This document shows positions 1 to 59,020 of a stretch of 59,020 nt of DNA, piece by piece. Source of the stretch: Desulfobulbaceae bacterium (GTDB lineage Bacteria > Desulfobacterota > Desulfobulbia > Desulfobulbales > Desulfocapsaceae); contig JAFLKM010000042.1 in NCBI GenBank assembly GCA_019163335.1, forward strand, positions 1-59,020. Direction: 5' to 3'. Below the pieces are notes generated by a model. The model was given only the letters and a program-made list of their open reading frames with translations, searched no databases and was not told the DNA's origin. The position numbers and the translations under genes were made by a program. The stretch's first letter is position 1. The number at the start of each line of letters is the position of its first letter.

Positions 1-464
1 ATTTCACTCTGAAGAAGCTCGAGTCTGTCTGCCAGACGATCGACCTTGATCTCAAAGAGGGCAAAGAGCAGGTCAAAATTATCCTTGATCTGGATTGCCC
101 CAGTCGCCAGTCTTTGTTTAAAAATATGAACGGATTCAAGCTTCTCATGGCGGATGGTAAAAAGTCGACCTTGGTTCAGGATAAATGCCATAGTGACATT
201 TTCAAAACGCTCTGGAAACTGGAAAAGAAAATATGACCGTATATGCAGACCCTGTTCATCGATAAAAAATCTGGAGCTGGCCTCAATTTCCTGCACATCT
301 TCAGCAGAGGGCAGGATTTGATTGTAGGCTTTGCTGACCAGTGATTTTTCTTCAAAAGTTGGATTTAACAGATCAATCCAGAGGGCATCGGAAGGCAGGG
401 AATCGCTACATGTGGCCTGGGTCCCGACAATTTTATTTTCTTGAAGTCTATAGAGTGTGATCAT
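1..464 (-). CDS. corA: CorA-family divalent cation transporter, N-terminal part (cut by window edge)
   Basis: Reading the minus strand from an ATG at 464 gives an open frame of about 154 codons that runs off the window. It begins MITLYRLQENKIV and contains ALWIDLLNPTFEEK, then an acidic stretch ending in AEDVQEIEASSRFF and RLFTIRHEKLE. This is the typical order of the cytoplasmic N-terminal domain of CorA magnesium/cobalt transporters. The pore-forming GMN segment lies outside the window, so function is inferred from the N-domain alone. It lies 156 bases downstream of the FeS/DUF3786 gene on the same strand and may be co-transcribed with it. A weak GGGATAA precedes the start. Confidence 0.75.
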   Translation of the reverse strand, partial: MITLYRLQENKIVGTQATCSDSLPSDALWIDLLNPTFEEKSLVSKAYNQILPSAEDVQEIEASSRFFIDEQGLHIRSYFLFQFPERFENVTMAFILNQGRLFTIRHEKLESVHIFKQRLATGAIQIKDNFDLLFALFEIKVDRLADRLELLQSE

Positions 465-620
465 TGCGACTTATCCCGTTCATCGGGGGTAGAAGGAATA
501 AAAGGTCCAGCTGGTGAATGGAATCAAATCAGATTCTTCAGGATTAATGGGAATTCCCGGTACAAGAGAGAAGCCCCCATGTCAAAATCTTTGTCATAAC
601 TTCTCATTGAGAAATGAGCA

Positions 621-1439
621 CTAAAATAGTTTTCCCTCTTTACTATGGGTAACAATGAGTTGACGAAACATTTCGACAATGCCGCGGGCCAGCAGATTGA
701 TGGAGTGGGCGTTGATATTTCTGTTGGCAGAACGATCCAGCAGGATGTTGAGTTGGGAGGGGAAACCGTCCTCCTGTTTCCAGTAATGGATAAGAAAGGG
801 CACTTTGGGCAGGGGCATGATGACAAGGGAATGATCGGCATCACCCGCTGTCGTTATTGCTCGGGCTCCGAAGAGGGACAGTATCTCAAGAATTAATTCG
901 TGATGGGCGTCGGTCAGTTGGCGCAGGGCCTCTTCACAGCGATGGGTGAAATACTGACTCCACTGTCCGGCATTTGACAGCTCGTGAAAGGGGATCCAAT
1001 CGTTGAGCGGCGTTACACCTTCACATTCAATGATGTAATAGAGAAGTGGAACATAGAGCCAATGGTTGATATGGCAGGAAGAGGTCATCTCGCCGGAAGG
1101 GGATATAAAGAAATCTCTTCCCAAACAGTTGATCGCCAGTTGTTCATCAATCAACCTTGCTCCTATGCGGGGGGCGACGCTGGAAAAATCAAGATGTTGC
1201 ACCTCTTTCTGTAACTGTTTGATGACTTCGTCGTGTTCATCGTCTGGGGTTTTGCGCCGGACAATTCGGCGGCTTAAGAGCTCAGGAATACCTTTTTCCA
1301 GATAGGGACAGGCGTTGATGGATAGTAACCCCTGAAGGATCCTGGCAGCAAAGGCCATGCACGATGGAACACCACACTGGCCGCAATTGGTTTTAGGCAG
1401 GAATTTATAGAGTTCTAAAGGATTTCTAATTTCAGTCAT
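621..1439 (-). CDS. FeS-cluster and DUF3786 domain protein
   Basis: The protein is 272 aa when read from the ATG that overlaps the stop of the upstream kinase gene by 8 bases; a longer in-frame start at 1529 lies wholly inside the kinase. The N-terminus carries a four-cysteine cluster (CGQCGVPSC, then a fourth Cys in ACPYL about 20 residues on), as in the FeS domain of RnfB and corrinoid FeS proteins. The remainder resembles DUF3786, a putative redox or corrinoid-linked domain of anaerobes. The overlap with the kinase suggests translational coupling and a shared role, perhaps redox sensing, but no substrate can be read from the sequence. Confidence 0.8.
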   Translation of the reverse strand: MTEIRNPLELYKFLPKTNCGQCGVPSCMAFAARILQGLLSINACPYLEKGIPELLSRRIVRRKTPDDEHDEVIKQLQKEVQHLDFSSVAPRIGARLIDEQLAINCLGRDFFISPSGEMTSSCHINHWLYVPLLYYIIECEGVTPLNDWIPFHELSNAGQWSQYFTHRCEEALRQLTDAHHELILEILSLFGARAITTAGDADHSLVIMPLPKVPFLIHYWKQEDGFPSQLNILLDRSANRNINAHSINLLARGIVEMFRQLIVTHSKEGKLF

Positions 1440-3282
1440 GGACTGAACCATTAGCTGGGAGAATGACCGTAACTGTTGTTCCATTCTCCGGATCACTCTG
1501 GAAGCTGATCGTGCCGCCATGCTCCTCAATAATTTTTACAGACATGGCAAGCCCCAGCCCGGTACCTTGCGGCTTAGTGGTAAAATAGGGGTCAAATACC
1601 CGGGGAATATCCTCTTTGTGTACACCGCATCCCGTGTCCTTGACGGTGAAGGTGACATATCCACCATCGCTTGCAACATAAATGTCCAGACTGCCGCCTT
1701 GCTCCATGGCCTGGATGGAATTCAAGAAAAGATTTAGAAAGACCTGATTCAACTTATCCTGATCGGCCTGGATGACCGGAATATTATCATCTGCATGGAT
1801 CTCCATCATGACCCCCATGGATTCCGCATCCATGCGAATAAGGGACATGGCCTTGTGCACCACCTCTTCGGGATGGACAGAACCCTTCAGCAGTTTCTGC
1901 GGCCGGGTATAATCGAGCAGCTCACTGATACTACGATTCAGGCGCTCAACCTCTTGAACAAGAATATCAGCCGTTTGCTGGTCGTTACTTTTCTCCTGGA
2001 ACCTTGATCTCAGCAAGATTGCCAGGCCTTTGATCGAGCTTAATGGATTTCTCAATTCATGGGCAACACCGGCAGCCATTTTCCCCAGGGCAGCCATACG
2101 TTCACTTCTCCGCAGCTCCTCTTCCAGAGATTTCACCTGGCTTAAATCCTGGATCAGCAGCATGATCCCGGAAGGAGCACCTTCACTATCGACAACAGCC
2201 ATGCTGTGCAGTTGCAGGGTTCGCAGCCCACCCTTATGGTCAGGTAACATGATTTCCTTCCGGGCGGAACTCTCCCCTGTCAAGTCCTGTCCGGAAAGGG
2301 CCTGGGCCAGTTCAGGCGCCAGCACCTCTTCGGGAGGCAGACCTACCACATCTTTTTCGACAACGGACGCCATCTGTTCGGCAAACTGATTGCAAAGAAT
2401 AATCAGACCCTGGCTATCAGTGACGATTAACCCCACCGGCAGCGAAGAGATGAGGGTGTCGCGGAATGCCTTGATCCTGCCCAGCCTGCTCTGTGAACCC
2501 TTTAAACCTTCAAGGGTTAAGAGCGAAAGCCAGCCGCCAATGCCAACCAGCAGAAGAACGACGGAAAGAATGACAAGCTGGAGTAGCTGCTGCCTGACTG
2601 CTTTATTCAACTGAGAGAGGTCAAGCTCAACCAGGAGAGTATATTTTTGCTGGCTTATCCGCTCAAGCTCTTCGGTCCACTCCGGCGGCGGAGGATGGTG
2701 CTGGCGCATCATCATTCTTCCAACGCCCTCAGGACCGGGAGAAATCCCTCTGAAAAAAGGGGCCTGCTGTTCAAACTGTCGTTTGCCGATGGGGACGAAA
2801 AGGGCTGCCACCTGAAACGCCGCAACCTGATCATGACCGCCTATGCGATATCTAAACCTACCCAGGTCATGGATTTCTCGATTTATGGTGCCAATAAAGG
2901 ATGATGTTTCTTGATCAACCTGGGTGTTTACCACTTTGGGCTCAGAGCTTGCGAGAATTTTCCCTGATTGATCAACCAGGGCAAGAAAATGAACCCCTGG
3001 TTGTTCAGCGGCACGTTCAAGTATATCTTGGACATGGTCAGATAATTGCCACGAAGGTGTTAGCCCCCTGCGAACTGCGTCCAGGAATGAGGCCCTGGCG
3101 CCGGAGGTGACGAAGCGAATCAGGGTTGCGCCACGTTCCAGCAGAACTTCGGTCATCATGATTTTTTCGCGTCGGTAATTATTGACGGCAAAAACCGTAA
3201 TAATCAATGCCAGCAGGGCACAGGCTGCAGCCAGAACCCAGGGAGAGACCAGAGCCAGATGCTGTTTTTTGATTAATCGCAT
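1432..3282 (-). CDS. Membrane-bound PAS sensor histidine kinase (ZraS/HydH-like layout)
   Basis: This 616-aa kinase has transmembrane segments at about residues 10-33 and 235-256 that bracket a roughly 200-residue periplasmic region. That region ends with the unusual HHPPPP stretch at about 195-200. A PAS domain follows (about 270-380), then HisKA with the phospho-acceptor in VAHELRNPL (H408) and a HATPase domain with N box (519-525), DTGCGV (549-554) and GTGLGLA (573-579). The order matches two-component sensors of the ZraS/HydH/NtrB type. No response regulator is visible in the window. It overlaps the upstream nucleosidase-like gene by 10 bases and the downstream FeS gene by 8, so the three form a tight operon. 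Confidence 0.9.
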   Translation of the reverse strand: MRLIKKQHLALVSPWVLAAACALLALIITVFAVNNYRREKIMMTEVLLERGATLIRFVTSGARASFLDAVRRGLTPSWQLSDHVQDILERAAEQPGVHFLALVDQSGKILASSEPKVVNTQVDQETSSFIGTINREIHDLGRFRYRIGGHDQVAAFQVAALFVPIGKRQFEQQAPFFRGISPGPEGVGRMMMRQHHPPPPEWTEELERISQQKYTLLVELDLSQLNKAVRQQLLQLVILSVVLLLVGIGGWLSLLTLEGLKGSQSRLGRIKAFRDTLISSLPVGLIVTDSQGLIILCNQFAEQMASVVEKDVVGLPPEEVLAPELAQALSGQDLTGESSARKEIMLPDHKGGLRTLQLHSMAVVDSEGAPSGIMLLIQDLSQVKSLEEELRRSERMAALGKMAAGVAHELRNPLSSIKGLAILLRSRFQEKSNDQQTADILVQEVERLNRSISELLDYTRPQKLLKGSVHPEEVVHKAMSLIRMDAESMGVMMEIHADDNIPVIQADQDKLNQVFLNLFLNSIQAMEQGGSLDIYVASDGGYVTFTVKDTGCGVHKEDIPRVFDPYFTTKPQGTGLGLAMSVKIIEEHGGTISFQSDPENGTTVTVILPANGSVHD

Positions 3283-4988
3283 CTTCGGTCAGCTGGTGGA
3301 TTGAGGATTTTATGAATGAGAACTTTGGTGATGAGGTAGGTAGGGGCGATACCTTCTGCCCCCATGGACCCCGCAGCCAGAGTCTGCCCGCCGTGCAAAG
3401 GATTGTCTGAGGCATAGTATGCATACCGTATGCGTACTTGCGAGGAGATGTGTCCTTGAATCACTGCAGCATTGATGGCTCTCTGGTAGTGTCCGCCCTC
3501 CATTTCCAGACCTACGGCCTTCCAGCTGGAGCTGTAAAAACGCTCCAGCACATCACGGTTCTGCAGGGAGGTGCCGAGGACTGTAACCATCGGCCCGACA
3601 TAGACATTGGCATTTTCTTCAAAATCACTGGTTCGTAAGTCATTGACCACAATGTAGTTATGGGCCGACCCTTCCATAACATGGGCTGTGGCCAGGATAA
3701 TATCTCCTTTTTTCCCCGGCAGAATCCCTGCCTTGCCCATGATGGCGATTGAGGTGAACTTGAAGGTGAGGAGTTTATCCTCAAAACGATCAGGCCGCAG
3801 GAGCTCATCCATAACTTCAAAGGCTTGTGTGCCAAAGGCATAGTCCATGACCAAGATAACCGGCTTATTTTTTTCGATATACTCAAGATCGATATTCAGA
3901 TCAGGGTGGAGGGAACTGTAATCGATAGTTGCTGAATCAATGACCATGACATCTATATTTGACCCGGAACTGTCCGGGAGAAAGGTCAGTCCATGTTGCC
4001 CGGCAAAGGCCTCAACATCCTCTTCCTTGCCCTTTAAAGTCGGAATCATATCATACAGACTGGTTGGGATATTTTCTTTCATCCCTTGTAATGCGCCGGC
4101 ACCATAGAGAATATTCTTCACAGAATGCATATTGGAGCTGATAATATGGATGGGCCGTTCTTGAAAGCCGCGTTGAACCAGATGCAGTTTCACCGCCTCT
4201 GCCCATTTTGAAGCGTATTTGTGATGGGCAATCATCTCCTGCAATGACGGGGTGAAATAGATCGTCAGATGTTCATCCGGAGATTTGATCTCCTCGATTA
4301 TCCGTTCTCCCATACTGTAAATAATGGCAAACAAGCCATTGTTGAATCGCTGCCCATGGTGTGTTTTGTTCATGCTCTCATAGGTTTCGCGGGTCTCCCG
4401 ATAGGTACGTCCCAGAAGAATGGAGAGGTTCCAAATGGCCTGATCCAGTACCGCGCCTTCAAGCACCAGCTCTCCATGCGCTGCCTTTCCCAGATCGTGC
4501 CATTCGGAGCAGGTCCTTCCTTCTTTGTCGCAGACCTGCTGTTGAATCTTCTGGGACTCAATACTGAGGAAGGTGATATGGGTAAGGATGTCATAGACCT
4601 CGGTCAGCCCTTTGGTTATCATAAAACAAATCTCACTCTCTGAGACCACATAGGATAAACGTCTGCGTTTAAGAGGGATAACCTGCTCGAAGGTGGTGTT
4701 CTGGAAATCCTCATTGCCGGTCAGAATAATGCGGTTGCATTTTTCAATCCCCCGTGGCATCCGGTCAATGACATACTCAAGACCCTGGAGCTCCATAACC
4801 CGGGAGTCCACCATGGAGCCGTAGATTTCCGGGGAGAACAGCTTTAATGATTCCGCAAGTTTTTCACCGGATTTCCCCGAGGGCCGGTAATTTCCTCGCA
4901 ATGTCAGGGCGTCTGCTAGCGTTTGAAAGGTGCGAATGGCAAGGCGGGCTTTTTGGGCCTTGGTAAGATCCTGCATGGTGAACTCCAC
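3273..4988 (-). CDS. DUF6909-like protein with nucleoside phosphorylase-like C-terminal part
   Basis: This 571-aa soluble protein is the first gene of the operon. The N-terminal half is helical and not recognised in detail. The C-terminal third contains MGKAGILPGKKGDIILATA and later AVGLEMEGGHYQRAI. The GDII and (V/L)EMEG signatures are laid out as in the PNP/UDP phosphorylase and MTA/SAH/AMP nucleosidase fold, where the second Glu binds the ribose. The family assignment (DUF6909) is from memory and moderate; the nucleosidase link is inference from the motifs. There is no membrane segment or signal peptide. It overlaps the kinase gene by 10 bases, suggesting a metabolite-sensing or signalling partnership. 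Confidence 0.65.
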   Translation of the reverse strand: MEFTMQDLTKAQKARLAIRTFQTLADALTLRGNYRPSGKSGEKLAESLKLFSPEIYGSMVDSRVMELQGLEYVIDRMPRGIEKCNRIILTGNEDFQNTTFEQVIPLKRRRLSYVVSESEICFMITKGLTEVYDILTHITFLSIESQKIQQQVCDKEGRTCSEWHDLGKAAHGELVLEGAVLDQAIWNLSILLGRTYRETRETYESMNKTHHGQRFNNGLFAIIYSMGERIIEEIKSPDEHLTIYFTPSLQEMIAHHKYASKWAEAVKLHLVQRGFQERPIHIISSNMHSVKNILYGAGALQGMKENIPTSLYDMIPTLKGKEEDVEAFAGQHGLTFLPDSSGSNIDVMVIDSATIDYSSLHPDLNIDLEYIEKNKPVILVMDYAFGTQAFEVMDELLRPDRFEDKLLTFKFTSIAIMGKAGILPGKKGDIILATAHVMEGSAHNYIVVNDLRTSDFEENANVYVGPMVTVLGTSLQNRDVLERFYSSSWKAVGLEMEGGHYQRAINAAVIQGHISSQVRIRYAYYASDNPLHGGQTLAAGSMGAEGIAPTYLITKVLIHKILNPPADRRCD

Positions 4989-5261
4989 TGGGATGGGGCT
5001 TATACGAGCAAAGGTTTCTCGATTTGTATCGTAAAAAGACCTGTTGGGCCATCTCAGTCATTCAAGGAGCCAAGTAATAAAAATTAAATAGCAGCGGTAT
5101 AGTTGACTTAGGATGTCCGTCGATGGTGCACTATACCCTGATCGGCTTTATTGAGGCAAGAAGAGAGCAGATGGAACAAAAAAAACAGGGATGGGGAAGG
5201 AATGGATTGAATATGAACTCAAAAAGATCAGTGGTAAGGCGTTGGTGGGAGCTACTGATTC
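4989..5261. other. Intergenic region upstream of the kinase operon; spaced 8-bp inverted repeat
   Basis: No convincing gene is present; the open frames here lack ribosome sites and family features. A spaced inverted repeat lies at 5096-5103 (GGTATAGT) and 5130-5137 (ACTATACC). It could be a regulator site for the minus-strand operon starting at 4988, but 8-base arms with a 26-base spacer may be chance. Confidence 0.3.
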
Positions 5262-5303
5262 TAAAAAAAAAGGTCTACCTGAAAGAGATCAGGCAGACCT
5301 TAA
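5262..5303 (-). terminator. Rho-independent terminator of the cold-shock gene
   Basis: On the minus strand, AAGGTCTGCCTG and CAGGTAGACCTT form a 12-pair stem with one mismatch around an 8-base loop. A run of nine T follows. It begins about 20 bases after the stop codon of the cold-shock gene. Confidence 0.9.
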
Positions 5304-5320
5304 GGGGTTAAGAATATTAA

Positions 5321-5521
5321 TTAGATTTTTCGAACGTTGGCAGCAGCAGGTCCTTTTGGGCCTTCTGTAATCTCGAACTGAACCCTGTCGCCTTCGTTCA
5401 AGGTCTTGAAGCCTTCGGAGGCAATTGCAGAGTAGTGTACGAAAACATCTTTACCGCCATCTTGCTCGATAAAACCAAATCCCTTGGACTCATTAAACCA
5501 CTTTACTGTGCCTTCTAACAT
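5321..5521 (-). CDS. Cold-shock protein of the CspA family
   Basis: A complete single cold-shock domain of 66 aa. It shows [12 protein letters not shown] (RNP1) and DVFVHYSAI (RNP2), the aromatic surfaces that bind single-stranded RNA or DNA. Such proteins act as RNA chaperones or antiterminators. Length is typical for the family. The gene stands alone with its own terminator. AGGAG lies 12 bases before the ATG and a second purine run (AAAAGG) lies closer. The 278-base AT-rich upstream interval may contain a long structured leader, as known for cold-induced csp genes. Confidence 0.97.
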
Positions 5522-5799
5522 GATGCCTTTTCGCTCCTAATTTTAATCAAATTACCATGGTTCTGTGCAGTAATTTAAACTAACAACAAATAAGACACAT
5601 ATTAAATCTTCTTTAAATATGGCTGTATCACTGCCTAGCTGAAACACTACACTATGAATACTTATAAATTTTATATCAAATAGAATCCTGAAAAACCAGA
5701 AAAAAATAGATAATAATTTGCGTTTTGTCCAAAATAATCATTCCCTAATATTTCCGGTTACTAAGGCCTTCAATAAAGAGGCCTGAATAGGGGCGAATT
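5522..5799 (-). promoter_or_regulatory. AT-rich leader/promoter interval of the cold-shock gene
   Basis: This 278-base interval is markedly AT-rich and holds no gene. It would contain the promoter and possibly a long 5' leader of the cold-shock gene. At its far end, just after the gpmI stop, AAGGCCT and AGGCCT form a short stem (about 5762-5785) without a T tract. A temperature-responsive leader is inferred only by analogy with cspA. Confidence 0.35.
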
Positions 5800-7455
5800 C
5801 TACCCCTCCAACCTCTTAGTGCCGGACAAGACGATCAGCGATGGATCATAATCGGGCGGTGTCTCGAATCCGAGGAGATTACAGATTGTTGCGGCCACAT
5901 TGGAGAGTCCCGGTTGAGCGAGATGGGTAAGCTGGAAGTCGTTTATGCCGTTAAAGTCGTGGATAATCAGGGGAACCGGATTTCTGGTATGCGCTACCAT
6001 GGCAGTTCGTTTACCGTTTTTTTCCGTCCACATACAATCTGCGTTGCCGTGATCAGCGGTAATCAGGGCAATGCCGGCCGCTTTTTCCAGGGCTGTCAAA
6101 ATTCTTTTTAGGCATAAATCGACAGTTTCAACGGCGATACGTACCGAGATGACCACGCCGGTATGGCCAACCATATCGCCGTTGGGCAGATTGAGGCGGA
6201 TAAATTTATATTTGCCACTTTCAATGGCTGCAATTACTTGATCGGTAATCTCTGCCGCCTGCATCCATGGCCGTAGATCAAAGGTGACCCTATCCGATGG
6301 GATTTCAACATAAGTTTCTAATTTTTCATCAATATATCCAGATCGATTACCATTCCAGAAATAGGTGACATGGCCGAATTTCTGGGTTTCGGAGATGGCG
6401 TAAGAACTGACCCCGGCAGCGCAGAGATATTCGCCCAATGGTCGGTCAATGGCAGGGGGTTCTACCAGATAGTGGGTGGGAATCAGGGCGTCACCGTCAT
6501 ATTGCATGATCCCGGCGTAAAAAAGATCCGGAATCCGTTTCCGGTCGAAATAGGTAAATTCCGGCGAATCTCTCTCGTCAAAGGCGCGAGAGATCTCAAT
6601 GGCTCGGTCCCCTCGGAAGTTAAAAAGGATGACGGCGTCGCCATCAACCATAACGCCGATAGGCTTTTCGTTTTCGGTCACGACAAAGCTCTCCATGTAC
6701 TGATCGGTCATGGCGGGATCTTCATTGTAATAAGTACGAATGGCATCGCAGGCAGAAGGAAAAGGCCTGCCTTCCCCTAAAACGTGGGCATTCCAGCCCC
6801 GTTCGACGATTGACCAGTCGGCGTTATAGCGATCCATGGTGGTGATCATTCGGCCGCCACCGGAGGCAATGCGGAAATCCCGGCCATCAACAGAAAGTTC
6901 ATGCAGCCTTTGTTCCAGTGGGCCGAAATATTCCAGTGCGCTTTTAGGTCCTACGTCACGGCCATCAAGCAGCCCATGTACCCTGACCCTGTGAATCTTG
7001 TCATGAACGCATTGTGCAAGCAGGGCGTAAAGATGATCCGTATGGCTATGGACATTGCCATCTGAGATTAAACCGATCAGGTGCAGGGTTCCCCCTGTGG
7101 ATGTGCGTTGGAGCACCTTCTGCCAGGCCTTGCTGGTAAAGGCCGTGCCGCTTCTCAGGGCCTCATTGACAAGCTTTGCCCCTTGGGCAAAGATACGTCC
7201 GGCACCCAGGGCATTGTGTCCTACCTCAGAGTTTCCCATATCATCGTCGGAAGGGAGTCCAACTGCGGTGCCATGGGCCTTAAGCCTGGTCGCAAGCTTC
7301 TCCTGTAGCAGTTCATCAAGGACCGGAGTGTAGGCCATGAAAACTCCGTTATTCTCAGTTTCAGGGCCGATTCCAACTCCATCCATAATGACAGTCACCA
7401 CTGGTCCTGAGAAGGGGCGGTATCCGGAAAGTTGCTTGAGGTGTAGTTCTGACAT
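5800..7455 (-). CDS. gpmI: 2,3-bisphosphoglycerate-independent phosphoglycerate mutase
   Basis: The enzyme interconverts 3- and 2-phosphoglycerate in glycolysis and gluconeogenesis without 2,3-BPG, using two metal ions and a phosphoserine intermediate. Visible signatures are IMDGVGIG near the N-terminus, DDMGNSEVGHNALGAG with the catalytic Ser at about residue 76, HGLLDGRDV and TADHGNAD near the C-terminus. I start at 7455 (551 aa) because AGGAG sits six bases upstream of this ATG; an in-frame ATG at 7482 would add nine residues and cover that ribosome site. Length is slightly above the usual 510-550 aa. Confidence 0.96.
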   Translation of the reverse strand: MSELHLKQLSGYRPFSGPVVTVIMDGVGIGPETENNGVFMAYTPVLDELLQEKLATRLKAHGTAVGLPSDDDMGNSEVGHNALGAGRIFAQGAKLVNEALRSGTAFTSKAWQKVLQRTSTGGTLHLIGLISDGNVHSHTDHLYALLAQCVHDKIHRVRVHGLLDGRDVGPKSALEYFGPLEQRLHELSVDGRDFRIASGGGRMITTMDRYNADWSIVERGWNAHVLGEGRPFPSACDAIRTYYNEDPAMTDQYMESFVVTENEKPIGVMVDGDAVILFNFRGDRAIEISRAFDERDSPEFTYFDRKRIPDLFYAGIMQYDGDALIPTHYLVEPPAIDRPLGEYLCAAGVSSYAISETQKFGHVTYFWNGNRSGYIDEKLETYVEIPSDRVTFDLRPWMQAAEITDQVIAAIESGKYKFIRLNLPNGDMVGHTGVVISVRIAVETVDLCLKRILTALEKAAGIALITADHGNADCMWTEKNGKRTAMVAHTRNPVPLIIHDFNGINDFQLTHLAQPGLSNVAATICNLLGFETPPDYDPSLIVLSGTKRLEG

Positions 7456-7676
7456 CGTGTCTCCTGCTGGATGATTGTTCATCCGTGAAATTTCTATGTT
7501 GATGCCTATGTCCTGCCGTATTATGTCTTAATTGACAGCGATATTCCACTCAAATAAAGTGCCGGTAACATATACAACTGAATCTGAAGGCAGTTCTTTT
7601 AGAGAATAATCAAATTGTTATGAGATATGCCAGTCAACAGGATCATCTGCAGCAGACTTCACCAGAAAAATCCTGG

Positions 7677-8438
7677 TCAAAATGTGAAGGAATCCCTGCG
7701 TTCAGAGAGGCGCCCATGGATGGCAATCACTGCCGTATCCACCTTCAAGATGCGTTTCCCCAATGAAAAAGCGAGAAATCCGGATTCCGCAAATCTTTCC
7801 ATTTCATAATCAATCCAGCCACCTTCCGGGCCAATGGCAACAAGGATCTTCTCCGGTTTTTCCAGAATAACATTTTTAAGTGGGGCGATGCTGTCGGGAT
7901 GAGCAATCAGGAGGTGGCTGTAATCCCGCGCTTTTTCCGGTAGAACATCCTCAATAAAGGGTTTGAAACGCTCATGGATGTGGATCTTCGGGACCCTGGT
8001 ATCGACAGCCTGTTCGAGTCCTTGCAGCAGATGGGGACGATATTCCTCTTCATTAAGCAGGGTTGCGTTCCAGAAACTTTTCTCCACCCGTTGTGCGTGC
8101 GTGATAAAAATGTTTTCTACGCCCAGGGCTGCCGCCTGGCTGAAAATTCGTCTGAGCATGATGGGACGGGGAAGGGCCAGGAGTAGATCAATAAAGGGCT
8201 TTTCTTCCGGATCTTGCTTGATTTCTTCTGGAAATTGAACCTCTAGACGAACCTGAAAAGGATAGTGACGGCAGATTTCAGTAACTGTTCCAAATCCTTG
8301 GGGTCCATCAATAATGCCGATGCGGACGGAATCACCAGAGCTTACCTGAAGCACCTTGACCAGATGGTTGGCACGGCGGTCGGTGAGAAGGACGGTGTTG
8401 AGTATGAGTTCCTGTCTTTCTAAGAGGATGATATTCAT
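7677..8438 (-). CDS. rsmE: 16S rRNA (uracil1498-N3)-methyltransferase
   Basis: A 253-aa SPOUT-family methyltransferase of the RsmE type, which methylates U1498 of 16S rRNA using S-adenosylmethionine. It shows an N-terminal PUA-like beta domain, then LALPRPIMLRRIFSQAAALGV. The knotted SAM site is marked by AIGPEGGW and FSLGKRILKVDTAV near the C-terminus. The last motif usually reads LG.RILR.ETA, so K-V-D is a mild variant. The gene lies about 50 bases downstream of the DUF4126 gene on the same strand. Confidence 0.93.
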   Translation of the reverse strand: MNIILLERQELILNTVLLTDRRANHLVKVLQVSSGDSVRIGIIDGPQGFGTVTEICRHYPFQVRLEVQFPEEIKQDPEEKPFIDLLLALPRPIMLRRIFSQAAALGVENIFITHAQRVEKSFWNATLLNEEEYRPHLLQGLEQAVDTRVPKIHIHERFKPFIEDVLPEKARDYSHLLIAHPDSIAPLKNVILEKPEKILVAIGPEGGWIDYEMERFAESGFLAFSLGKRILKVDTAVIAIHGRLSERRDSFTF

Positions 8439-8489
8439 GGGGAGGGGGAAAAATTGCGTACAGGCGTAAAGTTAATATAAATAAAAAAA

Positions 8490-9134
8490 TCAGGTCTGTC
8501 GGGCAGAGGGTGGTGTCGGTGGCGGCGTACTGCGATTGAAAAATGTTTTTATGGAGCGCAATAGCGCCTTGACCCCCTGCCATATCCGGGGCAGCAGCCA
8601 GATGGCGAGTACAATAAAAAGACAGAATAGGCCCAGAAAGGTCAGCGGATGATAAAGGGCAGCCCAGAGTCCAGCGACAACAGCCACGTCTTCAAGCAGC
8701 GATGCGGTCCAGTTGCTGAAGGGTTCCGGTGAGGTGTTGATCAGGATTCTGGAGCCGGCCTTGATGGAATGGCTGGTGGCGGCAATGGTACCGCCCAGGA
8801 TCCCAGCCACAATGACCACGGCTGGGTTTACTTCGCCCACTGCCCCGGCAGCCAGCATGACTCCGGCTGGAATGCGGATAAAGGTATGAATGGTATCCCA
8901 ACCGGTATCCACCCCTGGGGTCTTGTCGGCAAAAAACTCGACCGCATACATCAGGGCTGCGGCGCCAATTACCATTGGGTTTTGGAGGACTTGCAGTTGT
9001 TCTGGAAGCACAATGTTTCCGGTGACTCCCAGATATCCCAGCACTGCAATCGTCGCATAGAGGTTGATCCCTGCGGCCCAGGCAGTGCCCATGGTCAAGG
9101 CAATGGTGGCAATGAGTTGTTGGTAGGCATCCAT
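8490..9134 (-). CDS. DUF4126 family membrane protein
   Basis: The protein is 214 aa from the ATG at 9134 (MDAYQQLIATIAL), preceded by AGGAAC at suitable distance; the 30 extra residues of the longer frame look non-coding. Several hydrophobic segments are visible. The sequence has the DUF4126 pattern: MGTAWAAGINLYATIAVLGYLG, EFFADKTPGVDTGWD, and a glycine/alanine-rich GGTIAATSHSIKAGSR. It ends in a proline/threonine-rich tail. The family is found widely in bacteria and has no established function. Confidence 0.85.
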   Translation of the reverse strand: MDAYQQLIATIALTMGTAWAAGINLYATIAVLGYLGVTGNIVLPEQLQVLQNPMVIGAAALMYAVEFFADKTPGVDTGWDTIHTFIRIPAGVMLAAGAVGEVNPAVVIVAGILGGTIAATSHSIKAGSRILINTSPEPFSNWTASLLEDVAVVAGLWAALYHPLTFLGLFCLFIVLAIWLLPRIWQGVKALLRSIKTFFNRSTPPPTPPSARQT

Positions 9135-9317
9135 TTTTATGTTCCTGTTCGTAAAGCTATTCCCATGAAAGATACCGTTGTGAATACACCGTGTTTTTGA
9201 ATACGAAAAGGCCCAAGGAAACATAGTTTCGTGAGCGCATGACGCGGGCTAAAACGACAGGCAGCCTAAGTATTCTCACCTAAGGAAGTAGCCATAACAT
9301 TTTTCCAGAACGGTTTC

Positions 9318-9518
9318 TCAGATCGGGTTTCCCTGTTCCTGGCAATCTGTTAAATGGGTATTGAGAAACTGGCATTCCTTTGGCGAAAGGTCAAACTGGA
9401 TCTCGACCTGCCGCAGCAGGGAGGCCCGGCTTTTTTCCGGATATTGCTGGAGAAGTTCGGAAAAAGTGCAGATGGCCTTGTTCATTCTATCTCCAGGACG
9501 CTGAGTAGGGGTTGACAT
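9318..9518 (-). CDS. Small conserved-looking protein coupled to glgB (unknown function)
   Basis: A 66-aa soluble protein starting 8 bases after the glgB stop codon. AGGAG lies seven bases before the ATG, inside the end of glgB, which points to translation from the same message. It contains TFSELLQQYPEKSRASLLRQVE and LSPKECQFLNTHL, apparently amphipathic helices, and one cysteine. I do not recognise a family. Position suggests a role linked to glycogen metabolism, but this is inference only. Confidence 0.6.
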   Translation of the reverse strand: MSTPTQRPGDRMNKAICTFSELLQQYPEKSRASLLRQVEIQFDLSPKECQFLNTHLTDCQEQGNPI

Positions 9519-9526
9519 AAGATCTC

Positions 9527-11737
9527 CTAAGCTGTGGGAACAGGTCGTAAAATGATACCGGCCAGAGGAGGCGCGGTGATTAGGGTGTGAAATGGTGCTT
9601 GGGCGTAAGGTTCTGCTATGGGCTGGTAGCTGATAGCATCCACCGAGTTGCTGCCTCCGTATTGTCTTGCGTCCGAACAGAAGACCTGCTCATATCTGCT
9701 GCCGGTTGGCAGTCCCAGATTGTAGTTATAATGGGTCTGGGGGGTGTAGTTGAACAGGCAGACCAGATGGTCGGAGCGGTCTTTGCCGTATCGAACATAG
9801 GAAATAATGGAATTCTGTCGGTCTTCAAGATCCAGCCATTGAAAGCCTTCCGGACTGAAATCCAGTTGCCACAGGCAGGGGTTGGTCCGGTAAAGCCGGT
9901 TCAGTTCCTCGATAAAAATCAACATCTGGGCATGGAGGGGATCTTCCTCAAGCAGGTGAAAGTCCAGGCTCTGTTTACAGTACCATTCCGTCCATTGTCC
10001 GAATTCATTTCCCATAAAGAGCAGCTTTTTCCCGGGATGCATCCACATGGTGAGCAGGAGCAGTCGCAGATTCGCAAATTTCTGCCACAAATCTCCAGGC
10101 ATTTTGTCAAGCAGGGAGCGCTTGCCATGCACCACTTCGTCGTGAGAGAGTGGGAGGATGAAGTTCTCCGAAAAGGCGTACATAATGGAGAAGGTGAGGT
10201 TGTTATGATGAAATTTCCTGTACAGGGGATCCTTGCCGAAATAGGTCAGAATGTCATTCATCCAGCCCATGTTCCACTTGAAGCCGAATCCTAATCCACC
10301 AATATTAGCAGGTTTTGAAACTCCGTAGAAACTGGTCGATTCTTCCGCGATCATCAAAGCGGATGGATGGCGGTCATAGATGATGGAGTTGAGATGACGA
10401 ATAAATTCAATGGCTTCAAGGTTCTCCCGCCCGCCGTAAGCGTTGGGGAGCCATTCACCTTCCTTGCGGGCGTAATCGAGATAGAGCATGGAGGCGACGG
10501 CATCAACCCGCAGCCCGTCAATGTGGTACTTGTCCAGCCAGAAAAGGGCGTTGGCGATGAGGTAATTGCTGACCTCACGACGGCCATAGTTATAGATAAA
10601 AGTGCCCCATTCCTGGTGTTCTCCTCTTCTGGGGTCTTCGTGTTCAAAGAGGGCAGTTCCGTCAAAACGGGCCAGGCTGTGTTGATCTTTGGGGAAATGG
10701 GCTGGAACCCAGTCTAGGATCACAGCGATATTATTCTGGTGGCACTGGTCAACAAAGTACATGAAATCTTCCGGGATCCCGTAGCGGCTGGTCATGCTGA
10801 AGGGGCCGGTCACCTGGTATCCCCAGGACTCGTCCAGTGGGTGCTCCATTACCGGCATCAGCTCGATGTGAGTGAACCCAAGTTTCTGGACATAGGGGAT
10901 GAGCTTGTCGGCCAGTTCCCGAAAGGTCAGAAAGCGATCGGGGTCTGCCGGATCCCGTTGCCAGGATCCGGGATGGGCCTCGTAGATGGCCATGGGTTGT
11001 TCATAGGGGGAGGTCTCATTTCTGCTCTGCTGCCATTGCTCATCCTGCCAGGTATACTGATTTAAGGGGCGGACGATGGAGGCGGTTCTGGGGCGAAGCT
11101 CGCCATAAAACTGAAAGGGATCATTTTTTTCAAGGATCTCACCCTGCTGGGTGCGGATCTCGAATTTATAGAGTTCGTTTTCTCCGATTGCGGGCAGGAA
11201 CAGCTCCCATATCCCTGAATCACCAAGGCAGCGCATGGGATGAACCCGGCCATCCCAGCTGTTAAAATTACCCAGCACCGAGACTCGCGTTGCTGCCGGG
11301 GCCCAGACCCGAAAGATAGTGCCGTTGATCCCGCCCCTCTGTATCAGATGGGCGCCCATGTGTTCGTAGAGCTTGTAATTGGTGCCAAAATTAAAGAGAT
11401 ATTGGTCCTGCACATCGAGGGATGGGAGAAAACGGTAGGGATCGTTAACGGTGTGAACGGTTCCGTCAAAATAGGTGATCTGGAACTGATAGTTGTATGG
11501 GTCAAGGTTGATGTCGGGGAAGGCGGCCCGATCCATCTCCAGCTCAAACAGTCCTTCATCGCAGCTTTTTATCATGGGAAGGGAAAATGTGGCCGTAACC
11601 ATGGTCACTGAAGCTGCGTGGGGCTGAAAAGTACGAATGACAACCCTCTGTTCCTGTTCTCCGGTAAAATGAACGCCCAAATACTGAAAAGGGTCGTGGT
11701 GCGTAGCATTGAGTATCTTGTCGCGATGTTCGTTCAT
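9527..11737 (-). CDS. glgB: 1,4-alpha-glucan branching enzyme
   Basis: The enzyme introduces alpha-1,6 branches into glycogen (GH13). From the ATG at 11737 it is 736 aa, the usual GlgB length; the frame stays open to 11875 but the extra 46 residues are basic, low in complexity and unlike the family. It shows two N-terminal beta modules (second with FRVWAPAATRVSVLGNFNSW), then ELMPVMEHPLDESWGYQ, DGLRVDAVASMLYLDY (nucleophile Asp in RVDAV), MIAEEST (acid/base Glu) and LPLSHDEVVHGK. Other glycogen genes are absent from the window. Confidence 0.95.
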   Translation of the reverse strand: MNEHRDKILNATHHDPFQYLGVHFTGEQEQRVVIRTFQPHAASVTMVTATFSLPMIKSCDEGLFELEMDRAAFPDINLDPYNYQFQITYFDGTVHTVNDPYRFLPSLDVQDQYLFNFGTNYKLYEHMGAHLIQRGGINGTIFRVWAPAATRVSVLGNFNSWDGRVHPMRCLGDSGIWELFLPAIGENELYKFEIRTQQGEILEKNDPFQFYGELRPRTASIVRPLNQYTWQDEQWQQSRNETSPYEQPMAIYEAHPGSWQRDPADPDRFLTFRELADKLIPYVQKLGFTHIELMPVMEHPLDESWGYQVTGPFSMTSRYGIPEDFMYFVDQCHQNNIAVILDWVPAHFPKDQHSLARFDGTALFEHEDPRRGEHQEWGTFIYNYGRREVSNYLIANALFWLDKYHIDGLRVDAVASMLYLDYARKEGEWLPNAYGGRENLEAIEFIRHLNSIIYDRHPSALMIAEESTSFYGVSKPANIGGLGFGFKWNMGWMNDILTYFGKDPLYRKFHHNNLTFSIMYAFSENFILPLSHDEVVHGKRSLLDKMPGDLWQKFANLRLLLLTMWMHPGKKLLFMGNEFGQWTEWYCKQSLDFHLLEEDPLHAQMLIFIEELNRLYRTNPCLWQLDFSPEGFQWLDLEDRQNSIISYVRYGKDRSDHLVCLFNYTPQTHYNYNLGLPTGSRYEQVFCSDARQYGGSNSVDAISYQPIAEPYAQAPFHTLITAPPLAGIILRPVPTA

Positions 11738-11933
11738 GGAGTTCATCTCACTTTTGCTGGAGTTTTTTTTGATGTCGGGTCTTCCAGAGCGGTTCCGGCT
11801 TCTTTTGCTGTTCCAAATGTTGGCCAATGGTAGTTCTTGACGAAAAGATGCCAACTCTGATAGGATTCCAAACATTATTTTACCCAGTCAGATTTTTTTT
11901 TATATTACATCGGATGAAAAGAATTGAACAGAA

Positions 11934-12509
11934 ATGAATCCAGAGAATAATGCCATAATTGATACCCTGACCGGTTCTTTTCTGATCTCTACGCCCCGGA
12001 TGCCGGATCCCCGTTTTAGTGAACAGGTGCTCTATATCTGTGCCCATAGTCATGAAGGAGCGATGGCGCTTGTTGTTAATCGGCCGAATTATTTCCTGAC
12101 CATGGATGAGATCCTGCGGGGAGCGAATCTTGCCGTGCCGGAGAAAAAGCTCCCCCCGGTCTATAATGGCGGGCCGGTGGAACCCACCACTGCCTGTATC
12201 CTGTTTAGTTCAGAATATCAGACGGATCAGCAGCTTTCAGTCAGCTCGACTATTTCCTTGAGCCGAGAGGCCAGTGTTCTTGAGGATATTGCCAGGAGTC
12301 AGGGGCCGGAGAAATATCTCTTTCTCCTGGGATATGCCGGCTGGGGGCCTGGGCAACTGGAGATGGAACTCATCTCGGAGGGCTGGCTGGTGGTTCCCGG
12401 TAATGATGCCATCATCTTTGATGTCCCTGATCCTGATAAATGGCAGCAGGCGGCATTGCTGTATGGAATTGATATCTCCACCTATGATGATGTGGTGGGG
12501 AATGCGTAA
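11934..12509 (+). CDS. YqgE/AlgH family protein (DUF179)
   Basis: A 191-aa protein with the family hallmarks: TGSFLISTPRMPDPRFSEQVLYICAHSHEGAMALVVN at the start, GGPVEP in the middle, LFLLGYAGWGPGQLE and NDAIIF near the end. The family is widespread in Gram-negative bacteria. AlgH was linked genetically to alginate regulation in Pseudomonas, but the biochemical role is not settled. It is divergent from glgB and starts a plus-strand run with the cysteine-cluster protein and rlmH. Confidence 0.95.
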   Translation: MNPENNAIIDTLTGSFLISTPRMPDPRFSEQVLYICAHSHEGAMALVVNRPNYFLTMDEILRGANLAVPEKKLPPVYNGGPVEPTTACILFSSEYQTDQQLSVSSTISLSREASVLEDIARSQGPEKYLFLLGYAGWGPGQLEMELISEGWLVVPGNDAIIFDVPDPDKWQQAALLYGIDISTYDDVVGNA

Positions 12510-12538
12510 AATTATTATTTTTTAAAAGGTATGTTAAC

Positions 12539-12940
12539 ATGGATGAAATGAAAGATATTTTTGAATGTATACGTTGCGGGTATTGCTGTATGGGGAAGAC
12601 AACCGTTTCTCTGGACGAAGATGATCAGCGACGCATGGTGAAGGCCTTGGGCTTGAGCGAAGAAGAGGTCCGGAAAAAATACTGGCGGGTGACCGGCAAT
12701 GTTGTCCAGATGAAAATCGTCAGTGGACATTGTATTTTCTTCGATAACGGTTGCACCATCTATGCCGGACGACCATGGCGTTGCGGGCAGTGGCCCATGC
12801 ACCCCTCGCTGCTCACCGATGAAAATAATTTTAAGACGATTAAGGCGTCATGTCCCGGAATCAATCAGCAGATCTCGTATGAGGAATTCTGTCGAATTCT
12901 AAAGTTGCTCATCGACGCACAGGGAACGGTTCAGTGTTGA
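12539..12940 (+). CDS. YkgJ-family cysteine cluster protein
   Basis: A 133-aa protein with eight or more cysteines laid out as in the YkgJ/UPF0153 (CxxCxxCC) family: FECIRCGYCCMGK at the N-terminus, then GHCIFFDNGCTIYAGRP and WRCGQWP, and a late SCPG. The cysteines probably bind zinc or an iron-sulfur cluster. Function is unknown. It is 29 bases downstream of the YqgE gene with AAGG ahead of the ATG, and 40 bases before rlmH, so these three are likely one transcript. Confidence 0.9.
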   Translation: MDEMKDIFECIRCGYCCMGKTTVSLDEDDQRRMVKALGLSEEEVRKKYWRVTGNVVQMKIVSGHCIFFDNGCTIYAGRPWRCGQWPMHPSLLTDENNFKTIKASCPGINQQISYEEFCRILKLLIDAQGTVQC

Positions 12941-12980
12941 TATCCCGCTCATTGCGGTCATGGCCGGAGATTGATCAGCC

Positions 12981-13448
12981 GTGATCTTTGAGCTTCTTTT
13001 GCTGGGAAAGACCAAGGATGGCTATCTGAGCGAGGGGATTGCTGAGTTTGCCGGTCGCTTGCAGCATTACACCCGGGTGTCGATAAAATACATCCAGCAC
13101 AAAAAAAAATCTCAGTGGAGTGAAGAGCAGGAAAAAGAAGAGGATGGCCGCCTGCTCCTCAGCCATGTCCCCACCGGTGCCTTGAAGGTTGCCCTTGATT
13201 TTCGTGGCCGCCAGTTTACCTCGGAAGGTCTGGCGGATCTGATTGGTCAGTGGGAACAACAAGGACTCAAACGGGTGAGCCTGCTCATTGGCGGCCCCCT
13301 TGGTCATTCAAAGACGCTGGTGGACAAGGCCGATCTCCTTCTCTCCCTGTCGCAGATGACCTTTACCCATGACATGACCCGGCTTTTTCTTTTGGAACAG
13401 TTATATCGGGCCCATACTATCAGGGCCGGGGAGAAGTATCATAAATAA
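12981..13448 (+). CDS. rlmH: 23S rRNA (pseudouridine1915-N3)-methyltransferase
   Basis: A 155-aa SPOUT methyltransferase of the RlmH type, which methylates pseudouridine 1915 in helix 69 of 23S rRNA on assembled ribosomes. Key features are ALDFRGRQFTSEGLADL, LLIGGPLGHS (SAM-binding loop), LSLSQMTFTHDMTRLFLLEQLYRA and the C-terminal GEKYHK, the invariant tail. The start is GTG. Length is exactly that of the family. Confidence 0.97.
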   Translation: MIFELLLLGKTKDGYLSEGIAEFAGRLQHYTRVSIKYIQHKKKSQWSEEQEKEEDGRLLLSHVPTGALKVALDFRGRQFTSEGLADLIGQWEQQGLKRVSLLIGGPLGHSKTLVDKADLLLSLSQMTFTHDMTRLFLLEQLYRAHTIRAGEKYHK

Positions 13449-13481
13449 ACCAGGGCAGAAAGAAGGCTCTGTCTTGTGCTG

Positions 13482-14300
13482 TCATCGTGAAAGTCCGGTC
13501 AGGTACACATCAAAACGGCTGTTTTTCATTTCGATGATATGAGAAGGACACCTGGTATTGAGTCGCGGAGCCCCCTTGGGACGCTTGACCACCACCCGGT
13601 TAGAGGCAATGTCCAGGGCAGTTTCAAGAAGGGCAGCGGCGTCCTGGTCATCTCCGACAAGTTCGCGGATGGTTCGCATCTCCTGTTTGTTGAGGGCGGT
13701 GCCGCGGCGATGGGGGTACATGGGGTCAAGATAAATGGTGGCAGGACGTTTTTCAAGGCTGCGGATGATGTCCCAGGCGTTGCCGAGACAGAGCTGGATT
13801 CGCTCTGCAGTCTCTCTGGTTGCCGGATGGCTCGCCGCCCGTTGCAGTCCGTCGGCCAAAAGCGCTCCCATAACCGGCGAGCGCTCAATCATGGTGACCT
13901 CGCAGCCCAGGCTTGCCAGGATGAAGCCATCGACACCAAGCCCGGCTGTGGCATCAACAATGCTTGGCCGAATGCCTGGTTTCAGCCCGACGGCCCGGGC
14001 CAGGGGCTGGTGGATGCCACCACCGTGCTGAAGTCGATAGCCGGTGTTGCCGGAAATGAAATCAATGTGAAGCGGTTTTGTCGCGAAGTGGGTTGACTCG
14101 AGGGAGGAGGTCCGCAGTTCCAGGCCCTCTCTGGTATAAACCAGAAGAAATGAATACGGGCTGTTGGATGCGTGCCCTTCCCCGACGTCCAGGATTTTTT
14201 TCAGGGTGTGTGACTTGGCCTGAAGGACTGGGTCGTCTTGCGGATCGCAGCTTATTGCCAATGTAAAGGTGATTTCAGGCTGGGAGGGGTGATCAGTCAT
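13482..14300 (-). CDS. rsmJ: 16S rRNA (guanine1516-N2)-methyltransferase
   Basis: The protein is 272 aa from the ATG at 14300; the frame extends to 14357 but the extra segment does not resemble the family. It matches RsmJ (YhiQ), which methylates G1516 of 16S rRNA. Signatures are LDVGEGHASNSPYSF, the Rossmann SAM motif VDATAGLGVDGFILASLG, and YLDPMYPHR for the catalytic DPPY-like loop, followed by RVVVKRPKGAP. It lies convergent to rlmH and divergent from kdsB. Confidence 0.9.
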   Translation of the reverse strand: MTDHPSQPEITFTLAISCDPQDDPVLQAKSHTLKKILDVGEGHASNSPYSFLLVYTREGLELRTSSLESTHFATKPLHIDFISGNTGYRLQHGGGIHQPLARAVGLKPGIRPSIVDATAGLGVDGFILASLGCEVTMIERSPVMGALLADGLQRAASHPATRETAERIQLCLGNAWDIIRSLEKRPATIYLDPMYPHRRGTALNKQEMRTIRELVGDDQDAAALLETALDIASNRVVVKRPKGAPRLNTRCPSHIIEMKNSRFDVYLTGLSR

Positions 14301-14441
14301 TTTGATCCATTGTTTTCTTTCGCAAAGCAAAATCAGGACAACCAGTTCTCCAGGCAAGGGGCTAATCCAAATCGACGCTTGAAGATGGGCATATTAAGAA
14401 TATAAAGACTATTTTTTATTGAATTATACACTGATTACCTT

Positions 14442-15221
14442 ATGGAACCCGTAAAAATTCATAAACCTGCGGTTGTGGCCATTATTCCGGCCCGTTATCT
14501 TTCCAATCGTTTTGAAGGAAAACCTCTGGCCCTGATTGCCGGTAAGCCGATGATCCAGCATGTTGTGGAGCGGGCGCAACGGGTGGAGCTTTTAAGCCGG
14601 GTCGTAGTTGCCACCGATGATATTCGGATTGGCGAGTGCGTGGACTCCTTTGGCGGGGAATATGTGCTGACCAGGAACGATCATGTCTCAGGTTCTGATC
14701 GTCTGGCCGAGGCTGCCGAGCTGCTGAATATCTCTGAGCATGATGTCGTGGTCAATATTCAGGGAGATCAACCCCTGTTTGCCCGGGAGATTGTGGCCCA
14801 GGTAGTGCAGCCCCTGCTGGACGACCCGGCCCTGCCGATGTCCACCCTGATTTACAAGATTGTTCGTCCGGAGGAGATCAATGACCCCAACCATGTCAAG
14901 ACTGTCTTTGATCATACCTTTAACGCGCTCTATTTTTCTCGCTCACCGGTGCCGTTCCAGCGCAATCCGGAGGAGGGTATAGCACCAACCTATTATAAAC
15001 ATCTGGGATTTTATGCCTATCGTAAGGGGTTTCTGCTCACCTTTGTTGCCCTCCCGGAAGGGGAGTGGGAACGCTTTGAAAAGCTTGAACAGCTGCGGGC
15101 CTTAGAATACGGATATAAGATCAGGGTGGTGCTGACTGAACACGACTCCATTGAGGTGGATACCCCGGAAGATCTTCGGCGGGTTGAGGAACATCTCAAA
15201 AAGTTGCGTATTAACATGTAG
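14442..15221 (+). CDS. kdsB: 3-deoxy-manno-octulosonate cytidylyltransferase (CMP-Kdo synthetase)
   Basis: This 259-aa enzyme activates Kdo with CTP for lipopolysaccharide inner-core synthesis. Visible motifs are [17 protein letters not shown] at the N-terminus (nucleotide site), [16 protein letters not shown] (metal-binding Asp) and [12 protein letters not shown] at the end. A typical bacterial KdsB is about 250 aa. With the KdnA-like aminotransferase at the far end of the window it is possible that 8-amino-Kdo rather than plain Kdo is used, but that is an inference. Confidence 0.96.
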
Positions 15222-15265
15222 TTTTTATTATTAATCACCAAGTATCAATCATTAAAGAGGAGAAC

Positions 15266-16192
15266 ATGAGAAAGAAGATTACAATTATCGGTGCTGGAAA
15301 TGTTGGTGCAACAACGGCTCACTGGGCGGCGGCTAAGAATCTTGGAGATGTGGTGCTGCTGGATGTAGTAGAAGGGGTACCCCAAGGCAAGACCCTGGAT
15401 TTGTGGCAGTGCGGACCGGTTGAAGGGTTTAACTTTAAGGTGACGGGCAGTAATGATTACAAGGATACGGCAAATTCTGATGTGGTAATCATCGCCGCCG
15501 GTATTGCCCGGAAACCGGGCATGTCCCGCGATGACCTGCTTGCCATTAATGTTTCCATCGTCAAGAGTTGTGCGGAAGAGGCGGTCAAGCATTCACCCGA
15601 CTGTATGTTGATCGTGGTCACCAACCCCATCGACGCCATGGTGCATACGGCCTTCAAGGCCACCGGCCATCCCAAGCATAAAGTGATCGGCATGGCCGGA
15701 GTGCTGGATTCCGCCCGTTACCGCACTTTTCTGGCTGAGGCAATCGGGGTCGCTCCCAAGGATGTTAACGCGCTTGTTATGGGGATTCATGGTGATAACA
15801 TGCTGCCGCTGGTTCGCCTCGCCAATGTGGCCGGTGTGCCCATCACCGATCTTCTGACCGCGGAACAGATTGCCGCAATTGTTGAACGCACTCAGAAAGG
15901 CGGGATCGAAATTGTCAATCACCTGAAAACCGGGTCTGCTTTCTACATGCCTGGACTTGCGGCGGTGGAGATGGCCGAGGCCGTACTCACTGACTCCAAA
16001 AGAGTTCTGCCTTGCGCCGCCTATCTCGAGGGCGAGTTTGGTATTCATGGGTATTTTCTCGGTGTGCCGGTGGTCTTAGGCGAGCGTGGCGTGGAGCGGA
16101 TACTGGAATTTGAGCTGACCCCTGAAGAAAAGGCGGCCATGGCCTTGTCAGTAGTTGCCGTCCAGAAGCAGATGGAAGCCACTGGGCTCTAA
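15266..16192 (+). CDS. mdh: Malate dehydrogenase (LDH/MDH superfamily)
   Basis: A 308-aa NAD-dependent dehydrogenase of the short MDH type. It has the dinucleotide motif [14 protein letters not shown]42-type acidic residue in [21 protein letters not shown] (the Arg pair selects malate/oxaloacetate), [19 protein letters not shown] and the catalytic His in [11 protein letters not shown]. The usual GGHGD appears as GIHGD, a conservative change. AGAGGAG precedes the ATG. It serves the TCA cycle, in these organisms often in the oxidative or reductive direction. Confidence 0.93.
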
Positions 16193-16241
16193 TCTTCGTG
16201 TCAAAGGTTTCTGACATCAGCTATTCTCTCAGATCCCAAAG

Positions 16242-18677
16242 ATGAAGAATCTGGATGCCATAGGCAATCCCCTGGATAAGCTCATGGCCAGGCAGCTTTC
16301 GCCCCTTGATCTGCTTCCCCATGCTGATCTGCGGGAAAAACTGGTCGAGCTGACCCTTTCCGGGGAACCATCTGGTCTTGATGCTGAAACTGCCAGCCAG
16401 TTTCAGCATCTCCGTCTTGCCTTGGAAGACAAGGCGGTGGAGGATGTCCGGGTGGTGGTTTTTGGCGGCGGCACCGGCCTCTCCAACCTGATCGGCGGGG
16501 ACAGCCGCCGCCCTGTCTGGGCACGTAAGCCCTTTGTCGGGCTGAAAGAGCTCTTTCCCCAAACCCGCTCCATTGTCTGTGTGACCGATGACGGCGGCTC
16601 TTCCGGTGAACTGCAAAAAGATCTTCCCTTGATCGCTCTGGGCGATGTCCGCCATGTCCTGCTCTCCTCCATTCAGTCAGAGAAGCTCCAGGCCCTGTAT
16701 GGTTTAAGTCTGGCCCAGGCCGGGGATGTGGTCGCGTCCCTGGCCTCTCTTTTTAATTATCGGTTTACCCAACGCCCTGTTTCGGCTGATTTTCTTTTTG
16801 CTCAACAGGAGGTTTCTTCTGACTGCCTGCCCTTGCCCCTGCGAAAGGTTTTGACCAGTCTCATTGAACTTCTTTTTACCGATCCCCGCCTTCAGCCCAC
16901 CCTTGCCCGACCTCATTGTCTAGGCAATCTTATCCTGGCCTCCGCTTTTTTTGCAGAGATTCCTCAGTCATGCTGTCCTGTTGAACTTACCAGCAGACCT
17001 GAGCTGCTGGCAGATGCTCAGATTCGGGCTCTTGGTTCTCTGGCCACCAGTCTCGGGGCAGGGGAGCTGGCGGTTCTCCCCTGCACTGCCACTCAGGCTC
17101 TGCTAAGTGTGCTCTACAGTAACGGGGTAGAGGTTATGGGTGAATATAAATCCGGATATGCCCAGCGCGGGTATCCCGTCGATCATGTTTTTGTGGAGTT
17201 CTGCGATAAACCTCATGTTTCTTCTGAGGTTTTAGATTCCATTGCCCAGGCGGATATTCTGGTACTTGCTCCGGGAAGTCTCTACAGCTCCCTGGTCCCT
17301 GTCTTTCAGATTCCTGGACTGGCCGATGCCGTGCGTAAAAATCAGCGGGCCTTGAAGCTTCTGGTCTCCAATCTCTGGGTCCAGGCGGGCGAAACAGATC
17401 GGAGCATGGGAGATGTCGAGCGCAAGTTTCATGTTTCCGACCTGCTCCGGGCCTATGACCGGAATATTCCAGGAGGCACAAAGGGGCTTTTTGACCAGAT
17501 TCTCTGTCTATCGCTCAAGGATGTGCCGGCCTCGGTGCTGCAGAGGTATGCAGTGGAAGGAAAGGTTCCAATTTATCTTGATCGCGACAAGGTCTGCGCG
17601 CAAGGATTCATCCCCATTGAGTGCGGGATATTTTCCCGGGTGGCGCTGGCTGAGCAGGGGGTTATCCAGCATGGCCCGGTGCACCTTGCCAAGGTGATTA
17701 AAACCCTGTGGGCGGTGTTTGACCATTTTAAAGATTCTGAAGATATACCGGCGCAATCCGGTGTACTTTCGGAACAGGGTGCGAAACTATCCCCGGTCAC
17801 AGATAAGGTCAAGACGGGAGACGGAATTCGCAATTCTCCAAAAACTGTCCTGAGCCCTTGTCTTCGTTATCAGCAGATAGCTGCTCGACTCACCGGCCTG
17901 TCAATTGGTTGTGGACAACCCATGGTTGCGGACAGCAAGGATGGTGGAGAAACAATCCTTCAAAGAACTGACCAGCACGCAAGCCCTGGAATATGCGCCG
18001 GCATCTTGCGTATGGTTAAGAATATTCTCTGGCGACATCCAGATATTCCCTTGGCTCACCTCGACTCTGTGCGTGGTATTATTTGTGTTGAACAGGACTT
18101 GTGGCGGCGCTGTCAGAAATGGGATAGTGTTTTCTCCTTTTATGATCCTGAGGATGGTCTGATTAAGATCCGTCAGGACCAATTGGAGCAGGAGCACTCC
18201 TTCGAGGTAGCATTTCTGGTCGCCCTCGGTCAGTCACTTCTTGGGAATTACGTTCGTCACAAGGAGATGCAGCCGCTTATCATCGATTCCATTGCCCTTG
18301 GCAAGGTCTATCATCTTTTTCTGCGTCCTTTAAAGGAGTGCATCTGCTGGTTCAGCGATGCAGAGCTGCGTACCTATCTGGAACTTTCCCGGATGCTTGA
18401 AGTATCAGGGGCGCCTGATCATTTCACCAGGGTGATTAATGGGGAAGAAGGGTTTACTCCCCCGGGATTGCTGATGGGCCTGAACTATGCCTGGTATCTG
18501 GATAATCGTTTTGCCAGTCATGTTGAATACAAGATGGCGGTGATGAAGGTGGCCCCTTCCGGCCTGATCCCGGAGCAGAGAAAGATGCTGGGGCGACGCA
18601 AACGGCTGGTCACTTTTTTTCGAGAAGTGGTTTTTCGTAAACAGCACAGAGACACACTGTTTCCCCATGCCCTCTAA
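16242..18677 (+). CDS. CofD/YvcK-like protein with long C-terminal extension
   Basis: An 811-aa protein, about twice the length of usual CofD/YvcK proteins. Residues about 70-480 carry the family core: VVVFGGGTGLSNL (75-80 region), CVTDDGGSSGELQ (115-124), LGDVRH (134-138), HCLGNLILAS, and later LAPGSLYSSLVPVF. CofD transfers phospholactate to F0 in F420 synthesis; YvcK is a metabolic or cell-shape regulator that binds UDP-sugars. The exact role here cannot be chosen. Residues about 490-811 match no family I know and contain helical segments ending in a basic region. It ends in a 4-base convergent overlap with the acyltransferase gene. Confidence 0.8.
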   Translation: MKNLDAIGNPLDKLMARQLSPLDLLPHADLREKLVELTLSGEPSGLDAETASQFQHLRLALEDKAVEDVRVVVFGGGTGLSNLIGGDSRRPVWARKPFVGLKELFPQTRSIVCVTDDGGSSGELQKDLPLIALGDVRHVLLSSIQSEKLQALYGLSLAQAGDVVASLASLFNYRFTQRPVSADFLFAQQEVSSDCLPLPLRKVLTSLIELLFTDPRLQPTLARPHCLGNLILASAFFAEIPQSCCPVELTSRPELLADAQIRALGSLATSLGAGELAVLPCTATQALLSVLYSNGVEVMGEYKSGYAQRGYPVDHVFVEFCDKPHVSSEVLDSIAQADILVLAPGSLYSSLVPVFQIPGLADAVRKNQRALKLLVSNLWVQAGETDRSMGDVERKFHVSDLLRAYDRNIPGGTKGLFDQILCLSLKDVPASVLQRYAVEGKVPIYLDRDKVCAQGFIPIECGIFSRVALAEQGVIQHGPVHLAKVIKTLWAVFDHFKDSEDIPAQSGVLSEQGAKLSPVTDKVKTGDGIRNSPKTVLSPCLRYQQIAARLTGLSIGCGQPMVADSKDGGETILQRTDQHASPGICAGILRMVKNILWRHPDIPLAHLDSVRGIICVEQDLWRRCQKWDSVFSFYDPEDGLIKIRQDQLEQEHSFEVAFLVALGQSLLGNYVRHKEMQPLIIDSIALGKVYHLFLRPLKECICWFSDAELRTYLELSRMLEVSGAPDHFTRVINGEEGFTPPGLLMGLNYAWYLDNRFASHVEYKMAVMKVAPSGLIPEQRKMLGRRKRLVTFFREVVFRKQHRDTLFPHAL

Positions 18678-19453
18678 TGGAGGTAGGATGCTTCTATGAA
18701 CCACTGGGCGAGGAAAGGATTGACCTTGAACAGACCGTTTTCCAGCTCATCAAGATTGGCCACGTATGGCATTACCTCGCCGTAGTAGTCGGCTTGCGGG
18801 CCGATGGGGGTAAAGTTTACCCCGAATGAACTGAGAATGCGGGCAAGGCTGCGTTCCATGGCCGCGAACCAGTATCGAATCCCATTTCTCCGGCTGAAGC
18901 GATAGATCTCCCGGTACATGCCGAGCAGGATCTGCGGGGTGTTGCTTCGCCGCTTTTCTATTTCACCATGACGGATATTGGCCGCTGGTCGGTCGAGGTT
19001 GTGGATGTATCCCCTCTCCTGAAACTTCTTTGTTACTCCCTGAAATGAATCTCCGGCTCGTCGCCGATAGTCAGCATGGACGATCAGGCGAGAAATCTCC
19101 GCACATTGATCACTTGGCGGAAAGGTGAAGCCGTTGAAGGTCGGGCAGTATTTTTGAAAGAGAAACTGCTCGTTTTTCTCTGCTAGAACCAGGCGGATTG
19201 AACCAACCAGTAACCCTTCAAGGGTATGGGATGCAACATGGAAGGCCCGTGTGTCAAAGCGGTCTGTCTCAAAGCCATGTTCATAGTCATGCGGATTCAG
19301 GAAGTGACACTCCAGGCAATAGACCTCGTATCGCAATCGAAAGATTTCCATAAGCAGAGCTGGATCCATGGCAGCGTGCATCTGGCCGGAAAATGTGAAA
19401 TGGGGTACCAACGGGTCGTGCCTGGAGCCGCCATCCTTGTGCTCACTATGCAT
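18674..19453 (-). CDS. PEP-CTERM/exosortase-associated acyltransferase (GNAT, autoinducer-synthase-like)
   Basis: A 259-aa protein related to GNAT and LuxI-like acyltransferases. Typical features are EIFRLRYEVYCLECHFL near the N-terminus, LVGSIRLVLA, CAEISRLIVHADYRRR and MYREIYRFSRRNGIRYWFAAMERSLARIL. This matches the family found next to exosortase and PEP-CTERM exopolysaccharide loci (TIGR03694 type). No exosortase, PEP-CTERM protein or polysaccharide cluster is visible within the window, so it looks detached from its usual setting. The first dozen residues (MHSEHKDGGSRHD) are atypical. Confidence 0.85.
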   Translation of the reverse strand: MHSEHKDGGSRHDPLVPHFTFSGQMHAAMDPALLMEIFRLRYEVYCLECHFLNPHDYEHGFETDRFDTRAFHVASHTLEGLLVGSIRLVLAEKNEQFLFQKYCPTFNGFTFPPSDQCAEISRLIVHADYRRRAGDSFQGVTKKFQERGYIHNLDRPAANIRHGEIEKRRSNTPQILLGMYREIYRFSRRNGIRYWFAAMERSLARILSSFGVNFTPIGPQADYYGEVMPYVANLDELENGLFKVNPFLAQWFIEASYLH

Positions 19454-19520
19454 CTGCCTTCTTACTCCATGGTATAATTTAGGATCTTCCCAACGAACTC
19501 ACGGCCACGGTTTGAAACTC

Positions 19521-19570
19521 CTGTTCCAGCCTGTTCCAGCCTGTTTCAGCCTGTTTCAGCCTGTTTCAGC
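19521..19570. repeat. Five-unit 10-bp tandem repeat
   Basis: Five head-to-tail copies of CTGTTYCAGC: the first two read CTGTTCCAGC and the last three CTGTTTCAGC, with no gaps. The array lies about 70 bases upstream of the acyltransferase start and about 100 bases from the end of hrpA. The 10-base period matches one turn of DNA, so it could place binding sites on one helix face, or it may be a simple slippage array. Confidence 0.95.
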
Positions 19571-19666
19571 AAGGTGTAGGTAGATTTTTTTAACCAAAAG
19601 TTATCGCATAAGCCCCGACATTTGATGCACATCTGATGCATATTTCAAGTTCTTCATCGTCTGTCT

Positions 19667-22600
19667 TCAACACAGATGGTTGAGATCCTGCCATTGCTGG
19701 TTGAGTTTTTTAGCCGAGACCTGAATGTTCCCTTTAATCTCCGGGGCAAACAGGGCGATGCGGAAGTCGGCAATCATGTCCTGAAAGTGTTTCAGTCTCA
19801 ACCGGCATTCTGGGGAGAGATCTTTTTCCCTGGAACGGAGCTTGTGCAGGTTCTGCAGGTGAGGCTGGAGTTGAGAGGCCTTGAGGCTATCCTTGGCTGG
19901 GTCTGCGTGGGCTCGTTCAATCCGGATGATAAGCGACTTCATGTCCCGGCTGCATCGCTCCATCTCTTCCAGGGTCTTTGACTCGAGAAAATTAACCGGC
20001 AGGATTTCATCGAGCAGTCGCTCATATTCGTCAAAGCGTTCCTCGTTGAAACAATGGGATTTCCTGGCCAGATCGGCAAAGCGCTGGATATGGGAGCTGA
20101 CCTCCTTGCGTTGCCGGAGCATATTCATGACGGAATCGCAGATGATTCGACCCTGCACATGGAAATTTTGTTTCTTTACTCTGGCCACCGTCTCTTCAAA
20201 TTCTTTGCGGTCGGGGATGGAAGAGCTTGTCGTCTGAAAAAGGGAGCTGAGAATAAAGGAAAGGAGAACCGCCCCGCTTCCGCCATCCTTGGCTTGAGTG
20301 GCACCGGAACGTCCTTTCCCTGTTCCTCCTCCTTTGGCGTGTGTCTCTGTTCCGTGGCCAACTCGTTTGCCAAGGCCCTGAATGAGCCAAGCGGATGAGG
20401 GCCCGGAAAGGCTTGAAGTGCAGTATTTTTTCAGGGCTTTATATTGTTCCGCCACTTGAAGTTGATAGAGAAAGTTCAATCCTTCCCGATTTTGTTGAGC
20501 GGCTTGCTGTTGATCGGGAATAAATTCAACAACGACTCCGCCGCGGTCCCTGATCACCTTGAAGGCTGGAAAAAGGGCGCCGCACATCTCCTGCTGCGGG
20601 CTGTAAAGAGGGAGAGAGGCGGGCAGACCGTCAAAATTCCAGGTGGAAAACAACTTCCCTTCCCACAATGTTTGAATCTTTTTATCCTGCGATTTCAGGC
20701 GCGCCAGAGAAGTGGTTGTGGTCGGTTGATGGCGTCCCTCCCGAAGCTTTGTCAGTGATCTGCCCGTTACCACTTCTTTTCCGGAATGGTCAAAAAGAAG
20801 AAAGCGCATGCTCAGATGGGGCGGCAGTTCTTCAGGCCAGTCAGCACGAGAGGTTGTGCGCCGAAACGATTTAAGAATGGAGCGCTCCAGTGCCTGAAGA
20901 AGCGAACCCTTATACATGTCCAGATCATCCAGCAGCATATCCACCGTGCCGCTTAATGGGATGAGGAATTTACGGATATTTTTAGGCAGTCCTTTGAGCA
21001 GGAAGGTGACCTTTTCCTTGAGCAATCCCGGTACCAGCCATTCAAAAAACGACTCATGCAGGGTGTCGATCAGATCCAGAGGGATACGCACGGTCACCCC
21101 GTCGTCAGGTGCCCCGGGGACAAAGTGATACTCCAGCCGGAACTGGTGCGATCCAACAGTGAGCAGGGGCGGGAAATCGGTGAGCTCGCGCTGTTCCGGG
21201 CGGCGATTGAGGATGTCTGTTTCGTTCATCACAAGCGTCTGCCTGTTTTTCTCTTTCTGCAGGAATCGGTTCAGGGTGTGGCGGTCATAGACATCTTGCG
21301 GCAGTCGTTGCTCATAAAAGGCAAAAAGTGTTCGGTCATCGACCACAATATCCCGTTTTCTGAGACGTTCCTCAGTGGCCTGCCACTCTTCGAGGAGGTT
21401 CAGGTTTTTCTGGAGAAAGGGAAAAGGGGATTCGAGCTCACCATTGATCAGGGCCGATTGAATGAAGATTTGTCGTGCCTCGGCCTGGCATCTTGCATCA
21501 ATCCTTCCATAGTTGATCTTGCGGCTGGCAACAATCACCAGGCCAAAGAGGGTAACCTTCTCATCGGCTACGACCTGCCCGGACTTTTTGTGCCAGCGTG
21601 GGCTTGACCAGGAACGTTTGCACAGTTTTCCACCCAGATGTTCCAGCCATTGCTGGTCGATGGCGGCCACGGTCATGGCATAAAGCCTGGAAGTTTCAAG
21701 AAATGAAGCGGCGATGATCCATTGATTGCTCACGCCATCCTTGGCTCCCGCGGCATTTGGATCTCCCTGTCCTTTAACGCTGCGGGAATCCGTCTTTTGT
21801 CTTCCCTCTTCTTGCTTCTGCTTTATCGCCAGTGTTGATCCGGGAAAAACCATAAGTTCTATTCCACCGCCGCCAAGATAGATTTTATCTTTTTGTTTCA
21901 TTGCAATATTGCGCAGAAAACCAGTGCAAAGTGATTGGTGGATGGCGGTGTAGGAAGCAGGAGTGGAGTTTTCATCGAACCCGGGACGAAGGGACAAGAG
22001 CCGCTCCAGCTGTTCGTGCAGGTCGAGCCATTCGCGCATGCGCTGAAAAGACAGGAAATGGCTGGAGCAGAATTTTTTCAGACGGCTCCAGGATTTTGTT
22101 TGCAGCTGAACATCATGGAAGAGATCCCAGATATTGAGAAGGGTCAGGAAGTCGGAACTTACGTGTGCAAATTTCCGGTGGGCGGTATCGGCCTCCTGTT
22201 CCCGGTCGGCTGGCCTGACCCGTGGGTCAGCAATGGCGAGGGCGGCGGCGATGACCTTGATTTCGCGCAGGCAGTTATTCTCCCGGGCGGCAATGATGAT
22301 TCTTGCGATACAGGGATCAATGGGCAAGGTCGCCATGATCCGGCCATGACTGGTCAGTTTGTCATTTTCATCGATGGCATCGAGTTCGGTGAGGAGCTTG
22401 TAGCCGTCGCGGATGGTGCCGGGGGGCGGTGGTTCGACAAAGGGGAAAGAATGCGGGTCTCCGAGATGGTAGGCAATCATCTGGAGGATTACTTCAGCCA
22501 GGTTGGCACGTTTAATTTCAGGTGTGGTGAATTCTTCCCGGCTCAGGTAGTCCTCTTCCGAATAGAGGCGGACACAGATGCCCGCGCCAATCCTGCCGCA

Positions 22601-23641
22601 CCTGCCCTTGCGCTGGTCGCAAGCGGCCCGGGAGATTCTGGTGATCGGCAGGCTGATGGTCTTGGCCCGGACATTATACTGGGAGATCCTGGCCAGTCCC
22701 GAGTCCACCACATATCTGATCCCAGGTACGGTGATGGAGGTTTCGGCGACATTGGTCGCCACCACAATCTTGCACTGCTTGAAGGGCTGGAAGATACGAC
22801 GCTGATCCGCCCCCTGGAGACGACCAAAGATGGGCAGGATGATGGCTTCCGGCATTTTACCGGCCAGAAGGGTACAGCAGGTACGGATGTCCCGCTCGGT
22901 GGGCAGAAAAATCAGGGTATCGCGCGAACCACTATGGAGATGGAGGTCAGCAACGGTCTGGACGCAGTGGCTGATATAGTCTCCACGGTCGTCGCCTGCG
23001 CTGGTATCGTCATCTTCGGCAGGGGCATAACGAACCGTAATCGGATAGGTTCTGCCGGCAATGGTGAGGACCGGCGCCTGGTCGAAATGTCGTGAAAAGA
23101 TGGCCGTATCGATGGTGGCGCTGGTGATGATCAATTTCAGATCAGGCCGCTTGGGAAGCAGGTTTTTAAGAAAGCCAAGGAGAAAATCGATGTTGAGGCT
23201 TCGTTCATGGGCCTCGTCAATGATGATCACCCCGTATTTCCTGAGCAGCGGGTCGTTCCTGGTCTCGGCCAGCAGGACTCCGTCGGTCATGAACTTGATC
23301 CGGGTATCGGTAGTGGTCTGGTCATGGAATCGGATCTTGGAGCCAACCAAGAGGCCGTTCTCGCCTTTTTCAGTCAACTCTTCACGCACCCGTTCCGCTA
23401 CCGAGAGGGCGGCGATGCGTCGCGGTTGAGTGCAGCCAATAATCAGATCAGCTCTTTTATCTCTTTTGCGGCTGCCGGGCGCCTCGACCTGTGCAAGTTC
23501 CAGACAGAACTGCGGCAGTTGCGTCGTCTTCCCCGAGCCGGTATCACCGGCTATGACGATGGTCTGATGGGCTCGTAAAGCCTCCTGGATCTCGGCTTTA
23601 TGATTGAGGATGGGAAGGGATTCCGGGGAGTGAATTGTCAT
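19667..23641 (-). CDS. hrpA: ATP-dependent RNA helicase HrpA (DEAH box)
   Basis: A 1324-aa protein, close to the usual 1300 aa of HrpA. The helicase core shows GDTGSGKTTQLPQ (about 32-44), CTQPRRIAALSVAERV, IIIDEAHERSLN, ITSATIDTAIFSRHF, FLPTERDIR, ATNVAETSITVPGIRYVVDSG and RKGRCGRIGAGICVRLYS. It continues into the helicase-associated and OB-like regions and the long C-terminal DUF3418 region with FPPLLTVGSHQFRLEYHF. HrpA acts on RNA and helps resolve stalled or collided ribosomes. Two low-complexity inserts near residues 625-640 and 1095-1125 carry related A-K-D-G segments (see findings). Confidence 0.96.
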   Translation of the reverse strand: MTIHSPESLPILNHKAEIQEALRAHQTIVIAGDTGSGKTTQLPQFCLELAQVEAPGSRKRDKRADLIIGCTQPRRIAALSVAERVREELTEKGENGLLVGSKIRFHDQTTTDTRIKFMTDGVLLAETRNDPLLRKYGVIIIDEAHERSLNIDFLLGFLKNLLPKRPDLKLIITSATIDTAIFSRHFDQAPVLTIAGRTYPITVRYAPAEDDDTSAGDDRGDYISHCVQTVADLHLHSGSRDTLIFLPTERDIRTCCTLLAGKMPEAIILPIFGRLQGADQRRIFQPFKQCKIVVATNVAETSITVPGIRYVVDSGLARISQYNVRAKTISLPITRISRAACDQRKGRCGRIGAGICVRLYSEEDYLSREEFTTPEIKRANLAEVILQMIAYHLGDPHSFPFVEPPPPGTIRDGYKLLTELDAIDENDKLTSHGRIMATLPIDPCIARIIIAARENNCLREIKVIAAALAIADPRVRPADREQEADTAHRKFAHVSSDFLTLLNIWDLFHDVQLQTKSWSRLKKFCSSHFLSFQRMREWLDLHEQLERLLSLRPGFDENSTPASYTAIHQSLCTGFLRNIAMKQKDKIYLGGGGIELMVFPGSTLAIKQKQEEGRQKTDSRSVKGQGDPNAAGAKDGVSNQWIIAASFLETSRLYAMTVAAIDQQWLEHLGGKLCKRSWSSPRWHKKSGQVVADEKVTLFGLVIVASRKINYGRIDARCQAEARQIFIQSALINGELESPFPFLQKNLNLLEEWQATEERLRKRDIVVDDRTLFAFYEQRLPQDVYDRHTLNRFLQKEKNRQTLVMNETDILNRRPEQRELTDFPPLLTVGSHQFRLEYHFVPGAPDDGVTVRIPLDLIDTLHESFFEWLVPGLLKEKVTFLLKGLPKNIRKFLIPLSGTVDMLLDDLDMYKGSLLQALERSILKSFRRTTSRADWPEELPPHLSMRFLLFDHSGKEVVTGRSLTKLREGRHQPTTTTSLARLKSQDKKIQTLWEGKLFSTWNFDGLPASLPLYSPQQEMCGALFPAFKVIRDRGGVVVEFIPDQQQAAQQNREGLNFLYQLQVAEQYKALKKYCTSSLSGPSSAWLIQGLGKRVGHGTETHAKGGGTGKGRSGATQAKDGGSGAVLLSFILSSLFQTTSSSIPDRKEFEETVARVKKQNFHVQGRIICDSVMNMLRQRKEVSSHIQRFADLARKSHCFNEERFDEYERLLDEILPVNFLESKTLEEMERCSRDMKSLIIRIERAHADPAKDSLKASQLQPHLQNLHKLRSREKDLSPECRLRLKHFQDMIADFRIALFAPEIKGNIQVSAKKLNQQWQDLNHLC

Positions 23642-23765
23642 GGAATGGATGGTTGATCTTTCGATTCTATGGTATAGGTATTTTTTTTAAATAAAGAGTG
23701 TCCAGGCACTACAAGCAAGGTTCTTATAACATTTCATCTGTCACCCTGAAAGAGGAGAACGTCAC

Positions 23766-24638
23766 ATGAAGGTTCGAAAAGCAGTGATTCCCGTGGCCGG
23801 CCTTGGAACAAGGTTCCTGCCCGCCACCAAGGCCATCCCTAAAGAAATGCTCACCATTGTGGACAGGCCTACCATCCAGTACATCGTTGAAGAAGCCGTG
23901 GCCTCAGGGATTGACCAGGTAATTTTTATCACCAGTGCCGGGAAATCGGCCATTGAAAATCATTTTGATTATGACTTTCATCTCGATAGTGTCCTCAAGG
24001 AAAAGAAGAAGATCGCCCTTGGGGAAGAGTTGAACAATATCTCCAATCTCATTGATATCGTCTCCATCCGCCAGAAAAAACCCCTTGGACTTGGCCATGC
24101 CATCTGGACTGCCCGGCACGTGGTCGGGGATGAACCCTTTATGGTCATGCTGGGCGACGATCTGGTCTTGAGTAAAACCCCGTGTGCCCGGCAGATGCTT
24201 GATCTCTTCGATGAGGTTCAGGAGTCCATTGTCGCCGTGCAACGGGTTCCCGAGGATCAAACCTTTCAATATGGTATTGTTGAGGGTGATCAAATAGAGC
24301 GTGAGCGCACCCATAAGGTCAACCGGATGATTGAAAAACCAGCGCCGGGAACCACCGACTCCGACCTCGCCATTATCGGACGCTATATTCTCATGCCCGA
24401 GATCTTTGAACTCCTGGAAAAGACAACACCCGGACACGGCGGTGAGATCCAGCTGACCGATGCCTTGCAGGCCCTTGGGAAAAGACGGGATATGTATGCC
24501 TATGAGTTCCAGGGAACCCGATATGATGCCGGTGACAAGATGGGGTATCTGAAGGCCATCATAGCATATGGCATGCTCCATAATAAACTCGGTGCAGAGC
24601 TAAAGGCCCATATCAAGGAGTTAGCAGCATCTCTATGA
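23766..24638 (+). CDS. galU: UTP-glucose-1-phosphate uridylyltransferase
   Basis: A 290-aa nucleotidyltransferase that makes UDP-glucose for polysaccharides. It carries PVAGLGTRFLPATKAIPKEM (nucleotide loop with catalytic Arg/Lys), VIFITSAGKSAIENHFD, VMLGDDLV, MIEKP and GGEIQLTDALQ, all in the family order and at the family length. GAAAGAGGAG precedes the ATG. The stop overlaps the priA start by four bases (ATGA), so the two genes are co-translated. It is divergent from hrpA. Confidence 0.97.
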   Translation: MKVRKAVIPVAGLGTRFLPATKAIPKEMLTIVDRPTIQYIVEEAVASGIDQVIFITSAGKSAIENHFDYDFHLDSVLKEKKKIALGEELNNISNLIDIVSIRQKKPLGLGHAIWTARHVVGDEPFMVMLGDDLVLSKTPCARQMLDLFDEVQESIVAVQRVPEDQTFQYGIVEGDQIERERTHKVNRMIEKPAPGTTDSDLAIIGRYILMPEIFELLEKTTPGHGGEIQLTDALQALGKRRDMYAYEFQGTRYDAGDKMGYLKAIIAYGMLHNKLGAELKAHIKELAASL

Positions 24639-27226
24639 TCCGGCTTGAGGTGGCGGTTGCTGTGCCCCTATGGCAGACACTCACCTATCTGCTGGATGAT
24701 GAAACTGATGAGATTGCTTCAACAGGAGTTGCTGGCGTCTCTTGCCTGATCGGTAGAAGGGTTCTGGTTCCCCTTGGTCAACGCAGGGTGACCGGCTATG
24801 TCCTGGGGCTGATGCCGGAAGAAGATATTGCCTATAAGTTGCGAAAGATTGTCGAGTTTCTTGATCAGGAATCGCTTTTTCCCGCTAACTTGATCCCGTT
24901 TTTCCGCTGGGTGGCAAAGTATTACCATTATCCGCTGGGTGAGGTCATTAAAACGGCCTTGCCTGGTGGGCTTTCCCCACGCAGCGGCAAACAGATTCAT
25001 CTCACTGACCTTGGTCGAGTAGAACTGAAAGGAATCCTTGATACGGCAGCCTTGCTGGAGCCAGGGCTGTTGGCGCTGCTTGTGGAAAAAGGACATCTCA
25101 GTGTCCCTGAATCACGGAAGATCATCGGTCGGCATCGTGATCGCATGATGATTGACTCCTGGAAAGAACAGGGGCTGATTGAAATCCGTGAGGTAATGCT
25201 TGGCAATGCGGTAAAGATTAAACAGGAAATCTGCTATTGCTGTTCCTCCTCCCTGGATCTTCCTCCCTGTGACACCTTAGATCCATCGAAAGATGAGATT
25301 AAACTCTTTAGTCAAGGTCTGTCGAAAGAGTTGTCCGCAGCTTTTTCCTTTACTCAAATCAAAACCCTCTATTTCCTTAAATTGTTGGCGGGAGCTGATG
25401 ATAAGCGGTTTGTTCCGATTCGCGAACTGACCCGAGCCTATAGCGGTGCCGCCAAGGCACTGCCGTTGCTTGTTGATCAGGGACTGGTGCAGCGTTTGGA
25501 GCAGCGTGTCTTTCGTAATCCCTACGGAGAGAAATTTGCCTGGTTTCCCCGTCCTGAAACTCTCACTGAGGAACAGGAGCAGGTTCTTTCGGAACTCATT
25601 CCAGCAATAGAGAAAAAAGCATTTGCCACATTTTTACTCCATGGGGTGACGGGTTGCGGCAAAACCGAGGTCTATCTGCGGGCTACTGAGGCAACCCTTG
25701 CTGCCGGCCGAGATGTTCTGGTGCTGGTTCCTGAGATAGCCCTTGCCACCCAGCTTGAAGCCCATTTCGTCTCTTGTTTCGGCGACCGGGTGCTGATTCT
25801 GCACAGTGGTCTGTCCACTGGAGAACGCTATGATCAATGGGCGCAGGCCTCAAGAAATCAGGATGGGGCAGATAAGGGGCAGAACGAACCACGCATAGTC
25901 ATCGGGGCCAGATCCGCAGTGTTCGCTCCTTTGCTGGATCCAGGACTGATCGTGGTGGATGAAGAACATGACAACGGGTTCAAACAGGATGACGGCCTGC
26001 GCTATAATGGCCGGGATCTTGCGGTGCTGCGCGGCCGTCTGCAAAAGGCAGTGGTCCTTTTAGGCTCGGCCACCCCTTCTGTGACCAGCTTCTGCCATGC
26101 CCGACAGGGGAAGTACACCCTTTTAACCATGAGCAAACGGGTTCAGGAACGATCCCTGCCTTCGGTCACCCTTGTTGATCTGCGCAATAAATCAGAGAAG
26201 GCCTTTGGGAAGGCGCTTGGCCATAAACTGCAATTAATGCTGCAGGAGACCCTGGCCCAGGGCAAACAGAGCCTGCTGCTCTTGAATCGCAGGGGCTTTG
26301 CCTCGGTGGTTTTGTGTCAGGATTGCGGCAAACCGGTGGAGTGCCGTCACTGTCATATTTCCCTCACCTATCATAAGGGAAAGAAGCAATTAGTCTGTCA
26401 TTACTGCGGGTATTCCCTGACCAGCAGTCAGCTCTGCTCCGGCTGCCAGTCGGAAAAATTAGTCCCGGTGGGCTTTGGCACCGAACGTATCGAGCAGGAA
26501 GTAATGGAACTCCTGCCCACCGCCCGGATTGCCCGCCTTGACTCAGACACCGCACTGGATCGCAAGAAATTTCTCCACATTCTCTCGGCCATGCACAACC
26601 GGGAGATTGACATTTTGATTGGGACCCAGATGATTGCCAAGGGCCATGACTTCCCAGAGGTGACCCTGGTAGGAGTGGTGTGGGCTGACGGAGGCTTGAG
26701 CATGCCCGATTTTCGTGCGGCAGAACGCACCTATCAGCTCCTTTCCCAGGTCAGTGGCCGGGCTGGACGGGGAGACAGCCCCGGCCAGGTGATTATCCAG
26801 ACCTTGCGACCGGATCATTACGCCGTGGCCTATGCTCAGCGTCATGCCTACACCGAGTTGTATGAGAAGGAGATGGCAATCCGGAAGATGCCGGCATTTC
26901 CTCCCATGCTGCGGATGATCAATGTTCATATTCAGGGGAGCAGGGAACGTGAGGTCCAGAAGGCGGCTACTGAAATCGGGTTGATGTGCCGGACATTTGC
27001 CAAATCCCTGGCGGCGGATACGAAGCGGCCGCCGGTGGAGATTCTCGGGCCGGCTCCCTCGCCCTTGGATCGATTGCGTGATCGCTACCGCTGGCAGGTC
27101 TTGCTCAAAAGTGCCTGTCAGGATGATCTGCACGCGCTGTGTGATCAGGTGGTGACGCGTCAGGCTGAGGTGGCGGTTGGGGATATTCAGGTTGCTGTTG
27201 ATGTGGATCCGGAGAACATGATGTGA
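24635..27226 (+). CDS. priA: Primosomal protein N' (replication restart helicase)
   Basis: An 863-aa DEAH-type DNA helicase, longer than the E. coli enzyme (about 730 aa). The N-terminal 3'-binding domain has the V-A-V-x-x-P-L start and GRRVLVPLGQRRVTGYV. The helicase core shows LLHGVTGCGKTEVYL, VVDEEHDN, LLGSATPSV and the cysteine-rich zinc ribbon (CQDCGKPVECRHCH, then CHYCG and CSGCQ). GTQMIAKGHDFPEVTLVGV and SGRAGRG complete motifs V and VI. Extra length lies in a linker at about 200-240. It reloads DnaB at stalled forks. Confidence 0.96.
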   Translation: MIRLEVAVAVPLWQTLTYLLDDETDEIASTGVAGVSCLIGRRVLVPLGQRRVTGYVLGLMPEEDIAYKLRKIVEFLDQESLFPANLIPFFRWVAKYYHYPLGEVIKTALPGGLSPRSGKQIHLTDLGRVELKGILDTAALLEPGLLALLVEKGHLSVPESRKIIGRHRDRMMIDSWKEQGLIEIREVMLGNAVKIKQEICYCCSSSLDLPPCDTLDPSKDEIKLFSQGLSKELSAAFSFTQIKTLYFLKLLAGADDKRFVPIRELTRAYSGAAKALPLLVDQGLVQRLEQRVFRNPYGEKFAWFPRPETLTEEQEQVLSELIPAIEKKAFATFLLHGVTGCGKTEVYLRATEATLAAGRDVLVLVPEIALATQLEAHFVSCFGDRVLILHSGLSTGERYDQWAQASRNQDGADKGQNEPRIVIGARSAVFAPLLDPGLIVVDEEHDNGFKQDDGLRYNGRDLAVLRGRLQKAVVLLGSATPSVTSFCHARQGKYTLLTMSKRVQERSLPSVTLVDLRNKSEKAFGKALGHKLQLMLQETLAQGKQSLLLLNRRGFASVVLCQDCGKPVECRHCHISLTYHKGKKQLVCHYCGYSLTSSQLCSGCQSEKLVPVGFGTERIEQEVMELLPTARIARLDSDTALDRKKFLHILSAMHNREIDILIGTQMIAKGHDFPEVTLVGVVWADGGLSMPDFRAAERTYQLLSQVSGRAGRGDSPGQVIIQTLRPDHYAVAYAQRHAYTELYEKEMAIRKMPAFPPMLRMINVHIQGSREREVQKAATEIGLMCRTFAKSLAADTKRPPVEILGPAPSPLDRLRDRYRWQVLLKSACQDDLHALCDQVVTRQAEVAVGDIQVAVDVDPENMM

Positions 27227-27397
27227 TGGAAGGGTGTTTCTAACCCGCTTTTTTTTTCTTAAAATGAAATCACGAAGACCAGCGAGCGGCTCCGAGACAC
27301 TACAAAGAGTAGGGAGAGGAGAAGCCCTGATGATGGTCTGTGTTTGATAAAGAAATGGGTTGATGGCTGTTTTGTCAGCTAACAGGTTGGAAAATAT

Positions 27398-27658
27398 ATG
27401 AGATTTGACTGGATAACCATAATCGGCTTGATTGCGGCAACCTGTACCACCTGTTCATTCTTGCCCCAGGTGATCAAAATATTGCAATCAAAACGAACCA
27501 ATGACGTTTCCCTCTTGATGTACGCCATTCTCACAACAGGACTTTTCCTCTGGCTGATTTACGGGTTGATACTCAAGGACATTCCATTGATTGTCGCAAA
27601 TAGTGTCAGCCTGGCACTTTCCCTGTGCGTCTTGGTTCTTAAAATAAAACATGGTTAG
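27398..27658 (+). CDS. SemiSWEET-type sugar transporter
   Basis: An 86-aa membrane protein with three predicted helices and the PQ-loop signature of bacterial SemiSWEETs: TCSFLPQVIKILQSKRTNDVSLLMY in helix 1-2 and a conserved Asn in the third helix (IVANSVSL). Such proteins dimerise to form a facilitative sugar pore. It is 170 bases downstream of priA after a weak GGGT/ACCC stem and T run, so it is probably a separate unit. Confidence 0.93.
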   Translation: MRFDWITIIGLIAATCTTCSFLPQVIKILQSKRTNDVSLLMYAILTTGLFLWLIYGLILKDIPLIVANSVSLALSLCVLVLKIKHG

Positions 27659-27814
27659 AAATAAGAAGGAGTCCGGAGAGTGAGGCTATCGTTTATTTTG
27701 AATGGATTCTTCCTTTTAGATAACAACATCGAAAAGTTTGTAATGGAAAGTTTTTGCTGTGATATTGTTATGGCAACTTTGTTGTAACAATGCTGTTAGC
27801 CGTCAGGAGAAACC

Positions 27815-28288
27815 ATGCACCCGGACGAAGTCGTTAAAGAGATCGTGGCTTACTTTCCAGATATCGTTCCAAAAGTAAGCTGGGGTGAAACATCCCTCTT
27901 TTACAACCCAGGTAAAGTGCTTCCCAATGGCGTGTATTTCTGCACCATCAAGGAGCATGACGGCGAGAACGATAAGTCCTCAAATCTTAATCGCGAGGAA
28001 GTATTTCGACTTGCCATCGGCCTTGATTCAGAGACGTACTTCAAGCTCTTTGGCAAAAAACCGAGTCGTCCCGAGAAGGGCGGGGCAGTCAAGACTGGGC
28101 ATGATTTTTCAAAGCTCAACGAACTAACGCCTCATCCAGTGTATGCATGGATGAACTGGGCGCAGGTGCTTTGTCCAACCCGCGAGACATTAAAGGAAAT
28201 ATTTCCTCTTATTGAAAATGCGTTTCAATCGGCAGTTGGCAGGTTTGATAAGAAGACTGCTACCAAGCCAACCACTTGGAAGCGTTGA
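27815..28288 (+). CDS. DUF6194-like protein
   Basis: A 157-aa soluble protein (VSWGETSLFYNPGKVLPNGVYFCTIKEHDGENDKSS..., then EVFRLAIGLDSETYFKLFG and HPVYAWMNWAQVLCPT). This order resembles the DUF6194 family, also near YdeI/MmcQ-type small proteins. Function is unknown. Family assignment is from pattern memory and moderate. AGGAGAAACC precedes the ATG. The strongly hydrophilic, charge-rich sequence shows no membrane segment. Confidence 0.7.
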   Translation: MHPDEVVKEIVAYFPDIVPKVSWGETSLFYNPGKVLPNGVYFCTIKEHDGENDKSSNLNREEVFRLAIGLDSETYFKLFGKKPSRPEKGGAVKTGHDFSKLNELTPHPVYAWMNWAQVLCPTRETLKEIFPLIENAFQSAVGRFDKKTATKPTTWKR

Positions 28289-28403
28289 AGCGCGTCAGTT
28301 ATTTTTGAGGTTGTGCACAGAGTATGTGGGACAACATTACGTTTTTTATTTGGTGGATGAATCGTAGAAAGGGTTGTGTGGAGGAATAAGGAAGAAAAAA
28401 AAA

Positions 28404-28718
28404 CTAAGAGAGGAGAGCGGCTAATTCCTCTCGGGTCAGGATGGATCTATTTTGTTGCTGGCGTCTATCTCCATTTCTACGCCGATCAATCTCTTTGCGA
28501 CGATCTACACCCAGACGTAAATGAATAAGTGATTGCAGCCAGGTTTTGACTTTCTGGCTCAGATTAACCGGTACACCCCGGCTGTCGAGGCGTCTTTCTC
28601 TTTGCGAACGGCGACCATCGGTTTTTCTTCGTTTGGATGAGGCACGTCGTTCTAAATGAACGAACCCCTCATGCGTTAAGTGACTTAAAGAGGGTGGAGC
28701 ATTATCAAGCATTTTCAT
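28404..28718 (-). CDS. Small arginine-rich protein of unknown function
   Basis: A 104-aa basic protein with repeated Arg pairs: RRASSKRRKTDGRRSQRERR in the N-terminal half and DRRKEIDRRRNGDRR in the C-terminal half. The R-R spacing of 6-7 residues is a pattern seen in many uncharacterised proteins of sulfate-reducing relatives. It could bind nucleic acid or membranes. No clear ribosome site precedes the ATG, so reality is likely but not certain. Confidence 0.55.
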   Translation of the reverse strand: MKMLDNAPPSLSHLTHEGFVHLERRASSKRRKTDGRRSQRERRLDSRGVPVNLSQKVKTWLQSLIHLRLGVDRRKEIDRRRNGDRRQQQNRSILTREELAALLS

Positions 28719-29014
28719 TTGCTATCTACCCGCATATTCGTGAAGAAAGCTAACTAAGCATTTATTAACAATAGATTCATTATCAATAAATGCATTTTCA
28801 AAATCAAGATATTTTTTCAATTTCTGGCTAATCTCGACAATTGGCTGTGTCTTATTAAATCAGTCGCATTGAGGTGGTCTGGATTTTTGAGACAGGGCAG
28901 ATTTGATGAATCTGTTTTGGAAGGAAGGTGGTGCTGGAAGGAATGAAGAGAGGACGAGTGTTTGTTTGGGTGATAACGGAACTGGTGTAACTTAAACCGT
29001 GTTATTTGCTGTTC
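28719..29014. other. Intergenic stretch with a 9-bp inverted repeat
   Basis: No gene is seen. GCATTTATT (28758-28766) and AATAAATGC (28785-28793) are exact inverted repeats with an 18-base loop and may form a weak transcription stop or a regulator site upstream of the arginine-rich ORF. Confidence 0.4.
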
Positions 29015-29062
29015 GCCGCATCCCAGAAACAGCGGAACGGATTGCTGTTTCTGGGATGCGGC
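29015..29062. repeat. Perfect 19-bp inverted repeat (hairpin)
   Basis: GCCGCATCCCAGAAACAGC at 29015-29033 is followed, after a 10-base loop, by its exact reverse complement at 29044-29062. No T tract follows on either strand, so it is not a standard terminator. It abuts the dispersed hairpin at 29058-29122. Confidence 0.95.
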
Positions 29063-29122
29063 ATAAGAGTCCGTAAAGAGAACAAGCTAGAAAAAGACCT
29101 TGCCTGTTCTCTAACGGTCTCT
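29058..29122. repeat. Dispersed hairpin repeat, copy 1
   Basis: CGGCATAAGAGTCCGTAAAGAGAACA pairs through CCGT..AGAGAACA with TGTTCTCTAACGG (29105-29117). The same layout and bases recur at 52144-52207: CGGCATAAGGGGCCGTAAAGAAATA ... TATTTCTTAACGGCCCCTAAA. The flanks and stem base are conserved, the loops differ. This copy sits immediately downstream of the HDOD-GGDEF stop codon and may contribute to its 3' end; AGACC/GGTCT followed by TTTTT could also stop minus-strand transcripts. Confidence 0.75.
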
Positions 29123-30671
29123 AAAAATTAAACCATTTCTTCTTCGGGGCATAGGATACAACTCGGTTTCTGCCCTCATGTTTGGCCTCATAGAGGGCCA
29201 GATCTGCTTGATTGATAAAATTGTTTTTGTTAAAATTTTCCACCGTGGCCGGGAATGCGCTGGCCAGACCAAAACTTGCCGTTACCCTATAGGAGTTGTT
29301 CGTATCGTCAAAGATTGCGTTTTCAATTGCGGCGCGCAGTTTTTCGCCTACGGCGAGGGCTTCTGGCTCTGTGGTCTCCGGAAGGATAATGACAAACTCT
29401 TCGCCGCCGTAACGGGCCAGGGTGTCATATTTACGAAGATTGTCCTGGAGAATCTCACAAAATTTCTTCAAAACAAAATCTCCGGCCTGATGACCGTAGG
29501 TATCATTAAATTTCTTGAAGTGATCGATGTCAAGAAGGAGCAGAGAGATGGCGGTCTGGTGTCGACTTGAGCGGTTGATTTCCTGATCCAGGCTGTTCTG
29601 GAAATAACGGTGGTTGTAGACCTCGGTTAATCCGTCAATATTGGCCAAGTTGTCCAGAATCTTGTTTTTATCTTGAAGCTCCTGGGTCAGCTTTTCCAGT
29701 TTTATCTTGGTCTGCACCAGTTGCTGATTAATCTGATCATAATTGAGGTTGAGCAGGCTGAGCTTAATATTGGCCTCTTGCAGGATCTCCTGAATGGATC
29801 TGGTGTTTTTGATGTTCAGACCAAAATAGGCTGCCGCTTGATCCATCTGGTGATGGAGACTGGACAGGATGTTGTCAATGTCTTCATTGCTCAGGCCCAG
29901 GAGTTTTTTTGCCTCTTTACGGAACTGTTTATGATACCCTTCCGGGTTGCTCGAGGAGAGGATGTGAACCAGGATATCCGAGAGATAGACGGCGTTGATC
30001 GTCGCCTTGATCTTAGGGCTTTGTCCCTGATATTGCGTAGGATTGTGGTGAAACAGCAGGGGGAGCAGTAAAACTTCCGGGAAGCCCCAGCTTTTGGCTA
30101 CCTCATAGCCAAGAATGCAGTGATCGATTCCCACTACCTTTGTTTCAATCTCAGAAACTGTTTCTTTTTCTTCATCGATTCGGGTGAGAACTTTTTCATA
30201 TTCGTCCGGAAAGGTCTTGGCAAAGATCAATTCTCCTAGGTTCTGCAGCAGCCCTGAAACAAATATCTCTTCCGTGTCTGCCCCTTTCACCTTCCCAAGA
30301 ATGAGTCTGGATGCCACTGCTGAGGTAAGTGAGTCTTCCCAGAATTTTTGAAAATCAAAATGATCACTTTTGGCCCCACTCTTGATTGAAAGAAAAGAAA
30401 ATGAGAGCACCAAAGAGCGAACAGCGTTGATTCCAAGAATAGAAACAGCCTGGTTGATGGAGCCAATCTGCTGTGGAAAGCTGTAAAATGCGGAGTTTGA
30501 AACCTTGAGAATCTTGGCAGACAGAGCGATATCTTTTGAAACCAGCTCAGCGATATCCGACAGGGTGACATCTTCCCGGGAAGTCAGGGAGATGATTGCC
30601 GATGCCACGGTGGGCAAGGTGGGCAGTTCGGGAGAATTGAGGACAATTTTAAGGATATCGTCAGGTTTCAT
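29121..30671 (-). CDS. HDOD-GGDEF signalling protein (diguanylate cyclase)
   Basis: A 516-aa cytosolic protein. The N-terminal about 270 residues form an HDOD domain (LPTLPTVASAIISLTSRED, LVSKDIALSAKILKVSNSAFYS, SILGINAVRSLVLSFSF). A coiled linker follows at about 295-345. The C-terminal GGDEF domain has DGLTEVYNHRYF, LLLDIDHFKKFNDTYGHQAGD and ARYGGEEFVIIL; the GGEEF signature is catalytically competent, so synthesis of cyclic di-GMP is expected. No RxxD inhibitory site precedes it at the usual spacing. A PilZ protein encoded nearby could receive the signal. Confidence 0.95.
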   Translation of the reverse strand: MKPDDILKIVLNSPELPTLPTVASAIISLTSREDVTLSDIAELVSKDIALSAKILKVSNSAFYSFPQQIGSINQAVSILGINAVRSLVLSFSFLSIKSGAKSDHFDFQKFWEDSLTSAVASRLILGKVKGADTEEIFVSGLLQNLGELIFAKTFPDEYEKVLTRIDEEKETVSEIETKVVGIDHCILGYEVAKSWGFPEVLLLPLLFHHNPTQYQGQSPKIKATINAVYLSDILVHILSSSNPEGYHKQFRKEAKKLLGLSNEDIDNILSSLHHQMDQAAAYFGLNIKNTRSIQEILQEANIKLSLLNLNYDQINQQLVQTKIKLEKLTQELQDKNKILDNLANIDGLTEVYNHRYFQNSLDQEINRSSRHQTAISLLLLDIDHFKKFNDTYGHQAGDFVLKKFCEILQDNLRKYDTLARYGGEEFVIILPETTEPEALAVGEKLRAAIENAIFDDTNNSYRVTASFGLASAFPATVENFNKNNFINQADLALYEAKHEGRNRVVSYAPKKKWFNF

Positions 30672-30911
30672 GGAAGGTGTATCAATGATTTGAGGTTCTG
30701 GAGCCAGTGACCGAGTTTCGTTAAGTATGAATGATCAAGCAGAATTTTTGTCAGCATACCATATAAAAAAGGAACTTGTCCATGAACATGCTTGAAATTT
30801 CAGGCAAAAAATAAGGATTTTAAACGGGATTACTTCAGATGGGGAGCTGTTTGATCCCTCTTTGACGAAACTGAAGAAAATGAGTTGGTGCCAGAAATGG
30901 CACAAACGTGC

Positions 30912-32003
30912 CTAGATAGCGTCTCCTGATTCCGGGTACGTGCAGATCTCACCCCGAAAATTTTCAAAAACAAGGTTGTCGCCCCTACTGAGAATATAAT
31001 CCGGGGTGAGCGGGATTTTACCCATACCGCCCGGCCCGTCAAGGGCGAAGGTTGGGATGGCAAGCCCGGAAATATGCCCGATGAGACTGCGCATGATCTT
31101 GATTCCAGCAGCGGTTGAGGTGCGGAAGTGATTGGTGCCGCGGGTAAGATCAGTCTGAAACAGATAGTATGGTTTAACGCGAATTTCCAGGAGTTTCAAC
31201 AGCAGTTCCCGCATGATCTCGGGATTGTCATTCACCCCTTTTAAAAGCACGGTCTGACATCCCAACGGGATGCCGGCATCAGCCAGCAGATTGCAGGCAG
31301 CACTGGATTGCGGCGTGATCTCTGCTGGATGATTAAAGTGGGTGTTGATATAGAGAGGGTGGTATTTTTTCAGGATAGCAACAAGTTCGGGAGTGACGCG
31401 CATGGGCAGAGTGCAGGGAACCCTCGTGCCGATACGGATCACCTTGAGGGTGGGGATGGCGCGCAGCTCGCTCAGCAGATGGTCAATTTGAGCATCCGGC
31501 AAAAGAAGTGGGTCGCCGCCTGAAAGGAGTACCTCCCGCACTGCCGGATGCTGGCGGATATAATCAAGGCCAGCATCAATGGTTTCCGGGGTAATGACCA
31601 TTTTTCCGGTTCCCACCTTACGTTTTCTGGTACAAAAACGACAGTACATGGCGCACTGACTGGAAACCAGGAAAAGGACCCGGTCAGGATATTTGTGGAC
31701 CAGATTGGGGACTGGACTGAGATTTTCTTCGCCAAGCGGGTCTTCAATACAGACTGGGTCAAGCAGTTCCGCAGCATCGGGAACGGCCTGCTTCCAAAGG
31801 GGATCACCAACTTTTTTGATCAATTGCAGGTAATAGGAGTTTATCCGCATGGGATAAGTTGCTATTATCCGGCTAATTGAGGTAATGTTTAGATGTGCCG
31901 TTTGTGGGGCAGCATTAACTTCCGTCCCCAACTGACCCAGGTACTCTTGCAGGGAAGCTGCACTGGTTATAGAGTCTCCCAGGATGTCTTGCCATGTTTT
32001 CAT
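30912..32003 (-). CDS. KamA-family radical SAM aminomutase (lysine 2,3-aminomutase-like)
   Basis: A 363-aa radical SAM enzyme with CAMYCRFCTRKRKVG holding the 4Fe-4S cluster, LLSGGDPLLLPD for SAM, and PLGCQTVLLKGVND. It also has the PLP region expected of aminomutases. The two acidic residues that bind the lysine amino group in KamA are present (QTDLTRGTNHFRT and ALDGPGGMGK). It is shorter than clostridial KamA (about 416 aa) and of EpmB length, so beta-lysylation of EF-P is an alternative, but neither efp nor epmA, nor the acetyltransferase ablB, is in the window. Confidence 0.85.
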   Translation of the reverse strand: MKTWQDILGDSITSAASLQEYLGQLGTEVNAAPQTAHLNITSISRIIATYPMRINSYYLQLIKKVGDPLWKQAVPDAAELLDPVCIEDPLGEENLSPVPNLVHKYPDRVLFLVSSQCAMYCRFCTRKRKVGTGKMVITPETIDAGLDYIRQHPAVREVLLSGGDPLLLPDAQIDHLLSELRAIPTLKVIRIGTRVPCTLPMRVTPELVAILKKYHPLYINTHFNHPAEITPQSSAACNLLADAGIPLGCQTVLLKGVNDNPEIMRELLLKLLEIRVKPYYLFQTDLTRGTNHFRTSTAAGIKIMRSLIGHISGLAIPTFALDGPGGMGKIPLTPDYILSRGDNLVFENFRGEICTYPESGDAI

Positions 32004-32158
32004 AGGCTGGCATTATGAGGTATCATTGTTGAAATGTCAATTTTCTGAGTATTTATTTAGTGCCTTACAGATTATTTTCTTTTTTTTACAAGAAAATAAT
32101 CTGCGAAAGGCAATTGTCCCGTTCATCGGGGTTAGCTGACCACTGGATTTTTCTTGTT

Positions 32159-34519
32159 ATGGATATCGATCATCAACAAAAACAACTGGCCTTGCAGAAA
32201 GCCAGGGAATTAATCGCAAAAGGCGAAAAACAGAGGGCTCAAGCCCGAATGTCTCACCAGATAGAAGAGTTTGTTTCGGGAAACAGCAACGTGCTATTGC
32301 AGGATGAATTTATCCAGAACGTATCACAATTGATTGCTGACAGCACTCAGGAGAAATCTACTGAGCTTGGCGCAAAACTTGTGGAGCAACTCGAAAAATT
32401 TGCCTGTGGTCAAGACGGCCCGCTCCGGGAACGGGCTGTTATGGCCCTCTCATTTTGTAGTGCTCTTTTATCTTTTGAAAATCAATACGATTTGCTGATG
32501 CAAGTAACCTTTGCCCAGGCACATTGGCTAAAGCTGGAAACATCGTATCTACCCGTCTGTGATACCGTCTGTCGGCAGTTGCAGCAGTGTGGGCTGAAGA
32601 TGATGGCGGCGGGGCAATGGCAGAAGTTTGAGCCATTGATTGAGATACTTTCCCAGATTCAATCCGGTATCTTTGAAAAAGGAAATGTCATTCGGGGACT
32701 GGTTTCCAGAACCCAGGATACACTGGCGGCTGATCATATTCTAGAAGAGCTTGTTCTGGTTTGCCTGCATGGGCAAGGTGGGCGACAGGCCCTGGGGGAA
32801 AGGATACTAACCCGTCTTGGCAGGCGTGCTGTTATTTTCCTTCTGGAAAAGCTGCTGTCTTCACAGCAAAAAAACGAACGACTCTATCTGATTAAGTTGA
32901 TTCCTCTTACTGGAAAAGTCGCTGTACCAGTTCTTAAGGAATATTTAAACAAGGAGCTTCCTTGGTACGGATTGCGCAATATTGTCCTGCTCATTGCTGC
33001 CATGGGAGATTCTGCCCTTGTTCCCATGGTGCTTCCGTTACTTAAACATATCGATATCCGGGTGCAACAGCAGGTTCTTGAGTGTATTGATGCACTCGGG
33101 GGAGCAGACAAGAAAAACTATTTGCTGTCGGCCTTGTCTCTGGTGAATGACGCGCTGAAGGTCAGCCTGGTTGTTCATCTTGGGCAGCTTGGGTGTGGCA
33201 CCGAGTGCGCAGAGGTGTTGTTGGATCTTCTGGTAGACCGTGATTCCATTGCTGCTGACATCCGTGATGAACTGTTAGGGCAAATTTGCATTGTCCTGCG
33301 TCTGTCGCCACAAAAACGAACGCTTATTCTTTTACGGGAGCTTATAGCTGATCGAACCAAACTGGTGGCAGGCGGACGGGATACCGTTAGTATTATTGCC
33401 AGACGCACTGTGCAGATTATAGAACCCCAGCTTCAGGCTGTTGCACAAAAGAGTGATGGGAAAGCAGAGGAGATCTCTTTTGCACTGGATAAAGAGGAGG
33501 AACAGCGAGCCAGGCTCAATCTGCGGGGGTTGGATTTAGAGATTCAACAATTGATGAAGGATAAAAAGATTGCCGAGGTCACCACTCTGATTGTTGAGCA
33601 TGCCGTGCAGGCTGCTAAAGAAAAGGATTTTGTGACGGCGGAGATCTTGCGTGACCGAATGCTTGCGGTCAATCCCAATGCCCTGATTGAGGTCATTCGT
33701 GTAAGCGGGGTCATAGAGGAAGAAAAAAGCAATGCCATCAGCAGTCATCATCTCAGCCTTTGGAATGACCTGTATGATTATTTAGATTCCGATACCTTTG
33801 CCGCTCTCTATCATTGTCAGCGATTTCATGAGTACCAGCCGGAGGAGGTGCTTGTCCAGCAGGGAGATGTGAAACCATCGCTATTCTTTATTAATGCAGG
33901 GCAGGTGGGGTTGACCTGCAGGAAAGGCCAGGAGGAGATTTTCCTGAAGCGGTTAGGTCCCGGTGAAATCGTCGGCGTCGGCCCGTTCTTTGATGTGTCG
34001 GTATGGACGGTGACCTTGACGGCTATGACGGCGGTGAAGGTTCAGATCTTGGATCGGGAACCATTTCAGAAGCTGTTGTTGCAGTATCCAGGACTTGATT
34101 CCAGTTTGATGGATTTTTGCAGGCGATCGGAAAAAATTGCTGAACTGGTGAAGCTTTCTGGTGAAGACCGCCGTGATGATGTTCGTTATCCGGCTGAATT
34201 CAAAATTTCCAACAGCATGCTGGACGAAAAAGGCAATCCCACAGCCCAACGGTTCAGGGGGCAACTGGAAGATATTTCCATTGGCGGCCTTTCATTGTTG
34301 ATCCGTATTTCAAAGAAGGAAAATGCCAGATTGCTGTTGGGAAGGCGCATCGTCTCTTTGCTTCCCACCGGAAGTAATAAGGTTCGCGAGAGCAGGGGCG
34401 AGATTGTCGGAGTCACCATTGAGGATTTTGTTGATCAAGATTATCTTGTGCACATGAGATTTGACCTGTCGCTCTCGGCCGTTGATCTTAAAAACATCAT
34501 GCTGCAATGGCGCAAATAA
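32159..34519 (+). CDS. HEAT-repeat, cyclic nucleotide-binding and PilZ domain protein
   Basis: The protein is 786 aa from ATG 32159 (MDIDHQQKQLALQKARELIAKG); an upstream in-frame start at 32060 adds unlikely residues. The first about 450 residues are helical with HEAT-like repeats. A cNMP-binding domain follows at about 540-650 (EVLVQQGDVKPSLFFINAGQV, LGPGEIVGVGPFFD). The C-terminal 130 residues form a PilZ domain with the c-di-GMP motifs RRDDVRY and EDISIGG. A receptor integrating two nucleotide signals is inferred. The dus gene starts three bases after its stop. Confidence 0.85.
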   Translation: MDIDHQQKQLALQKARELIAKGEKQRAQARMSHQIEEFVSGNSNVLLQDEFIQNVSQLIADSTQEKSTELGAKLVEQLEKFACGQDGPLRERAVMALSFCSALLSFENQYDLLMQVTFAQAHWLKLETSYLPVCDTVCRQLQQCGLKMMAAGQWQKFEPLIEILSQIQSGIFEKGNVIRGLVSRTQDTLAADHILEELVLVCLHGQGGRQALGERILTRLGRRAVIFLLEKLLSSQQKNERLYLIKLIPLTGKVAVPVLKEYLNKELPWYGLRNIVLLIAAMGDSALVPMVLPLLKHIDIRVQQQVLECIDALGGADKKNYLLSALSLVNDALKVSLVVHLGQLGCGTECAEVLLDLLVDRDSIAADIRDELLGQICIVLRLSPQKRTLILLRELIADRTKLVAGGRDTVSIIARRTVQIIEPQLQAVAQKSDGKAEEISFALDKEEEQRARLNLRGLDLEIQQLMKDKKIAEVTTLIVEHAVQAAKEKDFVTAEILRDRMLAVNPNALIEVIRVSGVIEEEKSNAISSHHLSLWNDLYDYLDSDTFAALYHCQRFHEYQPEEVLVQQGDVKPSLFFINAGQVGLTCRKGQEEIFLKRLGPGEIVGVGPFFDVSVWTVTLTAMTAVKVQILDREPFQKLLLQYPGLDSSLMDFCRRSEKIAELVKLSGEDRRDDVRYPAEFKISNSMLDEKGNPTAQRFRGQLEDISIGGLSLLIRISKKENARLLLGRRIVSLLPTGSNKVRESRGEIVGVTIEDFVDQDYLVHMRFDLSLSAVDLKNIMLQWRK

Positions 34520-34522
34520 GGT

Positions 34523-35536
34523 ATGTCGGCTCAGAATATGAATAACACCCTTCTCATTGGGAATCTGGCTGTCTCTCCGCCGCTGGCCCTTGCTCCCATG
34601 GTGGGCTTATCCCATACAGCCTTGCGGACTCTGGCCCTTGAGTTGGGTGGGGTTGGCCTGATGTTCACTGAAATGCTGTCTGTGACCAGGCTTCCCCAGG
34701 AGAACGTCGGTGCCTCTCCTTTTCTCATGCGTTATCCGGAAGAGCGTCCGCTTTTTTACCAGCTCTTTGTCAGCCCGGGCCAGGATGTGCTCCCGGCAGT
34801 GGAACGTCTGCACCAGCTTGACGCCCAGGGGATTGATCTAAATCTTGGATGTCCTGCCCCAAATATGCGAAAACAGGGGGCTGGCTGTTTTCTGACCGAT
34901 GATCCGGATCAGGTGCGAAATCTTGTTGCTACCCTTAGGCGGTCGACTTGTTTACCGCTGAGCGCCAAGATTCGCCTGGGAATCAGCTTAGATGAACCGC
35001 GCCTGCTTGACTTCTGCCGGATGCTGGAAGGGGAAGGGGTTGATCTTCTTTCCGTACATGGACGTCTGCACGGAGAGAAATTTTGTCGTCGGCCCCGCTG
35101 GGACTGGATTGGCAAAGTGAAGACGGCTCTTACGATTCCGGTGCTGGCCAATGGTGGTATTTTTTGTGTTGAAGATGCAAGAAAATGCCTCGAGATTTCA
35201 GGGGCCGACGGCTTGATGATTGGTCGGGGAGCCGCCATTCGACCCTGGCTCTTTGGTGAGATTGCCCGGGAGATCTATGGAATGTCTAATCTTTCTTCCA
35301 ATGATTCAGCAGCGTTGCATCTTGAAGATATTTATTTTCATTTTGTCCGGTTGCTGGAGCGATTTCGTCCGGAGCGGCGCCTGGGACGATTAAAACAGTT
35401 TACCCATTATTACGGCCAGAATTTTACCTTTGGCCACCATTTAGCCATTGCTGTGCAGACCAGTATTTCAGTAGAGCAGGCTGTCCAGCGGGCGCTCCAT
35501 TTTTTTCAGGAAAGAGGGAAGGCACAAGAGGCTTGA
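34523..35536 (+). CDS. dus: tRNA-dihydrouridine synthase
   Basis: A 337-aa FMN enzyme that reduces uridines in tRNA D-loops. It has the family start LALAPMVGLSHTALR, GIDLNLGCPAPNMRKQGAGC with the catalytic Cys, SAKIRLGI, LLSVHGRLHGEKF, IPVLANGGIF and ADGLMIGRGA. The subgroup (DusA, B or C) cannot be fixed; length suits DusB. It follows the PilZ gene by three bases and precedes the phasin-like gene by about 35, so all may share a transcript. Confidence 0.93.
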   Translation: MSAQNMNNTLLIGNLAVSPPLALAPMVGLSHTALRTLALELGGVGLMFTEMLSVTRLPQENVGASPFLMRYPEERPLFYQLFVSPGQDVLPAVERLHQLDAQGIDLNLGCPAPNMRKQGAGCFLTDDPDQVRNLVATLRRSTCLPLSAKIRLGISLDEPRLLDFCRMLEGEGVDLLSVHGRLHGEKFCRRPRWDWIGKVKTALTIPVLANGGIFCVEDARKCLEISGADGLMIGRGAAIRPWLFGEIAREIYGMSNLSSNDSAALHLEDIYFHFVRLLERFRPERRLGRLKQFTHYYGQNFTFGHHLAIAVQTSISVEQAVQRALHFFQERGKAQEA

Positions 35537-35573
35537 ACGAACGTCAGATATCATCACGTAAGGGGGCATGACC

Positions 35574-35912
35574 ATGATTGAGTTGATTAAGAAGGCAATG
35601 TTGACCGGTTTGGGTGCGGTTTCTCTGACCAGAGAAAAGATTGAAGAGATCGGCCGGGATTTCATCGAGAAGGGAAAACTTTCCCAGCAGGAAGGAGAGA
35701 AACTGATGGAAGACCTTGTGGCCAAAGCAGATGAGTCTAAGCAGGAGATTAAGAAGCAGATAGAAGAACGGGTGGATGACATCTTGAAAAAGATGAATCT
35801 GGTCAAAGTCAGCGAGCTTGAAGAGTTAAAACGGCAGATTAAAGAGTTGCAGGAAGCGCAAGCGGCAGCTCAGACGGCAGCTCAAGCCGAGGAAGAAAAG
35901 AAAGACGTCTGA
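35574..35912 (+). CDS. Phasin-like coiled-coil protein
   Basis: A 112-aa protein read from ATG 35574, which has AAGGGGG seven bases ahead (an ATG at 35568 is too close to it). It begins MIELIKKAMLTGLGAVSLTREKIEEIGRDFIEKGKLSQQEGEKL, the pattern of the phasin/PhaF-type granule-associated family, then a long charged coiled coil and an Ala/Gln/Glu tail. A polyhydroxyalkanoate link is typical of the family but no PHA gene is present here. Confidence 0.85.
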   Translation: MIELIKKAMLTGLGAVSLTREKIEEIGRDFIEKGKLSQQEGEKLMEDLVAKADESKQEIKKQIEERVDDILKKMNLVKVSELEELKRQIKELQEAQAAAQTAAQAEEEKKDV

Positions 35913-35915
35913 GCA

Positions 35916-36125
35916 TCACTCCTCTTTTTTGTTTTGCAGGAGTGTGGCCACTTTTTGACCGCAGCGTTTCGAATCGCAGGAGCCACCGCCAATGCCGGTC
36001 ATTTTTGCCACCTCTTCAAAGCTTGCGGCGCCGTCTTCGATGGCCTGAACAATCCGGTGCAGCTTGATTCCTTTGCAGATACAGCCGGGTTTCATCCGGG
36101 CGAGGATTTCTTCTTCGGTGCTCAT
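35916..36125 (-). CDS. BFD-like [2Fe-2S]-binding protein
   Basis: A 69-aa protein with four cysteines in the BFD pattern: PGCICKGIKLHRIVQAIEDG (CxC) and GGGSCDSKRCGQK (CxxxxC). Bacterioferritin-associated ferredoxin-like domains bind a [2Fe-2S] cluster and often act as electron donors. It begins five bases after the uvrC stop, on the same strand, so it is likely co-transcribed. It converges on the phasin-like gene with only three bases between the stops. Confidence 0.9.
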   Translation of the reverse strand: MSTEEEILARMKPGCICKGIKLHRIVQAIEDGAASFEEVAKMTGIGGGSCDSKRCGQKVATLLQNKKEE

Positions 36126-36130
36126 TCTGA

Positions 36131-38062
36131 TTATGCCTGAGGCACCCTCTTCTGCGGGTTGTCCTGATGAAAATGACGGCAGATCTGCCGTGCCAGTTCC
36201 GGCCCAATTCCAGGGACCTGGATCAGTTTTTCCTCCGAGGCCTGCTTGATCTGGGTCAGACTGCCCAGGGTCTTGAGTAGTTGCTGTTTTTTTCGCGGAC
36301 CAATTCCCTCAATGGCATCCAGTTCTGAAGCCAGTGTTGACTTGTTGCGCAGTTTCCGGTGCAAGCTTACCCCGTATCGATGTGATTCATCGCGGATCCG
36401 CATGAGGTAGAGCAATATCGGGCTATGGGGCGCCAGGAGAATGGGGTTTTTACGGCCCGGCAGGTACAGTTTTTCCCCTTCGTTCTGCTTTTCCTTGGCA
36501 ATGGAGATCCACTCCAGTTTTTCGAGAGTTCCGTTGCTTTCCTCGATGTCCCCTTCATTTCTGTCGGCAGATTTCATTTCCCGTTTCACGGCCATGGCAA
36601 TCCCCAACTGGCCGCGCCCACCATCCAGCATCAGCAGATCCGGCAGATCATTTTCCAGGAGACCTCGTTTTAACCGGCGTTCCAGAACTTCAGCCATCAT
36701 TGCATAATCATTGGGACCATCGACAGTCCGAATCTTGTAGTGGCGGAATCGATGGGGGGCCGGTTCTCCCTGTTCGAAACAGACCAGAGAACCCACCGCC
36801 TGCTGACCGGAGATATTGGAAATATCCAGGCATTCAATGGTATGCGGGGGGTGAGTCAGATGAAGACTTTTGACCATGGCGGCAGCCAGTGCCTGCCAGG
36901 ATTGCTCCTTGTTCTCCCGATCGGCAAAGAGCTGGCCCGCATTGGCATTGGCCATGGCGACGAGTTGGAGCCCATCTCCCCGCTGCGGAATGTGGAGATG
37001 GACGGTTTCACCGTGCAGGTCACTGAGGCGTTCGGCGAGAAGCTCCTTGTCTTCCGGTTCGCAGGGAAGGAGGATCTCAGGAGGGAGGTTGTCCCCTGTG
37101 TCATAGTGCTGAATCAAGACCTGGGAGAGAACGCTTGCATCATCACCTAAGGGGTCAGCCAGAAAAAAGGTCCGACTGCCATTGATGATTCCGTTTCTGA
37201 CCATGAGGATAGCCAGGGCCAGGGAGGTGTCTTTTCTGGCCAACCCGAAGATGTCCTGATCCCGCGCATGGGTGGCCACAATGACCTGCTTCTCGAGGGT
37301 CCTCGACAGGGCCTGGATCTGGTCGCGCAAAAGGGCGGCTTGCTCAAACTCCAGGGCCTCCGCGACCTCTGTCATCTGTCGATTCATGGACTTGATCAGG
37401 TCACGGTTGTGGCCATTGAGCACCATGATGATTCTATCCACCATCTCCAGATAGGCGGGCCGGTCGGTTGCGCCCATGCACGGGGCCAGGCAGTTGTGCA
37501 TCTGTCCGTTGAGGCAGGGACGGGTTCGAGCCTGGAGCTGGAAGGTCTTGCAGCGACGCAAGGGAAAGAGGGAGGCAAGCAGTTTGAGGGTAGCCCACAT
37601 CGCATTGGGAGAGGCGTAGGGGCCAAAGTAGCGGGCGCCGTCTTTTTTCCGCCGTCTGGTCATCATTACCCGTGGCCAATCTTCCTGGGTTGTCACCTTG
37701 ATCAGGGGATAGTTTTTATCATCGCGGAGGATAATATTGTAGCGGGGACGATGTTTCTTGATCAGCGAGGCCTCAAGGATCAGGGCTTCCTTTTCAGTGC
37801 GTGTGATCAGGGTGTCCACCTTATGGACATGGGAAAGCATGACAGCAGTTTTATCCTGCCCTGACTCCGATACGCGGGCGTACGAGGCTAATCGTTTTCG
37901 TAAATCCTTTGCCTTGCCGACATAAAGGACGCCCGCCTTCTTGTCGAGCATCAGATAAACCCCCGGTGAATGAGGGGTAGAGGCAAGGAGATCGGGAGGA
38001 AACATGCTATCTGGCTTCTGTTGAGTTTTTTTTGAGAAGTTGAAAGGGGAAATGCGAAACAT
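36131..38062 (-). CDS. uvrC: Excinuclease ABC subunit C
   Basis: A 643-aa nucleotide-excision repair nuclease that makes the two incisions around UvrB-bound damage. The GIY-YIG domain (SPGVYLMLDKKAGVLYVGKAKDLRKRLASY) is followed by a UVR motif (AEALEFEQAALLRDQI), the RNase H-like second nuclease (ECLDISNISGQQAVGSLVCFE, LLMLDGGRGQLG) and helix-hairpin-helix repeats (IEGIGPRKKQQLLK, VPGIGPELARQICRHF). An internal ATG at 38005 leaves 12 residues before PGVY, nearer the family norm, so the true start may be there. Confidence 0.96.
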   Translation of the reverse strand: MFRISPFNFSKKTQQKPDSMFPPDLLASTPHSPGVYLMLDKKAGVLYVGKAKDLRKRLASYARVSESGQDKTAVMLSHVHKVDTLITRTEKEALILEASLIKKHRPRYNIILRDDKNYPLIKVTTQEDWPRVMMTRRRKKDGARYFGPYASPNAMWATLKLLASLFPLRRCKTFQLQARTRPCLNGQMHNCLAPCMGATDRPAYLEMVDRIIMVLNGHNRDLIKSMNRQMTEVAEALEFEQAALLRDQIQALSRTLEKQVIVATHARDQDIFGLARKDTSLALAILMVRNGIINGSRTFFLADPLGDDASVLSQVLIQHYDTGDNLPPEILLPCEPEDKELLAERLSDLHGETVHLHIPQRGDGLQLVAMANANAGQLFADRENKEQSWQALAAAMVKSLHLTHPPHTIECLDISNISGQQAVGSLVCFEQGEPAPHRFRHYKIRTVDGPNDYAMMAEVLERRLKRGLLENDLPDLLMLDGGRGQLGIAMAVKREMKSADRNEGDIEESNGTLEKLEWISIAKEKQNEGEKLYLPGRKNPILLAPHSPILLYLMRIRDESHRYGVSLHRKLRNKSTLASELDAIEGIGPRKKQQLLKTLGSLTQIKQASEEKLIQVPGIGPELARQICRHFHQDNPQKRVPQA

Positions 38063-38200
38063 GGTGCGAAAAGATCAGTGAATAAGTGGCTATTTTATTT
38101 CAATTATAATAGTGAGTATGGCTGGGGAATGCAATACACGTTGATCCTGATCTTTACATTTTTATCATTATTGACTAATTTTACCCAACTCTCATAGAGA

Positions 38201-38430
38201 GTGGACTTCTTCCGGTGTCGTCCTGACAGGACGGTGAAAAGGGAATACGGTGCAAAACCGTAACGTTGGGCCAGCGCTGTAAACGGGGACAAGAACCGCA
38301 ATCGGGATTCTTTGCACTATGCAAGGCCTTCCCGAAGTCACTGTCCGTTATTGGGGAAACCCGATAGTGGGCGGGAAGGCGCGGTTTACGGTTGATCCGT
38401 GAGTCAGAAGACCTGCCGGAAGAAGAGAGG
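38201..38430 (+). promoter_or_regulatory. Cobalamin (adenosylcobalamin-type) riboswitch
   Basis: The region has the ordered elements of the B12 aptamer: closing stem CTTCTTCCGG (from 38206) with CCGGAAGAAG (ends 38425), GGTGAAAAGGGAA, ACGGTGCAAAACCGT, the core GGCCAGCGCTGTAA, the B12-box region around CACTGTCC, GGGAAGGCGCGG, and the 3' signature GTGAGTCAGAAGACCTGCC. It precedes the thiC-like bzaF gene and is followed at once by an intrinsic terminator, so bound cobalamin should stop transcription. Confidence 0.95.
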
Positions 38431-38445
38431 AATTCTTGTCCATAG

Positions 38446-38498
38446 AAGTCCGCAGTGTGTTCTGGGGTTGATCTCCAGGACGCGTGCGGACTTTTTTT
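38446..38498 (+). terminator. Riboswitch-controlled intrinsic terminator
   Basis: AAGTCCGCA (38446-38454) pairs with TGCGGACTT (38485-38493) and is followed by T residues to 38498, 34 bases before the bzaF start. It is the expected expression platform of the upstream cobalamin aptamer. A CTGG/CCAG pair strengthens the loop. Confidence 0.9.
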
Positions 38499-38531
38499 AT
38501 GCCCGGACGAAACATTTTAGGTGGAAGGAAT

Positions 38532-39890
38532 ATGATGAAGACCCAGATTGAACTTGCCCGAGCAGGGATTATTAGCGATGCGATGGAAAAAGTAGCGACT
38601 GACGAAGGTTTTGGCCTTGATCCGGAAACCATCCGTCAGCGGGTGGCAGATGGACACATTGTGATTGCCGTTCGTCCCGACCGACCTGCTCAGAGGATCG
38701 TCGGCATCGGCCGTGGGCTGCGCACCAAGGTAAACGCCTCCATAGGCACCTCGTCGGACATTGCCGATATTGAGCTTGAGGTGCGGAAGGCTCTGGTGGC
38801 TGAAACCGAACAGGCTGATACCCTGATGGAGCTCTCCACCGGCGGGAATCTCGATCTGGTACGAAGACGGGTCCTTGCCGCAACTACCCTGCCGGTTGGC
38901 AATGTACCTTTGTATCAGGCCTTTTCCGAGGCCGGTCGAAAATTTCATAACCCGAATAAGCTCGATAGCGAATATCTCTTTGAACTCATAGAACGGCAGC
39001 TTGCCGACGGGATCTCGTTTATGGCCATTCATTGCGGGATCAACCGATTCTCCATCGAACGACTGCGGAAACAGGGCTATCGATACGGCGGGCTGGTTTC
39101 CAAGGGCGGCACCTTCATGGTCTCATGGATGGAGTACAATAACCGGGAAAATCCCCTCTATGAGCAGTTTGACCGGGTTTGTAATCTCATGAAAAAATAT
39201 GATGCGGTTCTCTCCCTTGGCAACGGCATACGTGCCGGGGCGATCCATGACAGTCACGACCGGGCTCAGATGGCCGAGATGGTGATTAATTGTGAGTTAG
39301 CAGAGATTGGACGGGACATGGGCTGTCAGATGATGGTGGAAGGGCCAGGGCATGTTCCTCTGGATGAGATTGAAGGCAATATTATGCTTGAAAAACGGAT
39401 GAGCGGCGGTGCACCGTATTATGTCCTCGGCCCTCTGCCAGCCGATTCAGGAGCAGGATATGATCATATTACCGCCGCCATCGGAGCTGCCAGTTCGGCC
39501 CGTTTTGGTGCGGATCTGATCTGTTATATCACCCCGGCTGAACATCTGGCCCTGCCCAACGAACAGGATGTGCAGGAAGGGGTGCGGGCAACGCGGCTGG
39601 CTGCGAGGATCGGAGATATTGCCAAATATCCGGAGCGCCGAGAACATGAGAAGAAGGTGGCACTGAGTCGTCGGGATACCAACTGGAAGGAGCATTTTCC
39701 GTTGCTGATGTTTCCGGATAAGGCACGGGAGGTGCGGAACAGCCGTACCCCAGAGAATACCGGCACCTGCACCATGTGCGGAGATTTCTGCGCCATGGAA
39801 AGAGGGATATCCCTGTTTCAAGACGATATTAAAGGGGATAAAAAAACACCTTGTACTCGGTCAAGCGATGTGGAAAAAATTGTGAAATAA
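38532..39890 (+). CDS. bzaF: 5-hydroxybenzimidazole synthase (ThiC paralogue, BzaF type)
   Basis: A 452-aa ThiC-superfamily radical SAM enzyme. Shared ThiC features are MELSTGGNLDLVRRRVLA, GISFMAIHCGINR, SKGGTFMVSWM, LSLGNGIRAGAIHDSHD, MVEGPGHVPLDEIEGN and YYVLGPLPADSGAGYDHI. The terminal cluster reads CTMCGDFC (CX2CX3C), where ThiC usually has CX2CX4C. BzaF converts aminoimidazole ribotide to 5-hydroxybenzimidazole, the lower ligand of anaerobically made cobamides. A cobalamin rather than TPP riboswitch upstream supports this over thiamine synthesis. GGAAGGAAT precedes the start; ATG 38535 is an equal candidate. Confidence 0.88.
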   Translation: MMKTQIELARAGIISDAMEKVATDEGFGLDPETIRQRVADGHIVIAVRPDRPAQRIVGIGRGLRTKVNASIGTSSDIADIELEVRKALVAETEQADTLMELSTGGNLDLVRRRVLAATTLPVGNVPLYQAFSEAGRKFHNPNKLDSEYLFELIERQLADGISFMAIHCGINRFSIERLRKQGYRYGGLVSKGGTFMVSWMEYNNRENPLYEQFDRVCNLMKKYDAVLSLGNGIRAGAIHDSHDRAQMAEMVINCELAEIGRDMGCQMMVEGPGHVPLDEIEGNIMLEKRMSGGAPYYVLGPLPADSGAGYDHITAAIGAASSARFGADLICYITPAEHLALPNEQDVQEGVRATRLAARIGDIAKYPERREHEKKVALSRRDTNWKEHFPLLMFPDKAREVRNSRTPENTGTCTMCGDFCAMERGISLFQDDIKGDKKTPCTRSSDVEKIVK

Positions 39891-40018
39891 TTGATATGCT
39901 TCTTGCGCAGGATCGTATCTTGTAATGCATTGACACTCATTTGTTCTGCATTTTATACTTGCGAAAAAATGAAGCAGCAGGTATAAAAAACGGTTTCATT
40001 AATGAAAAACTGATCTGT

Positions 40019-40096
40019 GGTGGATGTAGCTCAGCTGGTGGTAGCACCTGGTTGTGGCCCAGGAGGTCGTGGGTTCAAGTCCCATCATTCACCCCA
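40019..40096 (+). tRNA. tRNA-His (GTG anticodon)
   Basis: A full cloverleaf: extra G-1 at 40019, acceptor GTGGATG with CATTCAC (40086-40092), D arm GCTCAGCTGGTGGTAGC, anticodon stem CCTGG/CCAGG around TTGTGGC with GTG at 40054-40056, T arm GTGGGTTCAAGTCCCAT, discriminator C paired to G-1, and encoded CCA at 40094-40096. G-1 opposite C73 is the histidine identity element. Confidence 0.97.
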
Positions 40097-40102
40097 TTAA
40101 GT

Positions 40103-40122
40103 AGTCCAAAGCAGTCCAAAGA
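40103..40122. repeat. Tandem 10-bp repeat directly after tRNA-His
   Basis: AGTCCAAAGC and AGTCCAAAGA lie head to tail seven bases after the tRNA CCA end. Short repeats at the 3' end of a tRNA gene resemble arm sites of tyrosine-recombinase attachment regions. No integrase is visible, so this reading is tentative. Confidence 0.4.
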
Positions 40123-40132
40123 AGTGCATGAG

Positions 40133-40165
40133 ACCCGCAGCCGGTAAAGGTTAGCGGGTTTTTTG
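40133..40165 (+). terminator. Rho-independent terminator of tRNA-His
   Basis: ACCCGC (from 40133) pairs with GCGGGT (ends 40159) around a 15-base loop, followed by a T run to 40164. It is placed 37 bases after the tRNA. Confidence 0.85.
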
Positions 40166-40222
40166 TTGTCCAGTGAAGTCTGTAGAAATAGTGATTTCTC
40201 GTATATTTTCCTGTTCAGTCAT
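40151..40222 (-). CDS. Possible 23-aa ORF (gene remnant or leader)
   Basis: MTEQENIREITISTDFTGQQ plus KTR is encoded on the minus strand from ATG 40222, with GGAG six bases ahead. Its stop lies in the tRNA terminator stem. The good ribosome site with an abrupt end suggests the start of a gene cut off at a recombination junction. A real peptide is possible but unproven. Confidence 0.25.
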   Translation of the reverse strand: MTEQENIREITISTDFTGQQKTR

Positions 40223-40547
40223 AATGGGCTCCTTTTTCTTTTGAAGAAAAAACAGGAGGTTGATGACCGAATTATATCACAACTTCGGGTATATTTTTGT
40301 TACGTATAAATAGGAGATATCTTTACTTCTGAAAACGGAAAAAGCTTGATAGTAAAGAGATAACCTTTTCGGGCTGTATTTTTACTAGTCTCATCCGCTT
40401 TTATTTCTTCCTTTTAATACAATTGCATAACTATAATGATACTAAAGCAAAGCGGCATATTAAGGTTTCCCTTGAACCTCTCGCGGATTGACGTTGATCC
40501 GAAACTTCTGTGGCAATAGCTTGACTGCTAGCCTTCAATTTCTAAAA
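40223..40547. other. Gene-poor interval between tRNA-His and the regulator gene
   Basis: No recognisable gene. A 16-codon plus-strand ORF at 40263-40313 (MTELYHNFGYIFVTYK) follows AGGAGG by three bases. TTTTTCTT and AAGAAAAA at about 40232-40250 form a hairpin between this and the divergent 23-aa ORF. ATCTTTACT and AGTAAAGA at about 40317-40360 form another. AT content is high. Transcripts of the regulator would end here, but I see no clear terminator. Confidence 0.35.
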
Positions 40548-41666
40548 CTAGAATTTCCCGATAATTTTTCCCGTCGCGGAAGACTCATAGCCTGGTAAGG
40601 TCGCCAGATCCTGGCGCAGCGCTTTAGTCTGCAGCACGTCGAGCAGAATCTGAACTGCTGGCAGGTCGACAAATTCCCGCCGGATTATCAGATCGCAACG
40701 GACAAACTGGATGGGGACGAAATCCAGCCGATAGGAAGCGGCAACCGCACGTAACCCAAGTGCTGCATCAACCAATCCGAAAGCAACCATTTGTGCGCCC
40801 TCAAGATGACTTGAGACTGTCTTATTATAACCCTTCACTTGCTCTGTTGGAATGTCGAACTTGTTCAACTGATCATCAAAAAGAGCCCGAATGGCCGCGC
40901 CAGGGCTGCGATTGACAAAACGGACTCCTGGGTTAACCAAATCGGCAACGGAGGCTATCCCATGAGGATTACCAGGTGACAGCATCAGCCCTTCTTCGAA
41001 GAGCGAAAAAGCCACTACCAGGGCGCTAGAGTTTTTAAGAACAGTTTTCGCAAACTCCAGATTTGATTCCGCTTGACCCTTGTTGTGTAGATGCGCTGCT
41101 GCAAGATGCGCATGTCCCGTTTGCAATCCCTCCAGTGCCTTGGAACTCGATGCAAACCTGCACAAAAGTTCCGCTCCTTTGCCATGGCGAGTGACATGAG
41201 CGTTGAGAACGGAGAAAGCGGGGTCGCATCCGAGCAGGAGAATTCTTTTCTCGAATTGGTCCTCATCCTGCAACATGCGAATGTTGCTGCCAGCCTTTCC
41301 CAGTATGCCGTCGGCAGAATGAAATCCTTCGCTGAGCAGCCATCTACCGTCCTGGGGATACGCTACAAGGCGATTATTTATACGGACGACCGAGAGTCTG
41401 GTTCCGGGACTGTTCACGTCCTCCGCAAGGGTGACAGAATGTATTCTCGCGCTGTCTTCCATCTGGAAAAGATCTTCAACTGCACATTCCAATTCCTTTG
41501 CTAAGCGTAGCGCTACTGCAGTGTTCGGCACATAGCGACCGGATTCCATATCGTAAACCGCTTGCCTGCCGATACCTACCCGCTCAGCCAATTCCTTTTG
41601 CGAGAATCCTTTAGCGATACGAATCGCCTTGACGTTGCAGGAGACGCTGTCTTTCGTGTGGCTCAT
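40548..41666 (-). CDS. XRE-family regulator with C-terminal PBP-like (molybdate-type) sensor domain
   Basis: The protein is 372 aa from ATG 41666, with ACAGG seven bases ahead; the longer frame adds implausible residues. An N-terminal helix-turn-helix (AIRIAKGFSQKELAERVGIGRQAVYDMESGRYVPN, about residues 15-50) is followed by a linker and a periplasmic-binding-protein-like domain at about 110-372 (LLLGCDPAFSVLNAH, AAAHLHN, FVNRSPGAAIRALFD, VDAALGLRAVAASYRLDFVPI). Such cytosolic PBP-like domains occur in molybdate- or tungstate-linked proteins. It is divergent from modA and probably controls the operon in response to the oxyanion. Confidence 0.85.
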   Translation of the reverse strand: MSHTKDSVSCNVKAIRIAKGFSQKELAERVGIGRQAVYDMESGRYVPNTAVALRLAKELECAVEDLFQMEDSARIHSVTLAEDVNSPGTRLSVVRINNRLVAYPQDGRWLLSEGFHSADGILGKAGSNIRMLQDEDQFEKRILLLGCDPAFSVLNAHVTRHGKGAELLCRFASSSKALEGLQTGHAHLAAAHLHNKGQAESNLEFAKTVLKNSSALVVAFSLFEEGLMLSPGNPHGIASVADLVNPGVRFVNRSPGAAIRALFDDQLNKFDIPTEQVKGYNKTVSSHLEGAQMVAFGLVDAALGLRAVAASYRLDFVPIQFVRCDLIIRREFVDLPAVQILLDVLQTKALRQDLATLPGYESSATGKIIGKF

Positions 41667-41983
41667 GGCAAAACCTGTTGTATCAGAGTGTCTCTGAGGA
41701 TATTCCTGCAATTTTGAGAAAGAATAGACATTTTTGTTACATTCGTACAATGTATGACGTTTATAGACGTACATTATGTGCGCCGCCCATGCTTCGACGA
41801 GCACTGTAGACATTAACTCAAATATAAATTATCAATGTAAATACGATGTCTTATGTCATAAGATTATATCTTATGCCATTATGGCATCTGTTTTGCTATA
41901 CAGACAAGCAAGACGTTTATGACTGTCATCACGATTTTTTGATACGACAGTTCAACCTTCAACCTTTGTTGGGAGTAGATGCT
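41667..41983. promoter_or_regulatory. Divergent promoter region between the regulator and modA
   Basis: The 317-base interval holds two perfect interrupted palindromes: TCTTATGTCATAAGA (41849-41863) and ATGCCATTATGGCAT (41873-41887). The half-site TCTTATGYCAT repeats directly at 41849 and 41869, exactly 20 bases or two helical turns apart, as expected for adjacent dimers of one regulator. ACATTCGTACAATGT at about 41741 is a third, weaker palindrome nearer the regulator start. The in-frame extension of modA to 41846 runs through these sites and is unlikely to be translated. Confidence 0.6.
41882..41897 (+). promoter_or_regulatory. Possible sigma54 (-24/-12) promoter of modA
   Basis: TGGCATCTGTTTTGCT has GG and GC separated by exactly 10 bases, as required for sigma54 promoters, and matches TGGCA and TTGC elements. 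It lies 87 bases before the modA start and overlaps the second palindrome. Base matches alone could arise by chance, and no enhancer-binding activator gene is nearby. Confidence 0.35.
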
Positions 41984-42736
41984 ATGAAGCTATTATGGAA
42001 ATTAGCCGCCCCTGTAATTATGGCGATGATATATTCCACGGCCCATGGAGCCGAGGTGCAGGTGGCCGTGGCAGCAAATTTTACCGGTCCCATGGAAAAG
42101 ATCACCCCTGCGTTTGAGAAAGCAACAGGACACAAAGCAATTGTCGCATACGGCACAGTCGGCAAGTTCTACGCTCAGATAAAGAACGGTGCACCTTTCG
42201 AGGTACTTGTATCCGCCGATGAATCAACGCCGCGTCGTCTGGAGGAAGATGGCTTGGCCATTGACACCAGTCGGATTACTTATGCCATCGGCAAACTCGT
42301 CCTCTGGAGCATGAAACCCGACCTTGTTGACGGGCAGGGTGAGATCCTCAAACAGGGAAATTTCAAATATCTTGCCGTTGCTAATCCAAAGCTTGCCGTC
42401 TATGGCGCTGCTGCCGTCGAAGTTATGGACAAAATGGGAGTCCATGCTTCCCTGGAGCCCAAGCTGGTACTAGGCGAGAGCATCACCCAGACTTACCAGT
42501 TCGTTGCCACTGGCAATGCCGACTTAGGCTTTGTCGCCCTCTCCCAGATCTATAAAGACAAAAAGTATGCCGCTGGTTCCTATTGGATAGTGCCTGCTGA
42601 GCTATATCCCCAACTGAAACAGGATGCCGTTCTGCTCAAACGAGGTGATAACAATCCTGCTGCACGGGCCCTGCTTGACTATCTGAAAAGTGATTTGGCA
42701 AAGGAGATTATCCGTTCCTTTGGCTACACCCTGTAA
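41984..42736 (+). CDS. modA: Molybdate-type ABC transporter substrate-binding protein, first copy
   Basis: The protein is 250 aa from ATG 41984, with GGGAG eight bases ahead. A signal peptide (MKLLWKLAAPVIMAMIYSTAHGA) is followed by EVQVAVAANFTGPMEKI, AYGTVGKFYAQIKNGAPFEVLVSAD, KLVLWS, AVANPKLAVYGAAAVEVM and GNADLGFVALSQI. This is the ModA fold for tetrahedral oxyanions. The second anion-binding loop reads GTVGK, while the second copy has GSSGK, so the two probably differ in ligand or affinity. It heads the transport operon. Confidence 0.93.
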   Translation: MKLLWKLAAPVIMAMIYSTAHGAEVQVAVAANFTGPMEKITPAFEKATGHKAIVAYGTVGKFYAQIKNGAPFEVLVSADESTPRRLEEDGLAIDTSRITYAIGKLVLWSMKPDLVDGQGEILKQGNFKYLAVANPKLAVYGAAAVEVMDKMGVHASLEPKLVLGESITQTYQFVATGNADLGFVALSQIYKDKKYAAGSYWIVPAELYPQLKQDAVLLKRGDNNPAARALLDYLKSDLAKEIIRSFGYTL

Positions 42737-42761
42737 TTCACAAAACTTCAAGGAGATGACC

Positions 42762-43535
42762 ATGAATAAAATTCTTTCCGCTCTGTTGTTCTGCTCCCTG
42801 CTCCTGGTAACCGCATCGGCTCGGGCGGAGAAAATCACCGTCGCCGCTGCCGCTGATCTTAAATTCGCCATGGGTGAAATCATTACTGAATTCAAGAAGG
42901 CCAACCCAACTGACGAAATAGAAGTAATATACGGTTCTTCCGGTAAATTTCACACACAAATCCAGCAGGGGGCACCGTATGACCTCTATTTTTCAGCTGA
43001 CATAGCCTTCCCCCGGGAACTCGCCAAGAACGGCTTCGCAGCCTCCGATGTCACACCTTATGCTTTCGGCAGAATTGTTTTATGGAGTGAAAGTCTCGAT
43101 GCCACGAAAATGAATCTGGAGAGCCTCACCGATTTGACAATTACCCGGATTGCCATCGCCAATCCCAAGCATGCTCCGTATGGCAAGAGAGCCGAGGAGG
43201 CATTACGCTCCTCAAAAATCTGGGACAAGGTGGAAGCGAAACTGGTCTACGGGGAGAATATTGCGCATACTGCCCAGTTTGTCCAAACCGGCAATGCGCA
43301 GGTCGGCATCATTGCCCTCTCGCTGGCGGTCAGTCCCGAACTGTCAAACAAAGGTGGTTACTGGCTGATCCCGGACAATCTCCATGAACCATTGGAGCAG
43401 GGTTACATTATCACCAAGCGTGCAGCAGAAAATGTTCTGGCCAAACGCTTTGCCGACTATATGGGAAGCAAGGAGGCTCGCGCGGTGATGACCAAATATG
43501 GATTTGTCCTTCCCAACGAATCAACGAGTAAATAA
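42762..43535 (+). CDS. modA: Molybdate-type ABC transporter substrate-binding protein, second copy
   Basis: The protein is 257 aa from ATG 42762, with AAGGAG seven bases ahead. Signal peptide MNKILSALLFCSLLLVTASARA is followed by EKITVAAAADLKFAMGEI, VIYGSSGKFHTQIQQGAPYDLYFSAD, AIANPKHAPYGKRAEEAL and GNAQVGIIALSLA. It is clearly a paralogue of the gene before it, not a recent duplicate, since most positions differ. The GSSGK loop is the classical oxyanion site. It is 25 bases downstream of the first copy. Confidence 0.93.
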   Translation: MNKILSALLFCSLLLVTASARAEKITVAAAADLKFAMGEIITEFKKANPTDEIEVIYGSSGKFHTQIQQGAPYDLYFSADIAFPRELAKNGFAASDVTPYAFGRIVLWSESLDATKMNLESLTDLTITRIAIANPKHAPYGKRAEEALRSSKIWDKVEAKLVYGENIAHTAQFVQTGNAQVGIIALSLAVSPELSNKGGYWLIPDNLHEPLEQGYIITKRAAENVLAKRFADYMGSKEARAVMTKYGFVLPNESTSK

Positions 43536-43544
43536 GAGGAATAA

Positions 43545-44348
43545 ATGAAAACAGGTATACGTAATGGCTATGGTGCCATATCTGGAACGCTGATTGGCAC
43601 CTTGGGTGGCCTGATCGGCCTGGGTGGCGCGGAATTTCGCCTGCCTGTGCTGGTTGGCTTGTTTAAACTTGGAACATTGGAAGCGGTCATTCTCAATAAG
43701 GCCATGAGCCTGGTGGTCGTGGCGGCAGCCCTGCTTTTCCGTGGGGCTGCCATCTCACCTGGTCAATTATTTAGCCATGTCGATGTGGTTGTCAATCTGC
43801 TGGCGGGAAGTCTCATAGGCGCATGGTGGGCGGCAGGGCATGCCATTACCCTGCCGCGGATTTGGCTTAACCGGGTGGTCATGGTTATGCTGGTCCTTCT
43901 TTCCCTGATTATGCTCGCGGAGGCCCTGTTCGGCATGCACGGTGAAGGTGCTCCTCTTTTCGAACAGGGTGTCGCCAGATTTGTGGCCGGAATGATCGCC
44001 GGTTTCGGTATTGGCGTCGTCGCTGCCCTTCTAGGCGTTGCCGGCGGCGAACTGCTGATTCCGACCATTGTGTTGCTCTTTGGCCTGGATATGAAACTCG
44101 CAGGCAGCTTGTCGCTGGTCGTAAGTCTGCCCACCATGATCGTTGGCTTTGCACGCTACAGTCAGTCAAACTCATTTGCCGTGCTCAAACAGGAACGACT
44201 ATTGTTTCGGTGGATGGTGGCTGGCTCGATCCTTGGCGCTGCCATCGGCGGCATGATGCTTGGCCTCATTTCAGCCAGGGTGCTGATGGGCTTGCTCGGG
44301 GTGGTCCTGTTTATTTCAGCGATAAAAACTTTTCAACACGCACATTGA
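43545..44348 (+). CDS. TauE/SafE-family permease inside the mod operon
   Basis: A 267-aa membrane protein with about eight hydrophobic segments and the two TauE/SafE half-repeats: GTLIGTLGGLIGLGGAEFRLPVLVGLF near the N-terminus and GVVAALLGVAGGELLIPTIVLLFG in the second half. The family moves sulfite, sulfonates or related anions. It starts nine bases after modA and ends 13 bases before modB, so it belongs to the operon. Efflux or uptake of molybdate-like or sulfur oxyanions is inferred; I know of no standard Mod role. Confidence 0.9.
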   Translation: MKTGIRNGYGAISGTLIGTLGGLIGLGGAEFRLPVLVGLFKLGTLEAVILNKAMSLVVVAAALLFRGAAISPGQLFSHVDVVVNLLAGSLIGAWWAAGHAITLPRIWLNRVVMVMLVLLSLIMLAEALFGMHGEGAPLFEQGVARFVAGMIAGFGIGVVAALLGVAGGELLIPTIVLLFGLDMKLAGSLSLVVSLPTMIVGFARYSQSNSFAVLKQERLLFRWMVAGSILGAAIGGMMLGLISARVLMGLLGVVLFISAIKTFQHAH

Positions 44349-44361
44349 TTAAGGACAACAT

Positions 44362-45042
44362 ATGCTTTTATCCGAAGGTGATCTGCAGGCCATCTGGTTG
44401 ACGCTTCGCCTGGCGAGCATCGTCACTTTAATACTCCTTGTTCTGGGGACGCCGATTGCCTGGTGGCTGGCACGTACCCGCACCCGATGGAAAGGATTGA
44501 TCGGGGCCGTGGTGGCTCTGCCGTTGGTGCTGCCGCCATCGGTCCTCGGCTTTTATCTCTTGCTGGCCATGGGGCCGTACGGCTTGGTCGGTCATCTGAC
44601 CCGGAAGCTGGGCCTCGGCCCCTTACCCTTCACCTTCGAAGGGTTGGTGATCGCCTCAGTATTTTACTCTCTGCCCTTCATGGTGCAGCCGCTGCAGAAC
44701 GCCTTTGAGTCGATTGGAGACAGGCCTCTGGAGGTGGCGGCGACCTTACGTGGTTCGCCGCTCGACGCCTTCTTTACTGTGGCCGTTCCCTTGGCGCTAC
44801 CCGGTTTTCTCACCGCTTCGATCCTCACCTTTGCACATACGGTGGGCGAGTTTGGCGTGGTGCTGATGATCGGCGGCAACATACCAGGTGTTACCCGGGT
44901 TGCCTCAGTGCAGATTTACGATCATGTTGAAGCGCTGGAGTATACTCAGGCCCATCATCTGTCGGCCATCATGCTGGTCTTTTCCTTCCTGGTACTGTTG
45001 GCGCTGTATGCCTGGCGACCAAACCCTAAAAAAGGAGCCTGA
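44362..45042 (+). CDS. modB: Molybdate ABC transporter permease
   Basis: A 226-aa inner-membrane permease with about five helices. It has [29 protein letters not shown] at the start, [20 protein letters not shown], and the cytoplasmic EAA loop [27 protein letters not shown] that docks on Mod[21 protein letters not shown] is characteristic of ModB. It ends one base before the modC start. Confidence 0.95.
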
Positions 45043-45043
45043 G

Positions 45044-46114
45044 ATGAGCGAGATTCAAGCAAAGTTTCGCCTCGACTGGCCCGGGTTTTCCCTCGATGTC
45101 GATCTGCAGTTGCCCATCACCGGAATAACCGCATTGTTCGGTCATTCCGGATCAGGCAAGACCACGCTGTTGCGCTGCATGGCCGGATTGGAGAGAGCAC
45201 CGCAGGGTCGGCTGACCATCAACGGTGATGTCTGGCAGGACGACAGCCATTGGCTGCCTACGTATAAGAGGCCATTAGGCTATGTATTTCAGGAAGCCAG
45301 TCTCTTTGCCCATCTTTCAGTCATGGGCAATCTTCGCTATGGCATGAAGCGGGTGAAGGACGCTCAGCTGGTTAGTCTGGAACAGGCCATTGAACTACTG
45401 GGGATCGGCCATCTGCTTGACCGGAAACCTGATCTGCTCTCCGGCGGGGAACGTCAGCGGGTCGCCATCGCTCGTGCCTTGGCGGTCAGTCCTCGCCTGC
45501 TCCTTATGGATGAGCCGCTGGCCGCCCTTGATTTAAAACGCAAACGGGAAATCCTACCCTATCTTGAGCGTTTGCACGACGAATTAGCAATACCGGTTAT
45601 CTATGTCAGCCATTCCCCCGATGAAGTCGCACGTCTTGCTGACTATATTGTTGTTATGGAGGACGGACGTGCTCTGGGGCAAGGACAGCTGGCGGAAATT
45701 CTGGCCAGAACCGATCTGCCGATTCGGATAGGAGAAGAAGCCTTCGCCATTATTAAAGCAGTGATCGGTGAGGTAGATAATGAATGGCATCTGGCAAGGC
45801 TTGATTTTCCCGGAGGTCAACTATGGTTTCGTGATCCGGGTCTGGCTGTAGGTCACAGTGTACGAATTCGTATCCTGGCGCGAGATGTCAGTTTGGCAAA
45901 GCAACCACCTCAAAAGAGCAGTATTCAGAATGTGCTCCACGGAAAGGTTGAGGCAATAGGTGGAGACGAGCATCCCGGTCTGGCAATCGTACGAATTCTG
46001 ATCGGTGATTCCAGGTTTCTTGCACGATTAACCAGACGTGCGGTCTCAGAACTCGATTTAGAAACTGAACAGAATATCTGGATACAGGTGAAGTCTGTAG
46101 CTCTGATGGAATGA
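45044..46114 (+). CDS. modC: Molybdate ABC transporter ATP-binding protein
   Basis: The protein is 356 aa from ATG 45044, preceded by AAAGGAG; the open frame upstream lies inside modB and is not used. It shows Walker A GHSGSGKTTLLRCMAG, Q loop YVFQEASLFAHL, signature LLSGGERQRVAIARAL, Walker B LLLMDEPLAALD and the H loop VIYVSHSPDEV. The C-terminal about 130 residues form a Mop/TOBE-like domain (NVLHGKVEAIGGDEHPGLAIVRILIG) that can bind molybdate for trans-inhibition. Confidence 0.95.
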   Translation: MSEIQAKFRLDWPGFSLDVDLQLPITGITALFGHSGSGKTTLLRCMAGLERAPQGRLTINGDVWQDDSHWLPTYKRPLGYVFQEASLFAHLSVMGNLRYGMKRVKDAQLVSLEQAIELLGIGHLLDRKPDLLSGGERQRVAIARALAVSPRLLLMDEPLAALDLKRKREILPYLERLHDELAIPVIYVSHSPDEVARLADYIVVMEDGRALGQGQLAEILARTDLPIRIGEEAFAIIKAVIGEVDNEWHLARLDFPGGQLWFRDPGLAVGHSVRIRILARDVSLAKQPPQKSSIQNVLHGKVEAIGGDEHPGLAIVRILIGDSRFLARLTRRAVSELDLETEQNIWIQVKSVALME

Positions 46115-46299
46115 CTGCTCTGATCAACTTGACGGAAAAGGGCAAGCAGGCTGTCAAGTCTACTGGGAACAATTTGAGCCGGTGTGGATATCAATCATTG
46201 AAGAACGAGCACGGCATTATTGAGAATCGCGATGATGCAAGAGGGAAGCTCATCATGGAAAAGGCTTTCGGGTTGCAACAAACGGAACAACTTATTTAA
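46111..46299 (+). CDS. Possible 62-aa ORF overlapping the modC stop
   Basis: The ATG overlaps the modC stop (ATGA), the arrangement of coupled genes. The product (MTALINLTEKGKQAVKSTGN..., with one Cys in LSRCGYQSL) is hydrophilic and not recognised. It ends 34 bases before trmO. It may be a small operon gene, a remnant, or chance. Confidence 0.35.
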   Translation: MTALINLTEKGKQAVKSTGNNLSRCGYQSLKNEHGIIENRDDARGKLIMEKAFGLQQTEQLI

Positions 46300-46333
46300 A
46301 ATCATTAAGATAGACATAAAAAAAAGGAATGTC

Positions 46334-46828
46334 ATGGACATAGTTTACAATCCAATAGGATATTTTAGGACTCCTTTTTCCGAGATTAAAGGAATGCCTA
46401 TCCAGCCAATCGGGGCAAACGGTATAGAGGGGTCGATTGAAGTTCTTCCTGAATTCAGGGAAGGATTGAAAGACTTGGAAGGGTTTTCCCATGTGTTTGT
46501 GCTCTACCATCTGCATGAAATCAAAGGTTATGATCTCTTGGTCAAACCTTTTCTCGATAAAGATCGGCATGGGATTTTTGCTACCCGTTCACCCAAGCGG
46601 CCAAACCCGATAGGCCTCTCTGTGATGCGTCTCAAAGGCGTGAACGAAGACTCGGTGCTGCTTGAATGCATCGACGTTCTTGACCGAACTCCAGTGATTG
46701 ATATCAAACCATATGTCGCCGATTTTGATTGTTGTGATGCTGACAGGTTCGGGTGGTTTGAAGGGAAATCAGGCAATGCCAGGCACCACCGCAGCGATGA
46801 GCGATTTGCGGCAACACAAAACAAATAA
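46334..46828 (+). CDS. trmO: TrmO/TsaA-family tRNA methyltransferase
   Basis: A 164-aa protein starting MDIVYNPIGYFRTPFSEIKGMPIQP, with AAAGGAAT ahead of the ATG. The family core is FREGLKDLEGFSHVFVLYHLHE, GIFATRSPKRPNPIGLSVMRL and LDRTPVIDIKPYVADFD. TrmO methylates N6 of threonylcarbamoyladenosine 37 in some tRNAs with SAM. E. coli TrmO is longer (235 aa); short forms like this are common in anaerobes and archaea and may have another role. Its place after modC suggests possible co-expression. Confidence 0.85.
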   Translation: MDIVYNPIGYFRTPFSEIKGMPIQPIGANGIEGSIEVLPEFREGLKDLEGFSHVFVLYHLHEIKGYDLLVKPFLDKDRHGIFATRSPKRPNPIGLSVMRLKGVNEDSVLLECIDVLDRTPVIDIKPYVADFDCCDADRFGWFEGKSGNARHHRSDERFAATQNK

Positions 46829-46843
46829 ATAGCGGATTATTCC

Positions 46844-47074
46844 ATGAATTATTTGAGTATCACAATAGTGCTGGCGCTCGTGGTTTTCCTCATTGTTTCG
46901 TATTTCATAGAGGTCGTCCATGGTTCACAGTCAGGACTGTTTAACGCCGAGCTTGGTTATAATGCCGATTCTTCGAATAGGACACACCTTTCAAACCGGG
47001 AGTTCTTTTTTCAATATCTCCCGATCATGTTGGGGATTGCAGGATTGTTATTTCTTCTCGCACATATCGAATGA
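46844..47074 (+). CDS. Small membrane protein of unknown function
   Basis: A 76-aa protein with two hydrophobic helices at about 5-24 and 57-74 separated by a polar region (SQSGLFNAELGYNADSSNRTHLSNREFF). I recognise no family. It starts 15 bases after trmO and may be the last gene of that transcript. Confidence 0.55.
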   Translation: MNYLSITIVLALVVFLIVSYFIEVVHGSQSGLFNAELGYNADSSNRTHLSNREFFFQYLPIMLGIAGLLFLLAHIE

Positions 47075-47174
47075 CTGGCTCTTTGGGAAAATGGTTTTTT
47101 CGTAAGGAGAAAAGCTCTCACCATATTTTTTATCTCTCAATAGTTTCAGATACTTAACATTATAGGTTCTACAT

Positions 47175-47978
47175 ATGGCAACTTTTCTTTTCGTCCATGG
47201 AGCTTTTCAAGGTGGTTGGGTTTGGCGGAAGGTTATACCCATACTGCAAAATCAAGGGCATGTCGTGCATACCCCAACACTGTCAGGATGTGGTTACCTC
47301 TATCAAAAAACCCATTCAAAGAGTGACCTCAAAGCTTATATCAAGAACGAGGCGAGCTACCTGGATACCGTTTCCGGATGTTTTTATCCTTTTGGAGACA
47401 ATCTGCCTGAATATGATCTCCAGGTCTATATCAATGATGTGGCCAACTATATGGCAATAGAGATGCTCAATGAGGTCATTCTGGTCGGCCACAGCTATTC
47501 CGGGATGATTTGTGGTGCCCTGATGATGCAATACCCAGAATATATTCGTCAATCTATATTTATAGATGCCATTATCCCCAAATCAGATCGAAGTTTTGCA
47601 GATATTGCCGGAGAACCTTTTAGGCAGATGCTGAATCAGCATCGTTTGGGCAATGATCAAATAAGGCCATGGCCTGTGAAGATTTTTGGTATTCCAGAAA
47701 CCGAGACCGCATGGTTTGAGTCTTGCCTCCGACCATTTCCTTATCAGGCTTTTCATGCAAACTTCCCAGGCATATTCGATCCAGCAATTAAAAAAATAAG
47801 CTACATAAGCTGTTTGCACACCATAAGCCCTTTCATCCGCATGATTTCCGATACAGCCAGAGGGAATTCTTGGCCCGTTTATGAACTGGAATCGGGACAT
47901 TCGCCAATGATCACTTGTCCAGAAGCCCTGGTCAACGCGTTGACGGCTATCGTGCAACCAAACGATGCAGCTTTATAA
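47175..47978 (+). CDS. Alpha/beta hydrolase
   Basis: A 267-aa soluble hydrolase with FLFVHGAFQGGWVWRKVIPIL (oxyanion-hole region), the nucleophile elbow VGHSYSGMI, and the late ESGHSPM that provides the catalytic His. The layout is like the methylesterase/hydroxynitrile-lyase-like group of plants and bacteria. Several cysteines and an insert around residues 45-75 are unusual. Substrate unknown. A 100-base gap separates it from the small membrane protein. Confidence 0.88.
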   Translation: MATFLFVHGAFQGGWVWRKVIPILQNQGHVVHTPTLSGCGYLYQKTHSKSDLKAYIKNEASYLDTVSGCFYPFGDNLPEYDLQVYINDVANYMAIEMLNEVILVGHSYSGMICGALMMQYPEYIRQSIFIDAIIPKSDRSFADIAGEPFRQMLNQHRLGNDQIRPWPVKIFGIPETETAWFESCLRPFPYQAFHANFPGIFDPAIKKISYISCLHTISPFIRMISDTARGNSWPVYELESGHSPMITCPEALVNALTAIVQPNDAAL

Positions 47979-48479
47979 TTGTTAATGCGTGGAATTAGAA
48001 GCGGAACAATTGCGGGGTGGTGACATTCAAACTGGAGTCCAAGCAGCAGATTTGTTAGATGATGAAATCAGTGACTGTTAAGGAGGGAGACGTTTCCTGT
48101 CATCAAAGCTTCACGTGTCCGTGGCTATCATTTCGATAGGCATGTCGGGATGAAAGGGGCGACTTTATGACGAGTTTTGAGTTCAAACAGTTGCTTACTA
48201 TATTCGAGGTTGCCATAACAAATTTAACAGACATTATCGTAGGATCAAGCTTAAACTTCCTACTGTTAATATAATCAAGGAATCTCCTTTAAAACCTAGC
48301 TACATCAGAGGGTTATGTTGATCTTTTGAGAAGCAAACATTTCCTGACTATCACGGAGATGGGCAAGCAGTACGCTTGACCCCTTCCGCATATCAGCAGA
48401 AACTGTTACCCTAAAAGTCAAGATCTTTCCAAAAGACCACAAGCTTAACGCCAAGTGTGTCAAAATCGAGAAACGTCTC
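47979..48479. other. Gene-poor 500-base interval; short ORFs only
   Basis: No convincing gene. A 28-codon frame ending near 48080 reads VELEAEQLRGGDIQTGVQAA and on to a stop at DC, which could be a gene remnant. A 35-codon hydrophobic ORF at 48167-48274 (MTSFEFKQLLTIFEVAITNL, then TDIIVGSSLNFLLLI) has AAGGGG at suitable distance. Neither is recognised. Confidence 0.3.
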
Positions 48480-48884
48480 TCAGATCAACCAATTCTGCAC
48501 TGTCAATTCTGAAATTCTTGTAAAATGACGGGAATTCCCTGTTACAAGTACGAGTTTGTTGGCCAGGGCGATAGCGGCAATTTCAAGATCGGCAAGAGCC
48601 AGCGGGGTTCCAGCCTTTTCCAGTTCGGCTCGAAGACGGCCGCAAGCATAGGCTGCCTTGCTGTCAAAGCCAAGGAGATTAACGGCTGGCAGGAGAATGT
48701 TTTGCAGGTTTGAAATGTGATAGTCCGGTCTGTCGCTTTTGTAAGCCCAATAAACGATTTCGGAGATAGTGACCGTGGATATGTGCTGCTGATTGCGGGG
48801 AATTTCCGCTAATCTGGCCAGCAAACCGGGAAAAGGTTGTTTTTTGAAGATATTGGTTATGATATCCGTGTCAAAGAGATACAT
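48480..48884 (-). CDS. vapC: PIN-domain toxin (VapC type)
   Basis: The protein is 134 aa from ATG 48884 with GGAGAAGG five bases ahead. The PIN ribonuclease pattern is present: MYLFDTDIITNIF (first Asp), ISTVTISEIVYWA (Glu), LALADLEIAAIALANKLVLVTGN (late acidic cluster and TGN). These residues hold Mg2+ for tRNA or RNA cleavage. It overlaps the antitoxin gene by 14 bases, the classic operon arrangement. The ORF is intact, so the toxin could be active. Confidence 0.92.
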   Translation of the reverse strand: MYLFDTDIITNIFKKQPFPGLLARLAEIPRNQQHISTVTISEIVYWAYKSDRPDYHISNLQNILLPAVNLLGFDSKAAYACGRLRAELEKAGTPLALADLEIAAIALANKLVLVTGNSRHFTRISELTVQNWLI

Positions 48885-49149
48885 TGCGACCTTCTCCACC
48901 CTGCTTCCGAAGTTCAGTGAGATCAAGCAAAGGTGTGGCCATTTCCTCAAAATCCGGCCAAGTCGAGGCCACAGCCGCAAGACCCTGTCGTTCTTGATAC
49001 TGTTCAATAATTTTCAGATCATCAAGGTTGATGAGAGCCGCTACCGGCTTATTGCGACGGGTAATAATAAATCGCTCATGACCATGGATACTTTTGGCAA
49101 TGATTTCAGAAAGATGGCTTTTAGTTTCGGCAACGGATATATGCTGCAT
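48871..49149 (-). CDS. Phd/YefM-type antitoxin
   Basis: A 92-aa protein beginning MQHISVAETKSHLSEIIAKSIHGHERFIITRRNKPVAALI, the DNA-binding half of the Phd/YefM fold. The C-terminal half (STWPDFEEMATPLLDLTELR) would thread onto the toxin. AGGAGG precedes the start. Antitoxins of this family repress their own promoter, so autoregulation is expected. Confidence 0.92.
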   Translation of the reverse strand: MQHISVAETKSHLSEIIAKSIHGHERFIITRRNKPVAALINLDDLKIIEQYQERQGLAAVASTWPDFEEMATPLLDLTELRKQGGEGRNVSL

Positions 49150-49987
49150 AGCAAACCTCCTGTGAACTTTAAAAAAGATGGTTGAAGGTCGAGATGACCA
49201 TTATGACCACATCATAATATTCTTTCTATGGGGAACTTGTCAAGCTCATTACGGATTAGACAAAAGTCTTACCAAAGCGGCCTGAGCAACTTCAGAAACT
49301 GGTTGTTATTGTAGTTATCCAGCACACAGGAAAGAAGACAATTCGCAGGGCAATCAAGTCAAGATCCTTCCAATATACTGAACCGGAGGACAGAAGATAT
49401 CCTTCCTCGGCATCATAAAGTTGACGTTAAGGGAACAGTATCTGGAACTAACAGAAAAGGGAGATTTAAGATAAGGGAGCGACGAACTATTCCAGCGCCT
49501 TTCATCCGTCCACATGGCAGCCAGCTTGACAGGATCATACACCGCAATCTGGATGAGCATGGATCAGCATTGACGAGACCGCTTGCCCATTATGGATGAG
49601 GTGGATTTTTTATTCAGATGGATGTGGTAAAAGTCTTCTCGGAAATCGACCAAATATTACATTGGCAATGAATGAGGTTTTTTTATGTCGAAAATATCTG
49701 GGGGTATTTTTATTCTAGTCATTAAGTAAAATTTGTAATAGCAGCATATTGAATAGACCCTTTTTTGTGCCTTCTCTTTGATGAGCGAATTTTCCATTAA
49801 TCCCCATTATTCTTGCATCCAGGAATAGAATGATTAATATTCGTCTAGATTTCAAATGAGCTGAAAGTAAAGATTAATCCGTCGGTTAAAAATGATTCTT
49901 ACAGTTTATTTTTTGTTTCATCATTACTTGTGTTAAAAACTGGAAGTTGTTTTTGCTTCACTACTAATAAAATAAAGGAGGAAGAAT
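49150..49987. other. Gene-poor 840-base interval
   Basis: I see no recognisable gene. A 68-codon minus-strand frame at 49354-49560 lacks a ribosome site and family features. The last 400 bases are strongly AT-rich. The stretch would include the promoter of the BI-1-like gene and the toxin-antitoxin promoter, and may be decayed accessory DNA. Confidence 0.4.
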
Positions 49988-50695
49988 ATGTACGGAAATG
50001 CAAATCAGATAACGTTGACCCAGGCCCGGCAGGAGGCGTCCACCATTTTCCTGGCCAAGGTCTTCAACTGGATGGCTATTGGCCTTGGGTTGACCGGTGT
50101 CGTGGCCTATCTAACCGCCTCTTCGGGCATTGCCATGCAGATTGTGGCAAGCCCGATGCTTATGATTCTAGTGCTGGCCGAACTGGGGATGGTTTTTTAC
50201 CTCTCAGCTAGAGTTGATAAGTTGCAGGCCTCCACAGCCACCGGACTCTTTATTGGCTACGCAGTGTTGAACGGGGTTACCCTCTCCACTATTTTTCTTG
50301 CCTATACCAGCTCATCCATTGCCGGTACTTTCTTCATTACAGCCGCGATGTTTGGCGCCATGGCCATTTATGGACTGGTAACTAAACGGGATCTTTCAGG
50401 CTTTGGTTCTTTTCTTTTCATGGGTTTGATTGGAATTCTTGTCGCCTCACTGGTCAATATGTTTCTCCAGAGTTCCGCCATGTCCTGGGTTATTTCCATG
50501 GTTGGGGTTCTTGTCTTCACCGGCTTGACGGCCTATGACGTTCAGAGGATTAAGTCCATCGGCGAGCAGGGAATCATGACTCAGGGTGAAGAAATGATCA
50601 AGAAGGGGTCGATCATGGGAGCTTTGGCCCTGTATCTTGACTTTATAAATCTCTTTCTCATGATGCTCCGACTCTTTGGAGGCAGCAGAGATTAG
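49988..50695 (+). CDS. Bax inhibitor-1/YccA family membrane protein
   Basis: A 235-aa protein with seven hydrophobic segments, typical of the BI-1/YccA (UPF0005) family. Signatures are FLAKVFNWMAIGLGLTGVVAYL, GYAVLNGVTLSTIFLAY, MFGAMAIYGLVTKRDLSGFGSFLFMGLIGI and TAYDVQRIK near the end, with ALYLDFINLFLMMLRLFG as last helix. Bacterial members conduct Ca2+ or modulate FtsH proteolysis. AAGGAGGAAGAAT precedes the ATG. A terminator follows. Confidence 0.95.
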   Translation: MYGNANQITLTQARQEASTIFLAKVFNWMAIGLGLTGVVAYLTASSGIAMQIVASPMLMILVLAELGMVFYLSARVDKLQASTATGLFIGYAVLNGVTLSTIFLAYTSSSIAGTFFITAAMFGAMAIYGLVTKRDLSGFGSFLFMGLIGILVASLVNMFLQSSAMSWVISMVGVLVFTGLTAYDVQRIKSIGEQGIMTQGEEMIKKGSIMGALALYLDFINLFLMMLRLFGGSRD

Positions 50696-50726
50696 GCTTT
50701 ACGGTTGCTATACGATGAATTAATTA

Positions 50727-50763
50727 AAGGCATGTTCCGCATTGGTGGGACATGCCTTTTCTA
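50727..50763 (+). terminator. Rho-independent terminator after the BI-1 gene
   Basis: AAGGCATGT pairs exactly with ACATGCCTT around a 14-base loop, followed by TTCTATTTTTT. It lies about 30 bases after the stop. Confidence 0.85.
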
Positions 50764-50806
50764 TTTTTTAAGACGGTCTCTGTTTATTTTTCTGGTGATC
50801 AAATAA

Positions 50807-52024
50807 ATGCACACATCATTTGCGGGAAAACGAATCACGGTGGGAGTGACTGGCAGTATAGCAGCCTTTAAGGTCGCCGGCTGGGTAAGCACACTTGCTA
50901 AGGAAGAAGCACAAGTGACAGTGATCATGACCGATTCGGCCTGCCGCTTTGTTACCCCTCTCACCTTTGCCGCCCTTTCCGGTGAGCGGGTGCATACCAA
51001 CCTTTTTTCCAAAGAAGATGCTGAGACCATTCCCCATATATATCTGGCAAGGGAAACAGATCTTGTCGTGATCGCCCCGGCCACTGCCCAGACCATTGCC
51101 AGGTTGGCGCACGGGATGGCTGATGACCTGTTGGCTTGCACGGTCCTTGCTACTCAGGCAAAGGTTTTGGTCTTTCCAGCCATGAACACTCAGATGTACC
51201 GGCATCCTGCGGTACAGGAGAATATCTCGAAGCTGAAAGAGTTGGGATATCAGGTGATTGAGCCGGAGAGTGGACGGATGGCCTGCAAGCAGGAGGGGGC
51301 AGGGCGATTGCCGGAGTGGGAGCTGGCCCGTGAGGCCCTATTGCAAAATCTGGCAACGCAAGATCTTGCTGGTGAAAAGATTCTGGTTACTGCCGGACCA
51401 ACTCGTGAACCACTGGATCCGGCTCGATTTTTAAGCAATCGATCATCTGGAAAGATGGGGTACAGCCTGGCCAGAACTGCCCAAAGACGCGGCGCGGACG
51501 TGACCCTGATTTCCGGCCCGACAACACTGCCCTTGCCGCCAGGTGTATCCTGTGTGCGGGTGGAGATCGCGTCGGAGATGGCTGATGCAGTTTTGAGCCG
51601 CTGCAGGCTAGCATCAGTAATCGTCAAGGCAGCCGCAGTATGTGATTTTCGACCGGTTGCATCCTTTGCTGAAAAGGTAAAAAAAGAACAGGCCAGTCTT
51701 CAACTGTCTCTGGAACAAACACAGGACATCTTGCAAGAATTGGGATCAATCAAAGAGGAAGCAGGTTTCCTGCTGGTTGGTTTTGCCGCTGAAAGCAAAG
51801 AGCACGCGGTAGAAGGCCAAAAAAAACTTACAAAGAAAAACCTCGATCTGATCGCTATCAATGATATCCATTCTGCCCATACGGGCTTTGAGGCGGATAG
51901 CAATCAAGTGAGCCTGCTTGATAAGAACGGGATCAACCATCTACCGTTAGTGAGTAAGGAGCAGACGGCAGACTTGATATGGGATCATGTGGTAAAAATG
52001 CTGGAAGAAAAAAACAGAGAGTAA
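50807..52024 (+). CDS. coaBC: Bifunctional phosphopantothenoylcysteine decarboxylase / phosphopantothenate-cysteine ligase
   Basis: A 405-aa enzyme for two steps of CoA synthesis. The CoaC half (about 1-185) has ITVGVTGSIAAFKV, flavin-binding APATAQTIARLAHGMADDLL, FPAMNTQMYRHPAVQ and the lid MACKQEGAGRLPE with the active Cys. The CoaB half shows VTAGPTREPLDPARFLSNRSSGKMGY, KAAAVCDFRP and GFAAES. Length is standard. panC and panD lie 4-5 kb away, so three steps of the pathway are in this window. Confidence 0.97.
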   Translation: MHTSFAGKRITVGVTGSIAAFKVAGWVSTLAKEEAQVTVIMTDSACRFVTPLTFAALSGERVHTNLFSKEDAETIPHIYLARETDLVVIAPATAQTIARLAHGMADDLLACTVLATQAKVLVFPAMNTQMYRHPAVQENISKLKELGYQVIEPESGRMACKQEGAGRLPEWELAREALLQNLATQDLAGEKILVTAGPTREPLDPARFLSNRSSGKMGYSLARTAQRRGADVTLISGPTTLPLPPGVSCVRVEIASEMADAVLSRCRLASVIVKAAAVCDFRPVASFAEKVKKEQASLQLSLEQTQDILQELGSIKEEAGFLLVGFAAESKEHAVEGQKKLTKKNLDLIAINDIHSAHTGFEADSNQVSLLDKNGINHLPLVSKEQTADLIWDHVVKMLEEKNRE

Positions 52025-52143
52025 CTTCACACCCGTATAATCCCCTGAAAATGGAGAGGAAGGGAGAAAGCCTTCTTTGCACCATGAAGAAAATTCAATA
52101 AACCGATGTAGATAAATAACTATAACATTCTTAATTCGTGAAC

Positions 52144-52207
52144 GGCATAAGGGGCCGTAAAGAAATAGATAAAAATGTAATGGTTATTTCTTAACGGCCC
52201 CTAAACA
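52144..52207. repeat. Dispersed hairpin repeat, copy 2
   Basis: AGGGGCCGTAAAGAAATA (52150-52167) pairs with TATTTCTTAACGGCCCCT (52185-52202), 17 of 18 bases, loop 17. Flank CGGCATAAG and tail CTAAA match copy 1 at 29058-29122. No T tract follows on either strand, so it is not a standard terminator, although it lies between the convergent coaBC and alcohol dehydrogenase genes. Confidence 0.8.
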
Positions 52208-52269
52208 CAAAAGCTCATCCTTGGCTGTCTTCTGTTGTCTTCCCCTTGGGTTCCTTCTTGTTTTCCACC

Positions 52270-53430
52270 TCAACAACCAGCCAGAATGGCCTGAATCCGC
52301 TCATTATCATAGTCAGGCATGCGCCAGACTTTTGCAAGAGCCAGGGCGTTTTCCGCAATCCGGGGAATGTCTTGGCGTGGGACATGGAGGGCTTGAAGAG
52401 AAGTGGGGCTGTGAACCTTTTCGAACCATTTTTGCAGAGAATCTATTCCCATCCGGGCCCGTTCTGTGACGCTGCCGTTTCTGCAGTCAAACACCCGTTC
52501 AGCAAACTGGGCAAATCGCTCGGGCGTGATTTCGCACTGGTGGCGCATCCAACCAGGGATGATTGCGGAAAGTCCGGCTCCATGGGGGACATTATAGAGT
52601 GCTGACAGGGAGTGTTCGATCATGTGCATGGGAAAGCCGACCTTGCCGAGTCCGGCACCAGTCAGGCCGTTTAATGCCAGGGTGGCAGTCCACATGAGGT
52701 CAGCGCGCCCCTGATAGTCGTGCAGGTCAGCGAGGACTTGATCACAGCTCTCCATGGCATTGATGATCAGTCCTTCCATGAACCGATCCTGCACCGGTGT
52801 GGATGGATCGGTGGTGGTAAAATAGAACTCCAGGACATGGGCGATGGCATCCACCGCACCATAGGCGGTGTAATCGGCCGGGACGCTGTAGGTTGCCTCA
52901 GGGTCGAGAATGGAGGTCTTGGGAAAGAGATGCTTATTGGCAAAACCAAATTTCTGGTTGGACTCTTCGTTGGTAATGACCATGCCGGAATTCATCTCTG
53001 ACCCGGATGCGGCCAGGGTTAATACCGTGGTCAGGGGCAGGGTAGAGGTGATCGATTTTTTACCGGTGAAAAATTTCCAGACATCATGGTCAACCAGAGC
53101 GCCTGCGCAGATCGCCTTGGCCTCGTCGATGACGGAACCACCGCCGACGGCACAAACAACCTGGCAATGGTGTGTCTTGGCCAGGGCAATCCCTTCCCGC
53201 ACGTGGCTGAGCAAGGGGTTGGACTGCACTCCTGGATGTTCGATGATTTCAGCCCCGGCGTTTTGCAGGGAATCTGTGACCTGCTGGTATAGACCGTTTT
53301 TCTTGATTGATCCTGAGCCGTAAACCAGCAGGACTTTATTGGAAAAGGCGATGGTCTCCGGGCCGATATTGCGAATGGTTCCCTTGCCGAAGAGGATCTT
53401 GGTGGGATTGTGAAAGACAAAGTTCTGCAT
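52270..53430 (-). CDS. Iron-containing alcohol dehydrogenase
   Basis: A 386-aa type III alcohol dehydrogenase of the BdhA/YqhD kind. It begins NFVFHNPTKILFGKGTI and has VCAVGGGSVIDEAKAI for NAD(P), LTLAASGSEMNSGMVI, and the metal ligands in YGAVDAIAHVLE (Asp, His) and GFPMHMIEHSLSALYNVPHGAGLS (His, His). It would reduce aldehydes or oxidise alcohols such as butanol. KdnB, the Kdo 8-oxidase, belongs to the same broad family, but this sequence looks closer to BdhA/YqhD. Confidence 0.93.
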   Translation of the reverse strand: MQNFVFHNPTKILFGKGTIRNIGPETIAFSNKVLLVYGSGSIKKNGLYQQVTDSLQNAGAEIIEHPGVQSNPLLSHVREGIALAKTHHCQVVCAVGGGSVIDEAKAICAGALVDHDVWKFFTGKKSITSTLPLTTVLTLAASGSEMNSGMVITNEESNQKFGFANKHLFPKTSILDPEATYSVPADYTAYGAVDAIAHVLEFYFTTTDPSTPVQDRFMEGLIINAMESCDQVLADLHDYQGRADLMWTATLALNGLTGAGLGKVGFPMHMIEHSLSALYNVPHGAGLSAIIPGWMRHQCEITPERFAQFAERVFDCRNGSVTERARMGIDSLQKWFEKVHSPTSLQALHVPRQDIPRIAENALALAKVWRMPDYDNERIQAILAGC

Positions 53431-53463
53431 GAGATGAAATCCTTCTATGGGAAAAGTGTCGGA

Positions 53464-54345
53464 CTATTCTGAAAATGCCAGGGTAAGCTGAATGAATTCT
53501 TCCAGGGTCAAATCCTCTGCCCTTGCCGTTGGGGCAATCCCGGCCCTGCGGATTGCTGCCTCGGTGAGTTGTTTGCTGGTAATTTTTTCCTGACCGGCGG
53601 CATCATGTATAAGTTTTGCACTGTTCAGGGTGTTGAGTAAAGTCTTGCGCCGCTGACTAAAGGCGCCACGGACAACACGTTGAAAAAGGAGAGGGTCATA
53701 CGAAGGGAGGGCGCGGAGGCGATCATTCTGTCGATTAAAATCGATGCGCACCACCACTGAGTCAATTTTGGGGCGGGGATGAAACTCTCCGGGTTTCAGG
53801 GTCAAAAGTCGCTTCACTGTTGCGCAGGCACCAAGCAGAACGGTGGGGACGCCGTATTGTTTGGTGCCAGGCTGGGCCGTTAACCGATCGGCCACCTCCT
53901 TTTGCAGCATGATTGTGGCCCAGGCCATTTTTTCCTGATTCTCTATCAGCGTGAAGAGAAAAGGATTGGAAATGGAGTAGGGGAGATTGGCCATGATCTT
54001 GATCGGACCTTGCGCCAAGTCGGCAAGAAGCTGGAAATCGGCCTTTAATATATCCTGATGCATCAGGGTGACATTCTCCGGCAGGTCATGCTCTTCCTGA
54101 TGATACCTGATAATGCCGCTGTCGATCTCAAGGCCGATAACCTGTCTTGCGATGCTGGCTATGGGGCGGGTGAGGGCACCAAGGCCGACACCAACCTCGA
54201 TGACGATATCTTCTGTCGTCACTCCACCTGCATGAACAATGTTCTCTGCCGTTGAGGTGTGGACCAAAAAATTCTGGCCAAAGCGTTTTTTCGGAGCCAG
54301 TTGGTGTTTAGCAAGGGCTGCTCGGGTATTATTGGCGATAGTCAT
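53464..54345 (-). CDS. rsmA: 16S rRNA (adenine1518-N6/adenine1519-N6)-dimethyltransferase
   Basis: A 293-aa KsgA/RsmA enzyme that dimethylates two adjacent adenines in helix 45 of 16S rRNA late in 30S assembly. It shows KKRFGQNFLVHTSTAENIV, EVGVGLGALTRPIA (SAM motif), IGLEIDSGI, IMANLPYSISNPFLF (catalytic NLPY) and the C-terminal helical domain FHPRPKIDSVVVRI. It is 33 bases downstream in map order from the alcohol dehydrogenase start, same strand. Confidence 0.97.
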   Translation of the reverse strand: MTIANNTRAALAKHQLAPKKRFGQNFLVHTSTAENIVHAGGVTTEDIVIEVGVGLGALTRPIASIARQVIGLEIDSGIIRYHQEEHDLPENVTLMHQDILKADFQLLADLAQGPIKIMANLPYSISNPFLFTLIENQEKMAWATIMLQKEVADRLTAQPGTKQYGVPTVLLGACATVKRLLTLKPGEFHPRPKIDSVVVRIDFNRQNDRLRALPSYDPLLFQRVVRGAFSQRRKTLLNTLNSAKLIHDAAGQEKITSKQLTEAAIRRAGIAPTARAEDLTLEEFIQLTLAFSE

Positions 54346-54444
54346 TACGATAGCGTGGGGACTTTCTTCATTTAAAAGTGAAAAGCAACAGCCTGACTGT
54401 GATTTGCAGGAAAGGCTTTAAGCTCTAGATATTAGTTCAACTTA

Positions 54445-55161
54445 CTAGTTCAACTTACGTCCCTGGCGAAACATATCCACATAGATTTCAGGGAGATGTT
54501 CCTGGCGCAGAGCCATTACAACCTCTTCCACAGGATAGGCGATACGGTGATGACAAACCTGGGTGTCATTTTTGGTGATGGTCAGGGTGGCGCAACTGGC
54601 CTCGGGGTTGCCGTCAAACATTCGACCTGCGCTGCCGGGATTGATGAAATGCGTTCCATTGATATATTTATGATACGGTGAATGGGAGTGGCCGGTCACA
54701 ACAATTTTGCAGTCAGTCAGATGGCTGAGTTCCTGAAAACGATCATCCGGGGTCTGGGCAAAAAGCAGTTCCCGTGGATGATCAGGGCTGCCATGGAAGA
54801 GACCGATGGACACGTCTTCGAAAATCAGCCTCTGCGAGTCTTCCAGAGCAAGCAGATACTGTTTGCTGCGGGCATTCAAACCCTGCATTGTTGATCGGTA
54901 CATAATCCTTTTTTCTTCATCATGGGGTTTTTTGAAGGTGCCACCCTGGAGCAAAGTGATGACCTTATGGTCGGTATTCCCCAGAATGGAATGGGCTTTT
55001 CTGTCCTCGAGCCACTTGATTGTTTCATTGGGGAATGGGGCGTAAACCGTTGTGTCTCCACAGTTCATGACGGCATCAAAGGGCTGTCCCATAAAGAAAT
55101 GCTCAATGGCCGTAAGGGCTGGAAGGTTTCCATGGATATCTGAAAGAAGAAGGATCTGCAT
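54445..55161 (-). CDS. YfcE-like calcineurin-type metallophosphoesterase
   Basis: A 238-aa phosphoesterase with LLLSDIHGNLPAL, NCGDTTVY, LGNTDH, and VTGHSHSPY with INPGSAG, all five blocks of the binuclear metal site in order. Substrates of this group are small phosphodiesters; the native one is unknown. The stop region carries a tandem 13-base duplication (TAGTTCAACTTAC at about 54432-54457), which means the last codons are repeated just after the stop. Confidence 0.92.
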   Translation of the reverse strand: MQILLLSDIHGNLPALTAIEHFFMGQPFDAVMNCGDTTVYAPFPNETIKWLEDRKAHSILGNTDHKVITLLQGGTFKKPHDEEKRIMYRSTMQGLNARSKQYLLALEDSQRLIFEDVSIGLFHGSPDHPRELLFAQTPDDRFQELSHLTDCKIVVTGHSHSPYHKYINGTHFINPGSAGRMFDGNPEASCATLTITKNDTQVCHHRIAYPVEEVVMALRQEHLPEIYVDMFRQGRKLN

Positions 55162-55395
55162 TACAGGAGGCGCGTAAAAGTGATGAAATTTAATTTAGAT
55201 TTTTCGTAATTTTACACTTGAATGGAGAAACTGAAAACCTCTTTATTTTTAACTGGCATATTTAGTGACTTGGATGGTAAGTTTATCAGCTTTTAAATGA
55301 TCCTGCCTTCTTGGGATGTAGTCTTTTTTATGCCCTGAACAAGTGCCAAACTTAAATTGCAGGGTTTTCTCAGAGCAAAGTAAAGGGAGTTGAAT

Positions 55396-56091
55396 ATGGC
55401 TGGACAAAGCGCATTTGATAAACAGCAGCTTCAGGAGATTTCTCCAGAGGGAAGCGTCGGTCTGCTTGAACATCTGAATCTTCCGCCTGCTGTTATCCGG
55501 TATGTGAAGAAAAACAAAAAAAATCTGCAGATCGGGGCTATTGTCGCTGGAGTTATCGTTCTTTGCCTGACCATGTACAGCTCATATCGTACCAACCGCA
55601 TTGAAAAGGCCTCTGCAGCCTTGGCTGTGGCGATGCAGGCGACTGGTGGTGAGAGACACAAGGGGCTTGTGGCGGTGACCACAGATTTTTCCGGGACACC
55701 TTCAGCGATTTGGGCTGATGCCGAGATTGCCCATGATTTGATTGCAGAGGGTAAGTTTAAAGAGGCGGCTGAACAATATGGCGCGTTGCGGAAAAAAACA
55801 AGCCGTTCTACCCCCCTCTATGTCCTTCTGAGTTTTGGTCTGGCCCAAGCCTGTGAAGCAAGTGGTGATTTAGAGGCTGCTGCCCTTGAATATAAAGCCT
55901 TGCAAAAGATCGCAGGCTACGAAGGGGAAGGATTTTCCGGACTGGCCAGGATCTATGAATCACAGGGCAAAGGGAAAGAAGCATTGGCGGTGTATGAAGA
56001 GTATCTGGCATCTTTCACCGGTCAGGATCAGAATAATCCTGTCAGGATTGTTCTTGATGAAAAAGTTGCCAGGCTCAAGGCTACGCTCTAG
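55396..56091 (+). CDS. Membrane-anchored TPR protein (YfgM-like)
   Basis: The protein is 231 aa from ATG 55396, with GGGAG six bases ahead. A short cytoplasmic N-terminus with a basic patch (YVKKNKKN) precedes one helix (IGAIVAGVIVLCLTMYSSY, about 45-64). A periplasmic region with tetratricopeptide-like repeats follows (AEIAHDLIAEGKFKEAAEQYGALRKK, LAQACEASGDLEAAALEYKAL, LARIYESQGKGKEALAVYEEYL). The layout is like YfgM, which works with the Sec translocon and periplasmic chaperones. It precedes panC by a few bases. Confidence 0.85.
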   Translation: MAGQSAFDKQQLQEISPEGSVGLLEHLNLPPAVIRYVKKNKKNLQIGAIVAGVIVLCLTMYSSYRTNRIEKASAALAVAMQATGGERHKGLVAVTTDFSGTPSAIWADAEIAHDLIAEGKFKEAAEQYGALRKKTSRSTPLYVLLSFGLAQACEASGDLEAAALEYKALQKIAGYEGEGFSGLARIYESQGKGKEALAVYEEYLASFTGQDQNNPVRIVLDEKVARLKATL

Positions 56092-56112
56092 AATTTGTTA
56101 GAGGCCAGCAAG

Positions 56113-56970
56113 GTGAAACTTGTTCAACATCCATCGGAGATGACCGAATTATCGGCCTTGTGGCGGGGTGAAGGAAAGACGATTGCCTTGGTGCCGACCA
56201 TGGGCTCTTTTCATGCCGGCCATCTGGCCTTGATGGGTCAGGCCAAGCAGTTAAGTGACAAGGTTGTGGTTTCTCTTTTTGTCAATCCCATCCAGTTTGG
56301 CCCCGGCGAAGATCTTGCCGCCTACCCGCGTGATCTGCAGAACGATACCCATCTTGCTGAAAGTGTTGGGGTAGATGTCCTGTATGCCCCGAGTGCGGAG
56401 GAAATGTATCCACCCGGATTTCAAACCAGTATTCGGGTGGCTGAGTTGGGCGATGGGCTGTGCGGTGCCAGCAGGCCAGGTCATTTTGATGGAGTCTGCA
56501 CCGTGGTCATGAAGCTGTTTCAGCAGACCATGCCCCATCTAGCGATTTTTGGTGAGAAGGATTTTCAGCAACTGGCCGTAATCAGGCGGATGGCCCGCGA
56601 TCTGGATTTATCGGTTTCCATAATTGCTCATCCTACGGTTCGCGAAGAAAGCGGGTTGGCCATGAGTTCCCGCAATAGGTATTTGCAGGAAGAAGAAATG
56701 GAGCAGGCGCTTTGTCTGTACCGGGCCATTTGTTTAGCCCGGGAGATGGTAAAGGCTTCTGCTGCGCCACTTTCTGCTGCTGATGTCTGTAGTAAAATTG
56801 TAAAAAACATCCATACAACACCTGGCTGTGTTGTGGAGTATGTTGCAATCGTTGATGCCGACAGCCTGAAGAGCTGTTCAACCGTAAATAAAAACAGCAG
56901 GTTAATCATGGCGGTAAAGGTGAACCGAAGGGTACGCCTGATCGATAATGCCGCACTGGTTGAGCTGTAA
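56113..56970 (+). CDS. panC: Pantothenate synthetase
   Basis: The enzyme joins pantoate and beta-alanine with ATP. I start at GTG 56113 (285 aa), which has AGAGG about eight bases ahead; a TTG at 56095 is an alternative. Motifs are VPTMGSFHAGHLALM (HIGH-like; most PanC have G-A/Y-L-H-x-G-H), SLFVNPIQFGPGEDLAAYPR, GLCGASRPGHFDGVCTVVMKLF, FGEKDFQQL and the KMSKS-like AMSSRNRYL. Length is normal. panD follows 25 bases on. Confidence 0.96.
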   Translation: MKLVQHPSEMTELSALWRGEGKTIALVPTMGSFHAGHLALMGQAKQLSDKVVVSLFVNPIQFGPGEDLAAYPRDLQNDTHLAESVGVDVLYAPSAEEMYPPGFQTSIRVAELGDGLCGASRPGHFDGVCTVVMKLFQQTMPHLAIFGEKDFQQLAVIRRMARDLDLSVSIIAHPTVREESGLAMSSRNRYLQEEEMEQALCLYRAICLAREMVKASAAPLSAADVCSKIVKNIHTTPGCVVEYVAIVDADSLKSCSTVNKNSRLIMAVKVNRRVRLIDNAALVEL

Positions 56971-56995
56971 AAAACTACTGAGATCTGAAAAACGT

Positions 56996-57358
56996 ATGTT
57001 GCAACAGATATTGAGAGCAAAACTGCATCGGGCCACCGTTACCGAAGCTGATTTGGATTATGAGGGAAGTCTGACCATTGATAAGGTCTTAATGGATGCC
57101 GTTGGGATCAGGCCCTTTGAACGGGTTTATATTTATAATATTAATAACGGCGAGCGTTTTGACACCTACGCCATAATCGGATCGCCTGGAAGCGGAGTGA
57201 TAGGATTGAATGGCGCTGCCGCTCGTAAGGGAATGGTGGGTGACAAGGTGATAATCTGTACCTATGGCCTATTGACGGAGGATGACCTGCCCGGGTATCA
57301 GCCTGCCATCCTTCTTCTTGATGAACAGAATAAGATCAAGCAAAAACTTGCCATATAG
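56996..57358 (+). CDS. panD: Aspartate 1-decarboxylase
   Basis: A 120-aa pyruvoyl enzyme that makes beta-alanine for panC. The self-cleavage site Gly24-Ser25 is intact in DYEGSLTID, and RAKLHRATVTEADL, NGERFDTYAI and GLNGAAARKGMVGDKVII are all typical. The start at 56996 gives the standard length; the longer frame overlaps panC and is unlikely. Confidence 0.97.
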   Translation: MLQQILRAKLHRATVTEADLDYEGSLTIDKVLMDAVGIRPFERVYIYNINNGERFDTYAIIGSPGSGVIGLNGAAARKGMVGDKVIICTYGLLTEDDLPGYQPAILLLDEQNKIKQKLAI

Positions 57359-57394
57359 TTTTATCGGGATCATTTTTTAAAGGAGATTTTATCA

Positions 57395-58597
57395 ATGCCT
57401 GGTTTTGAGATTTTTGGTGAAGAAGAAAAAAAAGAGATCATGGACGTCCTGGATACGGGCATTCTCTTTCGTTATGAGTTTGGTGCCCAGCGCAAAGGCG
57501 TGTACAAGGTGCTGGAGTTTGAAAAACAATTCGCTGCTTACTGTGGAACGTCATTCGGACAAGCCGTTACTTCCGGTACTGCCGCCTTGAAAGTCGCCTT
57601 GGCAGCCCTTGGTGTCGGTCCTGGAGATGAGGTTATCACCCAAGGATTTACCTTTGTTGCCACCTGGGAGGCGATCCTTGATATTGGTGCCATCCCTGTT
57701 TTTACCGAGGTGGACAAAACCCTGAATATGGATCCTCTGGATCTTGAAAAAAAGATTACCAGTAAAACCCGGTGTATTGTGCCTGTTCATATGCTCGGCG
57801 CTCCGGCCCGGATCCGAGAGATCGTCGCCGTTGCCAAACAACATGGAATTCCTGTGCTTGAGGATACGGCCCAGGCCGCCGGAGGTCGTATCGATGGTCA
57901 GCATCTTGGAACCTTCGGTGAATGCGGCACCTTTTCTTTTGATGCAGTGAAGACCATGACCACGGGTGAGGGCGGCATGATCATTACGGCCAACGAAGAA
58001 CTGTGGCGAACCATGTCGGAGTACCATGATCACGGTCATGATCATGTGGTCAACCCGGGGACCCGTGGCGGAGAAGGCAGAAGATTTATCGGATTTAACT
58101 ATCGGATGATGGAACTCCAGGGAGCCATTGGAATCGCTCAACTGGCAAAACTTGATTTTATGATTGCTGCCCAGAAAAAGACCAAAGCTGCCTTAAAAGA
58201 GGCTGCTTCAGCCATTCCAGGCGTATCGTTCAGAGAACTCATTGATGAGGCGGGCGATTCTGCAACTTTCTTCTGTTTTTTTCTGGAGAGTCGCGAACAC
58301 TGTCAACAGGTCAATAAGGTGTTGACCGACAACAAGGCCGGCGCTATTAATTTCGGCGAAAATACCTGGCATTTTTATCCAAGATGGGAACACCTGCTGT
58401 CTGGAGCGACCGTTGCCAAAAACGGCTGGCCATTTTGTGAGCCGGACGGCAGGAGAAGAGTGGTGTATGACCCGGAGTTACTCCCTGTTTCCGCTGAATT
58501 GATCAGTCGAACCCTGGTCTATCCGATTCCCGTCAAAATGACGGAGGAGAGGTTGACGGAGATACGAACGGCACTGTCTCTGGCTGCTCAAATATAA
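57395..58597 (+). CDS. DegT/DnrJ/EryC1/StrS aminotransferase, KdnA-like
   Basis: A 400-aa PLP-dependent sugar aminotransferase. It shows VTSGTAALKVALAALGVGPGDEVI, TFVATWEAIL, VPVHMLG, EDTAQAAGG, and the PLP Lys in SFDAVKTMTTGEGG (K186). The start MPGFEIFGEEEKKEI...FRYEF and the His-rich YHDHGHDHV stretch resemble KdnA of Shewanella, which installs the 8-amino group of Kdo8N in LPS. No KdnB partner is adjacent, so other amino-sugar roles remain possible. AAAGGAG precedes the ATG and a strong terminator follows. Confidence 0.88.
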   Translation: MPGFEIFGEEEKKEIMDVLDTGILFRYEFGAQRKGVYKVLEFEKQFAAYCGTSFGQAVTSGTAALKVALAALGVGPGDEVITQGFTFVATWEAILDIGAIPVFTEVDKTLNMDPLDLEKKITSKTRCIVPVHMLGAPARIREIVAVAKQHGIPVLEDTAQAAGGRIDGQHLGTFGECGTFSFDAVKTMTTGEGGMIITANEELWRTMSEYHDHGHDHVVNPGTRGGEGRRFIGFNYRMMELQGAIGIAQLAKLDFMIAAQKKTKAALKEAASAIPGVSFRELIDEAGDSATFFCFFLESREHCQQVNKVLTDNKAGAINFGENTWHFYPRWEHLLSGATVAKNGWPFCEPDGRRRVVYDPELLPVSAELISRTLVYPIPVKMTEERLTEIRTALSLAAQI

Positions 58598-58598
58598 A

Positions 58599-58645
58599 AA
58601 AAGAGTCTTTTGCTGACAAAGATCTTCAGCAAAGGACTCTTTTTA
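58599..58645. terminator. Strong rho-independent terminator (bidirectional shape)
   Basis: AAAGAGTCTTTTGCTGA (58600-58616) pairs with TCAGCAAAGGACTCTTT (58625-58641) with one mismatch, ending in TTTTTATT on the plus strand and A-rich sequence on the other side. It ends the aminotransferase transcript and could stop minus-strand messages as well. Confidence 0.93.
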
Positions 58646-58654
58646 TTCAAATGT

Positions 58655-58980
58655 TGAAAACCACGCCCTATGGGCGTGGTCAGAGTTCAACGGCTTTGCC
58701 AGTTGAACAGCCAAGTGTAATGGCTTCTCAAAAATCAAGTTCAATAATCTCTACCCTAATGATGCCAGAATATTGAGTTGGAGAAAATCGGATTTCTTGC
58801 AAGACCGTCAAAGCTGCCATTTAGGAATAGGAAAATTTGAAGCAAGGTCTAAAAATTGAGAGATTGGCTTTTCTTTATACAGTATGAACGGCCAGTTTCT
58901 TCAATCGCTAGTAAACAAATGCCCTCTGGGCTTAACTCAATACCACCCCCTCAGGGGGTGGATCCTTTATTATAAAGCCA
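58655..58980. mobile_element. Candidate IS200/IS605-type remnant or non-autonomous element
   Basis: There is no gene in this stretch. One side has three consecutive hairpins: CCACGCCC-TAT-GGGCGTGG (58661-58679), GTTCAAC..GTTGAAC enclosing GGC/GCC (58685-58708) and AGCCA/TGGCT (58709-58725). The other side has GCCC-TCT-GGGC (58921-58931), CCACCCCC-TCA-GGGGGTGG (58943-58961) and CTTTAT/ATAAAG. Terminal short-loop hairpins are a hallmark of IS200/IS605 elements and their PATE derivatives. The transposase could lie beyond the window edge. Confidence 0.4.
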
Positions 58981-59020
58981 TCATCTGTAAAACTTGTGAC
59001 TGCCGTATTGATCAATAAAG

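Follow-up and report, generated by a model that had tools for sequence, protein, structure and literature searches.

A dispersed family of REP-like two-hairpin elements in a Desulfobulbaceae genome and its possible role at mRNA 3' ends

Two elements of different subfamilies in the window

The window (the whole stretch of DNA analysed; 59,020 bases, 49.9% GC) belongs to a draft genome of 3.2 Mb in 103 contigs, and includes two elements of a dispersed hairpin family (Table 1): copy 1 (type A), starting at the stop codon of an HDOD-GGDEF gene; and copy 2 (type B), flanked by convergent coaBC-like (plus strand) and Fe-ADH (minus strand) ORFs, whose stops are 74 and 65 bp away. Both copies are best read on the minus strand. 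An earlier note, made from the sequence alone, had placed hairpins at these two sites, and both were found there, at limits that proved too narrow: both elements are longer than described, and copy 1, given as 29058-29122 alone, also includes the 19-bp hairpin at its left. The two copies were considered members of one family, which is right for the base of the P2 hairpin and the linker that they share, and has to be amended in that they belong to different subfamilies. The note had not recognised the first hairpin of copy 1, the contact with the stop codon, the arrangement in tandem arrays or the signs of mobility. Elsewhere in the window, a short tandem repeat of period 10 (CCTGTTCCAG/CCTGTTTCAG) was observed at 19520-19570, downstream of a large ORF (19667-23641).

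Table 1 Features of the two hairpin elements in the window.
Feature	Position	Strand	Evidence or remark
Type A element (copy 1), two hairpins	29015..29124	minus	R1 match 109.2 bits, E 4.7e-22; fold -66.9 kcal/mol (z -12.0; 0/200 shuffles equal it)
UAG stop codon of the HDOD-GGDEF gene (ORF 29121-30671, minus)	29121..29123	minus	the first helix (P2) begins with its A and G
Copy 1 P2 hairpin, beginning with the AG of UAG; stem variable, loop U-rich	29066..29122	minus	fold and covariation
Copy 1 linker CUUAUGCC, conserved, joins both hairpins	29060..29067	minus	pattern, fold, orthologs
Copy 1 P1 hairpin, 19 bp	29015..29062	minus	sequence and fold
Type B element (copy 2)	52099..52204	minus	R2 match 108.1 bits, E 2.4e-19; fold -28.5 kcal/mol (z -4.3; 0/200 shuffles equal it)
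Copy 2 P2 hairpin	52150..52202	minus	predicted fold
Copy 2 linker CUUAUGCC	52144..52151	minus	sequence and type B alignment
Copy 2 P1, short closing stem	52102..52146	minus	in the centroid, absent from the minimum-energy fold
TAA, copy 2 left border	52099..52101	plus	sequence
TAA, copy 2 right border	52202..52204	plus	sequence

Type A elements (about 110 nt) are formed by two hairpins with CUUAUGCC between them. The sense strand of copy 1 reads UUAG-AGACCGUUA-(stem with U-rich loop)-UUUACGGACUC-UUAUGCC-(19-bp hairpin), so that P2 precedes P1. In the predicted fold, the A and the G of the UAG pair with the CU opening CUUAUGCC; the first two and the last three bases of this linker are paired in two helices, and its middle UAU is unpaired. 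The two stop-codon pairs are invariant across 48 type A sequences; the pattern used to collect them demanded TTAG/TCAG and CTTATGCC, and the invariance of those columns is therefore no evidence alone.

Type B elements share the P2 base and CUUAUGCC with type A. Their P1 consists of a short closing stem and a loop that is able to pair with the P2 loop region (the complementarity is partial in copy 2). In 57 type B copies, this loop-loop pairing had a mean of -9.5 kcal/mol within copies vs -7.0 between copies, a difference equalled in 0 of 300 permutations, with the kinship among copies left in and several copies pairing weakly. Terminal inverted repeats were found in type B, two inner arm segments pairing better within copies. 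The sense strand begins with TTA(G) and mostly ends with TTA, which corresponds to TAA at both borders on the other strand; in a count of 88 matches, with duplicate loci left in and some type A copies mixed in, TAA was present at 79 right and 47 left borders. The models built for the two subfamilies have 111 (type A) and 106 (type B) positions, the elements being about 106-111 nt long. RNAalifold found almost no structure in the first, unsorted type B alignment, and the sorted alignment A2 was used afterwards.

Copy number, tandem arrays and turnover among relatives

The dispersal that the earlier note had proposed from two sites is borne out by the covariance-model search: model R1 (48 type A sequences, 28 pairs) gave 80 matches at E <= 0.001 in the genome of origin, a number that also counts units of arrays, some copies of type B and a few overlaps between opposite strands. 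A pattern of the core shared by both types (20 positions, 17 fixed bases, up to 3 mismatches) had 88 matches in the same genome vs 6 for the reversed control. Using strict filters, R1 matched 15 of 242 genomes sampled across the order (E <= 1e-8), 14 of them from the genus of the host, and model R2 (57 type B sequences) matched 6 of 297 genomes sampled across the phylum (E <= 1e-6), belonging to four genera; the distribution of type B across the phylum is patchy. An exact pattern catching both types was present in 22 of the 38 genomes of the relatives set, including 17/17 of the genus, and in at least 116 stretches of GTDB contigs. Among the 80 GTDB contig titles listed, 62 are, by our own count, Desulfo-, deltaproteobacterial or Thermodesulfobacteriota bins, the others being Methylomirabilota (7), Proteobacteria (6), Holophagaceae (3), Gammaproteobacteria (1) and Chloroflexi (1, an unconvincing copy); matches in these other bins may be due to transfer, misbinning or chance. 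Carriage by phages or plasmids was considered and rejected: one type B query had no match at E <= 0.01, and the sole viral pattern match (L147) has no TTAG start.

Tandem arrays make up many of the type A sites of the genome; the first step measures 108-204 nt (329 nt in one comparison, across a withheld stretch), and the later units have no P2 5' arm. In 15 of 17 comparisons, the 3' arm of a later unit pairs better with the 5' arm at the stop codon than with its own upstream sequence. Either the arrays were made by hairpin-driven replication slippage, or the alternative pairing is used, or both. At three loci (L272, L273 and L285), a terminator-like hairpin (C-run, G-run, T run) occupies the position of the P1 loop in some last array units. 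Five contigs of G000 (C22, C45, C53, C68 and C86) end inside or beside type A elements, suggesting that arrays may break the assembly.

The occupation of orthologous sites differs between the two types. Ten genomes could be read at the end of the HDOD-GGDEF gene: G003, G005 and G001 carry copy 1 there, and G002, G004, G006, G011, G013, G014 and G016 lack it; six of the seven genes without it still end in TAG, as aligned. Copy 2 is absent in the sister species G003 and G005, where its flank has diverged and the insertion border cannot, for that reason, be fixed. Seven further type B sites were compared: two are occupied and five empty in G003 (one of the five judged from a 19-bp gap between the flanks), and one is occupied and four are empty among the five that could be judged in G005, so that, with copy 2 added, one sister species lacks the element at 6 of 8 sites. 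Empty sites are clearest at L030 (in G005) and L268 (in G003), which read CTAA once, vs TAA at both sides when occupied; at L030, the empty site is CACTAAGAATCCC and the occupied one CACTAA-element-TAAGAAACCC. A target duplication would be a tentative reading of these two sites: the other empty sites are too diverged, the TAA could be the element's own, and the left border is often not TAA. In G003, a type B copy lies inside a cobalamin riboswitch (L261 10558-10896), in its variable part, and the riboswitch still scores 74.2 bits; in the window (38196-38434) the same riboswitch is uninterrupted. The empty sites in sister species and the insertion into the riboswitch indicate that type B moves. 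Type B turns over quickly between sister species, typically with TAA borders, and type A is mostly inherited among the three sister species.

Matches to the 5' end of the element were collected in three genomes (34 matches), and the nine that were read for 150 nt correspond to whole, truncated or decayed copies. One type B copy (L101 near 1359, plus strand) is cut to its two ends, leaving one short palindrome between TAA borders.

Stop-codon anchoring and pairing at orthologous sites

Type A elements contact stop codons in frame. Among 44 distinct copies, from loci fetched by the element pattern and not by gene, 33 end at least 80 open codons exactly at the UAG on the sense strand, vs 2/44 and 2/44 in the two other frames and a baseline of 7/53 for the window TTAG sites located outside ORFs of at least 150 codons; in all these counts the ORFs are mechanical, not gene calls. 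The 11 copies without a closing 80-codon ORF count against the reading that we favour below. The contact of type B is partial: 33, 12 and 19 of 116 copies by frame at the P2 side, and 35, 11 and 14 of 103 at the P1 side (stop directly before GCCG), where the count covers all loci fetched. Copy 2, distant from both neighbouring stops, illustrates that anchoring is not universal. Of 136 flanked copies, 126 lie between two ORFs of at least 120 codons each, and these neighbours are convergent in 52 cases, tandem in 66 and divergent in 8, a REP-like placement at gene 3' ends with a possible supply of TAG.

All of the 16 stop-anchored genes picked for the ortholog test had Pfam matches: UDP-GlcNAc acyltransferase domain, cytochrome bd subunit II, AMP-binding with C-terminal domain and aconitase C; HlyD, anthranilate synthase I, glutamine amidotransferase and GTPase with KH domain; RF3 C-terminal domain, ACS/CODH beta, NT5C and ABC; OEP, YchF, amine oxidoreductase and MlaE. 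Several of these domains reach the last residues (YchF-GTPase_C to 380/381, ACS_CODH_B_C to 394/396, and also AMP-binding_C_2), indicating that the element does not truncate those proteins. Stop-codon readthrough, weighed from the reading of the sequence, was not retained as a candidate; some elements have a TGA soon after the UAG.

The last 330 nt of the 16 genes were searched in G003 and G005, whose sites are unselected for the element. One gene was found in neither genome, and the 30 orthologous sites obtained include 25 in which the same stop codon carries the element, two (L010 gene) with a different hairpin family instead, and three with neither family (one ending in TAG, two in TAA). 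This second dispersed family, of similar plan, was observed at L300 and L310 (the G003/G005 orthologs of the L010 gene), where TGCCTTACAG...GGCAC directly follows the TAG, and is followed by TTATCCCG or TAATCCCG and a small CCCG/CGGG hairpin; pieces resembling it (query 3513-3581 and 4216-4307) have many matches in G003 and G005.

The pair count leaves out the L010 gene (2 of 27 rows), which has the other hairpin family. At the 25 sites, 76 of the 568 P2 pairs are changed on both sides and still paired, and none is changed on both sides and broken; 12 have a one-sided change and remain paired, 17 are broken, and 463 are the same. With independent sides at the observed rate, 14.4 double changes would be expected. 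The 17 broken pairs count against the favoured reading. The linker is nearly invariant: CTTATGCC is exact at 23/25 sites, and 3 of 200 linker positions have changed (one of them in the unpaired middle). CCGTT is kept at 23/25 sites and ACGG at 24/25. The stems have diverged by 0.159, the linker by 0.015 and the coding ends by 0.115. Throughout the type A family, 93.3% of the cells pair, and 298 cells are double-changed, compared with 84 in shuffled and no more than 73 in slid versions. The covariation of type B is weaker: 54 double-changed cells vs 21 in shuffles, and 7 pairs with double changes vs 5.0 in shuffles, a value reached by 37 of 500 shuffles.

Type A thus keeps its pairing and its linker while its stems change. 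The suggestion of the earlier note that pairing is conserved despite sequence change agrees with the double-changed stem pairs found family-wide and at orthologous sites; its argument, differences between copies 1 and 2, proves no compensation alone, since these copies are non-orthologous and from different subfamilies. Some sites, such as those of the HlyD-type gene (12 pairs) and the RF3 gene (8-9 pairs), differ at many stem pairs simultaneously, which could correspond to replacement by another copy and not to stepwise compensation; palindrome correction or replacement by another copy could also give part of the double-change pattern.

Interpretation and comparison with known systems

The explanation that we favour, with some caution, is that the family consists of REP/MITE-like mobile palindromes, of which type A has probably been kept in 3' UTRs, as hairpins that act on the ends of mRNAs or on translation termination. 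The location, the sense orientation, the stop codon within a helix, the fixed linker and the compensated stems all point to a role in RNA. The family would have been spread by a transposase, type A being its long-retained form, working in mRNA, and the arrays would have arisen through hairpin-driven slippage. The most likely function of type A, by analogy, would be that of a 3' block opened and closed by the terminating ribosome: as the stop codon sits in the P2 base, this ribosome would have to open P2; after its release, P2 and P1 would refold into a block, which might keep exonucleases away from the 3' end of the mRNA, affect the final step of termination by slowing or altering it, or do both. 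Considerably more tentative is the idea of a class of cis-acting RNAs with a hairpin that has the stop codon as its foot, termination and 3'-end folding being mutually exclusive; in arrays, one stop-codon 5' arm might pair with any of several 3' arms, giving alternative 3'-end structures with a possibly tunable or switchable output.

Purely selfish palindromic repeats are a possible, though not a probable, explanation for the same data: a transposase would need the hairpin or the ends, pairing in old copies would be kept by quasi-palindrome correction (template switching) or copy replacement, and the contact with stops would result from a TAA/TTAG target and the purging of harmful insertions. 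The turnover of type B, its mostly TAA borders and its partial contact with stops at both sides are in line with this explanation, and GTAG REPs often give TAG to flanking ORFs (PMC3733652). The linker at orthologous sites, conserved while the stems diverge, is outside the reach of palindrome correction and argues against it, as does the in-frame stop contact of type A, far above the TTAG baseline. The elements might alternatively be unusual transcription terminators, often for two convergent genes together, an unlikely reading to which their position at gene 3' ends and seldom between divergent genes, the stable hairpin directly after the stop in the copy 1 fold, and the U run that follows the loop-loop pairing on the sense side of many type B copies would nevertheless conform. 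However, the GC hairpin and U-tract of an intrinsic terminator were absent from both strands of either window copy in a simple scan, UUAUGCC and no U run follows P2 in the type A alignment, and some arrays have a separate terminator-like hairpin further on.

Mobilisation as a REP family in the strict sense by a RAYT/IS200 enzyme is still harder to sustain, and we give it little credit. Y1 transposase matches were found in 10/10 genomes searched, TTAG resembles the GTAG tag, and the placement is REP-like; however, size and tag differ, the type A model matched none of 30 Y1 loci (a subset of the matches) convincingly (best E 0.079), and the counts do not run in parallel (51 pattern matches and one partial Y1 match in G015; 8 Y1 matches and no pattern match in G017). 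A RAYT/Y1 transposase was consequently rejected as the partner. Three close Y1 (IS200-like/RAYT) matches were observed in G000 (C1:143655-145826), with the element not beside them. Least credible of all are 3'-UTR-derived small RNAs with CUUAUGCC as the pairing region; an 8-nt motif kept between two hairpins would suit them, but five of its eight bases pair inside the element in the copy 1 fold. Integron attC sites, weighed by their core motifs, were not retained as a candidate.

The family constitutes a many-copy natural data set, traceable from moving insertions (type B) to apparent resident 3'-UTR parts (type A) and holding dozens of double changes between sister species, in which the old question of the role of stop-codon-proximal hairpins can be put to a direct test. 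The family may, in addition, account for breaks between contigs in these genomes.

The earlier note knew no named family with this sequence, and neither copy resembles an Rfam family at gathering score (permissive settings gave just weak matches, mostly microRNA); no description of the hairpin family was found in the open-licence PMC literature. Bacterial MITEs such as ERIC and NEMIS are, like these elements, short imperfect palindromes; MITEs have a short duplicated target, which is putative here. The family differs from them in the TAA found at each border and in a further copy of the arm inside the element, and no autonomous partner was seen in the nine 5'-end loci that were read. The resemblance to GTAG and RAYT-associated REPs lies in high-copy palindromes near 3' ends, between convergent or tandem ORFs, with ends often giving TAG: in PMC3733652 (Di Nocera 2013), REPs are described as lying for the most part near 3' ends, between ORFs in convergent or tandem order, and GTAG REPs as often supplying the TAG stop codon. 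A GTAG-REP, however, is a single palindrome of 20-40 bp or an inverted dimer, whereas the elements of this family exceed that size and have two different hairpins in direct order with a fixed linker, and their tandem arrays have a single 5' arm each. Nor do they have the unpaired GTAG (or CGTC) end tag, the P2 end being TTAG (invariant in alignment A1, whose collecting pattern required T[TC]AG) and the type B P1 end mostly TAA, and the comparison of 30 Y1 loci with the type A model gave no convincing sign of the flanking RAYT gene of a REPtron. Escherichia coli REPs located up to 15 nt from the stop are reported to stall ribosomes (Liang 2015, as cited in PMC12306157), and REPs can block exonucleases, according to PMC12306157. 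The elements have in common with these E. coli REPs a hairpin within 15 nt of a stop codon, and differ from them in that the helix takes the stop codon into its own base (distance 0); any likeness in function would be one of analogy.
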